This document shows positions 1 to 44,257 of a stretch of 44,257 nucleotides of DNA, piece after piece. The DNA is from a virus. The stretch lies in the IMG/VR virus record IMGVR_UViG_3300001750_000001, positions 1-44,257 of that record; one strand, given 5' to 3'. The notes beneath the pieces were generated by a model, which worked only from the letters and a program-made list of their open reading frames with translations, searched no databases and was not told the DNA's origin. Every line of letters begins with the position of its first letter. Position 1 is the stretch's first letter. Made by a program: the position numbers and the translations under genes.

Positions 1-68
1 TAAACTTTTGAATGATTTGTCATTGTGAGTTTTATATTCTCCCAGGTGAGGGGTTTTAGGGGCATCGG
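1..68. repeat. Terminal direct repeat, left copy
   Basis: These 68 bases are identical to 44190-44257. Joining the ends through one copy restores an uninterrupted 275-codon gene, so the repeat marks a circular map: either overlap from a circularly permuted genome or a short terminal redundancy. It lies inside coding sequence and has no internal symmetry, which argues against an integrase attachment site. Confidence 0.95.
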
Positions 69-393
69 GAACATTTTCAAGTATATCATCAATATGCCCT
101 TTAATATGTCCGTTTCCATCAACTACTTCTTTTTGGTCTGAATGGTGTTTGATTCCTATTTCTCTGAGATCTGCTTGAATGATTGCTTCTTCTCTATGCC
201 CTCTTTGGAATAATCGATTAACCCTTGCAGTTATTTTTGTTTGAGCGCACCATCTAAAACTATACCATAATTCACGGGGGCATGGTTTTGCTATTTGAGA
301 AATGCCAAGATAAGCTCTAAAGTTTTGTATCACAAATTTATCTTCTATTTGTTTTTCAACTTTTAATCTTTGGTCTATTGGGAGTTTTGCCAT
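1..393 (-). CDS. Cas4-like PD-(D/E)XK nuclease, N-terminal part (gene continues at the other end of the window)
   Basis: The gene starts at ATG 393 and runs off the left edge; residues 1-131 are here and the rest lies at 43755-44189. The joined product is 275 aa. Seen in this half: a CPREL segment (Cys38, Arg40) like the first cluster cysteine of Cas4-type nucleases, a G-H-x-E-E helix near 65-69, the GHIDD motif (99-103) and the GEYK motif (118-121). Together these are the metal-binding core of the RecB/Cas4 nuclease family. The likely role is exonucleolytic end processing for the phage recombination pathway that includes the Sak4-like ATPase and DUF669 protein in the same leftward operon. 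Only one base separates it from the stop of the preceding 61-aa gene. Confidence 0.85.
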   Translation of the reverse strand, partial: MAKLPIDQRLKVEKQIEDKFVIQNFRAYLGISQIAKPCPRELWYSFRWCAQTKITARVNRLFQRGHREEAIIQADLREIGIKHHSDQKEVVDGNGHIKGHIDDILENVPDAPKTPHLGEYKTHNDKSFKSL

Positions 394-394
394 T

Positions 395-580
395 TTATAA
401 ATTCTCCAACATTTGTTTAAATTCTTTTGGATGATTTTCCATGCATATTAATAAATCTTTTAAAGATATTTTGCAATTCCATAATACATGAAAAAATTGT
501 TGTTCTTGTTCATACCTTTTTGCCTCTTTTTTATTTTCAAAAATTTTCTTTCCAACTTTATATGCTTTTATTTCTTCCAT
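395..580 (-). CDS. Small hypothetical protein (61 aa)
   Basis: A charged, helix-prone 61-residue protein with a Lys/Glu-rich N-terminal half. I do not recognise a family. Support for a real gene is positional: a good Shine-Dalgarno run (AAGGAAG) lies upstream, its start overlaps the end of the membrane-peptide gene at 568-738 by 13 bases, and its stop lies one base before the nuclease start. It is probably translationally coupled within the leftward early operon. Confidence 0.7.
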   Translation of the reverse strand: MEEIKAYKVGKKIFENKKEAKRYEQEQQFFHVLWNCKISLKDLLICMENHPKEFKQMLENL

Positions 581-738
581 CTTATTTCTTCCTTTGTAAC
601 CTTATATTTTTTTTGATGATATCTCCAATTTCCGGCAAGACCATTCCAATAACCAAGAAGTAAACAAGATGGAGCAATAATAGCTGAAGTTAAAAGAACG
701 GCTCCAATGATATCTTTTATGGTATAGGGACAATGCAT
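568..738 (-). CDS. Small single-span membrane protein (56 aa)
   Basis: This frame encodes 56 residues: a short N-terminus, a hydrophobic stretch at about residues 8-29 that can form one membrane helix, and a basic C-terminal tail. A GGGAG run sits upstream; the start is four bases past the zinc-ribbon gene at 742-942, and the end overlaps the next gene. No family is recognised; a small early inner-membrane protein is the most that can be said. Confidence 0.6.
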   Translation of the reverse strand: MHCPYTIKDIIGAVLLTSAIIAPSCLLLGYWNGLAGNWRYHQKKYKVTKEEIRWKK

Positions 739-741
739 TTT

Positions 742-942
742 TTATACTCCCATACAATTTCTACATAACCATTTTTCATTTCCACTTGAAACGAAAAGAA
801 GTGAAATTCCAATAGTTAACCATGCCATTAATGCCACAGTTAATATCCGTCCTAAAGTCCATCGTTTTGTGTTGCGAATATGAACGGTTTTTCTTTTACA
901 CTTTTTACATTTGATTAATTTTTCTTCAATTTTTGTTTTCAT
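742..942 (-). CDS. Zinc-ribbon plus transmembrane small protein (66 aa)
   Basis: Two CxxC pairs (residues 12-15 and 60-63) flank a hydrophobic helix at about 32-52. This is the layout of small membrane-anchored zinc-ribbon proteins in which the two half-sites come together beside the membrane. The function is unknown. It has an AAAGG ribosome-binding site and lies in the leftward early operon between the DUF669 gene and another membrane peptide. Confidence 0.7.
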   Translation of the reverse strand: MKTKIEEKLIKCKKCKRKTVHIRNTKRWTLGRILTVALMAWLTIGISLLFVSSGNEKWLCRNCMGV

Positions 943-1039
943 TTTTTAACCTTTTTAAAAGTCGTGTCTCTCCGTATATAATAGACCTATCAACCGGGAG
1001 TATTTTTAATGGGTCACCGACTTTGGTTTTAATTAATGT

Positions 1040-1516
1040 TTAAGTAGGCCAAGGAACATCCGGCTTTGCTTCTTCTTTTTTATCTTGGCTCGTCTCATTT
1101 ACATTTGCAGGATTTTCAGTAACCGGTTTATATCCTGTTGGTGAATTTGTTGCATCAAAATTGCCTTTTGCAGGGACAACTTTTACTGTCATTAAGACAG
1201 GGATTCCATGAAGCTGTTGAGTATCAGTTATTTTTCCTTTTCCCATTGCTCGACAAATTGTTGCAAACTCTTTATTTGCAATATCAACTGCCATTTGATT
1301 TTTATTTTGGACATTTAAACGTGTCCAAATAAAACGACCTTTATATTCTCCATTGAGTACTTCAAACTTTAACTCAATAAATCTTCCCTGTTGATCTTTT
1401 GTCGTTTTAAAATCGGATTCTACAACCTGAACTAAATACTCTCCCTTGGGAATTGGTTCAAAATTACTCATATCATCATAACCATCACTATCAAATGTGC
1501 CGCCTAATTCTACCAT
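1040..1516 (-). CDS. DUF669 family protein, single-stranded-DNA-binding-like (158 aa)
   Basis: The sequence matches the DUF669 pattern known from phage recombination modules: an N-terminal 'NFEPIPKGEY' segment, a beta-rich core with 'LKFEVLNGEYKGRFIW', and a low-complexity Pro/Glu/Lys tail ending in acidic and aromatic residues, like the protein-interaction tip of SSB proteins. Proteins of this family commonly neighbour Sak4-type ATPases, as here, and are thought to act as phage SSBs. A GGAG site precedes the ATG. The biochemical role is inferred from family and context. Confidence 0.8.
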   Translation of the reverse strand: MVELGGTFDSDGYDDMSNFEPIPKGEYLVQVVESDFKTTKDQQGRFIELKFEVLNGEYKGRFIWTRLNVQNKNQMAVDIANKEFATICRAMGKGKITDTQQLHGIPVLMTVKVVPAKGNFDATNSPTGYKPVTENPANVNETSQDKKEEAKPDVPWPT

Positions 1517-1550
1517 TTTTGTTCTCCTTTTTTGTTAATTATTATTATTA

Positions 1551-1706
1551 TTATACTGCATTTTCATCTTGCAAGTATTTGTCTTCTTGCCAAGTTTTGC
1601 ATTCGAAAAGTGTTACATCTTTCCAACTTTTACCATCCCAATATTGAAGGATGGATTCTGTTTTCACTCCGTTTTTGTCACAGAGTTTTAACCATCTAAG
1701 TTTCAT
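1551..1706 (-). CDS. Small hypothetical protein (51 aa)
   Basis: A 51-residue frame whose ATG (1706) directly abuts the TAA of the RecA-like ATPase gene (1709-1707), giving a TAAATG junction typical of coupled translation. It is rich in Trp, Lys and Asp and has two cysteines. I do not recognise it. It sits between the ATPase and DUF669 genes, so it may belong to the recombination module. A short TTA/TAA microsatellite (about 1537-1552) follows its stop. Confidence 0.6.
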   Translation of the reverse strand: MKLRWLKLCDKNGVKTESILQYWDGKSWKDVTLFECKTWQEDKYLQDENAV

Positions 1707-2405
1707 TTACTTCTTACCTCCTTTCCCCAAAACCTTATCAAATATTTTACCCAAATGCGGCTCTTCAATTGGGCTTAATTTTCCGGATCGGTCTTTGGCT
1801 TCCCATTGAATATCTGCGGCTGTCTGTAGGTATCGAAATTTGTTTCCGTCCTTATCTTCTCCCGGTCGCATGGCAAGCACCAAGTCAAAAAGATATGGAA
1901 TATTCTGCCCCAATTGTTGACCCGGCATGGATGGACCCCATTGAGTGATACCAGTATAATCATCTTTTATCCGTTTGGTTTTTGCGATAAAGTAAACGTG
2001 TTTGTCCGGGATATCACGGAACTTTTTGATTAATGGAAGTAAAGTGTCAGCATATGAACCATATGCGGCTTGTGGATTTGTGTTATTATTCTCCGGATTC
2101 TTTTTAAAGTAATCAAGTATAACTTCCGCAATATCACTAATTGAATCAAGGACAATTGTTTGAAAACCTTTTGCTTCTTTTTTAGTTGTTACAAATTCAT
2201 AGGCTTCAATTAAGTCAACATGATTTTCAATCATGATAACGGGAATTTCAAAGTCTTTCAAACTCAAAAGACCATGTTCCGCTGAAATGATTATGGGTTT
2301 AGGGGCAGTTGAGGAAAGAACTGTTTTTCCTATTCCTGCTGGCCCGTGAACCAAACATTTAACGTGTGATTCAGATTCTTTTGTTGTTGTTAATTTGATT
2401 GCCAT
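1707..2405 (-). CDS. Sak4-like RecA-fold ATPase (AAA_24 family, 232 aa)
   Basis: Walker A is GPAGIGKT (residues 21-28) and Walker B is TIVLD (83-87). The overall length and the 'GPSMPGQQL' and 'DLVLAMRP' regions fit the phage Sak4/AAA_24 group, short RecA-core proteins that promote single-strand annealing together with a phage SSB. Its neighbour two genes downstream (DUF669) is the expected partner, and the Cas4-like nuclease in the same operon could supply resected ends. A GGAGG ribosome site precedes the ATG. Confidence 0.85.
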   Translation of the reverse strand: MAIKLTTTKESESHVKCLVHGPAGIGKTVLSSTAPKPIIISAEHGLLSLKDFEIPVIMIENHVDLIEAYEFVTTKKEAKGFQTIVLDSISDIAEVILDYFKKNPENNNTNPQAAYGSYADTLLPLIKKFRDIPDKHVYFIAKTKRIKDDYTGITQWGPSMPGQQLGQNIPYLFDLVLAMRPGEDKDGNKFRYLQTAADIQWEAKDRSGKLSPIEEPHLGKIFDKVLGKGGKK

Positions 2406-2407
2406 TT

Positions 2408-2500
2408 TTATCCTCCATAAGTTATAATTGACATGTAAACAACATAAATTACTCCTAACAATGGAATAACTATTTTAGCTATATTAATTATTTTTTTCAT
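2408..2500 (-). CDS. Very small membrane peptide (30 aa)
   Basis: A 30-codon frame starting at ATG 2500, eight bases after the stop of the previous gene, almost entirely one hydrophobic helix (residues 6-26). Its last codons contain the GGAGG that serves the ATPase gene. The start has no strong ribosome site of its own, so this may be translated by coupling or may be a spacer that only looks coding. Confidence 0.4.
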   Translation of the reverse strand: MKKIINIAKIVIPLLGVIYVVYMSIITYGG

Positions 2501-2508
2501 GGTTATTT

Positions 2509-2883
2509 TCATTTATCCACACTATTAAGTTTCAAAGTCGGTGCTCCCGGCTTTGAAGTAATTGCCTTGTTCAACTTACAATTTGCGTCAAGAGTTTTAT
2601 ATTTTGATGCCACAATTAACGGTTTATATTTAATTGCTTCTTTTTCAGCAGATGTTAAGTTTGGCCACATTGCTTGAAGAAATTCATTATCAATAGTATA
2701 GTTGATTTTACCTGTAGCTGTCAGACTATATGGACCGATTGAACCCTTTTTAGCTCCTTTAATTTTGCCGTCAAGGATATGTTCTGCGATTTGTTCGCGA
2801 ATTTTCATTTCATGAGCCTTGTTTTCGTCAAGCTGGTCTTTTATTTCTAACCAAAGTTTTATTAAATCAGGGTTTATTTTCAT
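2509..2883 (-). CDS. Helical phage hypothetical protein (124 aa)
   Basis: A mostly helical protein: a coiled-coil-like N-terminal 40 residues, a short Gly-rich linker ('KGAKKGSIGPY'), then a domain ending in a Pro/Lys tail. Its layout resembles uncharacterised phage proteins that sit beside recombination or exonuclease genes, but I cannot assign a family with certainty. It lies directly upstream of the Sak4-like ATPase, so a role in replication or recombination is plausible. Confidence 0.7.
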   Translation of the reverse strand: MKINPDLIKLWLEIKDQLDENKAHEMKIREQIAEHILDGKIKGAKKGSIGPYSLTATGKINYTIDNEFLQAMWPNLTSAEKEAIKYKPLIVASKYKTLDANCKLNKAITSKPGAPTLKLNSVDK

Positions 2884-2886
2884 TTT

Positions 2887-3084
2887 TTATTCCTTTTTTA
2901 ATTTAGCATCATGTAAACATTGCCAACAAGGAGCATCTATTCTTAAAAAATAGGTATCATGTTTCAAACAGTGTTCTGACCCTAAACTGGTTGGTTCCCA
3001 TTGTTTCATTGATTTTTTTAATTTTTTAATATCAATCCAACTATTCCATTGAAAATCAATTTCATTTAAAGGTATTAAACTCAT
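2887..3084 (-). CDS. Small Cys/His protein, possible zinc binding (65 aa)
   Basis: A 65-residue protein with Cys39, His42, Cys53 and Cys56 spaced as a possible single zinc site near the C-terminus; the N-terminal half is Trp- and Lys-rich. A GAGAGG ribosome site precedes the start. Function not recognised. It follows the hairpin-rich segment 3157-3340, so it is the first gene after a probable RNA processing or termination zone. Confidence 0.6.
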   Translation of the reverse strand: MSLIPLNEIDFQWNSWIDIKKLKKSMKQWEPTSLGSEHCLKHDTYFLRIDAPCWQCLHDAKLKKE

Positions 3085-3343
3085 TTTAACCTCTCAAATT
3101 GTACAATAAGTGTTTTTTACGTTTTACGTTCTTTTTTAAATCCAGGATATTAGTTGGGATGCCCGAACGGTCGGGCATGGCGTCTTTGGTCGTATCTTTT
3201 ATATTTCCTTAAATAAGGCAGCTCTTATATTTCTTGAATATAAACCAATATCTTATATACCGTCCTGGCGGCTAGAGGTAGCGAACCTCCCGATCTTTGA
3301 TTTATTTATATATTTATATCGATCTTATAAATAAATCAAATTT
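3085..3343 (-). ncRNA. Hairpin-rich non-coding segment, possible structured RNA
   Basis: No gene fits here, but five inverted repeats lie within about 185 bases: an 8-bp stem ATGCCCGA/TCGGGCAT at 3159-3178, CCTTA/TAAGG at 3207-3218, TTATATT/AATATAA at 3225-3243, GAGGT/ACCTC at 3275-3289 and a perfect 15-bp arm pair at 3296-3310/3326-3340. The direct repeat ACGTAAA also occurs twice near 3117-3130. It could be an array of terminators or processing sites, or one structured RNA. No known motif is recognised. Confidence 0.45.
3296..3340 (-). terminator. 15-bp inverted repeat after the 119-aa gene
   Basis: Perfect 15-base arms (3296-3310 and 3326-3340) with a 15-base loop begin three bases past the TAA of the leftward gene at 3344-3703. 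The stem is A/T-rich and no T-run follows on the leftward strand, so it is an imperfect intrinsic terminator. It may instead protect the mRNA 3' end. Confidence 0.45.
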
Positions 3344-3703
3344 TTACTCATCAATATCATCAGCTTTTTTCAAATCCGATTCTGAAAGCTCTGAATCTGA
3401 GCTACCATTATATTCATCAGATTTACAAGTCTTAACGGCTTCGAGCAATTCTTCTCTTGTCTCAGCTTTAAATTGAATTAGAAGATCAGTTCCATAGGGA
3501 TATTTTTGACCATCGAACATGGCTTGATAACCCTCAATGTCCATCCTTCTAATCATTTCATCAGCGATTTCTTCTGTTTTACATACAATAGGCAGTATGC
3601 ATTCAGCGGGGGTGGCAGGAACAGCTTCACGTGCTGGAATAGCAGGAGTTCCGGGTTTGTTGATTCCTTTTAAATTCTGTGTGTCTCGTTTTTTGATAAT
3701 CAT
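3344..3703 (-). CDS. Hypothetical protein with Pro/Ala-rich N-terminus and acidic tail (119 aa)
   Basis: The start is placed at ATG 3703, not the in-frame ATG at 3715, because the Shine-Dalgarno GGAGG (3713-3709) lies inside the longer reading and is ideally spaced for 3703. The protein has a Pro/Ala-rich segment, a compact central alpha/beta region (about 35-85) and an acidic Ser/Asp/Glu-rich C-terminus. No family is recognised. The tRNA-like element lies just upstream on the same strand and shares the promoter at 3866-3894. Confidence 0.65.
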   Translation of the reverse strand: MIIKKRDTQNLKGINKPGTPAIPAREAVPATPAECILPIVCKTEEIADEMIRRMDIEGYQAMFDGQKYPYGTDLLIQFKAETREELLEAVKTCKSDEYNGSSDSELSESDLKKADDIDE

Positions 3704-3731
3704 TTTTTCCTCCATTTAGGGGTTAATGAGT

Positions 3732-3841
3732 GAGGATAGACAGGATTCAAACCTGTATGATTAACTGATTCGTTTAGGGTTATGGCACACCTTCGTTAAT
3801 CTCCCATAACTTCAGCGTATATCTGTTTCGCCACTATCCTC
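3732..3841 (-). ncRNA. tRNA-Leu-like RNA with an aberrant anticodon region
   Basis: Read leftward, GAGGATAG pairs with CTATCCTC as an 8-bp acceptor-like stem (9 bp with the flanking T/A). It is followed directly by a 5-bp T-stem (ACAGG/CCTGT, 3740-3756) with loop TTTGAAT. The 5' side TGGCGAAACAGATATACGC resembles the D-arm of tRNA-Leu. The middle is not a normal anticodon arm: GTTATGG/CCATAAC and GATTAAC/GTTAATC are both perfect 7-bp stems whose arms interleave, which is pseudoknot topology. No CCA is encoded. A promoter lies just upstream. It may be a degenerate tRNA or a tRNA mimic. Confidence 0.6.
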
Positions 3842-3865
3842 ATGTTTAAATTAAAATCTAAATTC

Positions 3866-3894
3866 AAACTATAGGAATATTTAGGGTATGTCAA
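3866..3894 (-). promoter_or_regulatory. Leftward sigma70-like promoter for the tRNA-like RNA
   Basis: TTGACA (3894-3889), a 17-base spacer and TAGTTT (3871-3866). Predicted transcription begins about 15-20 bases before the tRNA-like element. The spacer contains CCCTAA near the -35 box, as in the two divergent early promoters. Confidence 0.6.
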
Positions 3895-3903
3895 GTTATT
3901 TTT

Positions 3904-4143
3904 TTATTTAATTACATTATATTTGAATAATTTTTCTCCAGTTTCATCATTAACAATTGTAGTTCTTTCATAAAATGTAATATCATCCCCCATCATTTTT
4001 CCTTGTAAGTTCTCAGAAATATGAGCATCACGATGAAAAGATGAATTTTTAAATTCCATTGAATTAAGTTTATCAAACTCAGATCGGAGAATTTTCTTTT
4101 TATATACAGTTATTTCTTTTTTTATGATTGTTACGTATTCCAT
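3904..4143 (-). CDS. Hypothetical early protein (79 aa)
   Basis: A Lys/Glu-rich protein with a long basic first half and a probable beta-rich C-terminus; no family recognised. A good AAAGGAG ribosome site precedes the ATG. It is the second gene of the leftward early transcript, and its stop lies just beyond the internal promoter at 3866-3894. Confidence 0.65.
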   Translation of the reverse strand: MEYVTIIKKEITVYKKKILRSEFDKLNSMEFKNSSFHRDAHISENLQGKMMGDDITFYERTTIVNDETGEKLFKYNVIK

Positions 4144-4164
4144 TGTTAGCTCCTTTTGTTTGGG

Positions 4165-4359
4165 TTAATTAGTATAGAAACGGTATTCAAGCTCAGTTGT
4201 CTCTTTGTCAATTAATTTAATTTTACTGGCCAGAAGTCTTACTATTGTTTGGTTATTGGGTTGTTTAATAAGGCTATATTTAATATTTGCTATTGCTTTG
4301 CGTAAAAGATCTCCCCGGTTTTGTAAGGTTTTTATTTTATTTGCTTGAGAGTGATCCAT
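4165..4359 (-). CDS. Hypothetical coiled-coil early protein (64 aa)
   Basis: The first leftward gene, 35 bases from the -10 box of a consensus promoter. It is all-helical, with heptad-like spacing of Leu/Ile over most of its length, so a small dimerising protein is likely. As the first early gene under the strongest promoter it could be a regulator or host-takeover protein, but nothing in the sequence shows this directly. AAAGGAG ribosome site present. Confidence 0.65.
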   Translation of the reverse strand: MDHSQANKIKTLQNRGDLLRKAIANIKYSLIKQPNNQTIVRLLASKIKLIDKETTELEYRFYTN

Positions 4360-4393
4360 GGTTAAAGTCTCCTTTTGTTTGTTGTTTAATTAC

Positions 4394-4422
4394 ATTATAT
4401 AGGGTTTTTAGGGATCTGTCAA
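4394..4422 (-). promoter_or_regulatory. Perfect consensus early promoter, leftward
   Basis: TTGACA (4422-4417), exactly 17 bases, TATAAT (4399-4394). This matches the bacterial sigma70 consensus at every position and drives the leftward early block. The spacer carries ATCCCTAA followed by ACCCTA, a word shared with the other early promoters. Confidence 0.85.
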
Positions 4423-4465
4423 CACTTATTTTTTAATTTTTTTTAATATTTTAAGAAAATAACCC

Positions 4466-4494
4466 TTGCAATCCCTAATTTTTTGTATTATATT
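4466..4494 (+). promoter_or_regulatory. Early promoter, rightward, for the primase-helicase
   Basis: TTGCAA (4466-4471), 17-base spacer, TATATT (4489-4494). Transcription should start near 4501, leaving a leader of roughly 24 bases before ATG 4525. ATCCCTAA overlaps the end of the -35 box, mirroring the divergent leftward promoter. Confidence 0.75.
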
Positions 4495-4524
4495 GGGTTT
4501 ATCTTAAAATTGAAAGGATTTCTT

Positions 4525-7263
4525 ATGCCGAACATGAATTTTCTCATGCCCCTGAATAGTGACATTGCAACAAAAAGCTTTAAATATGATATTTTTTCTG
4601 GAAAATGGACGCTCTTAGACAGCTATAGAGCCGGGAAATGGTTTAAAGGATACCAAACCCCTGTTAAAAACCTTAGAGAAGTTTATAAAATTTTACAAGA
4701 AAATCAAAAACACCCTGCTTTTTTCATACATGGTGCTTATATAAAAGGTATAAATAAAGAAAAAATGATCAGACGGAAAAGAACCGATCATAAAGATGGA
4801 TTGAAACCGACTATTACAGATACCGAATTAAATTTATTTTGTTTGGATGTTGACGGTTTTTCTGGCCATAATATTGACGCATTTATTCAAGAACATTTAC
4901 CCTTTTCCTTTTCTTCTGCCGATTATATTTATCAATACTCCGCTTCATATGCTTTGACTTCCAATACATTAAAATGTCATTTATTTTTTTGGTTAAAAGA
5001 GCCATGTTATAATACCGATATTCAAGAATGGATTAAAAAATATAACAAAGAAAAAGATTGGGGAAATATTTTAGATCCATCTGTTTTAACTGCAACTCAA
5101 CCAGTATATACCCAAAAAAGAATTTGTGAGGGAGAAGAAGATCCAATCCCTGAAGATGAATTTATAGGATATATATCTAAACAAAACTCTGTTCTTGATT
5201 GGTTACCTGAACCAATTGCAATAATTCCAAAGAAAAAACGCACCCAAACCCCTAAAGATAAATATAACCTTAAATCAGGTATCAAAAAAATCCTTACTGC
5301 TGAAAATTTTCATGATGAATTAAATAAATTGGCCTTATCTTTAATTAATAAAAAAGTTCCCGCTCAAACAGTTAAATTAATGCTTGAAGGAGCAATGAAT
5401 AGTGTTCCAAAAAAATATAAAGATGATAGATGGAAAGAAAGGTTTGATGATATTGAGCGTAGTGTAGATTCAGCAGTTGATATAGTTGATAAACCAACTT
5501 TAGAAGATATTTTATCATGGCTTGCATCAACCGACCATATAGAAGTAAAAGCCAACTTTGCTGAAAAATGTTTGGATCTTTCTCCAATGGATAAAACAAC
5601 TGCAATTCAAAACATATCTCAAGTTTTAAATTTTGGCATTGCAGATATAAAAAAGACTATTAAAATTGCAGAATTACAACGTGATCAAGAACAAAAAGAA
5701 GCTGCAAAAGAAGCTAAGTCATTAGAACGTGAAACGAATGGAATATATGAAATCAAAGTTACACCGATAAATGCATGGGAAGTAGTAAAAAAATCTGGGA
5801 ACATATTAGCAAAAACAGAAAAAGAACCATCAATTTTTACTATAGGTGGAACACTTGCAAGAGTTGATTTAGGAAAACCCACAACAATAAGACAGATATC
5901 AAAGTCACATGAAATGGGGATTGATTATCCTAAAATTCCGATTATTATCCCATATCGAAAACCTTATTATTCATTAGGAAGTAGAATATCAAAAGATATT
6001 GTTTATCAAAATGAAAAAGGAACGGACATAGAACCCCCACAAAAGCTGGTTCATGAAATTGGACAGGCTGAAAATGTTAATTTTAAACCGCTTGCAGGTA
6101 TTGTGGAAAATCCATATGTTGATCCTAATTGGAAAGTAATTCAAAAAGAAGGTTATAATAAAAGAACTGGTCTTTATACTATGCTTCATCATAAATTAAA
6201 AATAAAAAAAATTGAACCTGAAAAAGCTTATGAATATTTATCAAAAGTAGTATTTGATGAATTTCCCTTTAATGAAAAAATAGATGAAGTAGTTGCGGTT
6301 TCTGCTCTTTTAACTTGTGTTATGCGACCTACAATTGCTGGAGATGCGGGTATCCCTGGTTATGGTATTGTTTCACCAATTCAAAGTTCAGGTAAGACAA
6401 CTTTGGCACAATTGATATCTTATTCTATTTATAATCGACCTGTTGCAGCTTCTTCCTGGTCTGCTGATGAAGAAGAATTAGGAAAACATATTTTAGCTAT
6501 ACTACAAGAGGGTCATAGTTGTGTGTTATTTGATAATATAAAACAAGGTGCAACAATTCAAAGTGGAAGGCTTGCAAATGCAATGTCTAATGATGTTTTT
6601 GGTGGTAGACAATTGGGAGAAAATAAAACAATTGAAGTTCCAAGTTCAGTTATTTGGTTATTTACTGGTAATAATATACGGTTTGTTGGTGACTTTGCTA
6701 CTCGCGTTTATCCAATTAATATTAATCCAAATATGGCGAATCCTAATACACGTATTTTTAAACGTGAAGATATAGGGCAATGGGCTATGGAAAATAGGAA
6801 AAGAATAATTTCTGCAATTTTATCTATTATATTAAATGGTAAAGAAATGGAACCAATTGCAGGTTCAACACGATTTAAATTATGGGATAAATTTGTTAGA
6901 AGACCATTATATAAAATAACAAACATTGATTTAAATGATGCTGTTTTAAAAAATCAAATGGATGATCCCTTGAGATTAATTGAAATAAATTTACTTCATC
7001 AATTATATGAAAATTTTAATGATAAAAATTTTACTACAAAAGATATTGTTAATGTTGCTTTTAATGGTTTTGATAATACAAGTTCAGATGAAAATGAATT
7101 AGGTGCAGCTTTAATTGATTTACTTGATAATAAATCAAGAAATAAAATGACGATTGGGAGATATTTATCATCTATTGTAGATGTTGTTTTAGGAAATTAT
7201 TGTCTAAAAAAGAAAATAAGTAATGTAGTTAATTGGAAAATACAAATTGTAGGAGTTGTTTAA
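4525..7263 (+). CDS. Primase-polymerase / SF3-like helicase fusion (912 aa)
   Basis: The start is ATG 4525, preceded by AAAGGA six bases away; an earlier in-frame TTG lies in the promoter -10 and is rejected. The N-terminal part has a primase-polymerase (archaeo-eukaryotic primase-like) pattern: LDVDG with Asp108 and Asp110, and KCHLFFW with His152. After a helical linker, the C-terminal part is an AAA+ helicase: Walker A SSGKTT (621-626), Walker B VLFDN (Asp near 670), a sensor TGNN (about 714) and a possible arginine finger in ATRVYPI. It should unwind and prime phage DNA. It is the only gene driven directly by the rightward early promoter. Confidence 0.75.
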   Translation: MPNMNFLMPLNSDIATKSFKYDIFSGKWTLLDSYRAGKWFKGYQTPVKNLREVYKILQENQKHPAFFIHGAYIKGINKEKMIRRKRTDHKDGLKPTITDTELNLFCLDVDGFSGHNIDAFIQEHLPFSFSSADYIYQYSASYALTSNTLKCHLFFWLKEPCYNTDIQEWIKKYNKEKDWGNILDPSVLTATQPVYTQKRICEGEEDPIPEDEFIGYISKQNSVLDWLPEPIAIIPKKKRTQTPKDKYNLKSGIKKILTAENFHDELNKLALSLINKKVPAQTVKLMLEGAMNSVPKKYKDDRWKERFDDIERSVDSAVDIVDKPTLEDILSWLASTDHIEVKANFAEKCLDLSPMDKTTAIQNISQVLNFGIADIKKTIKIAELQRDQEQKEAAKEAKSLERETNGIYEIKVTPINAWEVVKKSGNILAKTEKEPSIFTIGGTLARVDLGKPTTIRQISKSHEMGIDYPKIPIIIPYRKPYYSLGSRISKDIVYQNEKGTDIEPPQKLVHEIGQAENVNFKPLAGIVENPYVDPNWKVIQKEGYNKRTGLYTMLHHKLKIKKIEPEKAYEYLSKVVFDEFPFNEKIDEVVAVSALLTCVMRPTIAGDAGIPGYGIVSPIQSSGKTTLAQLISYSIYNRPVAASSWSADEEELGKHILAILQEGHSCVLFDNIKQGATIQSGRLANAMSNDVFGGRQLGENKTIEVPSSVIWLFTGNNIRFVGDFATRVYPININPNMANPNTRIFKREDIGQWAMENRKRIISAILSIILNGKEMEPIAGSTRFKLWDKFVRRPLYKITNIDLNDAVLKNQMDDPLRLIEINLLHQLYENFNDKNFTTKDIVNVAFNGFDNTSSDENELGAALIDLLDNKSRNKMTIGRYLSSIVDVVLGNYCLKKKISNVVNWKIQIVGVV

Positions 7264-7269
7264 TTTTTT

Positions 7270-7430
7270 TAATTAAGCCGGTCAAGCCATCGGTAACGAC
7301 TGTATTAACCGAGGGGTGGTATTGGTACAGCGACCGGCAAACAACCAGCGCGGGGTCGGGCGCTATATAAAAGCCGGGGTAATTACCATGGCAATTTTAC
7401 CCTGTTTCCCGGCTCACTTTAAACAACCAT
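7270..7430 (+). ncRNA. G+C-rich structured leader, candidate regulatory RNA
   Basis: The segment between the primase-helicase and the small-gene island is much richer in G+C than its flanks and full of complementary blocks: GCCGGTC/GACCGGC (7277-7283/7332-7338) enclosing CGGT/ACCG, which interleaves with CTGTA/TACAG (7300-7304/7326-7330). Then come AGCGC/GCGCT (7347-7351/7360-7364) and an AGCCGGG/CCCGGCT stem enclosing GGGTAA/TTACCC (about 7372-7423). It ends just before the GGAGG of the next gene. No known riboswitch class is recognised. Confidence 0.5.
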
Positions 7431-7446
7431 AACGGAGGATGAATAG

Positions 7447-7629
7447 ATGAAAAACCAACCAGTAACAGAATGTATCTATTGTGAAGGCTATATCCATGCC
7501 GGTAAGCATCCTCCATTTTGTTCTGAATATTGTGAATATTGGTTTAAAGTTGAAGTAAGCCATGAACGGCTTTTGAAAGCCGATGCCCGTAAGATCAGGG
7601 ATTGTAGGGAGGTAATAAAAAGTGGATAA
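7447..7629 (+). CDS. Small zinc-finger-like protein (60 aa)
   Basis: CxxC near residues 9-12 and CxxxC near 25-29 suggest one zinc site; the C-terminal half is basic and helical. GGAGG lies seven bases before the ATG. It is the first gene of the small-gene island and overlaps the next gene by eight bases. Function unknown. Confidence 0.65.
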   Translation: MKNQPVTECIYCEGYIHAGKHPPFCSEYCEYWFKVEVSHERLLKADARKIRDCREVIKSG

Positions 7630-7828
7630 AAAATATCCATTATATCATAGATACAAAAGAGAGTGGCCATTGCTTCGCGCCCATGGGTGGCAAGTTTGGA
7701 AGCGATATAAAACCAAAAAAGATAGAGACAAAGCGTTTAATTGTTTATCCAAAAAATCTGTGGTCTGTGATTATAGTAAAAATAACCCCACCCATGATAC
7801 GGAGGTAATAAAAAATGAAGTGGTATAA
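7622..7828 (+). CDS. Small basic protein with repeat-derived C-terminus (68 aa)
   Basis: It starts with GTG at 7622 behind a GGAGG. The first 50 residues are basic and aromatic-rich. The final residues (NNPTHDTEVIKNEVV) are encoded by the 23-base repeat 7783-7805 plus the ribosome-binding region of the next gene. In the second copy of that repeat (7965-7987) the same bases supply a stop codon in a different frame. The tail is therefore probably read-through of a former intergenic spacer. No family recognised. Confidence 0.6.
   Translation: MDKKYPLYHRYKREWPLLRAHGWQVWKRYKTKKDRDKAFNCLSKKSVVCDYSKNNPTHDTEVIKNEVV
7783..7805 (+). repeat. 23-bp direct repeat with ribosome-binding site, copy 1
   Basis: Identical to 7965-7987 over 23 bases and ends with CGGAGG, the Shine-Dalgarno of the following gene. 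Its last part, ATACGGAGG, recurs at 8173-8181 before a third gene. The repeat is a mobile-looking spacer plus ribosome-site unit. Confidence 0.85.
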
Positions 7829-7967
7829 GGGCAAAATGAAATGCCCCAGATGCAGGGGCTATCAGACATTATATAAAGAATGGGTATCTTGTTACAGTGC
7901 AGTTACAGATTACTACTATAAGTGTAAATGTGGTCATGTCTGGTGGATTGAAGGCTCGGATTATTAA
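7815..7967 (+). CDS. Zinc-ribbon small protein (50 aa)
   Basis: A 50-residue frame with CPRC (residues 9-12) and CKC plus a following His (about 37-41), a zinc-ribbon pattern. GGAGG sits 10 bases upstream in repeat copy 1, and the stop codon is the first triplet of repeat copy 2. Function unknown; probably a nucleic-acid-binding or protein-docking ribbon. Confidence 0.65.
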   Translation: MKWYKGKMKCPRCRGYQTLYKEWVSCYSAVTDYYYKCKCGHVWWIEGSDY

Positions 7968-7987
7968 CCCCACCCATGATACGGAGG
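7965..7987 (+). repeat. 23-bp direct repeat with ribosome-binding site, copy 2
   Basis: Exact copy of 7783-7805. It begins with the TAA stop of the 50-aa gene and ends with the GGAGG of the next gene, so it spans the whole intergenic junction. Confidence 0.85.
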
Positions 7988-7991
7988 CGTG

Positions 7992-8186
7992 ATGGGATTA
8001 ATACATGCAGTAGCAGAATGTGAAGAATGTGGGAAAACCTGGGAATCAAGAAACGCTCATGGTGTTGGAGCAAGACACGCTAAATCAACGGGACATTGTG
8101 TAAGCGTAGAGGTTTGCTACGGATATCTTTATAATTATAACGTTCCAGACGAATTAAAGGAAGTGGTGAAAAATACGGAGGCGTGA
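7992..8186 (+). CDS. Small C2H2-type zinc-finger-like protein (64 aa)
   Basis: The start is ATG 7992, four bases past GGAGG; the GTG just before it is too close. CEEC followed by two His and a further Cys (residues about 10-35) resembles a classical C2H2/C2HC finger, likely nucleic-acid binding. The stop overlaps the next ATG (TGATG). It lies in the run of small Cys-rich genes. Confidence 0.65.
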   Translation: MGLIHAVAECEECGKTWESRNAHGVGARHAKSTGHCVSVEVCYGYLYNYNVPDELKEVVKNTEA

Positions 8187-8404
8187 TGAAAGCTAAAATT
8201 GTAGACAACTTAATGGATGTTATTGATGATTTCTTTGAAGGTAAAGAAGGACACAGGACCGATCCCGTGTTTATTAAACTTTGTGAAAGAATATCAGGGA
8301 AAAAGGTTGAACTTGTTTTTATAGCGCAAGATGCTTTTGAAAAAGAAGATGCAAATTATTGGTTGCCCGATTGTTGCTGGAAGGAAGTGATGAAAGATGA
8401 CTGA
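8186..8404 (+). CDS. Hypothetical acidic protein (72 aa)
   Basis: Starts at ATG 8186 overlapping the previous stop, with GGAGG at 8177-8181 inside a third copy of the ATACGGAGGCGTGATG junction (8173-8188). The product is acidic with two adjacent Cys near the C-terminus. No family recognised. It overlaps the methyltransferase start by eight bases. Confidence 0.6.
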   Translation: MKAKIVDNLMDVIDDFFEGKEGHRTDPVFIKLCERISGKKVELVFIAQDAFEKEDANYWLPDCCWKEVMKDD

Positions 8405-8990
8405 GGATGTTGTAATAAGTTGTTTTGATAAATCTACAGTATTTGTTCAACCGTGGGCCAAGGCCGGGTATCTTTGTTATTGCGTTGATATTGAACACGC
8501 GCCTGGTGAAAACAGAAGGGGCAATATTATTAAAGTCGGTGCAGATATGCGTGATTGGATGCCGCCAAGAAAGAATATTGTTTTTGCTGCCTTCTTTCCA
8601 CCATGCACCGATGTGTCTGTGTCCGGTGCCAGATGGTTCAAAGATAAGGGTTTAGGGGCGTTAATAAATGCTTTGGAACTCTTTTATATATCAATTAAGC
8701 TGGCTGAATGGTGCGAGGCTCCGTATTTTATAGAAAATCCGGTGAGCACTGTTTCAACTTACTGGAGGACACCGGATTACAGGTTTCAGCCCTGTGATTA
8801 TGGTGATCCTTATACAAAAAAAACATGCCTGTGGACTGGTGGTGGCTTTGTGATGCCTCCCAAAAACGAAGTTGATCCGGTTGAAGGCTCTAAAATGCAT
8901 TTATTGCCACCCTCAAAGAATCGTGCTGAGATAAGAGGTAAAACTCCGCAGGGTTTTTCGAGGGCAGTTTTTAATTCAAACAAGCTCTAA
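8397..8990 (+). CDS. Small phage cytosine-C5 methyltransferase-like protein (197 aa)
   Basis: Motif IV-like FFPPCTD (around residue 65) carries the catalytic Pro-Cys; ENP (around 115) is motif VI. The N-terminus DKSTVF...YCVDI fits a degraded S-adenosylmethionine site. At 197 aa it is far shorter than standard C5 methyltransferases and lacks a clear target-recognition domain; similar short proteins occur in other phages. It could methylate phage DNA against restriction. Activity is inferred only from the PC and ENP motifs. Confidence 0.7.
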   Translation: MTEDVVISCFDKSTVFVQPWAKAGYLCYCVDIEHAPGENRRGNIIKVGADMRDWMPPRKNIVFAAFFPPCTDVSVSGARWFKDKGLGALINALELFYISIKLAEWCEAPYFIENPVSTVSTYWRTPDYRFQPCDYGDPYTKKTCLWTGGGFVMPPKNEVDPVEGSKMHLLPPSKNRAEIRGKTPQGFSRAVFNSNKL

Positions 8991-9006
8991 TCAAAAAGGA
9001 ATAAAC

Positions 9007-9177
9007 ATGAAAAAATGTATCCAATGCGAAGTACCAGTTTCCGAAGAACCTTTACACAGGACCACTCCAAAGGGCAGTTTAGATCCGGGGTGGACATGCA
9101 ATAATTGTGATCCTGAGTACAAAGATAAAAATAAAGAAATCCACGAAGTTACACAGTTAATCAAAAAGGATGGGTAG
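9007..9177 (+). CDS. Zinc-ribbon small protein (56 aa)
   Basis: Two CxxC pairs (residues 4-7 and 32-35) with 24 residues between them form a standard zinc-ribbon spacing. AAAAAGGA precedes the ATG. The C-terminal third is charged and helical. Function unknown. It stands between the cytosine methyltransferase and a second zinc-ribbon gene three bases downstream. Confidence 0.6.
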   Translation: MKKCIQCEVPVSEEPLHRTTPKGSLDPGWTCNNCDPEYKDKNKEIHEVTQLIKKDG

Positions 9178-9179
9178 AG

Positions 9180-9350
9180 ATGCCAAAATATACACCAAAT
9201 GACGAGGATTTATATTCAACAGAATCATGTGCTATTTGTGGTCGTGACGTTATTTATTTCAATAAAGAAACATGCTGTGATCTTTGTGAATTACATTGGA
9301 GCATGTTTAAAGAAGATTGGGAACATGACTACTGGGAGGAAACCCAATGA
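9180..9350 (+). CDS. Zinc-ribbon small protein (56 aa)
   Basis: CxxC pairs near residues 17-20 and 32-35 give a second zinc-ribbon. The C-terminus is rich in Trp, Glu and Asp. The GGATGGG of the preceding gene's end may serve as ribosome site. Its TGA overlaps the ATG of the next gene (ATGA), a coupled junction. No family recognised. Confidence 0.6.
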   Translation: MPKYTPNDEDLYSTESCAICGRDVIYFNKETCCDLCELHWSMFKEDWEHDYWEETQ

Positions 9351-9553
9351 AAGATGAATCATGTTTAACATGCGAGTATGAACCGATATGGATAGAAGAT
9401 TTGCTTGAACCAAGGGGAGATTGTCAGTGGTGGCCTACCCCACCTCATATTCCAAGTGGATCTCATTTTGATGGCTCTTTTGTATTTAAACACATCCCTT
9501 ATTTTGACTGCCCCTGCTATAAGCGAAAGGAAACAACCGATGAAAAAGCCTGA
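9347..9553 (+). CDS. Cys-rich small protein (68 aa)
   Basis: CLTC (residues 6-9), a single Cys near 26 and CPC (about 55-57) suggest a metal site; the sequence is Trp- and Pro-rich. GGGAGG is upstream within the previous gene. It ends inside the start of the next gene. Function unknown. Confidence 0.6.
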   Translation: MKDESCLTCEYEPIWIEDLLEPRGDCQWWPTPPHIPSGSHFDGSFVFKHIPYFDCPCYKRKETTDEKA

Positions 9554-9773
9554 GAATCCATATCAACAAGACGCTTTTTCGTATAGAGAACAAGTTCGTC
9601 ATGAAACTTGGGAAAAAGCAGACAAAGCCATATGGCAATACGTACAACAGCATATGGTGGAGAAGGCAGAAATCATAAACAAACTTAATATAATACTTTT
9701 TGATTTTGATTGGGGGGAAGATCCAGAAACAACAAGGGTCGAACTTAAACAACTCATCAAGAGGCTGAAATGA
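9540..9773 (+). CDS. Hypothetical helical protein (77 aa)
   Basis: The start is placed at ATG 9540, preceded by AAAGGA eight bases away; the longer in-frame reading from 9405 would lie wholly inside the previous gene. The product is helical and charged with a 'FDFDWGED' turn. No family recognised. It overlaps the Lar-like gene by four bases (ATGA). Confidence 0.6.
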   Translation: MKKPENPYQQDAFSYREQVRHETWEKADKAIWQYVQQHMVEKAEIINKLNIILFDFDWGEDPETTRVELKQLIKRLK

Positions 9774-10108
9774 AGAAACTAAAACCATGCCCGCTTTGTG
9801 GAGGGATTCCAACACTACAAAGTGATTTTAAAACAGAGTCAAAAGATGCTTGCAGGACTGCTTTTGTAAAGTGCACTCAGTGTCATTGTACAGGTTCGAT
9901 AGCTGATAGCTGTGGTGGTGAAACAGAAGAAGATGCAATTAAAGCGTGGAATACTCGTGATCAATCCGAAGTCCTTGATCTGCTGAAGGGGTTGAAAAAT
10001 CAGTGGGAACAAAGAGCGTATGATGATAACAGGCAAGGCGCAAAGGATGCATGGCATTCTTGTGCATTTGACCTTCAAAAAATCATCGATAACATAGAGG
10101 GGGAGTGA
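9770..10108 (+). CDS. Lar-like restriction-alleviation zinc-ribbon protein (112 aa)
   Basis: The N-terminal 65 residues match the Lar family pattern: LKPCPLCGG at the start, a second CTQC ribbon half near 36-39, and 'EEDAIKAWNTR' at about 55-65. Lar proteins of prophage Rac and many phages relieve host type I restriction. Residues 66-112 form a helical extension. It sits 780 bases from the cytosine methyltransferase and in the same operon, consistent with a counter-restriction cluster. The assignment is by motif only. Confidence 0.7.
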   Translation: MKKLKPCPLCGGIPTLQSDFKTESKDACRTAFVKCTQCHCTGSIADSCGGETEEDAIKAWNTRDQSEVLDLLKGLKNQWEQRAYDDNRQGAKDAWHSCAFDLQKIIDNIEGE

Positions 10109-10398
10109 TGAAAAAATATGTTTATGCTGTATACAAAAGCGCTATATATAAAGCAAAAATTATTAAGGAAACAGACAAATTTTATTATCTTGAAGGCAGA
10201 TATCTACCGTTCGGTAGTCTCTTAAGAGTTGACAAGCCGTTCTGTACAATCGCGAGAGAAGCTATTCAAGAGGAAATAAACCGATGTAATGAATGGATAG
10301 ATCGTTATAAAAAGAAAATAGAAAATACTTCGTTTAGAATCCAGGAAGCGTACAAACTGCTGGAAAAAGAAAGACAATATAATAACCAAACCACCTGA
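10108..10398 (+). CDS. Hypothetical protein with C-terminal coiled coil (96 aa)
   Basis: ATG 10108 overlaps the preceding TGA and follows GGGGGAG. The first 45 residues are beta-like and basic; residues 48-90 form a long amphipathic helix. Function unknown. It belongs to the coupled small-gene operon. Confidence 0.6.
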   Translation: MKKYVYAVYKSAIYKAKIIKETDKFYYLEGRYLPFGSLLRVDKPFCTIAREAIQEEINRCNEWIDRYKKKIENTSFRIQEAYKLLEKERQYNNQTT

Positions 10399-10413
10399 GA
10401 AAGGGAGGGAGTG

Positions 10414-10632
10414 ATGGATAAAGGAATAATTAGTATAGTTCCAGGATATTATGGTTATTGTAAACCAACATGGTTAAATAAAAACAGGTTCTATAATATG
10501 GCTGACGGTGGCGTGTCGGGTTATTTTAAAAAAGTAACAAAGAAGTTTGGGGTGTACTGGAAAACAGGTAAAGAGTTTCATGGTATTATCAAATATGGAA
10601 CATGGTTTGTACAAACAACAGAATTAAAATAA
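10414..10632 (+). CDS. Hypothetical protein (72 aa)
   Basis: Start at ATG 10414 behind GGAGGGAG; the GTG three bases earlier is too close to the ribosome site. The product is rich in Tyr, Gly, Lys and Trp, probably a small beta-barrel-like fold. No family recognised. Confidence 0.6.
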   Translation: MDKGIISIVPGYYGYCKPTWLNKNRFYNMADGGVSGYFKKVTKKFGVYWKTGKEFHGIIKYGTWFVQTTELK

Positions 10633-10658
10633 CCCCTTAACCCAACGGGAGGGTGGAA

Positions 10659-10838
10659 GTGGTTAAACTAATCCCCATAATATTAATTGGTACAGCAGCC
10701 ATTCTTTTGAATTATATCATTATATATGAAAATAAATCAGGATTTGATGTCTTTTTATATGGATTATCTTGCTATCTTTTAGGATATTTTCAAAATCAAA
10801 AACCGTCCCTCAGCCCAAAAAAAGGTTCAATATTTTGA
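10659..10838 (+). CDS. Small membrane protein (59 aa)
   Basis: Start chosen as GTG 10659, six bases after GGAGG (GTG 10653 overlaps the site). Two hydrophobic segments (about residues 2-22 and 31-47) suggest a two-span membrane hairpin. It is the last gene of the island and ends inside a short A/T hairpin. Function unknown. Confidence 0.55.
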   Translation: MVKLIPIILIGTAAILLNYIIIYENKSGFDVFLYGLSCYLLGYFQNQKPSLSPKKGSIF

Positions 10839-10845
10839 ACTTTTA
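10821..10845 (+). terminator. Possible terminator at the end of the small-gene island
   Basis: AAAAGGTTCAA-TATT-TTGAACTTTT is a self-complementary hairpin with A-rich upstream arm and T-rich downstream arm overlapping the stop codon at 10836-10838. The stem has few G:C pairs, so termination would be weak. Confidence 0.45.
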
Positions 10846-10983
10846 AAAATGAGGGGCAAACTTTGTTTTTTTTGATCTTTTCATCCTAAAAGTGTCTCAA
10901 GCTAACTTGAGACAAAAAACCCTATCATCCCTAAGTTTTTTTCATCAATCCCTAATTTCTATTTATAATAAATTCAAGGTCTT

Positions 10984-11010
10984 TTAGGGTTGTTAGGGTT
11001 TTTAGGGTTT
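10984..11010 (+). repeat. Three tandem 9-bp TTAGGGTT(G/T) repeats
   Basis: TTAGGGTTG, TTAGGGTTT, TTAGGGTTT in perfect 9-base register. The inverse word CCCTAA occurs at 10929, 10950 and 11141 and near all early promoters. A phage regulator or initiator binding site is inferred. Confidence 0.7.
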
Positions 11011-11223
11011 TTTTATATCCGGGAGATTACAGAAAACAAATATATATTTTCCCTTATTTCTGTCAAACAGTATTAGAAATCATAAAAATATATATTATTC
11101 TCAAATACTACCGGGGGTAATAACCCTGAAACCCGTTCATCCCTAAATTTGTTAAATTTATTAATGAAATCACGCAATTACAGCGGGTAAAAAAGTGAAA
11201 AATGAAAATAGTTGAATTTACTA

Positions 11224-11252
11224 TTGACAATGGTATTTTATTGTGATATACG
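11224..11252 (+). promoter_or_regulatory. Possible upstream late promoter
   Basis: TTGACA (11224-11229), 17 bases, TATACG (11247-11252). The -35 is perfect but the -10 is weak. It would start transcription about 50 bases before the stronger promoter at 11274. Confidence 0.4.
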
Positions 11253-11273
11253 CGCGTTCCTTTATAAAAAGGG

Positions 11274-11302
11274 TTGACATATATTAGAATTTATTTTATA
11301 TT
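11274..11302 (+). promoter_or_regulatory. Promoter for the rightward late operon
   Basis: TTGACA (11274-11279), exactly 17 bases, TATATT (11297-11302). The predicted start site (about 11309) coincides with the ATG of the first late gene, so the message may be leaderless. No CCCTAA word is in its spacer, unlike the early promoters. Confidence 0.75.
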
Positions 11303-11308
11303 TTAATC

Positions 11309-11500
11309 ATGCAAATTTTTAAAAAATTAAACATTGATAATATAGTCGTTTGGAAAAAGAGTGAACAGGGATATTATTATATTTGTTCAAGAAAGAATGT
11401 TAAAAAGGATTTTGTTAATCGACATTTAGTTATTAATGATTTAATTTTATGTGATATTTGTAATGGTTTTCATTTTGTTGATAATATACAAAAGATATAA
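11309..11500 (+). CDS. Hypothetical protein, possibly translated leaderless (63 aa)
   Basis: No ribosome site precedes ATG 11309, and the promoter geometry puts the mRNA 5' end at or next to the ATG. The product has a Cys near residue 29 and CDIC near 50-53, a possible zinc site, in a basic, aromatic-rich protein. It is followed two bases later by the terminase small subunit gene. Function unknown. Confidence 0.55.
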   Translation: MQIFKKLNIDNIVVWKKSEQGYYYICSRKNVKKDFVNRHLVINDLILCDICNGFHFVDNIQKI

Positions 11501-11502
11501 TT

Positions 11503-12018
11503 ATGGCTGCAAGAAAAAATCCAGTTGAAGTTCCTGATGAATTAATGGAACACTCTTCCCAACAAAAACCATTAATAGGCCCAATTGATCGTAATAGAAA
11601 AAAGAAATATGGTCAGTTTTCATATAAACCTGAATATGATGATATTGTTTACAAACTTTTAAGCACGTCAAGAACTGCAAAAACAAAAGCTCATTGTTGC
11701 AAGGCTTTATTATGTAGCATGCCTACACTTCTTTTATGGATGAAAAAATTTCCATCATTTAATCAAGCAATAATTAGTGGTTTAAAACTTGGTGAAGCTA
11801 ATTGGAGGGAACGGCTTTCTACAACTGCTTTTAAACCTCAACAGCAAGTTAATAATGGAATTATAAAACTTCTTACATCAAATGTTTATGGTATCAAAGA
11901 AGATGTTTCAATTAAAGTTGAATCAGAAAAAAATTATGAAGGTGATCCTGAAAGGTTATTAAAGAATAGAGGTATTCCATTACCGTCTGTTAATTTAGAG
12001 GATTTAGAAGATGAATAA
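11503..12018 (+). CDS. terS: Probable terminase small subunit (171 aa)
   Basis: The protein has a basic N-terminus, a helical HTH-like core around residues 45-100 ('YKPEYDDIVYKLLS', then 'SMPTLLLWMKKFPSF' like a recognition helix), a helical middle and an acidic Glu/Asp tail. This is the usual layout of phage terminase small subunits that bind the packaging site and recruit the large subunit. The TerL gene lies 1.5 kb downstream in the same operon. Assignment rests on layout and position. Confidence 0.65.
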   Translation: MAARKNPVEVPDELMEHSSQQKPLIGPIDRNRKKKYGQFSYKPEYDDIVYKLLSTSRTAKTKAHCCKALLCSMPTLLLWMKKFPSFNQAIISGLKLGEANWRERLSTTAFKPQQQVNNGIIKLLTSNVYGIKEDVSIKVESEKNYEGDPERLLKNRGIPLPSVNLEDLEDE

Positions 12019-12109
12019 AGAATTAATAAAAATTAAGGTAATTCTTAATTATATAATTATAATCTTTTTTATGATAGTCTTTTTAAATTTTTTAAAAGAG
12101 TTTAAATAA
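12011..12109 (+). CDS. Very small membrane peptide (32 aa)
   Basis: ATG 12011 overlaps the terS end by eight bases; the 32 residues are basic at both ends with one hydrophobic helix (about residues 9-26). Overlap and position next to a holin group suggest a lysis-related or accessory membrane peptide, but evidence is thin. Confidence 0.4.
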   Translation: MNKELIKIKVILNYIIIIFFMIVFLNFLKEFK

Positions 12110-12135
12110 TGAATCTAATGTATTAAGAGGTTGTT

Positions 12136-12453
12136 ATGGATGATAAATTTTTAATCGAAATTGGAGTTCAACAAAAAACTATTTTAGAAGATGTAAAAAG
12201 TATAAAAGAAAAAGTTGAATGTTTACCTTGTGCTGTTCATGAAAATAAAATTAGCTTATTACAGAAAGTAGTCTTTGGGTTTGTTGCTATTATTCTTTTT
12301 GCATGGATGTCAAATTTAACTCCATTATCTAAAGTAAAAGCGAAAGAGCCAGCAGAAGAAGTGAAAACAAAATATGAATTTATATATCCACCTATACCGG
12401 GAGTTAGAATTATAAGTGTAAACAAAGCAAAAATATTAAAGGTGATGCCATGA
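12136..12453 (+). CDS. Membrane protein with N-terminal coiled coil, possible lysis accessory (105 aa)
   Basis: Residues 1-40 are charged and heptad-like, followed by one membrane helix (about 44-60) and a 45-residue polar C-terminus. The cytoplasmic coil plus single span resembles XhlA-type lysis accessory proteins, though the C-terminal part is longer. It overlaps the holin gene by four bases (ATGA). An outside-facing tail could reach the periplasm if the N-terminus is inside. Confidence 0.55.
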   Translation: MDDKFLIEIGVQQKTILEDVKSIKEKVECLPCAVHENKISLLQKVVFGFVAIILFAWMSNLTPLSKVKAKEPAEEVKTKYEFIYPPIPGVRIISVNKAKILKVMP

Positions 12454-12893
12454 GTTGGTGGAAAATACTTACAGGGGATACCGTAACGGAAGCAGTAAAA
12501 ACCGTTGGTAAGGTAGCGGATCATTCGGGTACGTTTATTGACAAAATGTTTCATACTTCCCAGGAAAAAGCAGAGGGTATCAGAAATTATATTAAAGATA
12601 ATATGAATATGTCTACTATTATCAATCAATATAATGATGCCGGTAAGTCTCTATCCAGGCGAATTATTGCATTCGCTTTTACTGGTTCTTATTTGATACC
12701 GCTTTGGGTTGGAAGTCTTTTAGAAACGGGGAGTATTTGGTATAAACCTTTAAAAGAGGTATCGGTCATATGGTTGAACATGGCAAACAGTTTAGATGCC
12801 CATGTAGCCTTTATTTTTTATTTTTACTTCGGGTATTATGGAGCGCTCAAGGTAGGGGTTGGGCTTATAGACAGTTTTAAAGGAGGTAAATAA
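12450..12893 (+). CDS. Holin of the GTA 3-TM type (147 aa)
   Basis: The N-terminal 60 residues are soluble and helical; the rest holds membrane segments at about 70-90 and 112-137, with SRR before the first, matching the GTA_holin_3TM family found in phages and gene-transfer agents. It would form the lesion that lets the M15 endolysin (39518-39829) reach the cell wall. AGGAGG at its end serves the next gene, whose ATG overlaps the stop. Confidence 0.7.
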   Translation: MSWWKILTGDTVTEAVKTVGKVADHSGTFIDKMFHTSQEKAEGIRNYIKDNMNMSTIINQYNDAGKSLSRRIIAFAFTGSYLIPLWVGSLLETGSIWYKPLKEVSVIWLNMANSLDAHVAFIFYFYFGYYGALKVGVGLIDSFKGGK

Positions 12894-13045
12894 TGGAGTC
12901 TTTTTTATATTTTTTATTATTCTTTTTTATAGTGTATTGTATGATCGGATTTATTGTTATGAGAAAAAAGTCAAAGAATTATCCAATGACAAAAAAGGAA
13001 AAGTTTATTGCTATTTTTACTTTTCCAAAACTACTTCTTGATTGA
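12893..13045 (+). CDS. Small single-span membrane protein (50 aa)
   Basis: Starts at ATG 12893 overlapping the holin stop, behind a perfect AGGAGG (12881-12886). One strongly hydrophobic helix (residues 3-23) is followed by a basic tail. Its position after the holin suggests a lysis accessory or antiholin, but no family is recognised. Confidence 0.6.
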   Translation: MESFLYFLLFFFIVYCMIGFIVMRKKSKNYPMTKKEKFIAIFTFPKLLLD

Positions 13046-13113
13046 CCCAATCCTCCTTGGGTGCGTGTGGGTGGTCCGATACCCTGGGAAGTTGGCCAGA
13101 CTTCCTGGGGTAT
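13045..13113 (+). promoter_or_regulatory. Two-hairpin segment after the lysis genes
   Basis: First hairpin: 6-bp stem ACCCAA/TTGGGT with loop TCCTCC (13045-13062). Second: 14-bp stem with two G:U pairs, 13079-13092 with 13100-13113. Neither is followed by a T-run, so simple intrinsic termination is unlikely. The TCCTCC loop is complementary to GGAGG ribosome sites such as 12882-12886, suggesting possible translational control. Confidence 0.5.
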
Positions 13114-13126
13114 AACTTAAATTATT

Positions 13127-13291
13127 ATGACTGAATTAATTAAAATAATAAATGATGATTTTAAAAAGAGGGGATTAAAGATTAATCTTCCTGAAGTAAC
13201 AGAAATTATTATAATAAGGGTTGAGCAGTATATTAATGAAATGAAAAAGGAAATATTAAGAGAAGTATTAAGCATTAAAAAGGTTGACTAA
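13127..13291 (+). CDS. Small hypothetical helical protein (54 aa)
   Basis: A 54-residue amphipathic, Lys/Glu/Ile-rich protein, probably helical. There is no clear ribosome site, and it begins right after the second hairpin. Codon use and composition resemble neighbouring genes. Function unknown. Confidence 0.45.
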   Translation: MTELIKIINDDFKKRGLKINLPEVTEIIIIRVEQYINEMKKEILREVLSIKKVD

Positions 13292-13384
13292 TTGATTAGA
13301 AGATATGGGAACAACTAATAGATAATAGCCTTTAATCATATATTGATTAGTCAGCCTCTTTAATTTTTAATGTGGAGGTTAAAA

Positions 13385-13534
13385 ATGAATATAGAAAGAA
13401 CTAAAAAAGTAGGTGATACTGAAGTAAAAGAAAGAGTTGAGGGAATTAATACTTACAATGAAGCAGAAACGGCTCTTTCAATTTTAAAAAAATGGGGTCT
13501 TCCTGATAAAAAAGAAGATGCAAAAACCACTTAA
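13385..13534 (+). CDS. Small hypothetical protein upstream of TerL (49 aa)
   Basis: GGAGG lies seven bases before ATG 13385. A short, charged, helix-turn protein ending in KTT; its last 17 bases overlap the terL start in another frame, so the two are probably coupled. Small genes at this place sometimes encode packaging accessories, but no family match is evident. Confidence 0.6.
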   Translation: MNIERTKKVGDTEVKERVEGINTYNEAETALSILKKWGLPDKKEDAKTT

Positions 13535-15014
13535 AAAAATACAAGATTACACTTCAGAAGACATCGATCTTTTAGAGGATTGGTGGATTCAAAAATCAAG
13601 AAGAAACTTTCTTGCCTATCGCATGTTTATGCGGAATGAAAAGTTTCTACAAAATTGGTTTATAGTTGATCTTTGCAAACAGTTTCAGCAATTTTATGTT
13701 GAATTAAAAAAGGAAAGAAGGCCAATCCTGCTTATTCAGTCTCCTCCACAGCATGGGAAATCATGGACTGTTGCTGACTTCATTAGTTGGATAAGTGGGA
13801 TTTGGCCTGAATTAAGAACAATATATGGTACATATTCTGATACATTAGGTGTAAGATGTAATTTATCTGTTCAAAGGCAAATGGACAGTTTAAAATATCA
13901 AAAAATATTCTCTGATATAAAGCTTAGTAGTAGAAGAGGTGAAGCAATACGAACTACAAAACATCTTGAGTTCATTGATTCAAATGGAAATGTAACTGAT
14001 GGCCAGTTTAGAAACACTACAACTGGCGGGCCAATTACTGGTGAAACTCTTGATTTAGGGATCATTGATGATGCTGTTAAAGGTCGTGAACAAGCCAGTA
14101 GTATTACTTGGAGTCAGAAAATTTGGGAATGGTTCACAGATGATTTTCAGACTCGTTTTAGTGATAAGGGTGGATTGCTTATTATAATGACTCGATGGAC
14201 TACCCATGATGTTATTGCAAGGTTAGTAGATAAGATCGATAAGTCAAAGTATAAGCTTGTAAATTATCAAGCAATTGCAACAAAAGATGAGGAGCATAGA
14301 AGAGAAGGACAGGCTCTTTTTCCACAATTAAAATCACTTGATTTTTTAGAAGGGAAAAAAGAGTTAATGGCAGCTTCAAGTTTTGAGTCATTATATCAAG
14401 GAAACCCGACTGTATCAGGTGGCAATTTATTCAAAGATAAATGGTGGCAATGGTATAAAGATGGAGTATTACCGCAATTAAAATATAAATTTATAACCGC
14501 TGATACAGCACAAGAAACAAAAACTCAAAATGATTGGACCATATTTCAAGCATGGGGTTATGGAATTGATGATAAAATATACTTGCTTGATAAAGTAAGA
14601 GAAAAGTTTGAAGCTCCTGAATTAAGGCGTGAAGCTGAGATGTTTTATCAAAAGCATAATACACCCCGCTTAAATGTTGGTGATCCTACTTTGCGTGGCA
14701 TGTATATTGAAAAAAAATCAAGTGGAGCTGGTTTACTTCAAGAATTAAAACGGAAAAATGTGAAGGTTATTGGAGTTGAAAGGTCTACTGATAAAGTATT
14801 CAGGGCTGAAGATGCAAGCCCATATGTTGAAGCGGGAAAAGTAGTAATAAGCACTTCTGTTAATGGTACAGAAAACTTAACTAAAGAAGCGAGAGAATTC
14901 CCAAATGGTGAGTTTGATGATGATATTGATACTTTAATGACTGCTATTGAAGTGACCTTTATAAACAAAAATACAGTAAATTCTTTAGAAGCGGCTATGA
15001 GTGCGGATGATTAA
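13518..15014 (+). CDS. terL: Terminase large subunit (498 aa)
   Basis: The ATPase half has Walker A SPPQHGKS (residues 75-82), Walker B LGIIDD (180-185) and the MTRW coupling motif (224-227). The nuclease half has ITADTAQE with Asp329, VGDP near 390 and the FDDDIDTL acidic cluster near 471-478, the three sites of the RNase H-fold endonuclease. It powers DNA translocation into the prohead and cuts the concatemer. Length is normal for the family. Confidence 0.95.
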   Translation: MQKPLKKIQDYTSEDIDLLEDWWIQKSRRNFLAYRMFMRNEKFLQNWFIVDLCKQFQQFYVELKKERRPILLIQSPPQHGKSWTVADFISWISGIWPELRTIYGTYSDTLGVRCNLSVQRQMDSLKYQKIFSDIKLSSRRGEAIRTTKHLEFIDSNGNVTDGQFRNTTTGGPITGETLDLGIIDDAVKGREQASSITWSQKIWEWFTDDFQTRFSDKGGLLIIMTRWTTHDVIARLVDKIDKSKYKLVNYQAIATKDEEHRREGQALFPQLKSLDFLEGKKELMAASSFESLYQGNPTVSGGNLFKDKWWQWYKDGVLPQLKYKFITADTAQETKTQNDWTIFQAWGYGIDDKIYLLDKVREKFEAPELRREAEMFYQKHNTPRLNVGDPTLRGMYIEKKSSGAGLLQELKRKNVKVIGVERSTDKVFRAEDASPYVEAGKVVISTSVNGTENLTKEAREFPNGEFDDDIDTLMTAIEVTFINKNTVNSLEAAMSADD

Positions 15015-15035
15015 AACAAGTAAGGAGAAGTAAAA

Positions 15036-15308
15036 ATGGCTGATCCAGTAATAGTTGATATACCAAAAGGTTCATGGAAAGTAGTAGCAACAAATGTAAC
15101 TACAGGACAGGTTCATAAATTATTTGAGCAACCAAATGAGTATTTGCATACTTATCGAATGACTGGAAATCCTGCCCCATCAAATAAAAATGAAGGTATT
15201 GCAATATTTGTTGATAATGAATTAACTGAATTGATATCAAGTGTTGCAGCTATTGATGTTTATATTTGGTGTGTTGAAGAAAATGGAAGAGTGAGGGTTG
15301 ATTTATGA
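15036..15308 (+). CDS. Hypothetical virion-associated protein (90 aa)
   Basis: A beta-rich 90-residue protein located between the terminase and portal genes, with AGGAG upstream. It overlaps the next gene by four bases. It could be a small capsid or fibre accessory; the family is not recognised with confidence. Confidence 0.55.
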   Translation: MADPVIVDIPKGSWKVVATNVTTGQVHKLFEQPNEYLHTYRMTGNPAPSNKNEGIAIFVDNELTELISSVAAIDVYIWCVEENGRVRVDL

Positions 15309-15811
15309 TAGGGAATGGAAACTATATAAATAATATTGGGCCATTAAATGGTTTTGTTAATGTACCTTATGTCTTTGGTGCTAATCAAATTATGGATCAT
15401 TTGAATACTTCATATTATCATGTACATGGACAATCATTTGTTTACCCCGATCACGATGATTCTATATTATTGACAGCAGGAGCAGGAGCATGGAATTTAA
15501 CTGGAGCTATTACAGAAGTAATTCCAGCCAGCACTTTAATAACTTCAGCATTTGATTTGCATTGGATTAATTTATCTGCAATTTCAGGAAATGGAGAAAT
15601 TCAGGTTGATATTTTTAAAGGTGCTGCATTATCAGAAGTAAGAATTGGAGCAACCAGAAGTCAAAGAAACACAAATCAATCAAGAGAAAATGCAAATAGA
15701 ATACAAATACCGCAACAGGTAGCAGGGGAAAGAATTTCTTGTAGATTGTCAGATTCTACAGGTGGAGTTTTAACTTGTGCGGTTTCTTTTGAAGGTCATT
15801 TTTACGCATAG
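15305..15811 (+). CDS. Hypothetical beta-rich virion protein (168 aa)
   Basis: Glycine- and serine-rich, predicted all-beta; the central part has the spacing of a jelly-roll. It overlaps the previous gene by four bases and is followed by a similar-sized gene that begins with the same M-I-G-N-G sequence, so the two may share an N-terminal attachment motif. Likely a structural or decoration protein. Confidence 0.5.
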   Translation: MIGNGNYINNIGPLNGFVNVPYVFGANQIMDHLNTSYYHVHGQSFVYPDHDDSILLTAGAGAWNLTGAITEVIPASTLITSAFDLHWINLSAISGNGEIQVDIFKGAALSEVRIGATRSQRNTNQSRENANRIQIPQQVAGERISCRLSDSTGGVLTCAVSFEGHFYA

Positions 15812-15816
15812 GTAAT

Positions 15817-16335
15817 ATGATGATAGGCAACGGTTCAAAAATTGCTCAAGAAGTTTTTGAGATAGAAAAACATCTTCATAATTATGAAAAATGGTTTGGT
15901 GCAGCAGGAGTGCCAAGTGGGGAAGCCCATATAGCTGATAGAGTTGGTTTGAATGCTTCTACTTTTCAACTTGTTTCAGGAAATAATGCTTTTGGTTCCT
16001 GGGTACAAATATTAGGAAGCGATGATACTCCAGTTGGATCAGGAAAAACAAAATATGATGCACATAGAATTATTGTTATTAATTCAAACTCTACATTACC
16101 ATTTGGCATCCAAATAATAAGCGGAGAATCATCAAACATTGTTACAAAACTTGCAGCAGAAGAAGTAACAGAATTTATATATGTAGCCGCAACAAATAAT
16201 AATGATGCTGGAATACAAGCGGTAATTGACCGTAGATCAAACGCACAAGAAAAACTTTGGGCAAGATGTATTTGTATTGGAGGAAATGGGCCATTACTTA
16301 ATTTTTATTTTGGAATACATGAATATGATCGATAG
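15817..16335 (+). CDS. Hypothetical beta-rich virion protein (172 aa)
   Basis: ATG 15817 is followed at once by a second ATG. The N-terminus has an 'EKHLHNYEKWFG' helix followed by a beta-rich, Asn/Ser-rich domain. I have a weak memory of similar 'xxWFGxA' proteins near capsid genes of marine phages but cannot name a family. Likely a structural or decoration protein. Confidence 0.5.
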   Translation: MMIGNGSKIAQEVFEIEKHLHNYEKWFGAAGVPSGEAHIADRVGLNASTFQLVSGNNAFGSWVQILGSDDTPVGSGKTKYDAHRIIVINSNSTLPFGIQIISGESSNIVTKLAAEEVTEFIYVAATNNNDAGIQAVIDRRSNAQEKLWARCICIGGNGPLLNFYFGIHEYDR

Positions 16336-16354
16336 TATTTAGGAGAATATATAT

Positions 16355-18160
16355 ATGACTTTAGAAAAAACATTAGATTTTACTGACCCAAATAATTGGG
16401 ACTTGCCGCCAGAAGTAGAGATTGTAAATAATAAATTACAGTTAAAATTAATTGACGATTTAACAGGTGTTTTTGAACAAACCTTTACTTCTGATACTGG
16501 TTTTATATTTGATTCAGATAGAACTAAAATTGAATCTGGACAATGCAAACAAAAAGAGCAAATACCACTTAATGCAACATGTTATGCTAAATATACTTCT
16601 GATTTAAATCTGACCCAATCTAACGGTGTAGCAACAGGAACAGGAAGTGGTGGGGCTGCTGTCAATTCAGGTGTTCTTGATCTTGCACATAATGATGTGA
16701 GATATGTTGATTATGCTGCTCTTAATAATGCAGATAACACTCAAGAAGGTGCAATAAAATTTAAATATATACCAAATTATGATAATAGTCCTGCAACTAA
16801 TTTTGCTATTTTTTTCTTGGGGACTATTGGAGTTGATGATAATAGAATAGAAATAAGACATCGATCAAGTGATGGTGGCTTAATTCTTATAATGTATGAT
16901 AGTTCTGGTGTAGCTATTACTACAAGCACTTTAGGAGTATGGCAACCAACTATTGATGTAGAATATGAATTTGAGTTAAATTGGGATTTAACCACAGGTG
17001 CGACTCGATTATTTATTAATGGAAACCAACATGGATCAACAAATACAAGTACCGCTACAAGAACGGCAGCAGCAGTATTAAGAATTGGTTCGGATAAATT
17101 CGCTGCATTAAATTCTGATTTTAAAATTGATGATTTAATTGTATTTGATTCAGCCCAACATACTGCGGATTATACGGCTGGCTATACTTTATCGGAAACT
17201 AAATATCTTGAAGATATTATTACTATGCCAACATTTAGTTATTCTGGTCAGGGAAGTCTTCAAGCTTTTACTGATTTTGTAACAACTTTAATGGGTGCTG
17301 TTAAATTTAATATAAATGGTAAATATTGGAACGGTGCATTTTGGGCCACAAGTGATGATAGTTATTTACAAATGAACACTTCTGCTGAAGTTGCAACAAA
17401 TTTATCAGCATTTTTACCTGTTGATAATATTACTATTAAATTTAGGTTTTTAAGCTCTAATTCAGGAATGTATATTGATAATTTAACTTTAGATTATACA
17501 GGACAAATATATTCAACAAATAATCCAAAAGTAAAGCCTAAAGATCCTTTATTGGTAAAAGGTGTTACTTCATTTTCTGCTATAATGGAAATTGCAGGAA
17601 GTGATAATATTAAATTTACTCAAAGTATAAATGACATAGAAAAATATTATAACGGGGTATCTTGGGCTGATAGTGATGGTTATGATCATGCTGATTTATT
17701 ATCCTTAGTCAGTAGTAATATTTCATCCCTTAATATGTTAAATGGTAAAGAATATAAACCTGTTATCTTTTTACATAGTGATGATGGAAGTAGCACCCCA
17801 AGTATTACTTCAATTACTTTTGATTATAGTTTTCAAGGAGCATTTCCAAAAGATCCGAATCAGGTTCTTATTTTTGGCTATATATATGATTCTAATGGGG
17901 AACCATTATCAGGAATTAATGTAAGTGCTGAACTTACTTTTAATTCAATCTATAATCAAGAAATTTTAGAGTCAATGGAAGCAATTATTACAACTACAAG
18001 TTCAAAGGGGTATTGGGAATTATCATTAACTGAAAATGACAATATGGTTCCTACTTCTGGATATGAATTTAAATTTACAGGTACAGGGCTTAATTACTCT
18101 GTAAAAAAACGTGTAAGAGATAATGGAACACAAAGTTTTTCGACCTTGATTGATTTATAA
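16355..18160 (+). CDS. LamG-like adhesin or fibre protein (601 aa)
   Basis: Residues about 85-270 have the concanavalin/LamG layout (an 'AIKFKY' strand, 'NRIEIRHRSSDGG', 'VEYEFELNWDLTTGATRLFING', 'FKIDDLIVFD'). A middle region with two 'YWNGAFW' / 'YYNGVSW' type repeats follows, and the C-terminal 90 residues look like a carboxypeptidase-regulatory or Ig-like beta domain ('GYIYDSNGEPLSGINV'). Such modules bind surface carbohydrate. Its place between TerL and portal, not in the tail-fibre region, points to a capsid-displayed adhesin. Confidence 0.6.
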   Translation: MTLEKTLDFTDPNNWDLPPEVEIVNNKLQLKLIDDLTGVFEQTFTSDTGFIFDSDRTKIESGQCKQKEQIPLNATCYAKYTSDLNLTQSNGVATGTGSGGAAVNSGVLDLAHNDVRYVDYAALNNADNTQEGAIKFKYIPNYDNSPATNFAIFFLGTIGVDDNRIEIRHRSSDGGLILIMYDSSGVAITTSTLGVWQPTIDVEYEFELNWDLTTGATRLFINGNQHGSTNTSTATRTAAAVLRIGSDKFAALNSDFKIDDLIVFDSAQHTADYTAGYTLSETKYLEDIITMPTFSYSGQGSLQAFTDFVTTLMGAVKFNINGKYWNGAFWATSDDSYLQMNTSAEVATNLSAFLPVDNITIKFRFLSSNSGMYIDNLTLDYTGQIYSTNNPKVKPKDPLLVKGVTSFSAIMEIAGSDNIKFTQSINDIEKYYNGVSWADSDGYDHADLLSLVSSNISSLNMLNGKEYKPVIFLHSDDGSSTPSITSITFDYSFQGAFPKDPNQVLIFGYIYDSNGEPLSGINVSAELTFNSIYNQEILESMEAIITTTSSKGYWELSLTENDNMVPTSGYEFKFTGTGLNYSVKKRVRDNGTQSFSTLIDL

Positions 18161-18169
18161 GGATATATT

Positions 18170-19555
18170 ATGAAATCTAAAATAACTCATGATTCAAATT
18201 CTAACATAATTCTTTTTTCAAAATATTCTGAAGACGGTTTTAAAAACGTTGTAAAAGGATTGGGAACATCTAAAGATGGCCGTGAATTTACTACCTATCA
18301 AATGGGAATTAGAATTGATCAAGAGCTTGCTAATAATCTTTATACTTATAATTGGTTAGCTCGAAAAGTTGTCGATGTTCCTATTGACGATGGTACTCGA
18401 AAGTGGAGAACACTCTTAATCCCAGATGCAGATAAAAAGAAAGAGGTTGAGGGTTCATTAAAAGAGTTTGATGTCAAGGGGAATATAAATTTAGCTTTTA
18501 AATGGGCCAGGGTTTTCGGAGGATCGGTAATAATTTCTATTATAGAAGGAGAAGATCTTGAACAACCTTTAAATATAGAAAACATTCGGTCTGAATCACT
18601 CAAAAATTTTATTGTTCTTGATAGATATAATATTTATCCTGAGATTATAAACCGGGATATATTATCAAGTAATTTTGGAAAGCCTGAATTTTATACTGTT
18701 GTTCGTGGTGGTCAGCATATTCATCATACAAGGTTATTTAAAATAGATGGTGATTTGACTACCATTAGAGAAACAGAACAAAATAATTATTGGGGTACTT
18801 CTATTTATTCAAGAGGTCTTGAACAGATCACTGATAGTGGAGTTGTATCACAATCAATTTCTAATTTAGTATATGAATCAAATGTTGATGTATATAGAAT
18901 CAATGGTTTAAATGCTTTAGTTGCAGAACAAAAAGATAATATTGTAATAAATAGATTAAAGCTTGCTCATGAAATGAAAAGCATTATAAATGCAGTTGCC
19001 CTTGATAAAGAAGATGAATATGATAAGAAAACAAATTCATTTATGCAATTACCACAAATTGATGATCGATTTATTCAAAAAGTCTCCGGTGCATATGATA
19101 TTCCAGTTACAAGGCTTTTAGGAATTTCCCCAGGTGGTCAAAACTCTACTGGTGAAAGTGATATGCTGAATTATTATGATAATGTTCAATCGAGTCAAGA
19201 AAATGATTTACGACCAGCCATTGATTGGATGGATAATATCATAGTTTCATCTTTGGGATTAGAAGAGTTTGAATATGAATTTAAACCTCTTAAACAATTG
19301 ACTGAAGCCGAACAAGCTGAAGTGAATTTAAAGAATGCACAACGTGATCAGATATATTTAGGTGAAGGGATAATTGAACCATCAGACTCTATGGCAGAGC
19401 TTGCGGAAAATGGAACATATATTTCAATTGATGAAAACCGGGTTGAAGAAGAAAAAAAACTTGAAGAATTGGAATTTAAAGAAGAGGAAGAAGAGAATGA
19501 ATTAGAAATTGTTGATCCTGAAGATGTAGAAGAGATAGAAGAGAATGGCGAATAG
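18170..19555 (+). CDS. Portal protein, DUF1073 family (461 aa)
   Basis: The protein follows the DUF1073 portal pattern: an early 'NWLARKVVDVPIDDGTRKWR' helix, 'FKWARVFGGSVIIS', and the 'TRLLGISPGGQNSTGESDMLNYYD' region near residues 315-340. The last 40 residues are almost all Glu, Leu, Ile and Asp. The portal forms the dodecameric DNA channel at the capsid vertex. The stop overlaps the MuF start by 11 bases. Confidence 0.85.
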   Translation: MKSKITHDSNSNIILFSKYSEDGFKNVVKGLGTSKDGREFTTYQMGIRIDQELANNLYTYNWLARKVVDVPIDDGTRKWRTLLIPDADKKKEVEGSLKEFDVKGNINLAFKWARVFGGSVIISIIEGEDLEQPLNIENIRSESLKNFIVLDRYNIYPEIINRDILSSNFGKPEFYTVVRGGQHIHHTRLFKIDGDLTTIRETEQNNYWGTSIYSRGLEQITDSGVVSQSISNLVYESNVDVYRINGLNALVAEQKDNIVINRLKLAHEMKSIINAVALDKEDEYDKKTNSFMQLPQIDDRFIQKVSGAYDIPVTRLLGISPGGQNSTGESDMLNYYDNVQSSQENDLRPAIDWMDNIIVSSLGLEEFEYEFKPLKQLTEAEQAEVNLKNAQRDQIYLGEGIIEPSDSMAELAENGTYISIDENRVEEEKKLEELEFKEEEEENELEIVDPEDVEEIEENGE

Positions 19556-20501
19556 AAGACGAAATAAAAAAATAAAAATAGCATCACCTGTAAAAAGCCA
19601 AAAAGGTATTGAAGTAAAATACCGAAAAGAGCTTAACAGGTTTGGTATTGCTATGGTCGCAGCTATTAGAAAAGATGTCCTTTCATATTTAAAAGCAAAT
19701 CAATCATCATTTGTTTCTGATTCATTAGCTGATATTTCTGATTCTGATTTAAAAGTCTTGACTAAAATGATTTATGATGATGTAATTGATTTAAATAAAA
19801 GTTTAAAAGATTCAAGGATTAAATTAAGAGATTCAAAAACACATGTTATAGATGGTATTGGTGATCAACTTGGAGTTATATTTAAAAAATTAAACGCTAC
19901 TTTTACCGGGAATGCTGTTGCAAGTTTTTCACAATCAGCAGCTTCACAAATGGTTGAGGCAGTTGGTAAAACAAATAAAAGCAGATTTGATAAAACCGTT
20001 AATAGAGCTACAGGAGTTGATTTGGGTTCGGTTATTCAAGCAGAAGGGCTTGAAGATTTTATTGCATTACAAGTAAATAAAAACGTATCCTTAATTGAGT
20101 CATTACCGCAGGAATATTTAAAATCTGTTGAAACGATTGTAAATAATGGGGTTGCAAGTGGCGCTCGTTATGCGACCATTGAAAAACAAATTATTGCTAA
20201 AACGGGTTCTGCAAACAGCACATTGGCTGGACGAATAAAAACGATAGCACGAAATGAAATCCAAACGATCAACAGTCAAATTACTTTAAGGCGGTCTGAG
20301 GCTTTGGGTATTACCAAAGGCATATATAGAACAAGTGAAGATGAAAAAGTCAGGCCATGCCATGCAGAATTAAATGGTGATGAATTTGAAATTGCCAAGG
20401 GTGCATGGTCTACCAAATGCCAAAAATTTATACAGCCGGGAATAACTGATATTAATTGCAGGTGTAGTTATAGTCCGGTTATTGAGATTGAAAACATTTA
20501 G
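19545..20501 (+). CDS. Head morphogenesis protein, MuF/SPP1 gp7-like (318 aa)
   Basis: The C-terminal 70 residues carry the MuF signature ('RTSEDEKVRPCHAELNG' and 'INCRCSY'). The first 200 residues are a helical region. MuF proteins bind the portal and enter the head with the genome; the portal gene directly upstream overlaps it. No toxin domain is fused. Confidence 0.85.
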   Translation: MANRRRNKKIKIASPVKSQKGIEVKYRKELNRFGIAMVAAIRKDVLSYLKANQSSFVSDSLADISDSDLKVLTKMIYDDVIDLNKSLKDSRIKLRDSKTHVIDGIGDQLGVIFKKLNATFTGNAVASFSQSAASQMVEAVGKTNKSRFDKTVNRATGVDLGSVIQAEGLEDFIALQVNKNVSLIESLPQEYLKSVETIVNNGVASGARYATIEKQIIAKTGSANSTLAGRIKTIARNEIQTINSQITLRRSEALGITKGIYRTSEDEKVRPCHAELNGDEFEIAKGAWSTKCQKFIQPGITDINCRCSYSPVIEIENI

Positions 20502-20513
20502 GAGACAATAAAA

Positions 20514-21734
20514 ATGCCATTAATGGAATGCGGAGAAGGTGGTTATAAATGGGGAGAATCAGGAAAATGTTTTATTGGTCCTGGGGCTAAAGAAAAAGCT
20601 TTAGCTGTAGGTAAAGCAATCAAAGTAAAAGATGAAGGGTTTTTGATTACTGACAGTGTACCTTTTAAAGCTACTATTGATAAAACCACTGGTTTTTTAA
20701 CTGCCCCTGTTGTTCTTGCACGAACTGGAATACAATATTATATGGGTTATGAACTTGGTCTTGAAGATCGATTGATGGATAAGATAGGGATTAACAGACC
20801 AGCAGAAGAAGTATTTCATCCTGATAGTGTTGCAAGTTATACAAATTTAGTTGTGACTGATGATCATCCTTCTGAAATAATTAATCTTGATAATGTTAAA
20901 AATTTACAGATGGGAACTGTTTCAAATGTAAAAGAAGATAATGGATTATTAACCGGGTTACTCACTATTACAGATAAGGATTTAATTAGTAAAGTAAAAA
21001 AAGGGAAAAGAGAAGTTTCTGTTGGTTATCAAAATAATTTAAAAAGTGTGAGTGATGAAGAATATGAATTTGTTCAAACACAAATTAGAGCAAATCATTT
21101 GGCAATTGTAGATGCTGGCCGGTGTGGTTCAGCCTGCAAGTTAACTTTAGATCATAACAAAGGAGAAAAAATCATGATCGTAACTATTGATGGCATCAAA
21201 TATGATGTTAAAGATGAGCAGCTTGCACAGGCTATTATGAATCGGCAATCTGCACATGATGAAGAGGTTAAAGAGTTAGAGAAAAAAGTAAAAGAGACAG
21301 ATGAGGAAAAAGAAGAGGCAATGAAAGAAAAAGAAAAAGCAAAAGCAACTGCCGATTCTTTGAAGTCAAGTAAGTTGTCTGATGAAAAAATTAATGAACT
21401 TGTTTCTAAAAGAGCCGAACTTATTACAGAAGCAAAAATGATTCTTGGTGATAAAATGCCTGATTGCGTTAACTGTGATAAAGAAATTAAAACATTGGTT
21501 GTGGAACATGTTACACCTGATATGGATTTGAAAGATAAATCAGATGCATACCTTGATGCGGCTTATGACATGGCAATTAAGCAATCAAAAAAGGCTAAAG
21601 AGTCTGTTGATAATTTAAACAAAGATTTAAAAAATGTTTTAAAAGATAAAGATGGCAATGAAATAACTCGTGATAGCGCACGGAATGAATATTTAAAAAA
21701 CATGGGTTATGCAACTGAAACCGAAACAGTATAA
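20514..21734 (+). CDS. DUF2213 prohead protease fused to scaffold (406 aa)
   Basis: Residues about 40-210 match DUF2213, the protease of Mu-like and AP22-like heads, with probable catalytic His118 (DDHPSE) and Ser169 (EVSVGY). Residues 1-37 form a Gly/Lys motif with two cysteines ('GESGKCFIGPGAKEKA') seen at the start of other phage head proteins. Residues 240-320 are a Lys/Glu coiled coil typical of scaffolds. An internal in-frame ATG at 21174 has its own ribosome site, so the scaffold may also be made alone. Confidence 0.8.
   Translation: MPLMECGEGGYKWGESGKCFIGPGAKEKALAVGKAIKVKDEGFLITDSVPFKATIDKTTGFLTAPVVLARTGIQYYMGYELGLEDRLMDKIGINRPAEEVFHPDSVASYTNLVVTDDHPSEIINLDNVKNLQMGTVSNVKEDNGLLTGLLTITDKDLISKVKKGKREVSVGYQNNLKSVSDEEYEFVQTQIRANHLAIVDAGRCGSACKLTLDHNKGEKIMIVTIDGIKYDVKDEQLAQAIMNRQSAHDEEVKELEKKVKETDEEKEEAMKEKEKAKATADSLKSSKLSDEKINELVSKRAELITEAKMILGDKMPDCVNCDKEIKTLVVEHVTPDMDLKDKSDAYLDAAYDMAIKQSKKAKESVDNLNKDLKNVLKDKDGNEITRDSARNEYLKNMGYATETETV
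21174..21734 (+). CDS. Nested scaffold protein from an internal start (186 aa)
   Basis: In frame with the protease, at codon 221, ATG 21174 follows AAAGGAG (21159-21165) by eight bases, which would be an unusually perfect chance site. The product starts MIVTIDGIKYDV, runs through the coiled coil and ends at the same stop. Lambda Nu3 and related phages make scaffold the same way. The existence of the separate product is inferred. Confidence 0.6.
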   Translation: MIVTIDGIKYDVKDEQLAQAIMNRQSAHDEEVKELEKKVKETDEEKEEAMKEKEKAKATADSLKSSKLSDEKINELVSKRAELITEAKMILGDKMPDCVNCDKEIKTLVVEHVTPDMDLKDKSDAYLDAAYDMAIKQSKKAKESVDNLNKDLKNVLKDKDGNEITRDSARNEYLKNMGYATETETV

Positions 21735-21771
21735 ATTGGTTTAATAAAAATAATTTAAAGGAGATCATATT

Positions 21772-22848
21772 ATGAGTCCAGTACAAGGAAGTACAGATTA
21801 TAACGCTGATCATGATCCTGCTACTGAAGGTCAGAAAGCAAATCTTGGATTGGCAAACATTACATCTAAAGTGGCAGAAGGTGGAGATATTCCTTTTGGT
21901 CGTGCAATTGTAAGAGGTACGGCTGATAATCAAGGTAAACTTCCTACTGCTGCAAGTCAAGGGTTCTTGGGTGTTACTGAATTTACTTCTGCATGGTCAG
22001 AAAATTCTTCTGATTTACATCTTTATGCACAGTATAGAGAAATGAACATCCTTGATTTTGGTGAAATTTGGGTTTATACAGAACAAAGTGTTGTTCCTGG
22101 TGACCCTGTTTATTTCAGGCACACCGCTGATACTGCCCCACTTGACGTTTTAGGTCGGTTCAGAAAAGATGCAAGCGGTGCTGATGCAGAACTTATTCAA
22201 GGAGCAACTTTTGAAACAACTACTGCCGCAGGTGGTATTGCAAAAATTAAATTGAATGCTCCAGGAACTGGTATTCTTTTAGCTCCTAATAGTTCAGAGA
22301 CATTGACAAGTGCTGGTGCTGTTGCAATTACAACAGAAGTTACCTTTTTTGACTCTACTGCCGGTGCAATGGCAATGACCCTTGCAGATGGTGTTGAAGG
22401 TCAAATTAAATACATGACCATGCTTGTAGATGGTGGCGATGTAACTGTAACCCCCGCTAACTACGCAAACGGTACAGCAATTGTTTTCAATGATGCCTTT
22501 GATACCTGCAAACTGAGGTTTACCGGATCTTCATGGTATCTTGAAGATGAACTTGGAATTGATGCAGGACCGATCATTATCCTTGCTACCGGGGCAATTC
22601 CTTTGACAAGTGACAAAATTATTATTGATTCAACTTCAGGTGTGCAAGCTCTTACACTTGCAGATGGCGTGATTGGACAGATAATGGATATTGCTATGAA
22701 GGCTGATGGTGGTGATTCTGTTATTACTCCTGCAACTCTTGGAGCTGGTACAACGATCACTTTTGATGATATTGGTGATTCTGCTCGATTGATGTTTGAC
22801 GGTGTTAGCTGGCAGACTATTGGCACACCGACTGCTACCGTAGCGTAA
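21772..22848 (+). CDS. Capsid cement/decoration protein, DUF2190-like, with a duplicated C-terminal domain (358 aa)
   Basis: The N-terminal 150 residues fit DUF2190-type cement proteins (a 'GRAIVRGTADNQ' strand, 'VVPGDPVYFR'). Residues about 170-270 and 270-358 are two versions of one unit, each holding an 'ALTLADGV.GQI' core, a 'DGGD..VTPA' turn and a 'F.G.SW' end; this unit occurs in other phage structural proteins. The protein probably binds the major-capsid lattice or projects from it. The gene lies immediately before the capsid gene. Confidence 0.75.
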   Translation: MSPVQGSTDYNADHDPATEGQKANLGLANITSKVAEGGDIPFGRAIVRGTADNQGKLPTAASQGFLGVTEFTSAWSENSSDLHLYAQYREMNILDFGEIWVYTEQSVVPGDPVYFRHTADTAPLDVLGRFRKDASGADAELIQGATFETTTAAGGIAKIKLNAPGTGILLAPNSSETLTSAGAVAITTEVTFFDSTAGAMAMTLADGVEGQIKYMTMLVDGGDVTVTPANYANGTAIVFNDAFDTCKLRFTGSSWYLEDELGIDAGPIIILATGAIPLTSDKIIIDSTSGVQALTLADGVIGQIMDIAMKADGGDSVITPATLGAGTTITFDDIGDSARLMFDGVSWQTIGTPTATVA

Positions 22849-22875
22849 TAAATAAACGAAAGGAGAAATAGAACA

Positions 22876-23802
22876 ATGAAGAAAATATTTTATGATGCGG
22901 CTACAGGGTTTGCTTTCTTACTGTCAAAGCTGACATACATTGAAAGTAAACTTTTTGAAAAGAAATACAAAGCGATTACTTATAACTTAATTATTCCAGT
23001 ATCAAATGAAGCTGGAGAATGGGCAGAATCTGTTACATATATTTATATGGATGGTTTTGCTGTTGCCGAATTTGTGGGGACAAAATCTTTGAATGTTCCT
23101 ATTGCAGAAATCGGAACTGAAAAGGTCACTATCCCTGTTGAACTTGGTGCAACTGGTTATGAGTATTCCGATGAAGAGCTTAGACAAGCAATTCATTTAG
23201 GCCGACCATTACCACAGCTTAAAGCAAATGCAGCACGAAGGGCATATGAAGAACATGCACAGCGTGTAGGTATGACAGGTGATACTACTCATAATATGCC
23301 GGGATTTATCAATAATGCGAATGTAACGGCTGCTACTGTTGTAAATCCAGGTTCCGGTACTGAATGGGTCAACAAAACACCTAATCAGATTTTGTTTGAT
23401 ATAAATGATTTGATGGGTGATATTTTTGTTGATACTCTTCAGGTTGAAAAACCGGATACGCTTGCTCTTCCGACTGCTCAATGGAATTATCTTGCAGGGA
23501 CACCAAGAAGTGATAATAGTGATACAACTCTGTTAGCATGGTTAATTGCAAACAGTCCATATATTACTTCTGATGCTGATATTATTCCTATGTCTGAACT
23601 TGCTGGTGCTGGTGCCGGTTCAACTGATCGGATGATGGCATATACTAAAGATATGGATAAAGTTGTTTATCATATTCCAATGCCGCTTAAGTTTACTGAA
23701 CCTCAAAGAAAAGGAAGAGGGTTTCAGGTTCCAGGTGAATACAAGCTTGCCGGAGTTGAGTTTCGTTATCCCGGTTCAGCCCGGTATGGTGATGGAATAT
23801 AA
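22876..23802 (+). CDS. Major capsid protein, DUF2184 family (308 aa)
   Basis: The full length matches DUF2184 capsid proteins of the HK97 fold: 'GYEYSDEELRQAIHLGRPLPQLKANAARRAYEEHAQR' is the spine-helix region (residues about 95-135), followed by 'GFINNANV' and the P-domain/A-loop region with 'MPLKFTEPQRKGRGF' near the end. AGGAGA is upstream. A short inverted repeat follows the stop. Confidence 0.9.
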   Translation: MKKIFYDAATGFAFLLSKLTYIESKLFEKKYKAITYNLIIPVSNEAGEWAESVTYIYMDGFAVAEFVGTKSLNVPIAEIGTEKVTIPVELGATGYEYSDEELRQAIHLGRPLPQLKANAARRAYEEHAQRVGMTGDTTHNMPGFINNANVTAATVVNPGSGTEWVNKTPNQILFDINDLMGDIFVDTLQVEKPDTLALPTAQWNYLAGTPRSDNSDTTLLAWLIANSPYITSDADIIPMSELAGAGAGSTDRMMAYTKDMDKVVYHIPMPLKFTEPQRKGRGFQVPGEYKLAGVEFRYPGSARYGDGI

Positions 23803-23813
23803 TTTATTAAAAC

Positions 23814-23844
23814 AAAGGTTATGGATTAAATGAAGTTAACCTTT
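23814..23844 (+). promoter_or_regulatory. Inverted repeat after the capsid gene
   Basis: AAAGGTTA (23814-23821) and TAACCTTT (23837-23844) form a perfect 8-bp stem with a 15-base loop in the gap between capsid and next gene. There is no T-run. It could be an mRNA-processing or stabilising hairpin that lets capsid mRNA exceed downstream transcripts. Confidence 0.4.
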
Positions 23845-23860
23845 ATTAAAGGAGAAAAAA

Positions 23861-24298
23861 ATGTCAGAGACAATCATTATCAAGAATGAAGCGCTTTCAG
23901 TAATTGCATTGAAAGCAATAGCGATGCCAACATTACGATTAATGCCGGGTTACAATACTGTTGAAAAAAAAGATCTTGAACGATATTTTGATGGTAATCC
24001 AGCTGCAAAAGGGCAGCAGAAAATGTATCTTTCAGTTGTGGATGGTGGTGAATTATCTTCTGAAGATAAAGCAAAAGCTGATGCTGCAAAAGAAAAAAAC
24101 GACAAGTTAAACAAAGCTCAAAAACTTATTGCTAAACAAAATAAAGCTATCAAAGAACATACAAAAAACGATAGTAAAAAAGATAAAAAAATTGCCGATT
24201 TAGAAACAGAAATTAAGGAAATGAAAAAGGCAATCAAGACTTTGGAACCAAAGGATAAAAAAGATTCAAAAGACACAAAAGATAAAAAGGACAAATAA
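23861..24298 (+). CDS. Lys-rich head protein of unknown role (145 aa)
   Basis: Residues 1-60 form a compact domain; residues 65-145 are an almost continuous Lys/Glu/Asp coiled coil ending in KDKKD repeats. Genes at this place in AP22-like phages encode head-associated or connector accessory proteins. No family is recognised. AAAGGAG upstream. Confidence 0.55.
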   Translation: MSETIIIKNEALSVIALKAIAMPTLRLMPGYNTVEKKDLERYFDGNPAAKGQQKMYLSVVDGGELSSEDKAKADAAKEKNDKLNKAQKLIAKQNKAIKEHTKNDSKKDKKIADLETEIKEMKKAIKTLEPKDKKDSKDTKDKKDK

Positions 24299-24300
24299 AA

Positions 24301-24666
24301 ATGTCGATTGATGCGACTACATTTAAAGTCCGTTTTCCTGAATTTTCCGCTGTAGCTAATGCAAGAATTGATTTGTTTATTGGGGATGCAGTAGAGGTTC
24401 TCAATGAGGTATATTGGGATAATAAATATGATCTTGGATTGTATTACCTAACAGCACATTATCTTGCATTAGCCAGCCAAACTGAAGCGGGAAATGTTAC
24501 AGGTGATGGTGGGGCAGTAGCGAGTAGAGCAGTTGATGGAACAAGCGTCAGTTTTACTACTGCTCAACCTGATAATGAAAGTGATGCTTATTATTCACAA
24601 ACAGCCTATGGCAGAAGATATTTATCTTTAAGAAAAAATTTAGACATACCAGCGTATTCAATATGA
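24301..24666 (+). CDS. Head-tail adaptor, DUF4054 family (121 aa)
   Basis: 'FKVRFPEFSAVANARIDLFIGDAVEVLNE' and 'DLGLYYLTAHYLAL' followed by an 'SQTAYGRRYL' C-terminus fit DUF4054, an all-helical adaptor that docks below the portal. It is the first of four connector genes in order. Overlaps the next gene by four bases. Confidence 0.85.
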   Translation: MSIDATTFKVRFPEFSAVANARIDLFIGDAVEVLNEVYWDNKYDLGLYYLTAHYLALASQTEAGNVTGDGGAVASRAVDGTSVSFTTAQPDNESDAYYSQTAYGRRYLSLRKNLDIPAYSI

Positions 24667-25112
24667 GTAAAGTAAAACGTATAAAAAAGAAAGGTGGTAT
24701 TCCTGCATTAAAGAAAAGAATTAAAGTTCCCGGTATTGTTTCTGTAGGAATAATTGATGCGGGGAGTCATATTGATGGTGATTTGACTGTTGCAAGTATT
24801 GGGTTTATTCATGAATTTGGAACAGAAAAAATCCCTGAACGATCATTCATGAGAAGTACAATTCAAGAAAAGAAAAAAGATATTATTGCATTACAAAAAA
24901 AATTATTAAAACAAATTGTATTAGGTGCGATAAGTCAAAATAAAGCTTTAGGGTTAATTGGAGAATTTACTTCTGACTTAATGAGTCAAAAAATTGTATC
25001 AATAAGTGATCCTCCAAATAAGTCACAAACCATTAAGAGAAAGGGTTCCAGTAATCCCTTGGTTGATACAGGCCAGATGAAAAATAGTATTACTTATGAA
25101 GTGAACCGTTAA
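24663..25112 (+). CDS. Tail-completion / HK97 gp10-like neck protein (149 aa)
   Basis: The 'IGFIHEFG' and 'IPERSFMR' region, the middle helix and the C-terminal 'LVDTGQMKNSITYEV' match gp10/gpG-like morphogenesis proteins that complete the tail or neck. The N-terminus is very basic. Starts inside the DUF4054 stop (ATGA). Confidence 0.8.
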   Translation: MSKVKRIKKKGGIPALKKRIKVPGIVSVGIIDAGSHIDGDLTVASIGFIHEFGTEKIPERSFMRSTIQEKKKDIIALQKKLLKQIVLGAISQNKALGLIGEFTSDLMSQKIVSISDPPNKSQTIKRKGSSNPLVDTGQMKNSITYEVNR

Positions 25113-25125
25113 GGAATAAATATAA

Positions 25126-25479
25126 ATGACAGAAAACTTTAACGATGTAACAACAGCCTTTGATGGGTGGTTACAAGCTTTAACAGGAACAAGAAACCCT
25201 GGATCATATGTTAATGGCCGATGGGTTGATGGAGCTACTACACCTTTATCATTTAATGGAGTTGTTCAAAATGCCACTCCAGATGATTTAAAAGTTCTTG
25301 AAGAAGGTATGAGAACTGAAGAAGCAATAAAAATACATACTACTTTTAAATTGATACCGCAAATAAAAGGAACCACAAATGGTGATTTAATTTTTTATGA
25401 TAGTGAATCATGGCTTGTACATAACGTGGCGCACAGAAACATAGGCGGTTATCATAAAGCAATTGCAATAAGGCAATAA
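25126..25479 (+). CDS. Head-closure/neck protein (117 aa)
   Basis: A beta-rich 117-aa protein with the 'FNGVVQNATPDDLKVLEEGMRTEEAIKI' block and a 'WLVHNV...GGYHKAI' end, typical of head-closure proteins that plug the connector. Position between gp10-like and terminator genes supports this. One-base overlap with the next gene (TAATG). Confidence 0.7.
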   Translation: MTENFNDVTTAFDGWLQALTGTRNPGSYVNGRWVDGATTPLSFNGVVQNATPDDLKVLEEGMRTEEAIKIHTTFKLIPQIKGTTNGDLIFYDSESWLVHNVAHRNIGGYHKAIAIRQ

Positions 25480-25994
25480 TGTTAAATATAATAACAATAG
25501 AAGATGCTCTTTATGCTTGGGTTAATGGAGTTACAAGTTTAACTACTATTTTTGCTCATCAAGATGCACCACGACCATCAGGTGAATATGTTTTAATTAA
25601 TATTTTACAATCAACACCTAATGGATGGGCTGATCAAGAATTAACATTAAATGATACATTAGTTGATGTTGATTATTCTACTGTTGAAGAGTTATTTATT
25701 AGTATAAATGTTTATCGTGGAACTGCTTTCCAAACAGCTACAAAATTAAAAGATAGTTTGGCAAGAGTAACCGAAAATGAAAAATTATATGTTGCTGGCT
25801 TAGGATATTCAAGGGTCGGTACTATTAATGATATTCCAGAAGAGATTGATAAGCAATGGGAACAAAGAGCGCAATTTGATTGTTTCTTCTTTACAAGATC
25901 ATTGGATGAAGAAACAATTGAAACCATTAGAAAGGTAGAAATTACAAATAATATTAATGATGATGGTGATACAGTTATAATTGAAAAACCATAA
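25479..25994 (+). CDS. Tail terminator / neck gp12-like protein (171 aa)
   Basis: 'LYAWVNGVT', 'VLINILQSTPNG', 'LFISINVYRGTAFQTATKL' and 'QRAQFDCFFF' fit the phage neck-terminator group (LIC12048/gp12-like) that caps the contractile tail tube. The last 25 residues are acidic. It directly precedes the sheath gene, as usual. Confidence 0.75.
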   Translation: MLNIITIEDALYAWVNGVTSLTTIFAHQDAPRPSGEYVLINILQSTPNGWADQELTLNDTLVDVDYSTVEELFISINVYRGTAFQTATKLKDSLARVTENEKLYVAGLGYSRVGTINDIPEEIDKQWEQRAQFDCFFFTRSLDEETIETIRKVEITNNINDDGDTVIIEKP

Positions 25995-26005
25995 GGAGTA
26001 AAAAA

Positions 26006-27487
26006 ATGACACGACCAATTACCCGATTTGTTGACGTTGAAATCAGAAAAGACACCCCCAGGGTATCTGCGGCTGGTTTTAATATTTTAATGATGATAAC
26101 CGATTCTGCTTTATTATCTACTACAAGAAGAAATAGAAGATTTACTACTGCCGCTGCTGTTGATGCTTTTTTTGGAGATGGGTCAGAAGAATCTTTATCT
26201 GCTGATGCTTTTTTCTTTCAAGATCCTTTTCTTGAAAATCAACCGGATGAAATTCAGTTTGGCAGGCTCGCTGATGCGGCTACTGCTGCTTTAATTGAAT
26301 GTGGTGATTCACCAGAAACTGATTTTGAAGTTTGGAAATTAATTTCAGATGGTGAATTTACAGTTACTATTGATGCAGGAGTTGTAAATTTAACAGCACT
26401 TGATTTTACTTCTGTTACAAGTCTTGATGATGTTGCAGCTGTTATTGATACTGCACTTGGAGCAAATGGTGATTGTTATTATCTTGTAAATCGATTTAAT
26501 ATCAATAGTGGAACAACTGGAGCAGCATCTACAATCACTTTACTTGATACTGTTGCGGCTCCAGCAGGTACAGATATTAGCGGGGCAGCATATCTTGATG
26601 GTGATGTTATTGTTGGGCCAACAAATTTGGGTGGTTCTGTTCTTTCTCAAGGTCAAGTCGCTGAAACTGTTGCTACTGCTATTACAGCTATTGAAAATGT
26701 AAATAGTGATTGGTATGCAATGGGGGCATTAAAAAAATATCGAGACACATCAGCAGCAGAAGATATGGCTGATGAAATTGAAAGTAGAAGAAAAATGTTC
26801 TTGATTGCAACAAATGATGCTAATACTGTTGTACTTGGTTCGACTTCTACATTTGCCTATTATCTTAAAAATCTTAATTATAAAAGATCTTCAGTCATTT
26901 ATCATGATAATGCCACTCTTTATCCTGATACTTCCTGGATGGGCTATGTATTACCACAAGATATAGGTAGTATTAATTGGGCTTATAAAGAATTAGCTGG
27001 AATTGCCGAAGGTGCTGAAGTTAATATTCCAGCAGTTGTGTTATCTGAAAGTCAAAGAGATGCAGCACTTGATGTTAATGCAAATATATATACTGAAACC
27101 TTAGCTGCTGATTTTACATATTTTGGCACAATGGGTGGTGGTAAAAATGCTGATAAAGAAGGTGAGTTTATTGATATCATAAGAGATATTGATTTCATGC
27201 AAGCCAGGACGGAAGAAGGTTTGTTGTCATTACTTCTTGAAGTTGATATAATCCCTTTTACTAATGCGGGTATTACTATGGTAGATAATCGACTGAAAAG
27301 TATGCTTGATACATATGGAGTAAAACAAGGGATTCTTGTTGAAGGAACTGTTGTAACTACTTTTCCAAAAAGATCGGAAGTATCACAGTCTGATAGAGAT
27401 GATAGGCTTTTACCTGATGGTACATTTACTGCTCAACTCCAAGGTGGTATAAATAAAGTAGTTGTCCGTGGAACAGTTTTTGTATAA
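26006..27487 (+). CDS. Tail sheath protein, DUF3383 family (493 aa)
   Basis: Starts 'TRFVDVEIRKDTPRVSAAGFNILMMIT', has the 'FFGDGSEESLSADAFFFQDPF' block (about 50-75) and ends 'LQGGINKVVVRGTVFV', all DUF3383 features. It forms the contractile sheath and shows that this is a myovirus. AAGGAG upstream. Confidence 0.9.
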   Translation: MTRPITRFVDVEIRKDTPRVSAAGFNILMMITDSALLSTTRRNRRFTTAAAVDAFFGDGSEESLSADAFFFQDPFLENQPDEIQFGRLADAATAALIECGDSPETDFEVWKLISDGEFTVTIDAGVVNLTALDFTSVTSLDDVAAVIDTALGANGDCYYLVNRFNINSGTTGAASTITLLDTVAAPAGTDISGAAYLDGDVIVGPTNLGGSVLSQGQVAETVATAITAIENVNSDWYAMGALKKYRDTSAAEDMADEIESRRKMFLIATNDANTVVLGSTSTFAYYLKNLNYKRSSVIYHDNATLYPDTSWMGYVLPQDIGSINWAYKELAGIAEGAEVNIPAVVLSESQRDAALDVNANIYTETLAADFTYFGTMGGGKNADKEGEFIDIIRDIDFMQARTEEGLLSLLLEVDIIPFTNAGITMVDNRLKSMLDTYGVKQGILVEGTVVTTFPKRSEVSQSDRDDRLLPDGTFTAQLQGGINKVVVRGTVFV

Positions 27488-27515
27488 TGAAAATTAATGA
27501 AAGGAGAAAAATAAA

Positions 27516-27938
27516 ATGCCAGAATTTCAAAATTATTCATTCTCAAATGTAAATGTAGTATTTGGGATTAATGAATTAAAAGGTTTCGCAGATGGTGACG
27601 ATGTAGTTAAAATTGAAATGGATAGTAATCAATTCAATGATTTAGCGGGTGCTAAAGGTGATGTTGTCCGATCACAATCAAATGATAATAGATGTACAGT
27701 TACAGTTAAATTACTTCAAAATTCAGGAAGTAATAAAATTTTAACTACACAGTATAATGTTGATCGTGAAACAGGTGTCGGAGTTGCTCCAATGACTATC
27801 CAGGATAAAGAAACTGGTGAAACATATGTTGTGAATAATTGTTGGGTTAGTAAGTATCCTACAGTTGATAGAGGTCAAAATGTAAATTCTATGGATTGGG
27901 TTTTTCGTGGTGATTTTATGACTCCGGCAATAGTATAA
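27516..27938 (+). CDS. Tail tube protein, DUF3277 family (140 aa)
   Basis: 'YSFSNVNVVFG', 'LKGFADGDDVVKIEM' and 'DWVFRGDFM' are DUF3277 features; the length (140 aa) fits a tube protein. It follows the sheath gene as in Mu-like tails. AAAGGAG upstream. Confidence 0.9.
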   Translation: MPEFQNYSFSNVNVVFGINELKGFADGDDVVKIEMDSNQFNDLAGAKGDVVRSQSNDNRCTVTVKLLQNSGSNKILTTQYNVDRETGVGVAPMTIQDKETGETYVVNNCWVSKYPTVDRGQNVNSMDWVFRGDFMTPAIV

Positions 27939-27969
27939 ATAATTAAAATCTTGGAGGAGATTAAAACTA

Positions 27970-28386
27970 ATGGAACAGAAGAAAAGAGTAATTGGAAAGA
28001 CAAAATATTTAGTAACACAAATGAATGCAGTAGCTTTTTTAGAAGTTCAAACTAAAATAATTAGATTGTTAGGAAATGGAGCAGTTGCTTTATTAGAAGA
28101 AAAGAAACCAATGAAGGAAAAACTCGCTGCATTAATTCCAGCCCTAATGGATAATTTTGATGATAAAGTAGCAAATGAATTGGTTTTATCACTTTTTGAA
28201 AATGGCGTTTTTATAAAAAAAGCAGAAGCAGTAATTCCTGTTGATTTTGAAAATCATTTTATTGGTAAAATTACTGAAATGTGGAAAGTAGTTAAATTTA
28301 TTTTGGAGGTAAATTTTAATCTGGGGGAGTTGTTCAAGTCAAGTTTGCCCATCACAGAAAAGGAAAGCAAAAAGAAAGAAAATTAA
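27970..28386 (+). CDS. Tail assembly chaperone, short form (138 aa)
   Basis: A helical protein between tail tube and tape measure, the standard chaperone position. It ends in a Lys/Glu-rich tract. The following frame (28320-28538) has no proper start and is open in the -1 register across the A-rich end, so a longer fusion product is expected, as in many tails. Upstream TTGGAGGAG is a strong ribosome site. Confidence 0.75.
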   Translation: MEQKKRVIGKTKYLVTQMNAVAFLEVQTKIIRLLGNGAVALLEEKKPMKEKLAALIPALMDNFDDKVANELVLSLFENGVFIKKAEAVIPVDFENHFIGKITEMWKVVKFILEVNFNLGELFKSSLPITEKESKKKEN

Positions 28387-28538
28387 ATGTTGATCCTTTT
28401 ATTGCTCGTTTAATAAATGGAAAAATGGCTACATATAATGAACTTAAAACAATATATAGTTATTCCGATGCCTGTTATTTGAGTGAAGTACTTGACTTAA
28501 AAGAAGAACAAATTTATTTACAGAATCAACCTAAATAG
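28320..28538 (+). CDS. Chaperone -1 frameshift extension
   Basis: The -1 frame is open from 28320, just after a -1 stop, to TAG at 28536-28538, and encodes a helical segment (after 'KLNVDPFIARLIN') ending QNQPK. No start with a ribosome site is near its beginning. An A-rich tract, AGC AAA AAG AAA GAA AAT TAA, precedes the short-form stop; AAAAAG is the best slip point. Ratio-controlled frameshifting here is a general rule in tail chaperones. Confidence 0.65.
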   Translation, partial: SGGVVQVKFAHHRKGKQKERKLNVDPFIARLINGKMATYNELKTIYSYSDACYLSEVLDLKEEQIYLQNQPK

Positions 28539-28547
28539 GATTTTATA

Positions 28548-30074
28548 ATGGCTGATACAGTAATAGAGAATTTGATAACTCAATTATCATTTGAAATTGA
28601 TGAAGAAAAACTTGAAAAGTTTGATGAATTTATTGGTAATGCAGTAAAAGGGTTAACTGCTATGGTTGCTGCTGCCAGTGCTGCTGCTGCCGGGATTTTT
28701 CTTTTTACTAAAAAAATTGCTGAATCAAATGACGAACTTGGTAAGTTTGCAAAAAGAACTGGAATTGATGTTCAAGCTTTACAAGAATTGGGTTTTGCTG
28801 CTGAACTTAATGGTGGATCAATTGATTCAATGAATAGTTCTTTAGAAAATTTATCAAGGACTGCTTCTGAATCTGCACGGGGAATGGGGGCAAATGTTGA
28901 AACATTTGGTATATTAGGGGTATCGGTAATTGGAGCAAATGGACAAATAAAAGATGCCGATGTTCTTTTAAATGATGTTTCTGATTCAATTGCCCGATTA
29001 GGATCACAAGCAGAACGCCTTGAGTTTGCACAAAAATTAGGGATTGGTGGTGATTTACTTTTAACCATTCAGCAAGGAAGTGAGGCTTTAAATAAACAAA
29101 GGGAAGAAGCAAAAGCATTGGGTTTTGTAATTGATCAAGATGCTGCTGATGCTGCTGCAAATTTTAATGATGAATTGTTGAAAGTAATGAGAGTAATTGG
29201 AGGAGTAGCAAGTGCAATTGGAACAAGGTTAATGAAAGAAATAACCCCAATGATGAAAGCTTTTACCGAATGGTTTAAAATTAATAAAAACATCATCAAA
29301 CAAAATTTAACTTTATTTCTCAAAAAAGCTATTGATATTTTTAAAGGAGTATTTTCTATTGTTAACAGAGTTGTCGGTATATTTTTAAGCCTTATTAATG
29401 CTGTTGGAGGATTAAAAAATGCGATTATTGTGGTTACTGGATTAATGTTAACTCTTAATGCTACAACATTACTTATGCCTATATTAATTACTGCTGCTGC
29501 AATTGGGATTCTTTTATTACTTGAGGATATAATAAAATTTGCTGAAGGTGGAGATTCAGCTATAGGACAATTGGCTGAAAAATTTCCTGTATTAGATGCA
29601 GCTTTAAGAACAACTCTTGATTTAATGACTATGGTTAGAGATGGGTGGATAGCAATTTTTACTCAAGGAAGATTATTTACTTCTGACATCCTGGATACAA
29701 TAGTAGAGATTGGAAAATCAATTCAAACATTTATCATTGACAATATAAATAGAGTAATTGACCTTTTAAATAAAATTCCTGATTTTGGTTTATTAAAAAA
29801 AATATTTGGTATAGAAGATTTATCTAATTTAAAAGGTGGATCTTCAGAAACATTTGAAAGTGCGACCACTCGATTAAATGCAATAAGAGCAGAACGTGGA
29901 GGGTCTTTAACTTCAATTGGTGGTGCAACAACAAATAGTAAGACAAGTAGAACAAATATTGAAATTAATATTAATGGTGGTAATCCTGATGAAGTAAAAA
30001 GGGTTGTAACAGATGTTTTAAATGAACAATATAGTGGAGCAGAAAGTAATTTAGAATCACAGGTGACATTCTAA
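28548..30074 (+). CDS. Tape measure protein (508 aa)
   Basis: A helical N-terminus, an Ala-rich hydrophobic segment (about 37-55), 'FAKRTGIDVQALQELGFAAE', then two long hydrophobic stretches (about 265-330) and a low-complexity C-terminus fit a short tape measure, which sets tail length and helps membrane passage. The relatively small size (508 aa) predicts a short tail. Ala-codon-rich sequence yields misleading long antisense frames. Confidence 0.85.
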   Translation: MADTVIENLITQLSFEIDEEKLEKFDEFIGNAVKGLTAMVAAASAAAAGIFLFTKKIAESNDELGKFAKRTGIDVQALQELGFAAELNGGSIDSMNSSLENLSRTASESARGMGANVETFGILGVSVIGANGQIKDADVLLNDVSDSIARLGSQAERLEFAQKLGIGGDLLLTIQQGSEALNKQREEAKALGFVIDQDAADAAANFNDELLKVMRVIGGVASAIGTRLMKEITPMMKAFTEWFKINKNIIKQNLTLFLKKAIDIFKGVFSIVNRVVGIFLSLINAVGGLKNAIIVVTGLMLTLNATTLLMPILITAAAIGILLLLEDIIKFAEGGDSAIGQLAEKFPVLDAALRTTLDLMTMVRDGWIAIFTQGRLFTSDILDTIVEIGKSIQTFIIDNINRVIDLLNKIPDFGLLKKIFGIEDLSNLKGGSSETFESATTRLNAIRAERGGSLTSIGGATTNSKTSRTNIEININGGNPDEVKRVVTDVLNEQYSGAESNLESQVTF

Positions 30075-30616
30075 TGAGCATAGCCCAATTATTTTTTAAA
30101 AAAGGAAATTTTATATCAACAGTTGAATTGGATATAATTATAAATGAAAGTGCAACTGCTACTGCAAGGGTCACACAGAGCCCGGTTGAAAATGGAGCAG
30201 ATGTAAATGATCATATAATAATTGATCCTATGACATTCACTACTGCTGGAGTGGTTAGTAATATTAGTTCAAGCTCTATTGGACAATTTACAAGAGTACC
30301 AACCGTGTTTACTCAAAATACTACAAAGAGTAAAGAAGCATGGGAAGCATTGCTTGAATTGCAAATTAATAAAGCTCCATTTACTTTGGTTCAAGGATTA
30401 AAAGAATATCGTAATGTTATAATATTAAGTTTATCTCATCAGCAAGACAAGGACACCGCTAATGGTTTATTTTTCACTGCTCAAATGAAAGAATTAATTC
30501 TTGTCGGTGCAGAAATAATAACTGCTGAACAATTTAATGATGAAAGCATTGCTGATAAAATGATTAAAGCAATAACAGGCGGTTTAAAACAATTAAAAGA
30601 AAGTGTTGTTTCATGA
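30074..30616 (+). CDS. Dit-like baseplate hub-side protein (180 aa)
   Basis: The 'VTQSPVENGADVNDHIIIDPMTF' block (about 35-58) is the Dit-like N-terminal signature of myovirus baseplate proteins; a helical C-terminus follows. It overlaps the tape-measure stop by one base and the next gene by four, in the usual order of the Pam3/AP22-like baseplate. Confidence 0.75.
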   Translation: MSIAQLFFKKGNFISTVELDIIINESATATARVTQSPVENGADVNDHIIIDPMTFTTAGVVSNISSSSIGQFTRVPTVFTQNTTKSKEAWEALLELQINKAPFTLVQGLKEYRNVIILSLSHQQDKDTANGLFFTAQMKELILVGAEIITAEQFNDESIADKMIKAITGGLKQLKESVVS

Positions 30617-30891
30617 TACTACCTCTTACAAATAACCCAGAAGAATCATTTAGTGTTCCTATTAATGATATTATTTATAATTTTAAACAACTTTGGAATG
30701 AGTTTGGCTTTTGGACTTTAGATATATTAGATGCAGATGGAAATGTCTTAATTTATGGAGTAAAGCTTATTACAAAAGAAAATTTATTAAAGCAATATCC
30801 ACAAATTCCATTTGATTTAATAAGTGATAATGATGAAGATCCGACAAGAAATAATCTTGAATCTTTTGCTTTAGATGTGACAACTAAATAA
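30613..30891 (+). CDS. Baseplate plug protein, Pam3 gp18-like (92 aa)
   Basis: A small beta-rich protein with 'LWNEFGFWTLDILDADGNVLIYGVKL', matching the baseplate plug family described in cyanophage Pam3. Expected to seal the central hub. Flanked by Dit-like and hub genes with overlapping ends. Confidence 0.75.
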   Translation: MILPLTNNPEESFSVPINDIIYNFKQLWNEFGFWTLDILDADGNVLIYGVKLITKENLLKQYPQIPFDLISDNDEDPTRNNLESFALDVTTK

Positions 30892-31742
30892 TGTTCCTTA
30901 GAAATGTAAAAATAATTGTTTCTACTTTAGAAGTCACAGAACTACGTGTAAATTTTAAAGTAGAAAAAAGTTTAATTGGTTATCCAAATTTAGCGAATAT
31001 TAAAATATATAATTTATCTGAAACAAATAGAAATGTAATTGAAAAAAGAGGATTAAAAATACAATTATTTGCCGGTTATAAAGATGTATCTTTACCATTA
31101 TTATTTTTTGGTGATATAGCAAATGTAATCCATATTAAAAATGGCCCAGATTGGATTAGTGAAATCTTTGCAAAAGATGGTTTTAATATATTAAGCACCG
31201 CAACAATAAATCAAACATTGCCAGCGGGAAGCACTTCTGAGACTATATATAATACATTGATAGGTCAAATGCAAGGTATTACAAAAGGGGCAACTGAAGG
31301 ATTAAAAAATTGTTTATCTGGTAAAAAATCTCTTTTAAGAGAATTACAATTATCAGGAAATATAAAAGATTGGTTAGATAAAATATCAAAAGATTGTGGC
31401 TTTGAATATTCTATAAATGATGGAACTATAGAAACTACTCCTACAGGCTTTCCATTAAGTGATGAACCCCCAGTAATTATTAATCAAGGTAGCGGAATGA
31501 TTGGCAGTCCTGAAAGAACTGAAATTGGAATAAATGTTAAACATTTTTTACTACCTGAATTAAAATTAGGAAGAACAATTAAAATTGAATCTTTATCAGA
31601 AAGAATAAATGTAGGCAATTTATTTTTTAGACAAATCCCTCCAATTCGTGGTGATGGGACATATCGAATAGATAAGCTTATTCATCAGGGTGATACTCAT
31701 GATAATCTTTGGCAAACTGAAATTCAGGGGAGAAATTTTTAA
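30891..31742 (+). CDS. Baseplate hub protein, gp28/gp27-like (283 aa)
   Basis: 'LRVNFKVEKSLIGYPNLANIKIYNLSE' and 'GYKDVSLPLLFFGDIAN' at the N-terminus and 'YRIDKLIHQGDTHDNLWQTEIQGRNF' at the end match hub proteins of small contractile tails. It anchors the spike that follows. One-base junctions on both sides. Confidence 0.8.
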   Translation: MFLRNVKIIVSTLEVTELRVNFKVEKSLIGYPNLANIKIYNLSETNRNVIEKRGLKIQLFAGYKDVSLPLLFFGDIANVIHIKNGPDWISEIFAKDGFNILSTATINQTLPAGSTSETIYNTLIGQMQGITKGATEGLKNCLSGKKSLLRELQLSGNIKDWLDKISKDCGFEYSINDGTIETTPTGFPLSDEPPVIINQGSGMIGSPERTEIGINVKHFLLPELKLGRTIKIESLSERINVGNLFFRQIPPIRGDGTYRIDKLIHQGDTHDNLWQTEIQGRNF

Positions 31743-32521
31743 TGTCAGCAGGAGATAGACCACAAACATCATTAGAAAAAGTAATTCAAATTGCTATTGA
31801 CACAGCTTTAAAAGAATTACATACTTGTTTACCAGCTATTGTTACTAAAGTAGATATGGTAAATCAATTAATTGATGCCCAAGTAACCATTCAAAGAAAG
31901 TTAGGTGATCAATTAATAAATTTACCTTTACTTATTAATGTTCCTATAAGATATTATAAATCAAAAACATTTTCTATTACCTTTCCAATAGAAATTAATG
32001 ACCATGTAATGATTGTTTTTTCTGAACGCTCTATTGATAATTGGTTACAAAATGGGGGTATTCAAAACCCTTTCGATGTGAGAAAACATTCATTAAGTGA
32101 TGCTTTTGCTTTTCCTATGATGTATCCACAAACAGATACAATTCCATCATTTAATACATCTGATTTGGAAATAAAAACTAATTCAGGAGATACAAAAATA
32201 ATAATAAATACTGTTGAAGGAGTTAAAATAATCACTACAAAAGATGTTGATGTTGAAACAGATACAAAAGTAAATATAGATTGTGCAGAAGCAAATATTA
32301 TTGCAAGTGGGAACATAAATGCGGAGTGTGTTGATGCTATCGTTACAGCAAGTGGAGATGCAAAAGTTGAAGGTGGAGGAAAAGTAATAGTTGAAGCTCC
32401 AACAATAGAACTTGGAGAAGGAGCGACACAAGGTGTAGTCCGTTTTGGAGATCAAACAAATACAGTTCAATCTCATAAACATACCTTATTAGAAGCAAGT
32501 ACAATAGTAAAGGCTAAATAA
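31742..32521 (+). CDS. Baseplate spike protein, gp138 N-terminal domain (259 aa)
   Basis: The N-terminal 130 residues fit the Gp138/OB-fold spike domain ('CLPAIVTKVDMVNQLIDAQVTIQRK', 'VPIRYYKSKTFSITFPIEINDHVMIVFSERSID'). Residues 150-225 are short repeating beta strands (Thr/Val/Asp/Asn), as in the triple-helical needle. The C-terminus ends with 'THTL'-like 'QSHKHTLLEAS', a possible metal-binding His tip. It punctures the outer membrane. Confidence 0.85.
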   Translation: MSAGDRPQTSLEKVIQIAIDTALKELHTCLPAIVTKVDMVNQLIDAQVTIQRKLGDQLINLPLLINVPIRYYKSKTFSITFPIEINDHVMIVFSERSIDNWLQNGGIQNPFDVRKHSLSDAFAFPMMYPQTDTIPSFNTSDLEIKTNSGDTKIIINTVEGVKIITTKDVDVETDTKVNIDCAEANIIASGNINAECVDAIVTASGDAKVEGGGKVIVEAPTIELGEGATQGVVRFGDQTNTVQSHKHTLLEASTIVKAK

Positions 32522-32522
32522 T

Positions 32523-32882
32523 ATGTCAATAATATATGATGTAGCATTTGATGAAGATAACCATGATATGTTTCTTGATGGTTCTGATATTGCTTTTGTA
32601 GATGAAAATGATAGAGTAAAACAGGCTTTAAAGATAAAGTTACAATTTATCCTTGCAGAATGGTTTCTTGATAATACTATTGGGATTCCTTATACTCAAG
32701 TTATTTTTAAACAGGGAACAAGTATTGAAGATATTTATTCTATTTTTAAAAATAAAATAATTGAAACAAATGGTGTTGAGAAACTTAATGATCTTCTTTT
32801 AACTCCTGATGTTGATAATAAAGGGATGAGGGTTGATTTTGATGTAAACGATGGTGTTACAGGTACAGTGGAGGTTCCATAA
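32523..32882 (+). CDS. Baseplate wedge, gp25/W-like (119 aa)
   Basis: 'MFLDGSDIAFVDENDRVKQALKIKLQFILAEWFLDNTIGIPYTQVIF' is the gp25-like or DUF2634-type wedge core, ending in a beta strand. It connects sheath and baseplate. Located between spike and J genes, as is typical. Confidence 0.85.
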   Translation: MSIIYDVAFDEDNHDMFLDGSDIAFVDENDRVKQALKIKLQFILAEWFLDNTIGIPYTQVIFKQGTSIEDIYSIFKNKIIETNGVEKLNDLLLTPDVDNKGMRVDFDVNDGVTGTVEVP

Positions 32883-34033
32883 TGGCCGGTTTAACTCCTG
32901 CGGGTTTTGAAAGAAAAAGATTAACAGATATAAAAGCTGATATTGAATCAAGATTAAAATCGGTTTTTGGCGATAATATTGATTTAACTCCTGAAAGCGG
33001 ATTTGGTCAATTTGTAGGAATTGAATCTGAAGCTCAATCAGATCAATGGGAAAGTCAAGAAAATGTTTACAATTCTCAATATCCATCCACTTCACAAGGT
33101 TCTCAATTATCGAATGTGGTAATGTATAATGGAATTGAGAGACAGGAAGCAACAAATTCAACTGTTACGGGAACTTTAACAGGAGTAGAAGGAACTTTAA
33201 TTTCTACTGGTAGTTTAGCAAGCGTAACAGGAACAGGGGATCTTTTTGAAACCCTTGAAGACATTACTATTCCACCAGGTGGTACAATAACTGTTGCTAT
33301 GCAGAGTGTAGAAGAAGGGGTTATAACTGCTTTAACAGGGACACTTACAAACATTGAAACCCCTGTTTTTGGATGGACAAGCATCACAAATACTGCTGAT
33401 GCAATTGTTGGAAGAGAAGAAGAAATTGATTCGGAATTGAGAATTAGAAGGCAACAATCAACACAAGCACTTGGACAGAATCTTGTAGATTCTCTTTTTG
33501 GTCAATTATTAAATATTTCTGGTGTAGAAGACGCAGTGGTAATTAGTAATGGAACCGATGCAATTGTTGATGGGATACCGCCTCATCAGTTTTTATCATC
33601 AATTCTTGGTGGGGATAATGATGATATTGCTGATGCTATTTGGCTAAACACTCCACAGGGGATTGCCTCACATGGAGCAATAACAGTAGTAAGACCGGAC
33701 GCACAAGGATTTTCACAAGATATAAAATTTACTCGACCTTCAGATATTGAAATTTATTATAAAGTTGATATTACAGTTGATGGGGATTTTCCAGGTACAG
33801 GAGAAGATGATATAAAAAATGCTATTGTATCTTTTGGTGCAATAAATTTTAAGATATCAGATGATGTAATTTACCATGATTTTTTTACTCCTATAAATAC
33901 TGTACCTGGAATTGTTACTTTAGCTTTAGGGATGGGCTTAGGAGCGTCTCCTGCTGGAACTTCTAATTTAACAATTGATGCAGATGAAGTATCAAGATAT
34001 GATACTACAAGGGTGGAGGTTAATGTCACATAA
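32882..34033 (+). CDS. Baseplate wedge protein J-like (383 aa)
   Basis: 'ERKRLTDIKADIESRLKSVFGDNIDLTPESGFGQFVGIESE' at the N-terminus and 'EEEIDSELRIRRQQSTQALGQNLVDSLFGQL' in the middle are J-family features. It forms the wedge rim joining gp25-like and the DUF2612 protein. One-base overlaps with both neighbours. Confidence 0.9.
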   Translation: MAGLTPAGFERKRLTDIKADIESRLKSVFGDNIDLTPESGFGQFVGIESEAQSDQWESQENVYNSQYPSTSQGSQLSNVVMYNGIERQEATNSTVTGTLTGVEGTLISTGSLASVTGTGDLFETLEDITIPPGGTITVAMQSVEEGVITALTGTLTNIETPVFGWTSITNTADAIVGREEEIDSELRIRRQQSTQALGQNLVDSLFGQLLNISGVEDAVVISNGTDAIVDGIPPHQFLSSILGGDNDDIADAIWLNTPQGIASHGAITVVRPDAQGFSQDIKFTRPSDIEIYYKVDITVDGDFPGTGEDDIKNAIVSFGAINFKISDDVIYHDFFTPINTVPGIVTLALGMGLGASPAGTSNLTIDADEVSRYDTTRVEVNVT

Positions 34034-34716
34034 TGGCTGATGAAGTAATTATAAAAGGTTTATCAAGACTTGCATATCAATTTGAGACAAGTGAAAATTT
34101 TAAAGGATTTCTTACTTCTTTTTTAACTGAGTTTCAAGAACTTGAAATAAGCGGTTTACAGTTATTAAATGAAAGATATTTAGATACTTCTCAAGGAGTC
34201 CAACTTGATGGAATAGGTGAAATAGTTGGGCTTCCAAGGCCAACAAAAGATATTGATGTTGCTGGTATTTTTGGTTTTTTAAATGATCCTACATCACTTG
34301 GATTTGGAACTATTCTTGATTCAGATATTGGCGGGAATTTTTGGAATGGTATGTCTAATGAAGTGTTGATTGGAGATGATTTATATCGTTTATTAATTAG
34401 AGCAAAAATAATTGAAAATCAAACAGCTATGATAGTAGATGATACTACAAGATTAATTTCTTTTACTTTTGGGAATATTCCAGTTAGATATATTTTGTTA
34501 CAAAATTTAAAACCACGTTATGATATACAAAAACAATTATCTGCATTTGAAGAAGATTTATTATCTGATTTTCCTATATTAATTGGTATTGATGAAGTTG
34601 AATATCATATCTATATAGAAGATTCTTTTTCATTTTCAGATGATCCAACTGGATTAGGGTTTGGAAATGTTACAGATTCCTCTATAGGTGGAAATTTTGC
34701 AAAAATTATAATTTAA
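34033..34716 (+). CDS. Baseplate wedge/tail protein, DUF2612 family (227 aa)
   Basis: 'QLDGIGEIVGLPRP' and 'GDDLYRLLIRAKIIENQTAM' are the DUF2612 core (about 55-140). Two copies of a 'DDPTGLGFGNVTDSSIGGNF'-like motif occur (about 75-100 and near the end), an internal repeat that may bind the fibre. Confidence 0.8.
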   Translation: MADEVIIKGLSRLAYQFETSENFKGFLTSFLTEFQELEISGLQLLNERYLDTSQGVQLDGIGEIVGLPRPTKDIDVAGIFGFLNDPTSLGFGTILDSDIGGNFWNGMSNEVLIGDDLYRLLIRAKIIENQTAMIVDDTTRLISFTFGNIPVRYILLQNLKPRYDIQKQLSAFEEDLLSDFPILIGIDEVEYHIYIEDSFSFSDDPTGLGFGNVTDSSIGGNFAKIII

Positions 34717-34732
34717 TAAAGGAGTAAATAAA

Positions 34733-35830
34733 ATGGCTAAACCAGATTTACCGGAATTTAATTCAAATGATACTGATTCAATTGTTCCTGATTCAACTCA
34801 TAAATCTGATGGTTGGCAAGCCCCCGGTGGAGTTCCAGAAAAACCTCCATACCAAACGTTTAATTGGTTACAAAACAGGTATTATGAATGGCTTCAAAAA
34901 ATTAATATTCAAGGGATTCTTGAATATGATAATGCAACTGATTATATTGCAATTTTTTCTTATGCAATCGGGAGTGATGGTAATCTTTATCATTGTTTGA
35001 TTAATAATGGGCCAGCTTCTTCAGTAGTTGACCCTGTTGGAGATGTGACAGGAACATGGCTTGATGTAGTTAATCAAGTAATACTTCCAAGGGGATATAT
35101 AGATGGTTTTATTTTATCAAATGGAACTGATGCTGATCATGATATTGATGTTACTGCTGGAATTGCAAAAGATGATCCAAATACTACTCAGATTACAAAG
35201 GCTACATCATTTACAAAACAAATAGATGCCAATTGGGCTGAAGGAGATGATGCTGGAGGCTTTCCTTCTGGTTTGACTTTATTAGCAGATACATGGTATC
35301 ATTTTTTTGTAATACTAAAAACTGATGAAACTCTTGTGGATTTTGGATTTGATACTTCACTTACTGCTGCCAATTTACTTGCTGATGCTACTGCTTATAC
35401 TGCTTATAGGAGGTTAGGAAGTATATTGACTGATGGTAGCTTGAATATACTTCCATTCTTTCAATGGGGTGATGATTTTAGATGGAAAGATAGAATTGAA
35501 GATTTTAATGGTACTCCTCCAGCTACTACTATTCAAACACTTACATTATCTGTGCCACCTGATGTTAATGTAATGGCAAAATTTAGAGGTTGTTATTATA
35601 GTGTACAAAATCTATTTATGTATTTTTTTGAAGTTGGAGAAACAGATATTGTACCAGCATCAATAGCGCTATGTGATCTTGGTGGTATAATAAATGAAAA
35701 TGAACAACCACAGATAGAATTTGAAATGAAAACTAATACTTCTGCACAGATACAATATCGGGCTAATGGGACAGTTGATCCGTTTAATGTATTAACTAAA
35801 GGTTGGCGTGATGCAAGAGGAAAGGAGTAA
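34733..35830 (+). CDS. Tail fibre / receptor-binding protein (365 aa)
   Basis: The N-terminal 60 residues ('KSDGWQAPGGVPEKPPYQTFNWLQNRYYEWL') are a fibre-attachment domain found in many phages. The middle has 'WYHFFVILKTDETLVDFGFDTS...AYRRLGSI' (about 180-235), a common C-terminal fibre module, and a beta-rich end. This is the most likely host-range determinant together with the 601-aa adhesin. Confidence 0.75.
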   Translation: MAKPDLPEFNSNDTDSIVPDSTHKSDGWQAPGGVPEKPPYQTFNWLQNRYYEWLQKINIQGILEYDNATDYIAIFSYAIGSDGNLYHCLINNGPASSVVDPVGDVTGTWLDVVNQVILPRGYIDGFILSNGTDADHDIDVTAGIAKDDPNTTQITKATSFTKQIDANWAEGDDAGGFPSGLTLLADTWYHFFVILKTDETLVDFGFDTSLTAANLLADATAYTAYRRLGSILTDGSLNILPFFQWGDDFRWKDRIEDFNGTPPATTIQTLTLSVPPDVNVMAKFRGCYYSVQNLFMYFFEVGETDIVPASIALCDLGGIINENEQPQIEFEMKTNTSAQIQYRANGTVDPFNVLTKGWRDARGKE

Positions 35831-35835
35831 AAAAT

Positions 35836-36159
35836 ATGGAAAATGTATATGTAGATAGAAAACAAGATAAGTCCATAAAATCTGTTTCAAAATGGCCCAG
35901 AGATGAGGATCATGAAAAAATTACTACTGATAGTCAAGAATACATTGATTATGAAAATACTAAACAGCAAGCTATAGATGATAAAAAAGTTCGTATTGAT
36001 GAAATAGCTGAAGAGCAAAAAACAGCAGGATTAAAAGGAATAACAATTCAAGAAGCAAAAGATAAAATTGATCAAATTTTTGATTCAGCAACCACAGTGG
36101 CTGAAGTGAAAGCTGCCACAGTAAAGACTTTGAAGAAAATATTATCACATATAATTTAA
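35836..36159 (+). CDS. Hypothetical helical protein after the fibre, possible fibre chaperone (107 aa)
   Basis: Charged and helical throughout, with the 'IDYENTKQQAIDDKKVRIDEIA' heptad-like region. Its place right after the fibre gene fits a fibre assembly factor or fibre tip partner. It is the last gene of the late operon, and its last four bases overlap the end of the opposing VRR-NUC gene. Confidence 0.6.
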   Translation: MENVYVDRKQDKSIKSVSKWPRDEDHEKITTDSQEYIDYENTKQQAIDDKKVRIDEIAEEQKTAGLKGITIQEAKDKIDQIFDSATTVAEVKAATVKTLKKILSHII

Positions 36160-36509
36160 ATCTGTAAATAACTTTTAATAATATCAATTGCTTCTTCTGA
36201 ATTATCCGCTCTTGTGACTGCGTAACCTTGAGCGGATAGTTTATTCTTCATTTTTATTTGATCAGGATTTAATTTTTCTTTTTTAGATTTTTTCATTTCA
36301 ATAAACAACCCATGAAAGGTTCTTCTTGCTACTGGTAAAAGTAAATCAGGAATGCCGGGTTTTATTCCCATTAATTTACCCATGATTCTTACTTTTTTAC
36401 TTCTACTTTCATTCCTTATCCAAAAAATTAAATCAAGTTCCGGATATTGAATGGTGTTTCGTTTGCACCACTGAATGAAGGTTATTTGGTGGTTTGATTC
36501 TGATTTCAT
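36156..36509 (-). CDS. VRR-NUC domain nuclease (117 aa)
   Basis: 'GIKPGIPDLLLPVARRTFHGLFIEMK' (about residues 48-73) holds the PD...ExK core of the VRR-NUC family, with the downstream Gln in 'LNPDQIKMK'. These are structure-specific nucleases acting on branched or flap DNA. It overlaps the late operon's last gene tail-to-tail and the upstream zinc-ribbon gene by four bases. Confidence 0.85.
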   Translation of the reverse strand: MKSESNHQITFIQWCKRNTIQYPELDLIFWIRNESRSKKVRIMGKLMGIKPGIPDLLLPVARRTFHGLFIEMKKSKKEKLNPDQIKMKNKLSAQGYAVTRADNSEEAIDIIKSYLQI

Positions 36510-36694
36510 GATAATATGTTACTTACTTTTTTAATTTTTTCTTTCATTTCAATTACTTCATTTTGAATTGATTTAAATTCTTTTATATTATTTTTTATAC
36601 ACTTACATGGTTCTATTTTTATCTCAATATTATTATAATTAGATAAAACATATTCTATTTCCATTCCGCACTTTGAACATAATAATCTTATCAT
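36506..36694 (-). CDS. Zinc-ribbon plus helix small protein (62 aa)
   Basis: CSKC (residues 6-9) and CKC (30-32) form a possible zinc ribbon, followed by a 30-residue charged helix that could dimerise. Its ATG abuts the polymerase stop, and AAGGAG lies inside the polymerase end. Unknown function; operon position suggests a replication role. Confidence 0.65.
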   Translation of the reverse strand: MIRLLCSKCGMEIEYVLSNYNNIEIKIEPCKCIKNNIKEFKSIQNEVIEMKEKIKKVSNILS

Positions 36695-39514
36695 TTAAAT
36701 TCTCCTTGTAATCTTTTTAATATTTTTAACAAACAACATATCCCACCCATTAACTCGATCACCATAAATCATATACCAATCTTTTTCTTCTTTTCCTGTT
36801 TCAGCAATATTTTTCCCTAATTTTAAATAATTTTCTTTTTTTATTTTACACAGTATTTGACCGGTATCATCTTCAATAATTAAGTTAATCCATGTTGTTT
36901 GTCCTGTTAAAAATTTTCCTTTTCTTTTTGCTACAAGTTCCGGTTCATTTGCATCTTTTATTTTCTTTTTAATTAAACAACCAATAACAGTAAATGTTCC
37001 ATCTAACAATAAATTTTTTATTTTTGTTACTTGTCCAGATAAATTATGTGTTTTAGGATCTGTGTAATAATCACCATATATTTCATCACCTGGATATAAA
37101 TATTTAAAAGGGCTTTGACATTCCTTTATTTTTTTATTTGTAAATGGTTCATCACAAGCGCGTTTTTTAACAGCCCTTTTTGCAGTAGTTAAACCAACTC
37201 CATCAAGTGAAATAAAGCCACCATAAAGAATTTTATCTTTTACTGACCATTTAACTTCTGAATGTTTTGGATGAAAATATTTATAATTTATTCCATCAAT
37301 TTTTATTGCATCTCTTAAAATCTTTACTGCGGATCTATCATTATTTGAATTATTTAAACAAGCAACAGTAAATTCAAGTGGGTAATGAGCTTTTAAATAT
37401 GCACACAGATAAGATATAATTGCATAAGATACAGCATGAGATTTATTGAAAGCATAACCTCCCATTGTATTTATATGTTCCCATAAATTTAATGTTTGAT
37501 CTTTTGTTAATTTATTTTCAATTGCTCCTTTTTCAAATTTTTCATATAGGTTTTTAAATGTTTTAGTTCCTTTACTTTTTGCAATTGCTTTTCTAATCTT
37601 TGAAGTATCTGACCATGATAAATTGCCTATTTCTTTTACTATTCTCATTACTTGCTCTTGATATATTATTACTCCAAAAGTATTTTTTGTGATATCAATA
37701 AAAATAGGATGATCATTCATGTATTCAATTAATTTATTTCCAGCTTTATATTGAACATATTTATATGCACTTCCAGCTTCAAGTGGGCCAGGTCTTCCAA
37801 TTGCTCCAATAGCAGCAATATCTTCTATATTTTTAAAATAAATTTGTTTAGCTAACTTTTGAACCATGTTTCCTTCAAATTGGAATACTCCATTGTATTG
37901 ATGATCATTAAATATATTATATGTTTTGCTATCATCTATAGGAATATCATATAGCCAATCATAAGGCTTATTGATCTGATCACAAATTTCAGCAAATATA
38001 GTTAGTGTTCTTAATCCAAGAGCATCAATTTTTAAAAGATTTACTGACTCAGCATCTCTTTTATCAATCATAGCAATTTGTTTTTTATCACGGCTGTTTA
38101 TACCGCAATAATTTGTTATTGGTTTATTACACACAAGAATACCGGCTGCATGTACCCCCATGTGTGAAGGATGATCTTCAATATATTTTACTACTTCCAT
38201 TTGTGGATATTCTTCAATAAATTTCTTCCCAATATTCGTATTATTAAATGTGTCTTGAATACAAGTTTTTGAATTAAGATCTTGAATCATTCCGTCTTTT
38301 AATTCATGGACATCATCAAGTGGTATTCCTAAAGCATCAGAAAATTTATTGATTGCTGAACGTGGTTTCATTTTGTTGATATTAGCTATCTGTGCAACGT
38401 TATCCTTTCCATATTTATTCTCAAGATATTTAATCACAAGATGTCTTTTATTATCTTGAAAATCAATATCAATATCCGGAAAATCAAATCGATTAATATC
38501 AATAAATCTTTCAAAGAAGAGATTATATTCAAGTGGATCGATTTCAGTAATCCCTAAAAGATAGCATACTAAACTTCCTGCGGAAGAACCACGAGCAGGG
38601 CCAACTGTCATTTTTGTTTTTGCATATCTGACAGCGTCAGCAACTACAAGGAAGTAATCAACATATTCTTTTTCTATGATAAGAGTAATTTCTCTTTCCC
38701 ATCTTTTTTCATATGGTGGTTGATTAAGATCAACCCCTTTTTTAAATGCATTTTTCCAACATAAATCTTGAATTTCTTCTTTTCCATTATATTTTACCAT
38801 TGGAGCATTTGGAATTGTTGCATTACAATTAGCAGAAATAATATCTAAATTAAATAAAGCATCTTCATTATTATAAATATTATCCCATTCTCTTCTGGAT
38901 AAAACATGGATTGGTGATGTTTTTCTTTCTCTCAGTCTTGCTTTATCATCTGCAAAGGGTTCATAGATCATATTATCATTGAGATCAATATAATAATTAT
39001 CTATGCATGCTATCGGTAATGAATGGAGTTGTTTTCTTTTATTATAAGGGGTGCAAGGACTTAATTCATAAAAGATCTCTGTTTTTATTAAATCCCATCT
39101 TGGAGCAATACCACTAAATATAACAACATCTAAAGAAGTGGTGTTTATTTGTTCATATGTAATGCGTTGTTTGTAATAAAATTGCTGAAAAGATAAATCA
39201 ACCAATCTATATATTTCTTGTAATCCTTCAGTATTTTTTGCAATAAATGTCATCCAATTAAAAGGATATCTTCTTTCATTTCTTTGTAATGATTCTACTA
39301 CAGGTAATTGCACACCATAGATAGGTTTAATGCCTACTTTTTTGCAGGCTTTTTTCCATGGAACATGAGCAAACGTGTTCCCCAAGTCCGCTATACCTCC
39401 ATATGGTTCAATTATGTCAGACTCAATACAAAGAGCTTTGCATTTTTCAGCAATTTTATCCAGGTGTCCATAGACTTGTTTGAAGCTGTAACCTGATTTA
39501 ATATTTAGCCACAT
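36695..39514 (-). CDS. dnaE: DNA polymerase III alpha subunit, C family, with degenerate PHP domain (939 aa)
   Basis: GPARGSSAGS (about residues 305-314), the catalytic FPDIDIDF (Asp347, 349, 351) and the third-Asp KIDALGL (near 500) define an active C-family palm. A helix-hairpin-helix region follows ('GGFISLDGVGLTTAKRA', about 760), and an OB fold is near the C-terminus. The PHP domain has lost the usual HxH and DHG motifs ('IKSGYSF', 'ESDIIEPYG'), so it should have no metal or exonuclease. At 939 aa it is shorter than the bacterial protein and lacks an obvious tau-binding end. It overlaps no neighbour and is preceded by the endolysin gene. Confidence 0.9.
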   Translation of the reverse strand: MWLNIKSGYSFKQVYGHLDKIAEKCKALCIESDIIEPYGGIADLGNTFAHVPWKKACKKVGIKPIYGVQLPVVESLQRNERRYPFNWMTFIAKNTEGLQEIYRLVDLSFQQFYYKQRITYEQINTTSLDVVIFSGIAPRWDLIKTEIFYELSPCTPYNKRKQLHSLPIACIDNYYIDLNDNMIYEPFADDKARLRERKTSPIHVLSRREWDNIYNNEDALFNLDIISANCNATIPNAPMVKYNGKEEIQDLCWKNAFKKGVDLNQPPYEKRWEREITLIIEKEYVDYFLVVADAVRYAKTKMTVGPARGSSAGSLVCYLLGITEIDPLEYNLFFERFIDINRFDFPDIDIDFQDNKRHLVIKYLENKYGKDNVAQIANINKMKPRSAINKFSDALGIPLDDVHELKDGMIQDLNSKTCIQDTFNNTNIGKKFIEEYPQMEVVKYIEDHPSHMGVHAAGILVCNKPITNYCGINSRDKKQIAMIDKRDAESVNLLKIDALGLRTLTIFAEICDQINKPYDWLYDIPIDDSKTYNIFNDHQYNGVFQFEGNMVQKLAKQIYFKNIEDIAAIGAIGRPGPLEAGSAYKYVQYKAGNKLIEYMNDHPIFIDITKNTFGVIIYQEQVMRIVKEIGNLSWSDTSKIRKAIAKSKGTKTFKNLYEKFEKGAIENKLTKDQTLNLWEHINTMGGYAFNKSHAVSYAIISYLCAYLKAHYPLEFTVACLNNSNNDRSAVKILRDAIKIDGINYKYFHPKHSEVKWSVKDKILYGGFISLDGVGLTTAKRAVKKRACDEPFTNKKIKECQSPFKYLYPGDEIYGDYYTDPKTHNLSGQVTKIKNLLLDGTFTVIGCLIKKKIKDANEPELVAKRKGKFLTGQTTWINLIIEDDTGQILCKIKKENYLKLGKNIAETGKEEKDWYMIYGDRVNGWDMLFVKNIKKITRRI

Positions 39515-39517
39515 AAA

Positions 39518-39829
39518 TTATTCCCCATAACTATAGTGATTACCATCAGGATTTTTGAAATCCCCACCCCAGGTATTTTCTGGATCAAGCTCTTTCCAAT
39601 ACTTACCTAAAAAAGCATGGTCTTCTGTCCTTTCTAAATATACTCCATTTCTAAAAAGATTTAAATCAATAGCTAAACATTTTTTATGAAAAGAATTTTC
39701 CGCACCTATAGGGCAATCATCACATCGGTATGCATGGCCTAATGCAATTTCATGCCCTTTGTTATATGCAAAGATTATGAGTTGTGCTACCATTAAAGAA
39801 AATTTAGCTTGCTTCTGTTGTCGTGTCAT
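39518..39829 (-). CDS. M15 peptidase endolysin (103 aa)
   Basis: ATG 39829 is preferred over an in-frame TTG six bases earlier, since AAGGAG is seven bases upstream of it. The zinc site shows as 'SFHKKCLAIDL' (His48, Asp55) and 'GNHYS' (His98), with 'WGGDF' before it, the pattern of L-alanyl-D-glutamate / VanY-like peptidases. It is a compact cell-wall lysin with no binding domain or signal peptide, so it needs the holin at 12450. The holin and endolysin are unusually far apart on the map. Confidence 0.85.
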   Translation of the reverse strand: MTRQQKQAKFSLMVAQLIIFAYNKGHEIALGHAYRCDDCPIGAENSFHKKCLAIDLNLFRNGVYLERTEDHAFLGKYWKELDPENTWGGDFKNPDGNHYSYGE

Positions 39830-40082
39830 TTTCAATCTCCTTATTAAATTCTAAATGTTTAGTGATTGTTAACAATTCTTGTGGGGAACTATCTTTTGAA
39901 TACCTTGATCTGATTTCCGCTTTTGTATATTTTTTAGACAATTGATAAATATGGTTTCCATTTTTAAAGTAATAATTTAACCTTTCACATCTTGTTTGTA
40001 CATCCCGTAATTTAAAAACAAAAGGGCTTTTAATTATTACTCCAGTTGTTTTATGTGTTGTGTGGATTCTATAATATTTCAT
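39804..40082 (-). CDS. Hypothetical basic protein (92 aa)
   Basis: The start is placed at ATG 40082, which overlaps the exonuclease stop (ATGA) and follows AAGGAG; the in-frame ATG at 40103 lies within the exonuclease gene. Many Lys, Arg and Tyr with a short acidic tail. It overlaps the endolysin start by 26 bases. No family recognised. Confidence 0.6.
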   Translation of the reverse strand: MKYYRIHTTHKTTGVIIKSPFVFKLRDVQTRCERLNYYFKNGNHIYQLSKKYTKAEIRSRYSKDSSPQELLTITKHLEFNKEIENDTTTEAS

Positions 40083-40612
40083 GATTTTTGTCTCCTTAAC
40101 CATTTATAGGATTCATAAGTTGCCATTACATCGTTTTTTGCCTTATGCGCTCCTTCAATTTCTCTACCAGTAGCAATTTTATAAAGTTCACCATTCTTTA
40201 ATCGGTGGCCTTTTATATACATGCTTTGTTCAACTGTACAAAACTTTACAGGCGGGTATGGAAAATGATATTCTTTTCCTATCCGCTGAAGTTCAAAGAT
40301 CAATACTTGTTCATCAAAAGTTAAATTGTGGGCGACTACTGTATGAGAACAAAAGAATATTTCAATTATTTTTTTATATACTTCCAGAAATATTGGAGCG
40401 TCCTTTACTGTATAGTCATTTATATTAGTAATTTTTGTAATATAGTCAGGGATTGGAATAGGTGGTTTAATATAACTTTCAAATTCTTTTTTAATATTTC
40501 CTCTATTATCTAATTGTATTGCATAAACTTCTGTGATATATGGTTGATGTGCAATGTCAATACCTTTTGCTTTTACAAGTCCAGTCGTTTCTAAGTCGAA
40601 TACTGTTATCAT
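40079..40612 (-). CDS. DnaQ-like 3'-5' exonuclease, DEDDh (177 aa)
   Basis: Exo I FDLETTG (Asp6, Glu8), Exo II 'AHNLTFD' (Asp100), Exo III 'HKAKNDV' (His156, Asp161). This is the epsilon-like proofreading exonuclease, encoded apart from but in the same leftward operon as the C-family polymerase, whose own PHP domain looks dead. Four-base overlap with the methyltransferase stop. Confidence 0.9.
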   Translation of the reverse strand: MITVFDLETTGLVKAKGIDIAHQPYITEVYAIQLDNRGNIKKEFESYIKPPIPIPDYITKITNINDYTVKDAPIFLEVYKKIIEIFFCSHTVVAHNLTFDEQVLIFELQRIGKEYHFPYPPVKFCTVEQSMYIKGHRLKNGELYKIATGREIEGAHKAKNDVMATYESYKWLRRQKS

Positions 40613-41373
40613 GCTTTGTCTATCCTTTCTTTAGCTATCTCAAAATATTTTTTATCAAGTTCAATTCCAATAAAATTTCTGTTTAAATTTTTACAAGCTA
40701 CGCCTGTAGTGCCTGAACCCATAGTAAAATCAAGAACTGTTTCACCTTCATTGGTGTAGGTTTTGATTAGATATTCCATTAATGCTACTGGTTTTTGGGT
40801 TGGGTGTAGCCTATTTGAATTTGCTGTATGAACTGATTTAAAAAACTGAACACTTTGTGGGTATTTACCTCTTTCGTAATCAATAGAATGTTCTGTTTTT
40901 ATTACACCTGCAATTGAATTTTTTGATTTATTCTCTATTTGCTTTTTACTATTTATTTTTAAATTATTATTTTTAAATCTCTTTTTAACACTTTCTGAAT
41001 ATTCTTCAAATTGAGGGTTATAAGTTGGCTGCTTTTTCGAAAAAATCAATATGTTTTCATGATATTTCATTATCATTTTTTTAGCATTCACAAAACCTCC
41101 TGACAAATTCTTGTGCCAAATAATCTCATATCTAAACATTTTTATATTGCTCACAATTAAAGCACTTGTAAAAGGTTGCGAAGCTGTCATTACAATAGCA
41201 CCGTTATCTTTGATAAGCCTTTTCAACTCTTTCCACATTGGTTCCAATGGAATTACACTATCCCATTTACAAGCGGTTGTTCCATACGGTGGGTCAGTCA
41301 ATATCATATCAACACTTTTATCCGGCCCTTTTTTCATTACCTCTAAACAATCACCTTGAATTAATTGAATCAT
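40609..41373 (-). CDS. DNA methyltransferase, DPPY class (254 aa)
   Basis: The catalytic motif DPPYG (residues 27-31) near the N-terminus and the SAM-binding 'LDFTMGSGTTG' (about 214-224) near the C-terminus give beta-class order. DPPY suggests N6-adenine rather than N4-cytosine. It probably protects phage DNA; no cognate restriction gene is in the window. Four-base overlap with the gene before it. Confidence 0.85.
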   Translation of the reverse strand: MIQLIQGDCLEVMKKGPDKSVDMILTDPPYGTTACKWDSVIPLEPMWKELKRLIKDNGAIVMTASQPFTSALIVSNIKMFRYEIIWHKNLSGGFVNAKKMIMKYHENILIFSKKQPTYNPQFEEYSESVKKRFKNNNLKINSKKQIENKSKNSIAGVIKTEHSIDYERGKYPQSVQFFKSVHTANSNRLHPTQKPVALMEYLIKTYTNEGETVLDFTMGSGTTGVACKNLNRNFIGIELDKKYFEIAKERIDKA

Positions 41374-41564
41374 TTATTCACCCTCTTTTTTACAAATGAA
41401 TTAGCTGATTTCATGGTCTCAAACTCTTTTATATTTTTCCACCAAAACTTGATCTTTAAAATGATCATTCTTTTTTCTACTCTGAAAGCAGTATTGACAA
41501 TTTTATTATTATAAAAGAAATTAAGTTTTCTTACTCTCCATTGATGGATTATTTTTAGTTTCAT
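41370..41564 (-). CDS. Small basic protein (64 aa)
   Basis: The start is placed at ATG 41564, preceded by AAAGGAG; upstream in-frame starts lie inside another gene. Very Lys-, Arg- and Phe-rich; may bind nucleic acid. It overlaps the previous gene by 44 bases in another frame. No family recognised. Confidence 0.5.
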   Translation of the reverse strand: MKLKIIHQWRVRKLNFFYNNKIVNTAFRVEKRMIILKIKFWWKNIKEFETMKSANSFVKKRVNK

Positions 41565-41691
41565 ATATCTTTTTTCTCCTTTCTTTTTGTCTTCTTTCTT
41601 TACCATTCCAATTTTTTGTATCAATGGCTACAAGCCCATTCACTATTTCTGATATATATTTATGGGTACAAATTTCACATTTTTCTTTCAT
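41521..41691 (-). CDS. Small zinc-finger-like basic protein (56 aa)
   Basis: ATG 41691 overlaps the helicase TAA (TAATG) and follows GGAGGG inside the helicase end. CEIC (residues 5-8) plus a His are a possible half-zinc site; residues 30-56 are strongly basic. Function unknown. Confidence 0.55.
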   Translation of the reverse strand: MKEKCEICTHKYISEIVNGLVAIDTKNWNGKERRQKERRKKIYETKNNPSMESKKT

Positions 41692-43250
41692 TATTCCCTC
41701 CATTGATAATCCATGATTTCAGGATACTTGCCTTTTTCCTTTACCAATATTTTTACAGGTTTTTTCAATTTGTCTGATATTTCAAGGGCTTGTTGAGCCG
41801 TTAAAAATGTATCCATTTTATAGTTCAATCTATTTCCTAACCAAAAATGAGCTTGGTGTTTAGCATACCCTCCATGCTCAACACACACATATTCATTAAA
41901 CCTGCGAAGCCCACAGAAGTATGAAACTTTTAACATCGGGATCTTTCGTGATCCTACATACCGGAAGTATTTGATATCATCAATATCATGCCAATCTTGA
42001 ATAGCCAATATTTCACGTTCTGAAGGGTTTGAAATCAGCTTGTGCTTGAATTTAAAAGGGGTTTTGCACACTGGACACTCTTTTATGGCAGCATGAACGA
42101 TTTCATAGCAATGATCACATTCTTTCATGATTGGTTCACCTGACCCATTGCCTTGTATCTTAATAATAGGAGCATCGATAGGACCGTTTCTCAATAGATT
42201 TCCGGCAAAGTCCAGAATCAGACAGTTTTCTTTTCCTGTCTCTGGTGACGGTCTCAAACCACGGCCAATGATCTGAACATGCAATACAGGACTTGCAGTA
42301 GGTCGGATTAATCCAATAAGATCAACATCCGGGGCATCAAAGCCAGTAGTTAAAACCGCGACTGATACAAGAGCTTGATACTCATTATTCTTAAACCTTT
42401 GAATTACTTTATCTCTATTCTTTTTCTTTGAATGAACACAGCCAGTAGAGATATTATTTTTGTTCAACTCTCTTGTAACATGCTCCGCATGTTTTATATC
42501 GATTGCAAACAGCAACCATTTTTTTCTTAAATCTTTATAGATAAGTAATTCCTGAACAATTTCTTTTGTTATTCTTTTTCGATCAAATGCTTTTGATAAT
42601 TCTGTAATAATATAATCACAAGTAGAAGAAGTTTTTTTAATTTTTATAGTATCTAATTTTTTCTTTGTTCCTTTTGTTGTAAGTTTACAAAGATAACCTT
42701 TATCCTGAAGTAATTTGATAGGGATATTATAAATTATATCATCAAAGAAAGCATCTTTTCCTATATGTAAATAACCTGTTCCAAGTCTATAAGGAGAAGC
42801 AGTAAAACCAATTATTGGGACTGTAACCTGTGCAAAAAATTTTCTGTACATACTATTTTTATTTATTGGTATTGTATGTGCCTCATCTATTATTATAATA
42901 TTAAATTGATCAAATAATTCAGGTTTATTATATATAGATTGAATACCGGCAACAGTAATATTTTTTATTGTCTTTGAATTTAGACCTGAAGAATATAGGC
43001 CAATAGGTAAATTTGTGTGGTCTTTAATAGTATTATAATCTTGTTGAAGTATTTCTTTTACATGAGATATAATTAAGATTTTTTGACCCGGCCAACGTTT
43101 ATTAACCTGTTCACAAAAATAAGATATCATAATAGATTTACCTGATCCAGTAGGAGCAACTACAAGCGGATTTCCTTCTTTACCTTGATAGAAGTAGTCA
43201 AAAATAGAATAGATTGCTTGTTCTTGATATTTGCGGGGTTTAATCGTCAT
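41691..43250 (-). CDS. DEAH superfamily-2 helicase with C-terminal zinc finger (519 aa)
   Basis: Motif I PTGSGKS (33-39), motif II IDEAH (121-125), motif III-like 'FTASP' (149-153), motif VI QIIGRGLRPS (326-335) and a four-Cys zinc finger (Cys378, 381, 392, 395). These features match phage helicases of the UvsW/RadD type that remodel forks and recombination intermediates, fitting the Sak4, nuclease and SSB genes in the same operon. A Gln-rich-free C-terminal domain follows the finger. Confidence 0.85.
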   Translation of the reverse strand: MTIKPRKYQEQAIYSIFDYFYQGKEGNPLVVAPTGSGKSIMISYFCEQVNKRWPGQKILIISHVKEILQQDYNTIKDHTNLPIGLYSSGLNSKTIKNITVAGIQSIYNKPELFDQFNIIIIDEAHTIPINKNSMYRKFFAQVTVPIIGFTASPYRLGTGYLHIGKDAFFDDIIYNIPIKLLQDKGYLCKLTTKGTKKKLDTIKIKKTSSTCDYIITELSKAFDRKRITKEIVQELLIYKDLRKKWLLFAIDIKHAEHVTRELNKNNISTGCVHSKKKNRDKVIQRFKNNEYQALVSVAVLTTGFDAPDVDLIGLIRPTASPVLHVQIIGRGLRPSPETGKENCLILDFAGNLLRNGPIDAPIIKIQGNGSGEPIMKECDHCYEIVHAAIKECPVCKTPFKFKHKLISNPSEREILAIQDWHDIDDIKYFRYVGSRKIPMLKVSYFCGLRRFNEYVCVEHGGYAKHQAHFWLGNRLNYKMDTFLTAQQALEISDKLKKPVKILVKEKGKYPEIMDYQWRE

Positions 43251-43451
43251 TTATATATCACCATCACATCTATCACAATCAATACATTTTCCATCACAAA
43301 TATTTTTCATTTGAGTTAATTCTTCTTCAATTGTTTCACATAATATTTTATATGCTTTTTTATCATTTACTCTATAATATGGACTTTCTTCATGATGAAA
43401 ATAAAGACCATTCTTTTTTAAATTATTCTCAAACTCTTTAAATAAACTCAT
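43251..43451 (-). CDS. Small Cys-cluster protein (66 aa)
   Basis: The C-terminus holds CDGKCIDCDRC, four cysteines in about ten residues, which could hold zinc or an iron-sulfur cluster. The N-terminal 45 residues are helical and charged. Ends exactly where the helicase starts and overlaps the previous gene by one base. Function unknown. Confidence 0.6.
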   Translation of the reverse strand: MSLFKEFENNLKKNGLYFHHEESPYYRVNDKKAYKILCETIEEELTQMKNICDGKCIDCDRCDGDI

Positions 43452-43645
43452 TATTTAATCTCCTTTAATCCCCATTTATGAACAGCTTCATCAGCTTCTT
43501 TTTCTTCATATTGAAAACCCCATTTATCCCCATAACGTTTACACATTTCTATTCTGGTACTTTCATAAGTCCCAAAAATTTTAACATAATTTCTTGCTTG
43601 AAGATGATGACCACAAAAGGTGAAGTAATAGTTTTGTTCTTTCAT
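43451..43645 (-). CDS. Small hypothetical protein (64 aa)
   Basis: 'FCGHHLQARNYVKIFGTYESTRIEMCKRYGDKWGF' gives a compact beta-alpha fold with Cys and His that could hold a metal. This pattern is common in small phage proteins of unknown role. AGGAG lies within the preceding tiny gene. Confidence 0.6.
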   Translation of the reverse strand: MKEQNYYFTFCGHHLQARNYVKIFGTYESTRIEMCKRYGDKWGFQYEEKEADEAVHKWGLKEIK

Positions 43646-43647
43646 TT

Positions 43648-43758
43648 TTATTTACTCCTGTTTTTTCTTTTAGATGTTTTAGAAATTTTATTGTTTATTC
43701 GATTCTTATTTCTTTTTTTAGTAAATTGACCAGCATTCTTTTTATGTTTTATTTTCAT
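43648..43758 (-). CDS. Very small, highly basic protein (36 aa)
   Basis: ATG 43758 overlaps the nuclease stop as ATGA. About half of the 36 residues are Lys or Arg, with many Asn and no acidic residues, so nucleic-acid binding is likely. Its last codons contain the AGGAG of the next gene. It lies between the nuclease and helicase genes. Confidence 0.5.
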   Translation of the reverse strand: MKIKHKKNAGQFTKKRNKNRINNKISKTSKRKNRSK

Positions 43759-44257
43759 CTCAAAGTCTCCAATAATTTATATGATGGACAACCAATACTT
43801 ATTCTTTGTACTTTTGTGGATATTTTATTTTTATAATGACTGCATTCCCATACACCATCATCACATATATCTGCAAATTGACAAGTTCTACAGTTCTTTA
43901 ATGGTTTTTCATTGAAATGACAAATATTTTGATAATCACAAAATTTGCATTCATACCATGTAGGAGAAGTATTTATTTTTTTTGGCGGGATTTCAGTAGA
44001 AATTATATCGAAACCACGTTGGAAATATTCTATTGCTTTTGTTTTATTTTCGGATATCCTTTCATAATAACGAGCATCATCATTTTTATTTACTGCGATA
44101 TAAAGCCCACGTTTTAATTTTAATTTATGCATATAACAAATCATTTGACCATAGTGCATGGGTTTTGATTTTATTAATCCTTTTGATTTTAAACTTTTGA
44201 ATGATTTGTCATTGTGAGTTTTATATTCTCCCAGGTGAGGGGTTTTAGGGGCATCGG
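43755..44257 (-). CDS. Cas4-like PD-(D/E)XK nuclease, C-terminal part (continues from 1-393)
   Basis: Open to the right edge; joined to 1-393 through one copy of the terminal repeat it makes a 275-aa protein. This half has the YGQMICY (QxxxY) motif at residues 144-150, CxxCxxxxxC (Cys212, 215, 221), which with Cys38 can form the Fe4S4 cluster of Cas4-type nucleases, and a second Cys cluster (231, 234, 240, 247) absent from ordinary Cas4. The extra cluster may be zinc. The stop overlaps a tiny basic gene. Confidence 0.85.
   Translation of the reverse strand, partial: DAPKTPHLGEYKTHNDKSFKSLKSKGLIKSKPMHYGQMICYMHKLKLKRGLYIAVNKNDDARYYERISENKTKAIEYFQRGFDIISTEIPPKKINTSPTWYECKFCDYQNICHFNEKPLKNCRTCQFADICDDGVWECSHYKNKISTKVQRISIGCPSYKLLETLR
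44190..44257. repeat. Terminal direct repeat, right copy
   Basis: Exact copy of bases 1-68. See the left copy for the circular-map argument. Confidence 0.95.

Follow-up and report, generated by a model that had tools for sequence, protein, structure and literature searches.

Class II tRNAs, such as tRNA-Leu, are among the closest known counterparts of the RNAs described here, which share with them an acceptor, T8-G9, a D-arm of the form TGGCGGAA..TAGACGC, a T-arm, and a stem ending 2 nt before the T-stem, at the site of the variable arm. Yet our RNAs lack an anticodon arm and have a hypervariable middle, and the 5' strand of their variable-arm-like stem lies upstream, inside a predicted pseudoknot. 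The tmRNA also has a tRNA-like end without anticodon and pseudoknots within the molecule, but it is ~350 nt long, whereas our RNAs span ~95-190 nt, have a D-stem, are Leu-like instead of Ala-like, and show no apparent coding segment. Viral tRNA mimicry involving pseudoknots is known from the tRNA-like structures of plant viruses, where it is the acceptor stem, at the end of the RNA genome, that is pseudoknotted; in our RNAs the pseudoknot replaces the anticodon arm of what is predicted to be the transcript of a DNA phage. T4 species 1 RNA (rnaC) is a stable RNA of the T4 tRNA cluster that ends in a T-arm and an acceptor-like strand (L371:1409-1547, minus strand), but its acceptor is weak, it has no Leu-like D-arm, and a nested hairpin stands by the T-arm, at the variable-arm site, instead of the two interleaved stems (S1 and S2) of our RNAs. 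Having considered both rnaC and rnaD of T4, we rejected them as members of the class. ToxI-type antitoxins and the phage pseudo-ToxI (PMC3475682) are small RNA pseudoknots acting in phage-host conflict, a role that our RNAs may share, but they consist of tandem 36-nt repeats, whereas ours occur in single copy within a tRNA body. Finally, theta ribozymes (PMC10879173) are structured phage RNAs associated with tRNAs and with an interleaved topology, yet they follow an intact tRNA on its 3' side, whereas the pseudoknot of our RNAs is inside the tRNA body and matches no HDV-like family.

The RNA from which this analysis starts lies in a phage record that was analysed over its full length and is called the window hereafter (44,257 bases, G+C 32%, identical 68-bp ends). 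The window encodes a Sak4-like annealing protein, a DUF669 single-strand binding protein, a DNA polymerase and a helicase, and the RNA is present in a single copy, ~1.3 kb upstream of Sak4 (Table 1). A sequence-only reading had proposed, on the minus strand, a tRNA-Leu-like RNA with a 9-bp closing stem, a 5-bp T-stem, a Leu-like D-arm and two 7-bp stems that interleave, and without CCA. All of these stems are present (the closing one being TGAGGATAG/CTATCCTCA, 3731-3842), and no CCA is encoded. The stems GTTATGG/CCATAAC (S1) and GATTAAC/GTTAATC (S2) do interleave, with L1 = 2 nt, L2 = 9 and L3 = 13, and only 1 of 20,000 dinucleotide shuffles of the window middle has two perfect interleaved 7-bp stems. 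Taken alone, the nested fold is 3 SD more stable than shuffles. The promoter that the same reading placed ahead of the RNA holds in part: 15 nt separate the TTGACA at 3893 from TATAGT, and the promoter scan did not list it, but a perfect promoter lies farther upstream and heads, on the minus strand, a series of three small ORFs with the RNA between the second and the third. None of the small ORFs neighbouring the RNA matched a family, and a protein-based search with the adjacent 123-aa ORF returned no relatives. On the same strand, an ORF-poor stretch of ~200 nt with short GC hairpins lies between two small ORFs (3125-3335); its fold is not significant (z = -1.1).

Table 1. Features of the tRNA-like RNA and its surroundings in the window.
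Feature	Position	Strand	Remarks
Whole tRNA-like RNA	3732..3841	-	110 nt; 8-bp closing stem, 9 bp with T3842-A3731; fold z = -3.0
Acceptor, 5' strand GAGGATAG	3834..3841	-	Partner is 3732-3739
T8-G9 and Leu-like D-arm TGGCGAAACAGATATACGC	3815..3833	-	Stem GCG/CGC; compensatory changes of pair 11-24 in the class
S1 of predicted pseudoknot, 5' strand GTTATGG	3804..3810	-	Perfect 7 bp
S2 of predicted pseudoknot, 5' strand GATTAAC	3795..3801	-	Perfect 7 bp
S1 of predicted pseudoknot, 3' strand CCATAAC	3779..3785	-	Pairs with 3810-3804
S2 of predicted pseudoknot, 3' strand GTTAATC	3759..3765	-	2 nt (AT) 5' of the T-stem, as in many class members
T-arm ACAGG-TTTGAAT-CCTGT	3740..3756	-	5-bp T-stem ACAGG/CCTGT, loop TTTGAAT
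Acceptor, 3' strand CTATCCTC	3732..3739	-	No encoded CCA
Sigma-70-like promoter, perfect (TTGACA-17-TATAAT)	4394..4422	-	Heads the small operon containing the RNA
Small ORF, no family found	3344..3715	-	Starts at most 40 nt downstream of the RNA; context only

The window RNA has the acceptor, D-arm and T-arm of a canonical tRNA, but neither ARAGORN nor excision of the insert gave a 5-bp anticodon stem with a 7-nt loop and T33. ARAGORN called neither a tRNA nor a tmRNA in the window, and Rfam found nothing in the window RNA, the tRNA model RF00005 being without match even at E-values up to 10; the conventional call that the sequence-only reading had named as telling against it is thus missing. 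The signs of a tmRNA (RF00023, the ARAGORN call, a coding segment) are also lacking in this RNA, as are the tandem repeats beside a toxN-like gene that characterize ToxI. Of the tRNA-Leu identity set (A73, G18G19, A15-U48, G19-C56), the window RNA departs by C73, A19 and U56. The Rfam models of group I introns and HDV-like ribozymes matched neither the window RNA nor the class members scanned; an HDV-like ribozyme had been considered for its interleaved topology. BLASTN with the window RNA against phages and plasmids gave nothing convincing, and we found no description of the class in the library of open-access papers searched. An RNA class with a constant tRNA body and a variable pseudoknot seems to be undescribed.

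Relatives of the window RNA were recovered by structural scans, not by sequence search. A strict descriptor applied to 1.8 Mb of Sak4-relative loci retained only three convincing long tRNA-like RNAs, those of the window and of two related Sak4 phages (L005:4366-4480 and L087); the Sak4-based relatives of the window phage mostly lack the RNA. A covariance search of genomes with RF00005 missed the long forms. DNA patterns run on viral contigs combined a tRNA D-arm with an over-long middle and the motif GGTTYGAATCC, and left the acceptor free. The Leu-like D-arm pattern recovered at least 195 RNAs without ARAGORN call; of these, 187 have middles no longer than 105 nt, and 169 of the 187 remain once redundancy is removed. 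This pattern-found set is called subclass A; subclass B was found via the T-arm of Leuconostoc and Weissella phages (TAAGG-TGCAAAT-CCTTA) and adds at least 75 RNAs, with few members common to both sets. Besides the window RNA, at least ~260 phage loci have the same plan, in which the D- and T-arms hardly vary, the middle is hypervariable (37-133 nt) and an anticodon arm is lacking, an abundance that is a lower bound since the counts are among the matches listed. The window RNA fits the class definition (a Leu-like D-arm and a T-arm, a paired acceptor, an S2 that stops 2-3 nt short of the T-stem, and an S1 interleaved with it), and its relatives are all distant.

At least four of the 187 were rejected as members, because they resemble genuine tRNAs whose variable arms are very long. 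These RNAs, missed by ARAGORN (L147:2996-3096, minus strand; L169:3498-3596, plus strand; L190; L196), have a Leu-like body, a normal anticodon arm and a variable arm of ~28 nt, with the anticodon GTT in L147 and L169, and the ORFs upstream of them are homologous to each other. The RNA of L005 (plus strand) has a class I D-arm, scores 40.8 bits with RF00005 and lies ~1.5 kb upstream of Sak4, a distance close to that in the window; a 54-nt insert replaces its anticodon arm, and excision gives no canonical arm. Another tRNA-like RNA, of 69 nt (L088:344-412, minus strand), has an encoded CCA, a T-arm and an acceptor, no normal D- or anticodon arm, and a weak match to a tmRNA end.

The predicted tRNA-type body of the class is real. 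Among the matches listed, 189 of 229 pattern matches have acceptors in exact register with at least 6 of 7 Watson-Crick pairs, and shifted registers give 0-6 matches; the acceptors of subclass B are in register in 67 of 75 listed matches, and pair in none at any shift. The D-stem pair 11-24 is mostly C-G, also U-A and A-U, and T-stems of cultured phages vary with compensation (TAAGG/CCTTA, CAAGG/CCTTG, TAGGG/CCCTA, TCAGG/CCTGA). In the listed matches of subclass A, several leucylation determinants are frequent without having been imposed by the pattern (U48 96%, A73 81%, D-loop GG ~92%), most pattern-found members listed carry the tRNA-Leu identity set, and some reach RF00005 scores of 38-43 bits. 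Subclass B has G55, and its residue 73 is free.

Our comparisons show that acceptor, D-arm and T-arm enclose a predicted H-type pseudoknot where a tRNA would have its anticodon and variable arms. Among the matches listed, an S2 of at least 7 bp with a 2-nt (or 3-nt) spacer to the T-stem occurs in 33 of the 169 non-redundant members vs 3.3 in shuffles, and one of at least 6 bp with the same spacer in 64 vs 10.8. The excess recurs in subclass B (non-redundant, among the matches listed), with 36/71 vs 5.1 at 6 bp or more and 22/71 vs 1.1 at 7 bp or more. The shuffles used for S2 keep base composition, those used for the window stems keep dinucleotides, and the strictest control for S1 swaps S2 loops between RNAs. 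Under the latter, the segment 5' of S2 pairs with the S2 loop at a mean dG of -8.19 kcal/mol, compared with -6.92 for swapped loops and -7.42 for the lowest of 60 permutations; the corresponding values in subclass B are -8.56, -7.14 and -8.08. In pairs of close relatives, S2 has six double compensatory changes and two broken pairs, and S1 has one double and five one-sided changes vs one broken pair. S1 is weaker than S2, and around half of the members are within the permuted background for it, but its excess over the swap control and the changes between relatives support it class-wide, although not in every member. L1 is mostly 0-3 nt across the class, as in H-type pseudoknots, and a contiguous variable hairpin is not enriched in the middles. 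When the insert is excised, a canonical anticodon arm reappears in 1-2 of 57-58 Leu-like members, where ~1 is expected, also if long variable arms are allowed. Since no anticodon arm emerged beyond this chance rate, whether or not the insert was excised, the RNAs of the class would be unable to decode. Homologues without the two middle stems, which the sequence-only reading had held to be decisive against it, are not what we found: the pairing is kept while the sequence of the middle changes completely. The class itself is well supported, and from it we infer a function.

Cultured phages of Leuconostoc, Weissella, Enterococcus and Lactobacillus carry members of the class, mostly unannotated. 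In those of Leuconostoc and Enterococcus, close relatives keep the body and the locus but show the middle swapped as a whole. For example, Ln-9 of Leuconostoc and eight related phages (LN34, phiLNTR2, phiLNTR3, CHA, CHB, P974, vL_291, UCMA21115) have flanks, acceptor and T-arm in common and unrelated middles of ~73 vs 45 nt, and alongside the middle a C-G pair of the D-stem becomes A-U. Enterococcus phages EFDG1 and 113 also differ by a swapped middle in a kept body, and a T-A pair of the T-stem in one is C-G in the other. None of the records examined annotates these Leuconostoc and Enterococcus RNAs. Listeria phages LP-101 and LP-114 have related T-arms, and a slightly different D-arm that is outside the D-arm expression used.

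We give an even chance to the reading in which the window RNA and its class are phage-encoded, trans-acting, anticodon-less tRNA mimics whose variable pseudoknot is offered to a host factor that evolves fast. The conserved body would let host tRNA enzymes mature and stabilize the RNA, and would bind a factor reading the elbow or the acceptor. The pseudoknot head would bind or distract the fast-evolving target, most likely an anti-phage effector acting on tRNA, the ribosome or structured RNA. A trans-acting arms-race RNA accounts most easily for our observations, because the body is constant and the head swappable. There are precedents: phage tRNAs counteract tRNA-degrading defences (PMC11555353), and a pseudoknotted phage RNA acts as a mimic of a type III antitoxin (PMC3475682). 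On the other hand, the spread of middle lengths could reflect relaxed constraint, which counts against a mimic. Slightly short of an even chance is, in our view, the broader proposal that phages of many bacterial groups share a counter-defence or host-manipulation system, made of a conserved tRNA scaffold and an interchangeable, diversifying pseudoknot head that related phages exchange as a cassette.

Other explanations account for part of these observations. The RNA could act in cis: as a 5'-leader structure or a tRNA-like punctuation mark, it would either bring RNase P and RNase Z to a polycistronic phage mRNA for cleavage or regulate the next gene. Lone members are tightly placed between same-strand ORFs, which makes such a role possible: among the matches listed, 55% have a same-strand ORF start and 56% an upstream ORF stop within 60 nt, vs 29% and 20% for the last tRNAs of arrays, and the window RNA is itself just upstream of an ORF. 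However, a cut signal requires only the stack of acceptor and T-stem, which leaves a selected pseudoknot and its wholesale swapping unaccounted for, the flanking genes of members are unrelated, and 66 of the members listed are within 1 kb of canonical tRNAs on the same strand; we regard a cis element as unlikely. The absence of a shared flanking gene family also means that no fixed protein partner was seen. Quite unlikely, too, is a leucylated tmRNA-like RNA, delivered charged to the ribosome with the pseudoknot in place of the anticodon, for translation rescue or poisoning. The determinants kept by subclass A are in its favour, and the tRNA-Leu of E. coli is still charged without its anticodon and variable arms (PMC9976931). 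Yet charging is reported to be abolished when A73 becomes C73 or the contact between D- and T-loops is broken (PMC9976931), no coding segment is apparent, and subclass B and the window RNA lack the determinants, which rules out charging as the general function.

The middle might instead be a short intron whose removal restores a normal tRNA. This occurs in a group with class I D-arms from the same scans, where 39-40 of ~100 RNAs regain a canonical anticodon arm vs ~1 expected. In the Leu-like group, including the window, the chance rate of recovery upon excision speaks against such mini-introns, and the 3' strand of S2 abuts the T-arm, leaving no space for a 3' anticodon strand; an intron-bearing tRNA is accordingly improbable here. 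A pseudoknot that mimics type III antitoxin RNAs to neutralize toxins of the ToxN family, with the tRNA body as a stabilizing scaffold, would fit both the pseudoknotted nature of these antitoxins, already mimicked by a phage RNA (PMC3475682), and a hypervariable, swappable head facing a diverse toxin family. We consider it very unlikely, given no sequence match to ToxI-type repeats and a single copy without tandem repeats. As for a degraded tRNA, which the sequence-only reading had put beside a mimic, the anticodon arm is indeed missing, and pseudo-tRNAs are annotated at or near such elements (in LP65, and at a mini-intron tRNA in Ci1). But the plan recurs at the ~260 or more loci with compensatory changes in D- and T-stems and with S1 and S2 still pairing, which makes decay extremely unlikely; the mimic fits these data.

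If the trans-acting mimic is correct, a large class of RNAs is added to phage biology, one that standard annotation skips or labels as pseudo-tRNA. That the head is hypervariable while the tRNA body remains constant suggests a molecular arms race at the level of tRNA or translation, and with natural head swaps available in cultured phages the class can be tested directly. The class may also shed light on tRNA-like stable RNAs long known from phages but lacking an assigned function, such as T4 species 1 RNA.

Finally, the class I inserts are possibly a new kind of mini-intron. They are mostly 40-60 nt long, lie in the anticodon arm, often at 28/29 or 29/30, and frequently contain a hairpin followed by a CAGCAA motif. 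They include L328:904-1026 (plus strand), L303:958-1077 (minus), L308:2476-2591 (plus), L376:2913-3148 (plus) and ~35 others. Citrobacter phage Ci1 has two tRNAs with such mini-introns, one of which is annotated as tRNA-Pseudo.
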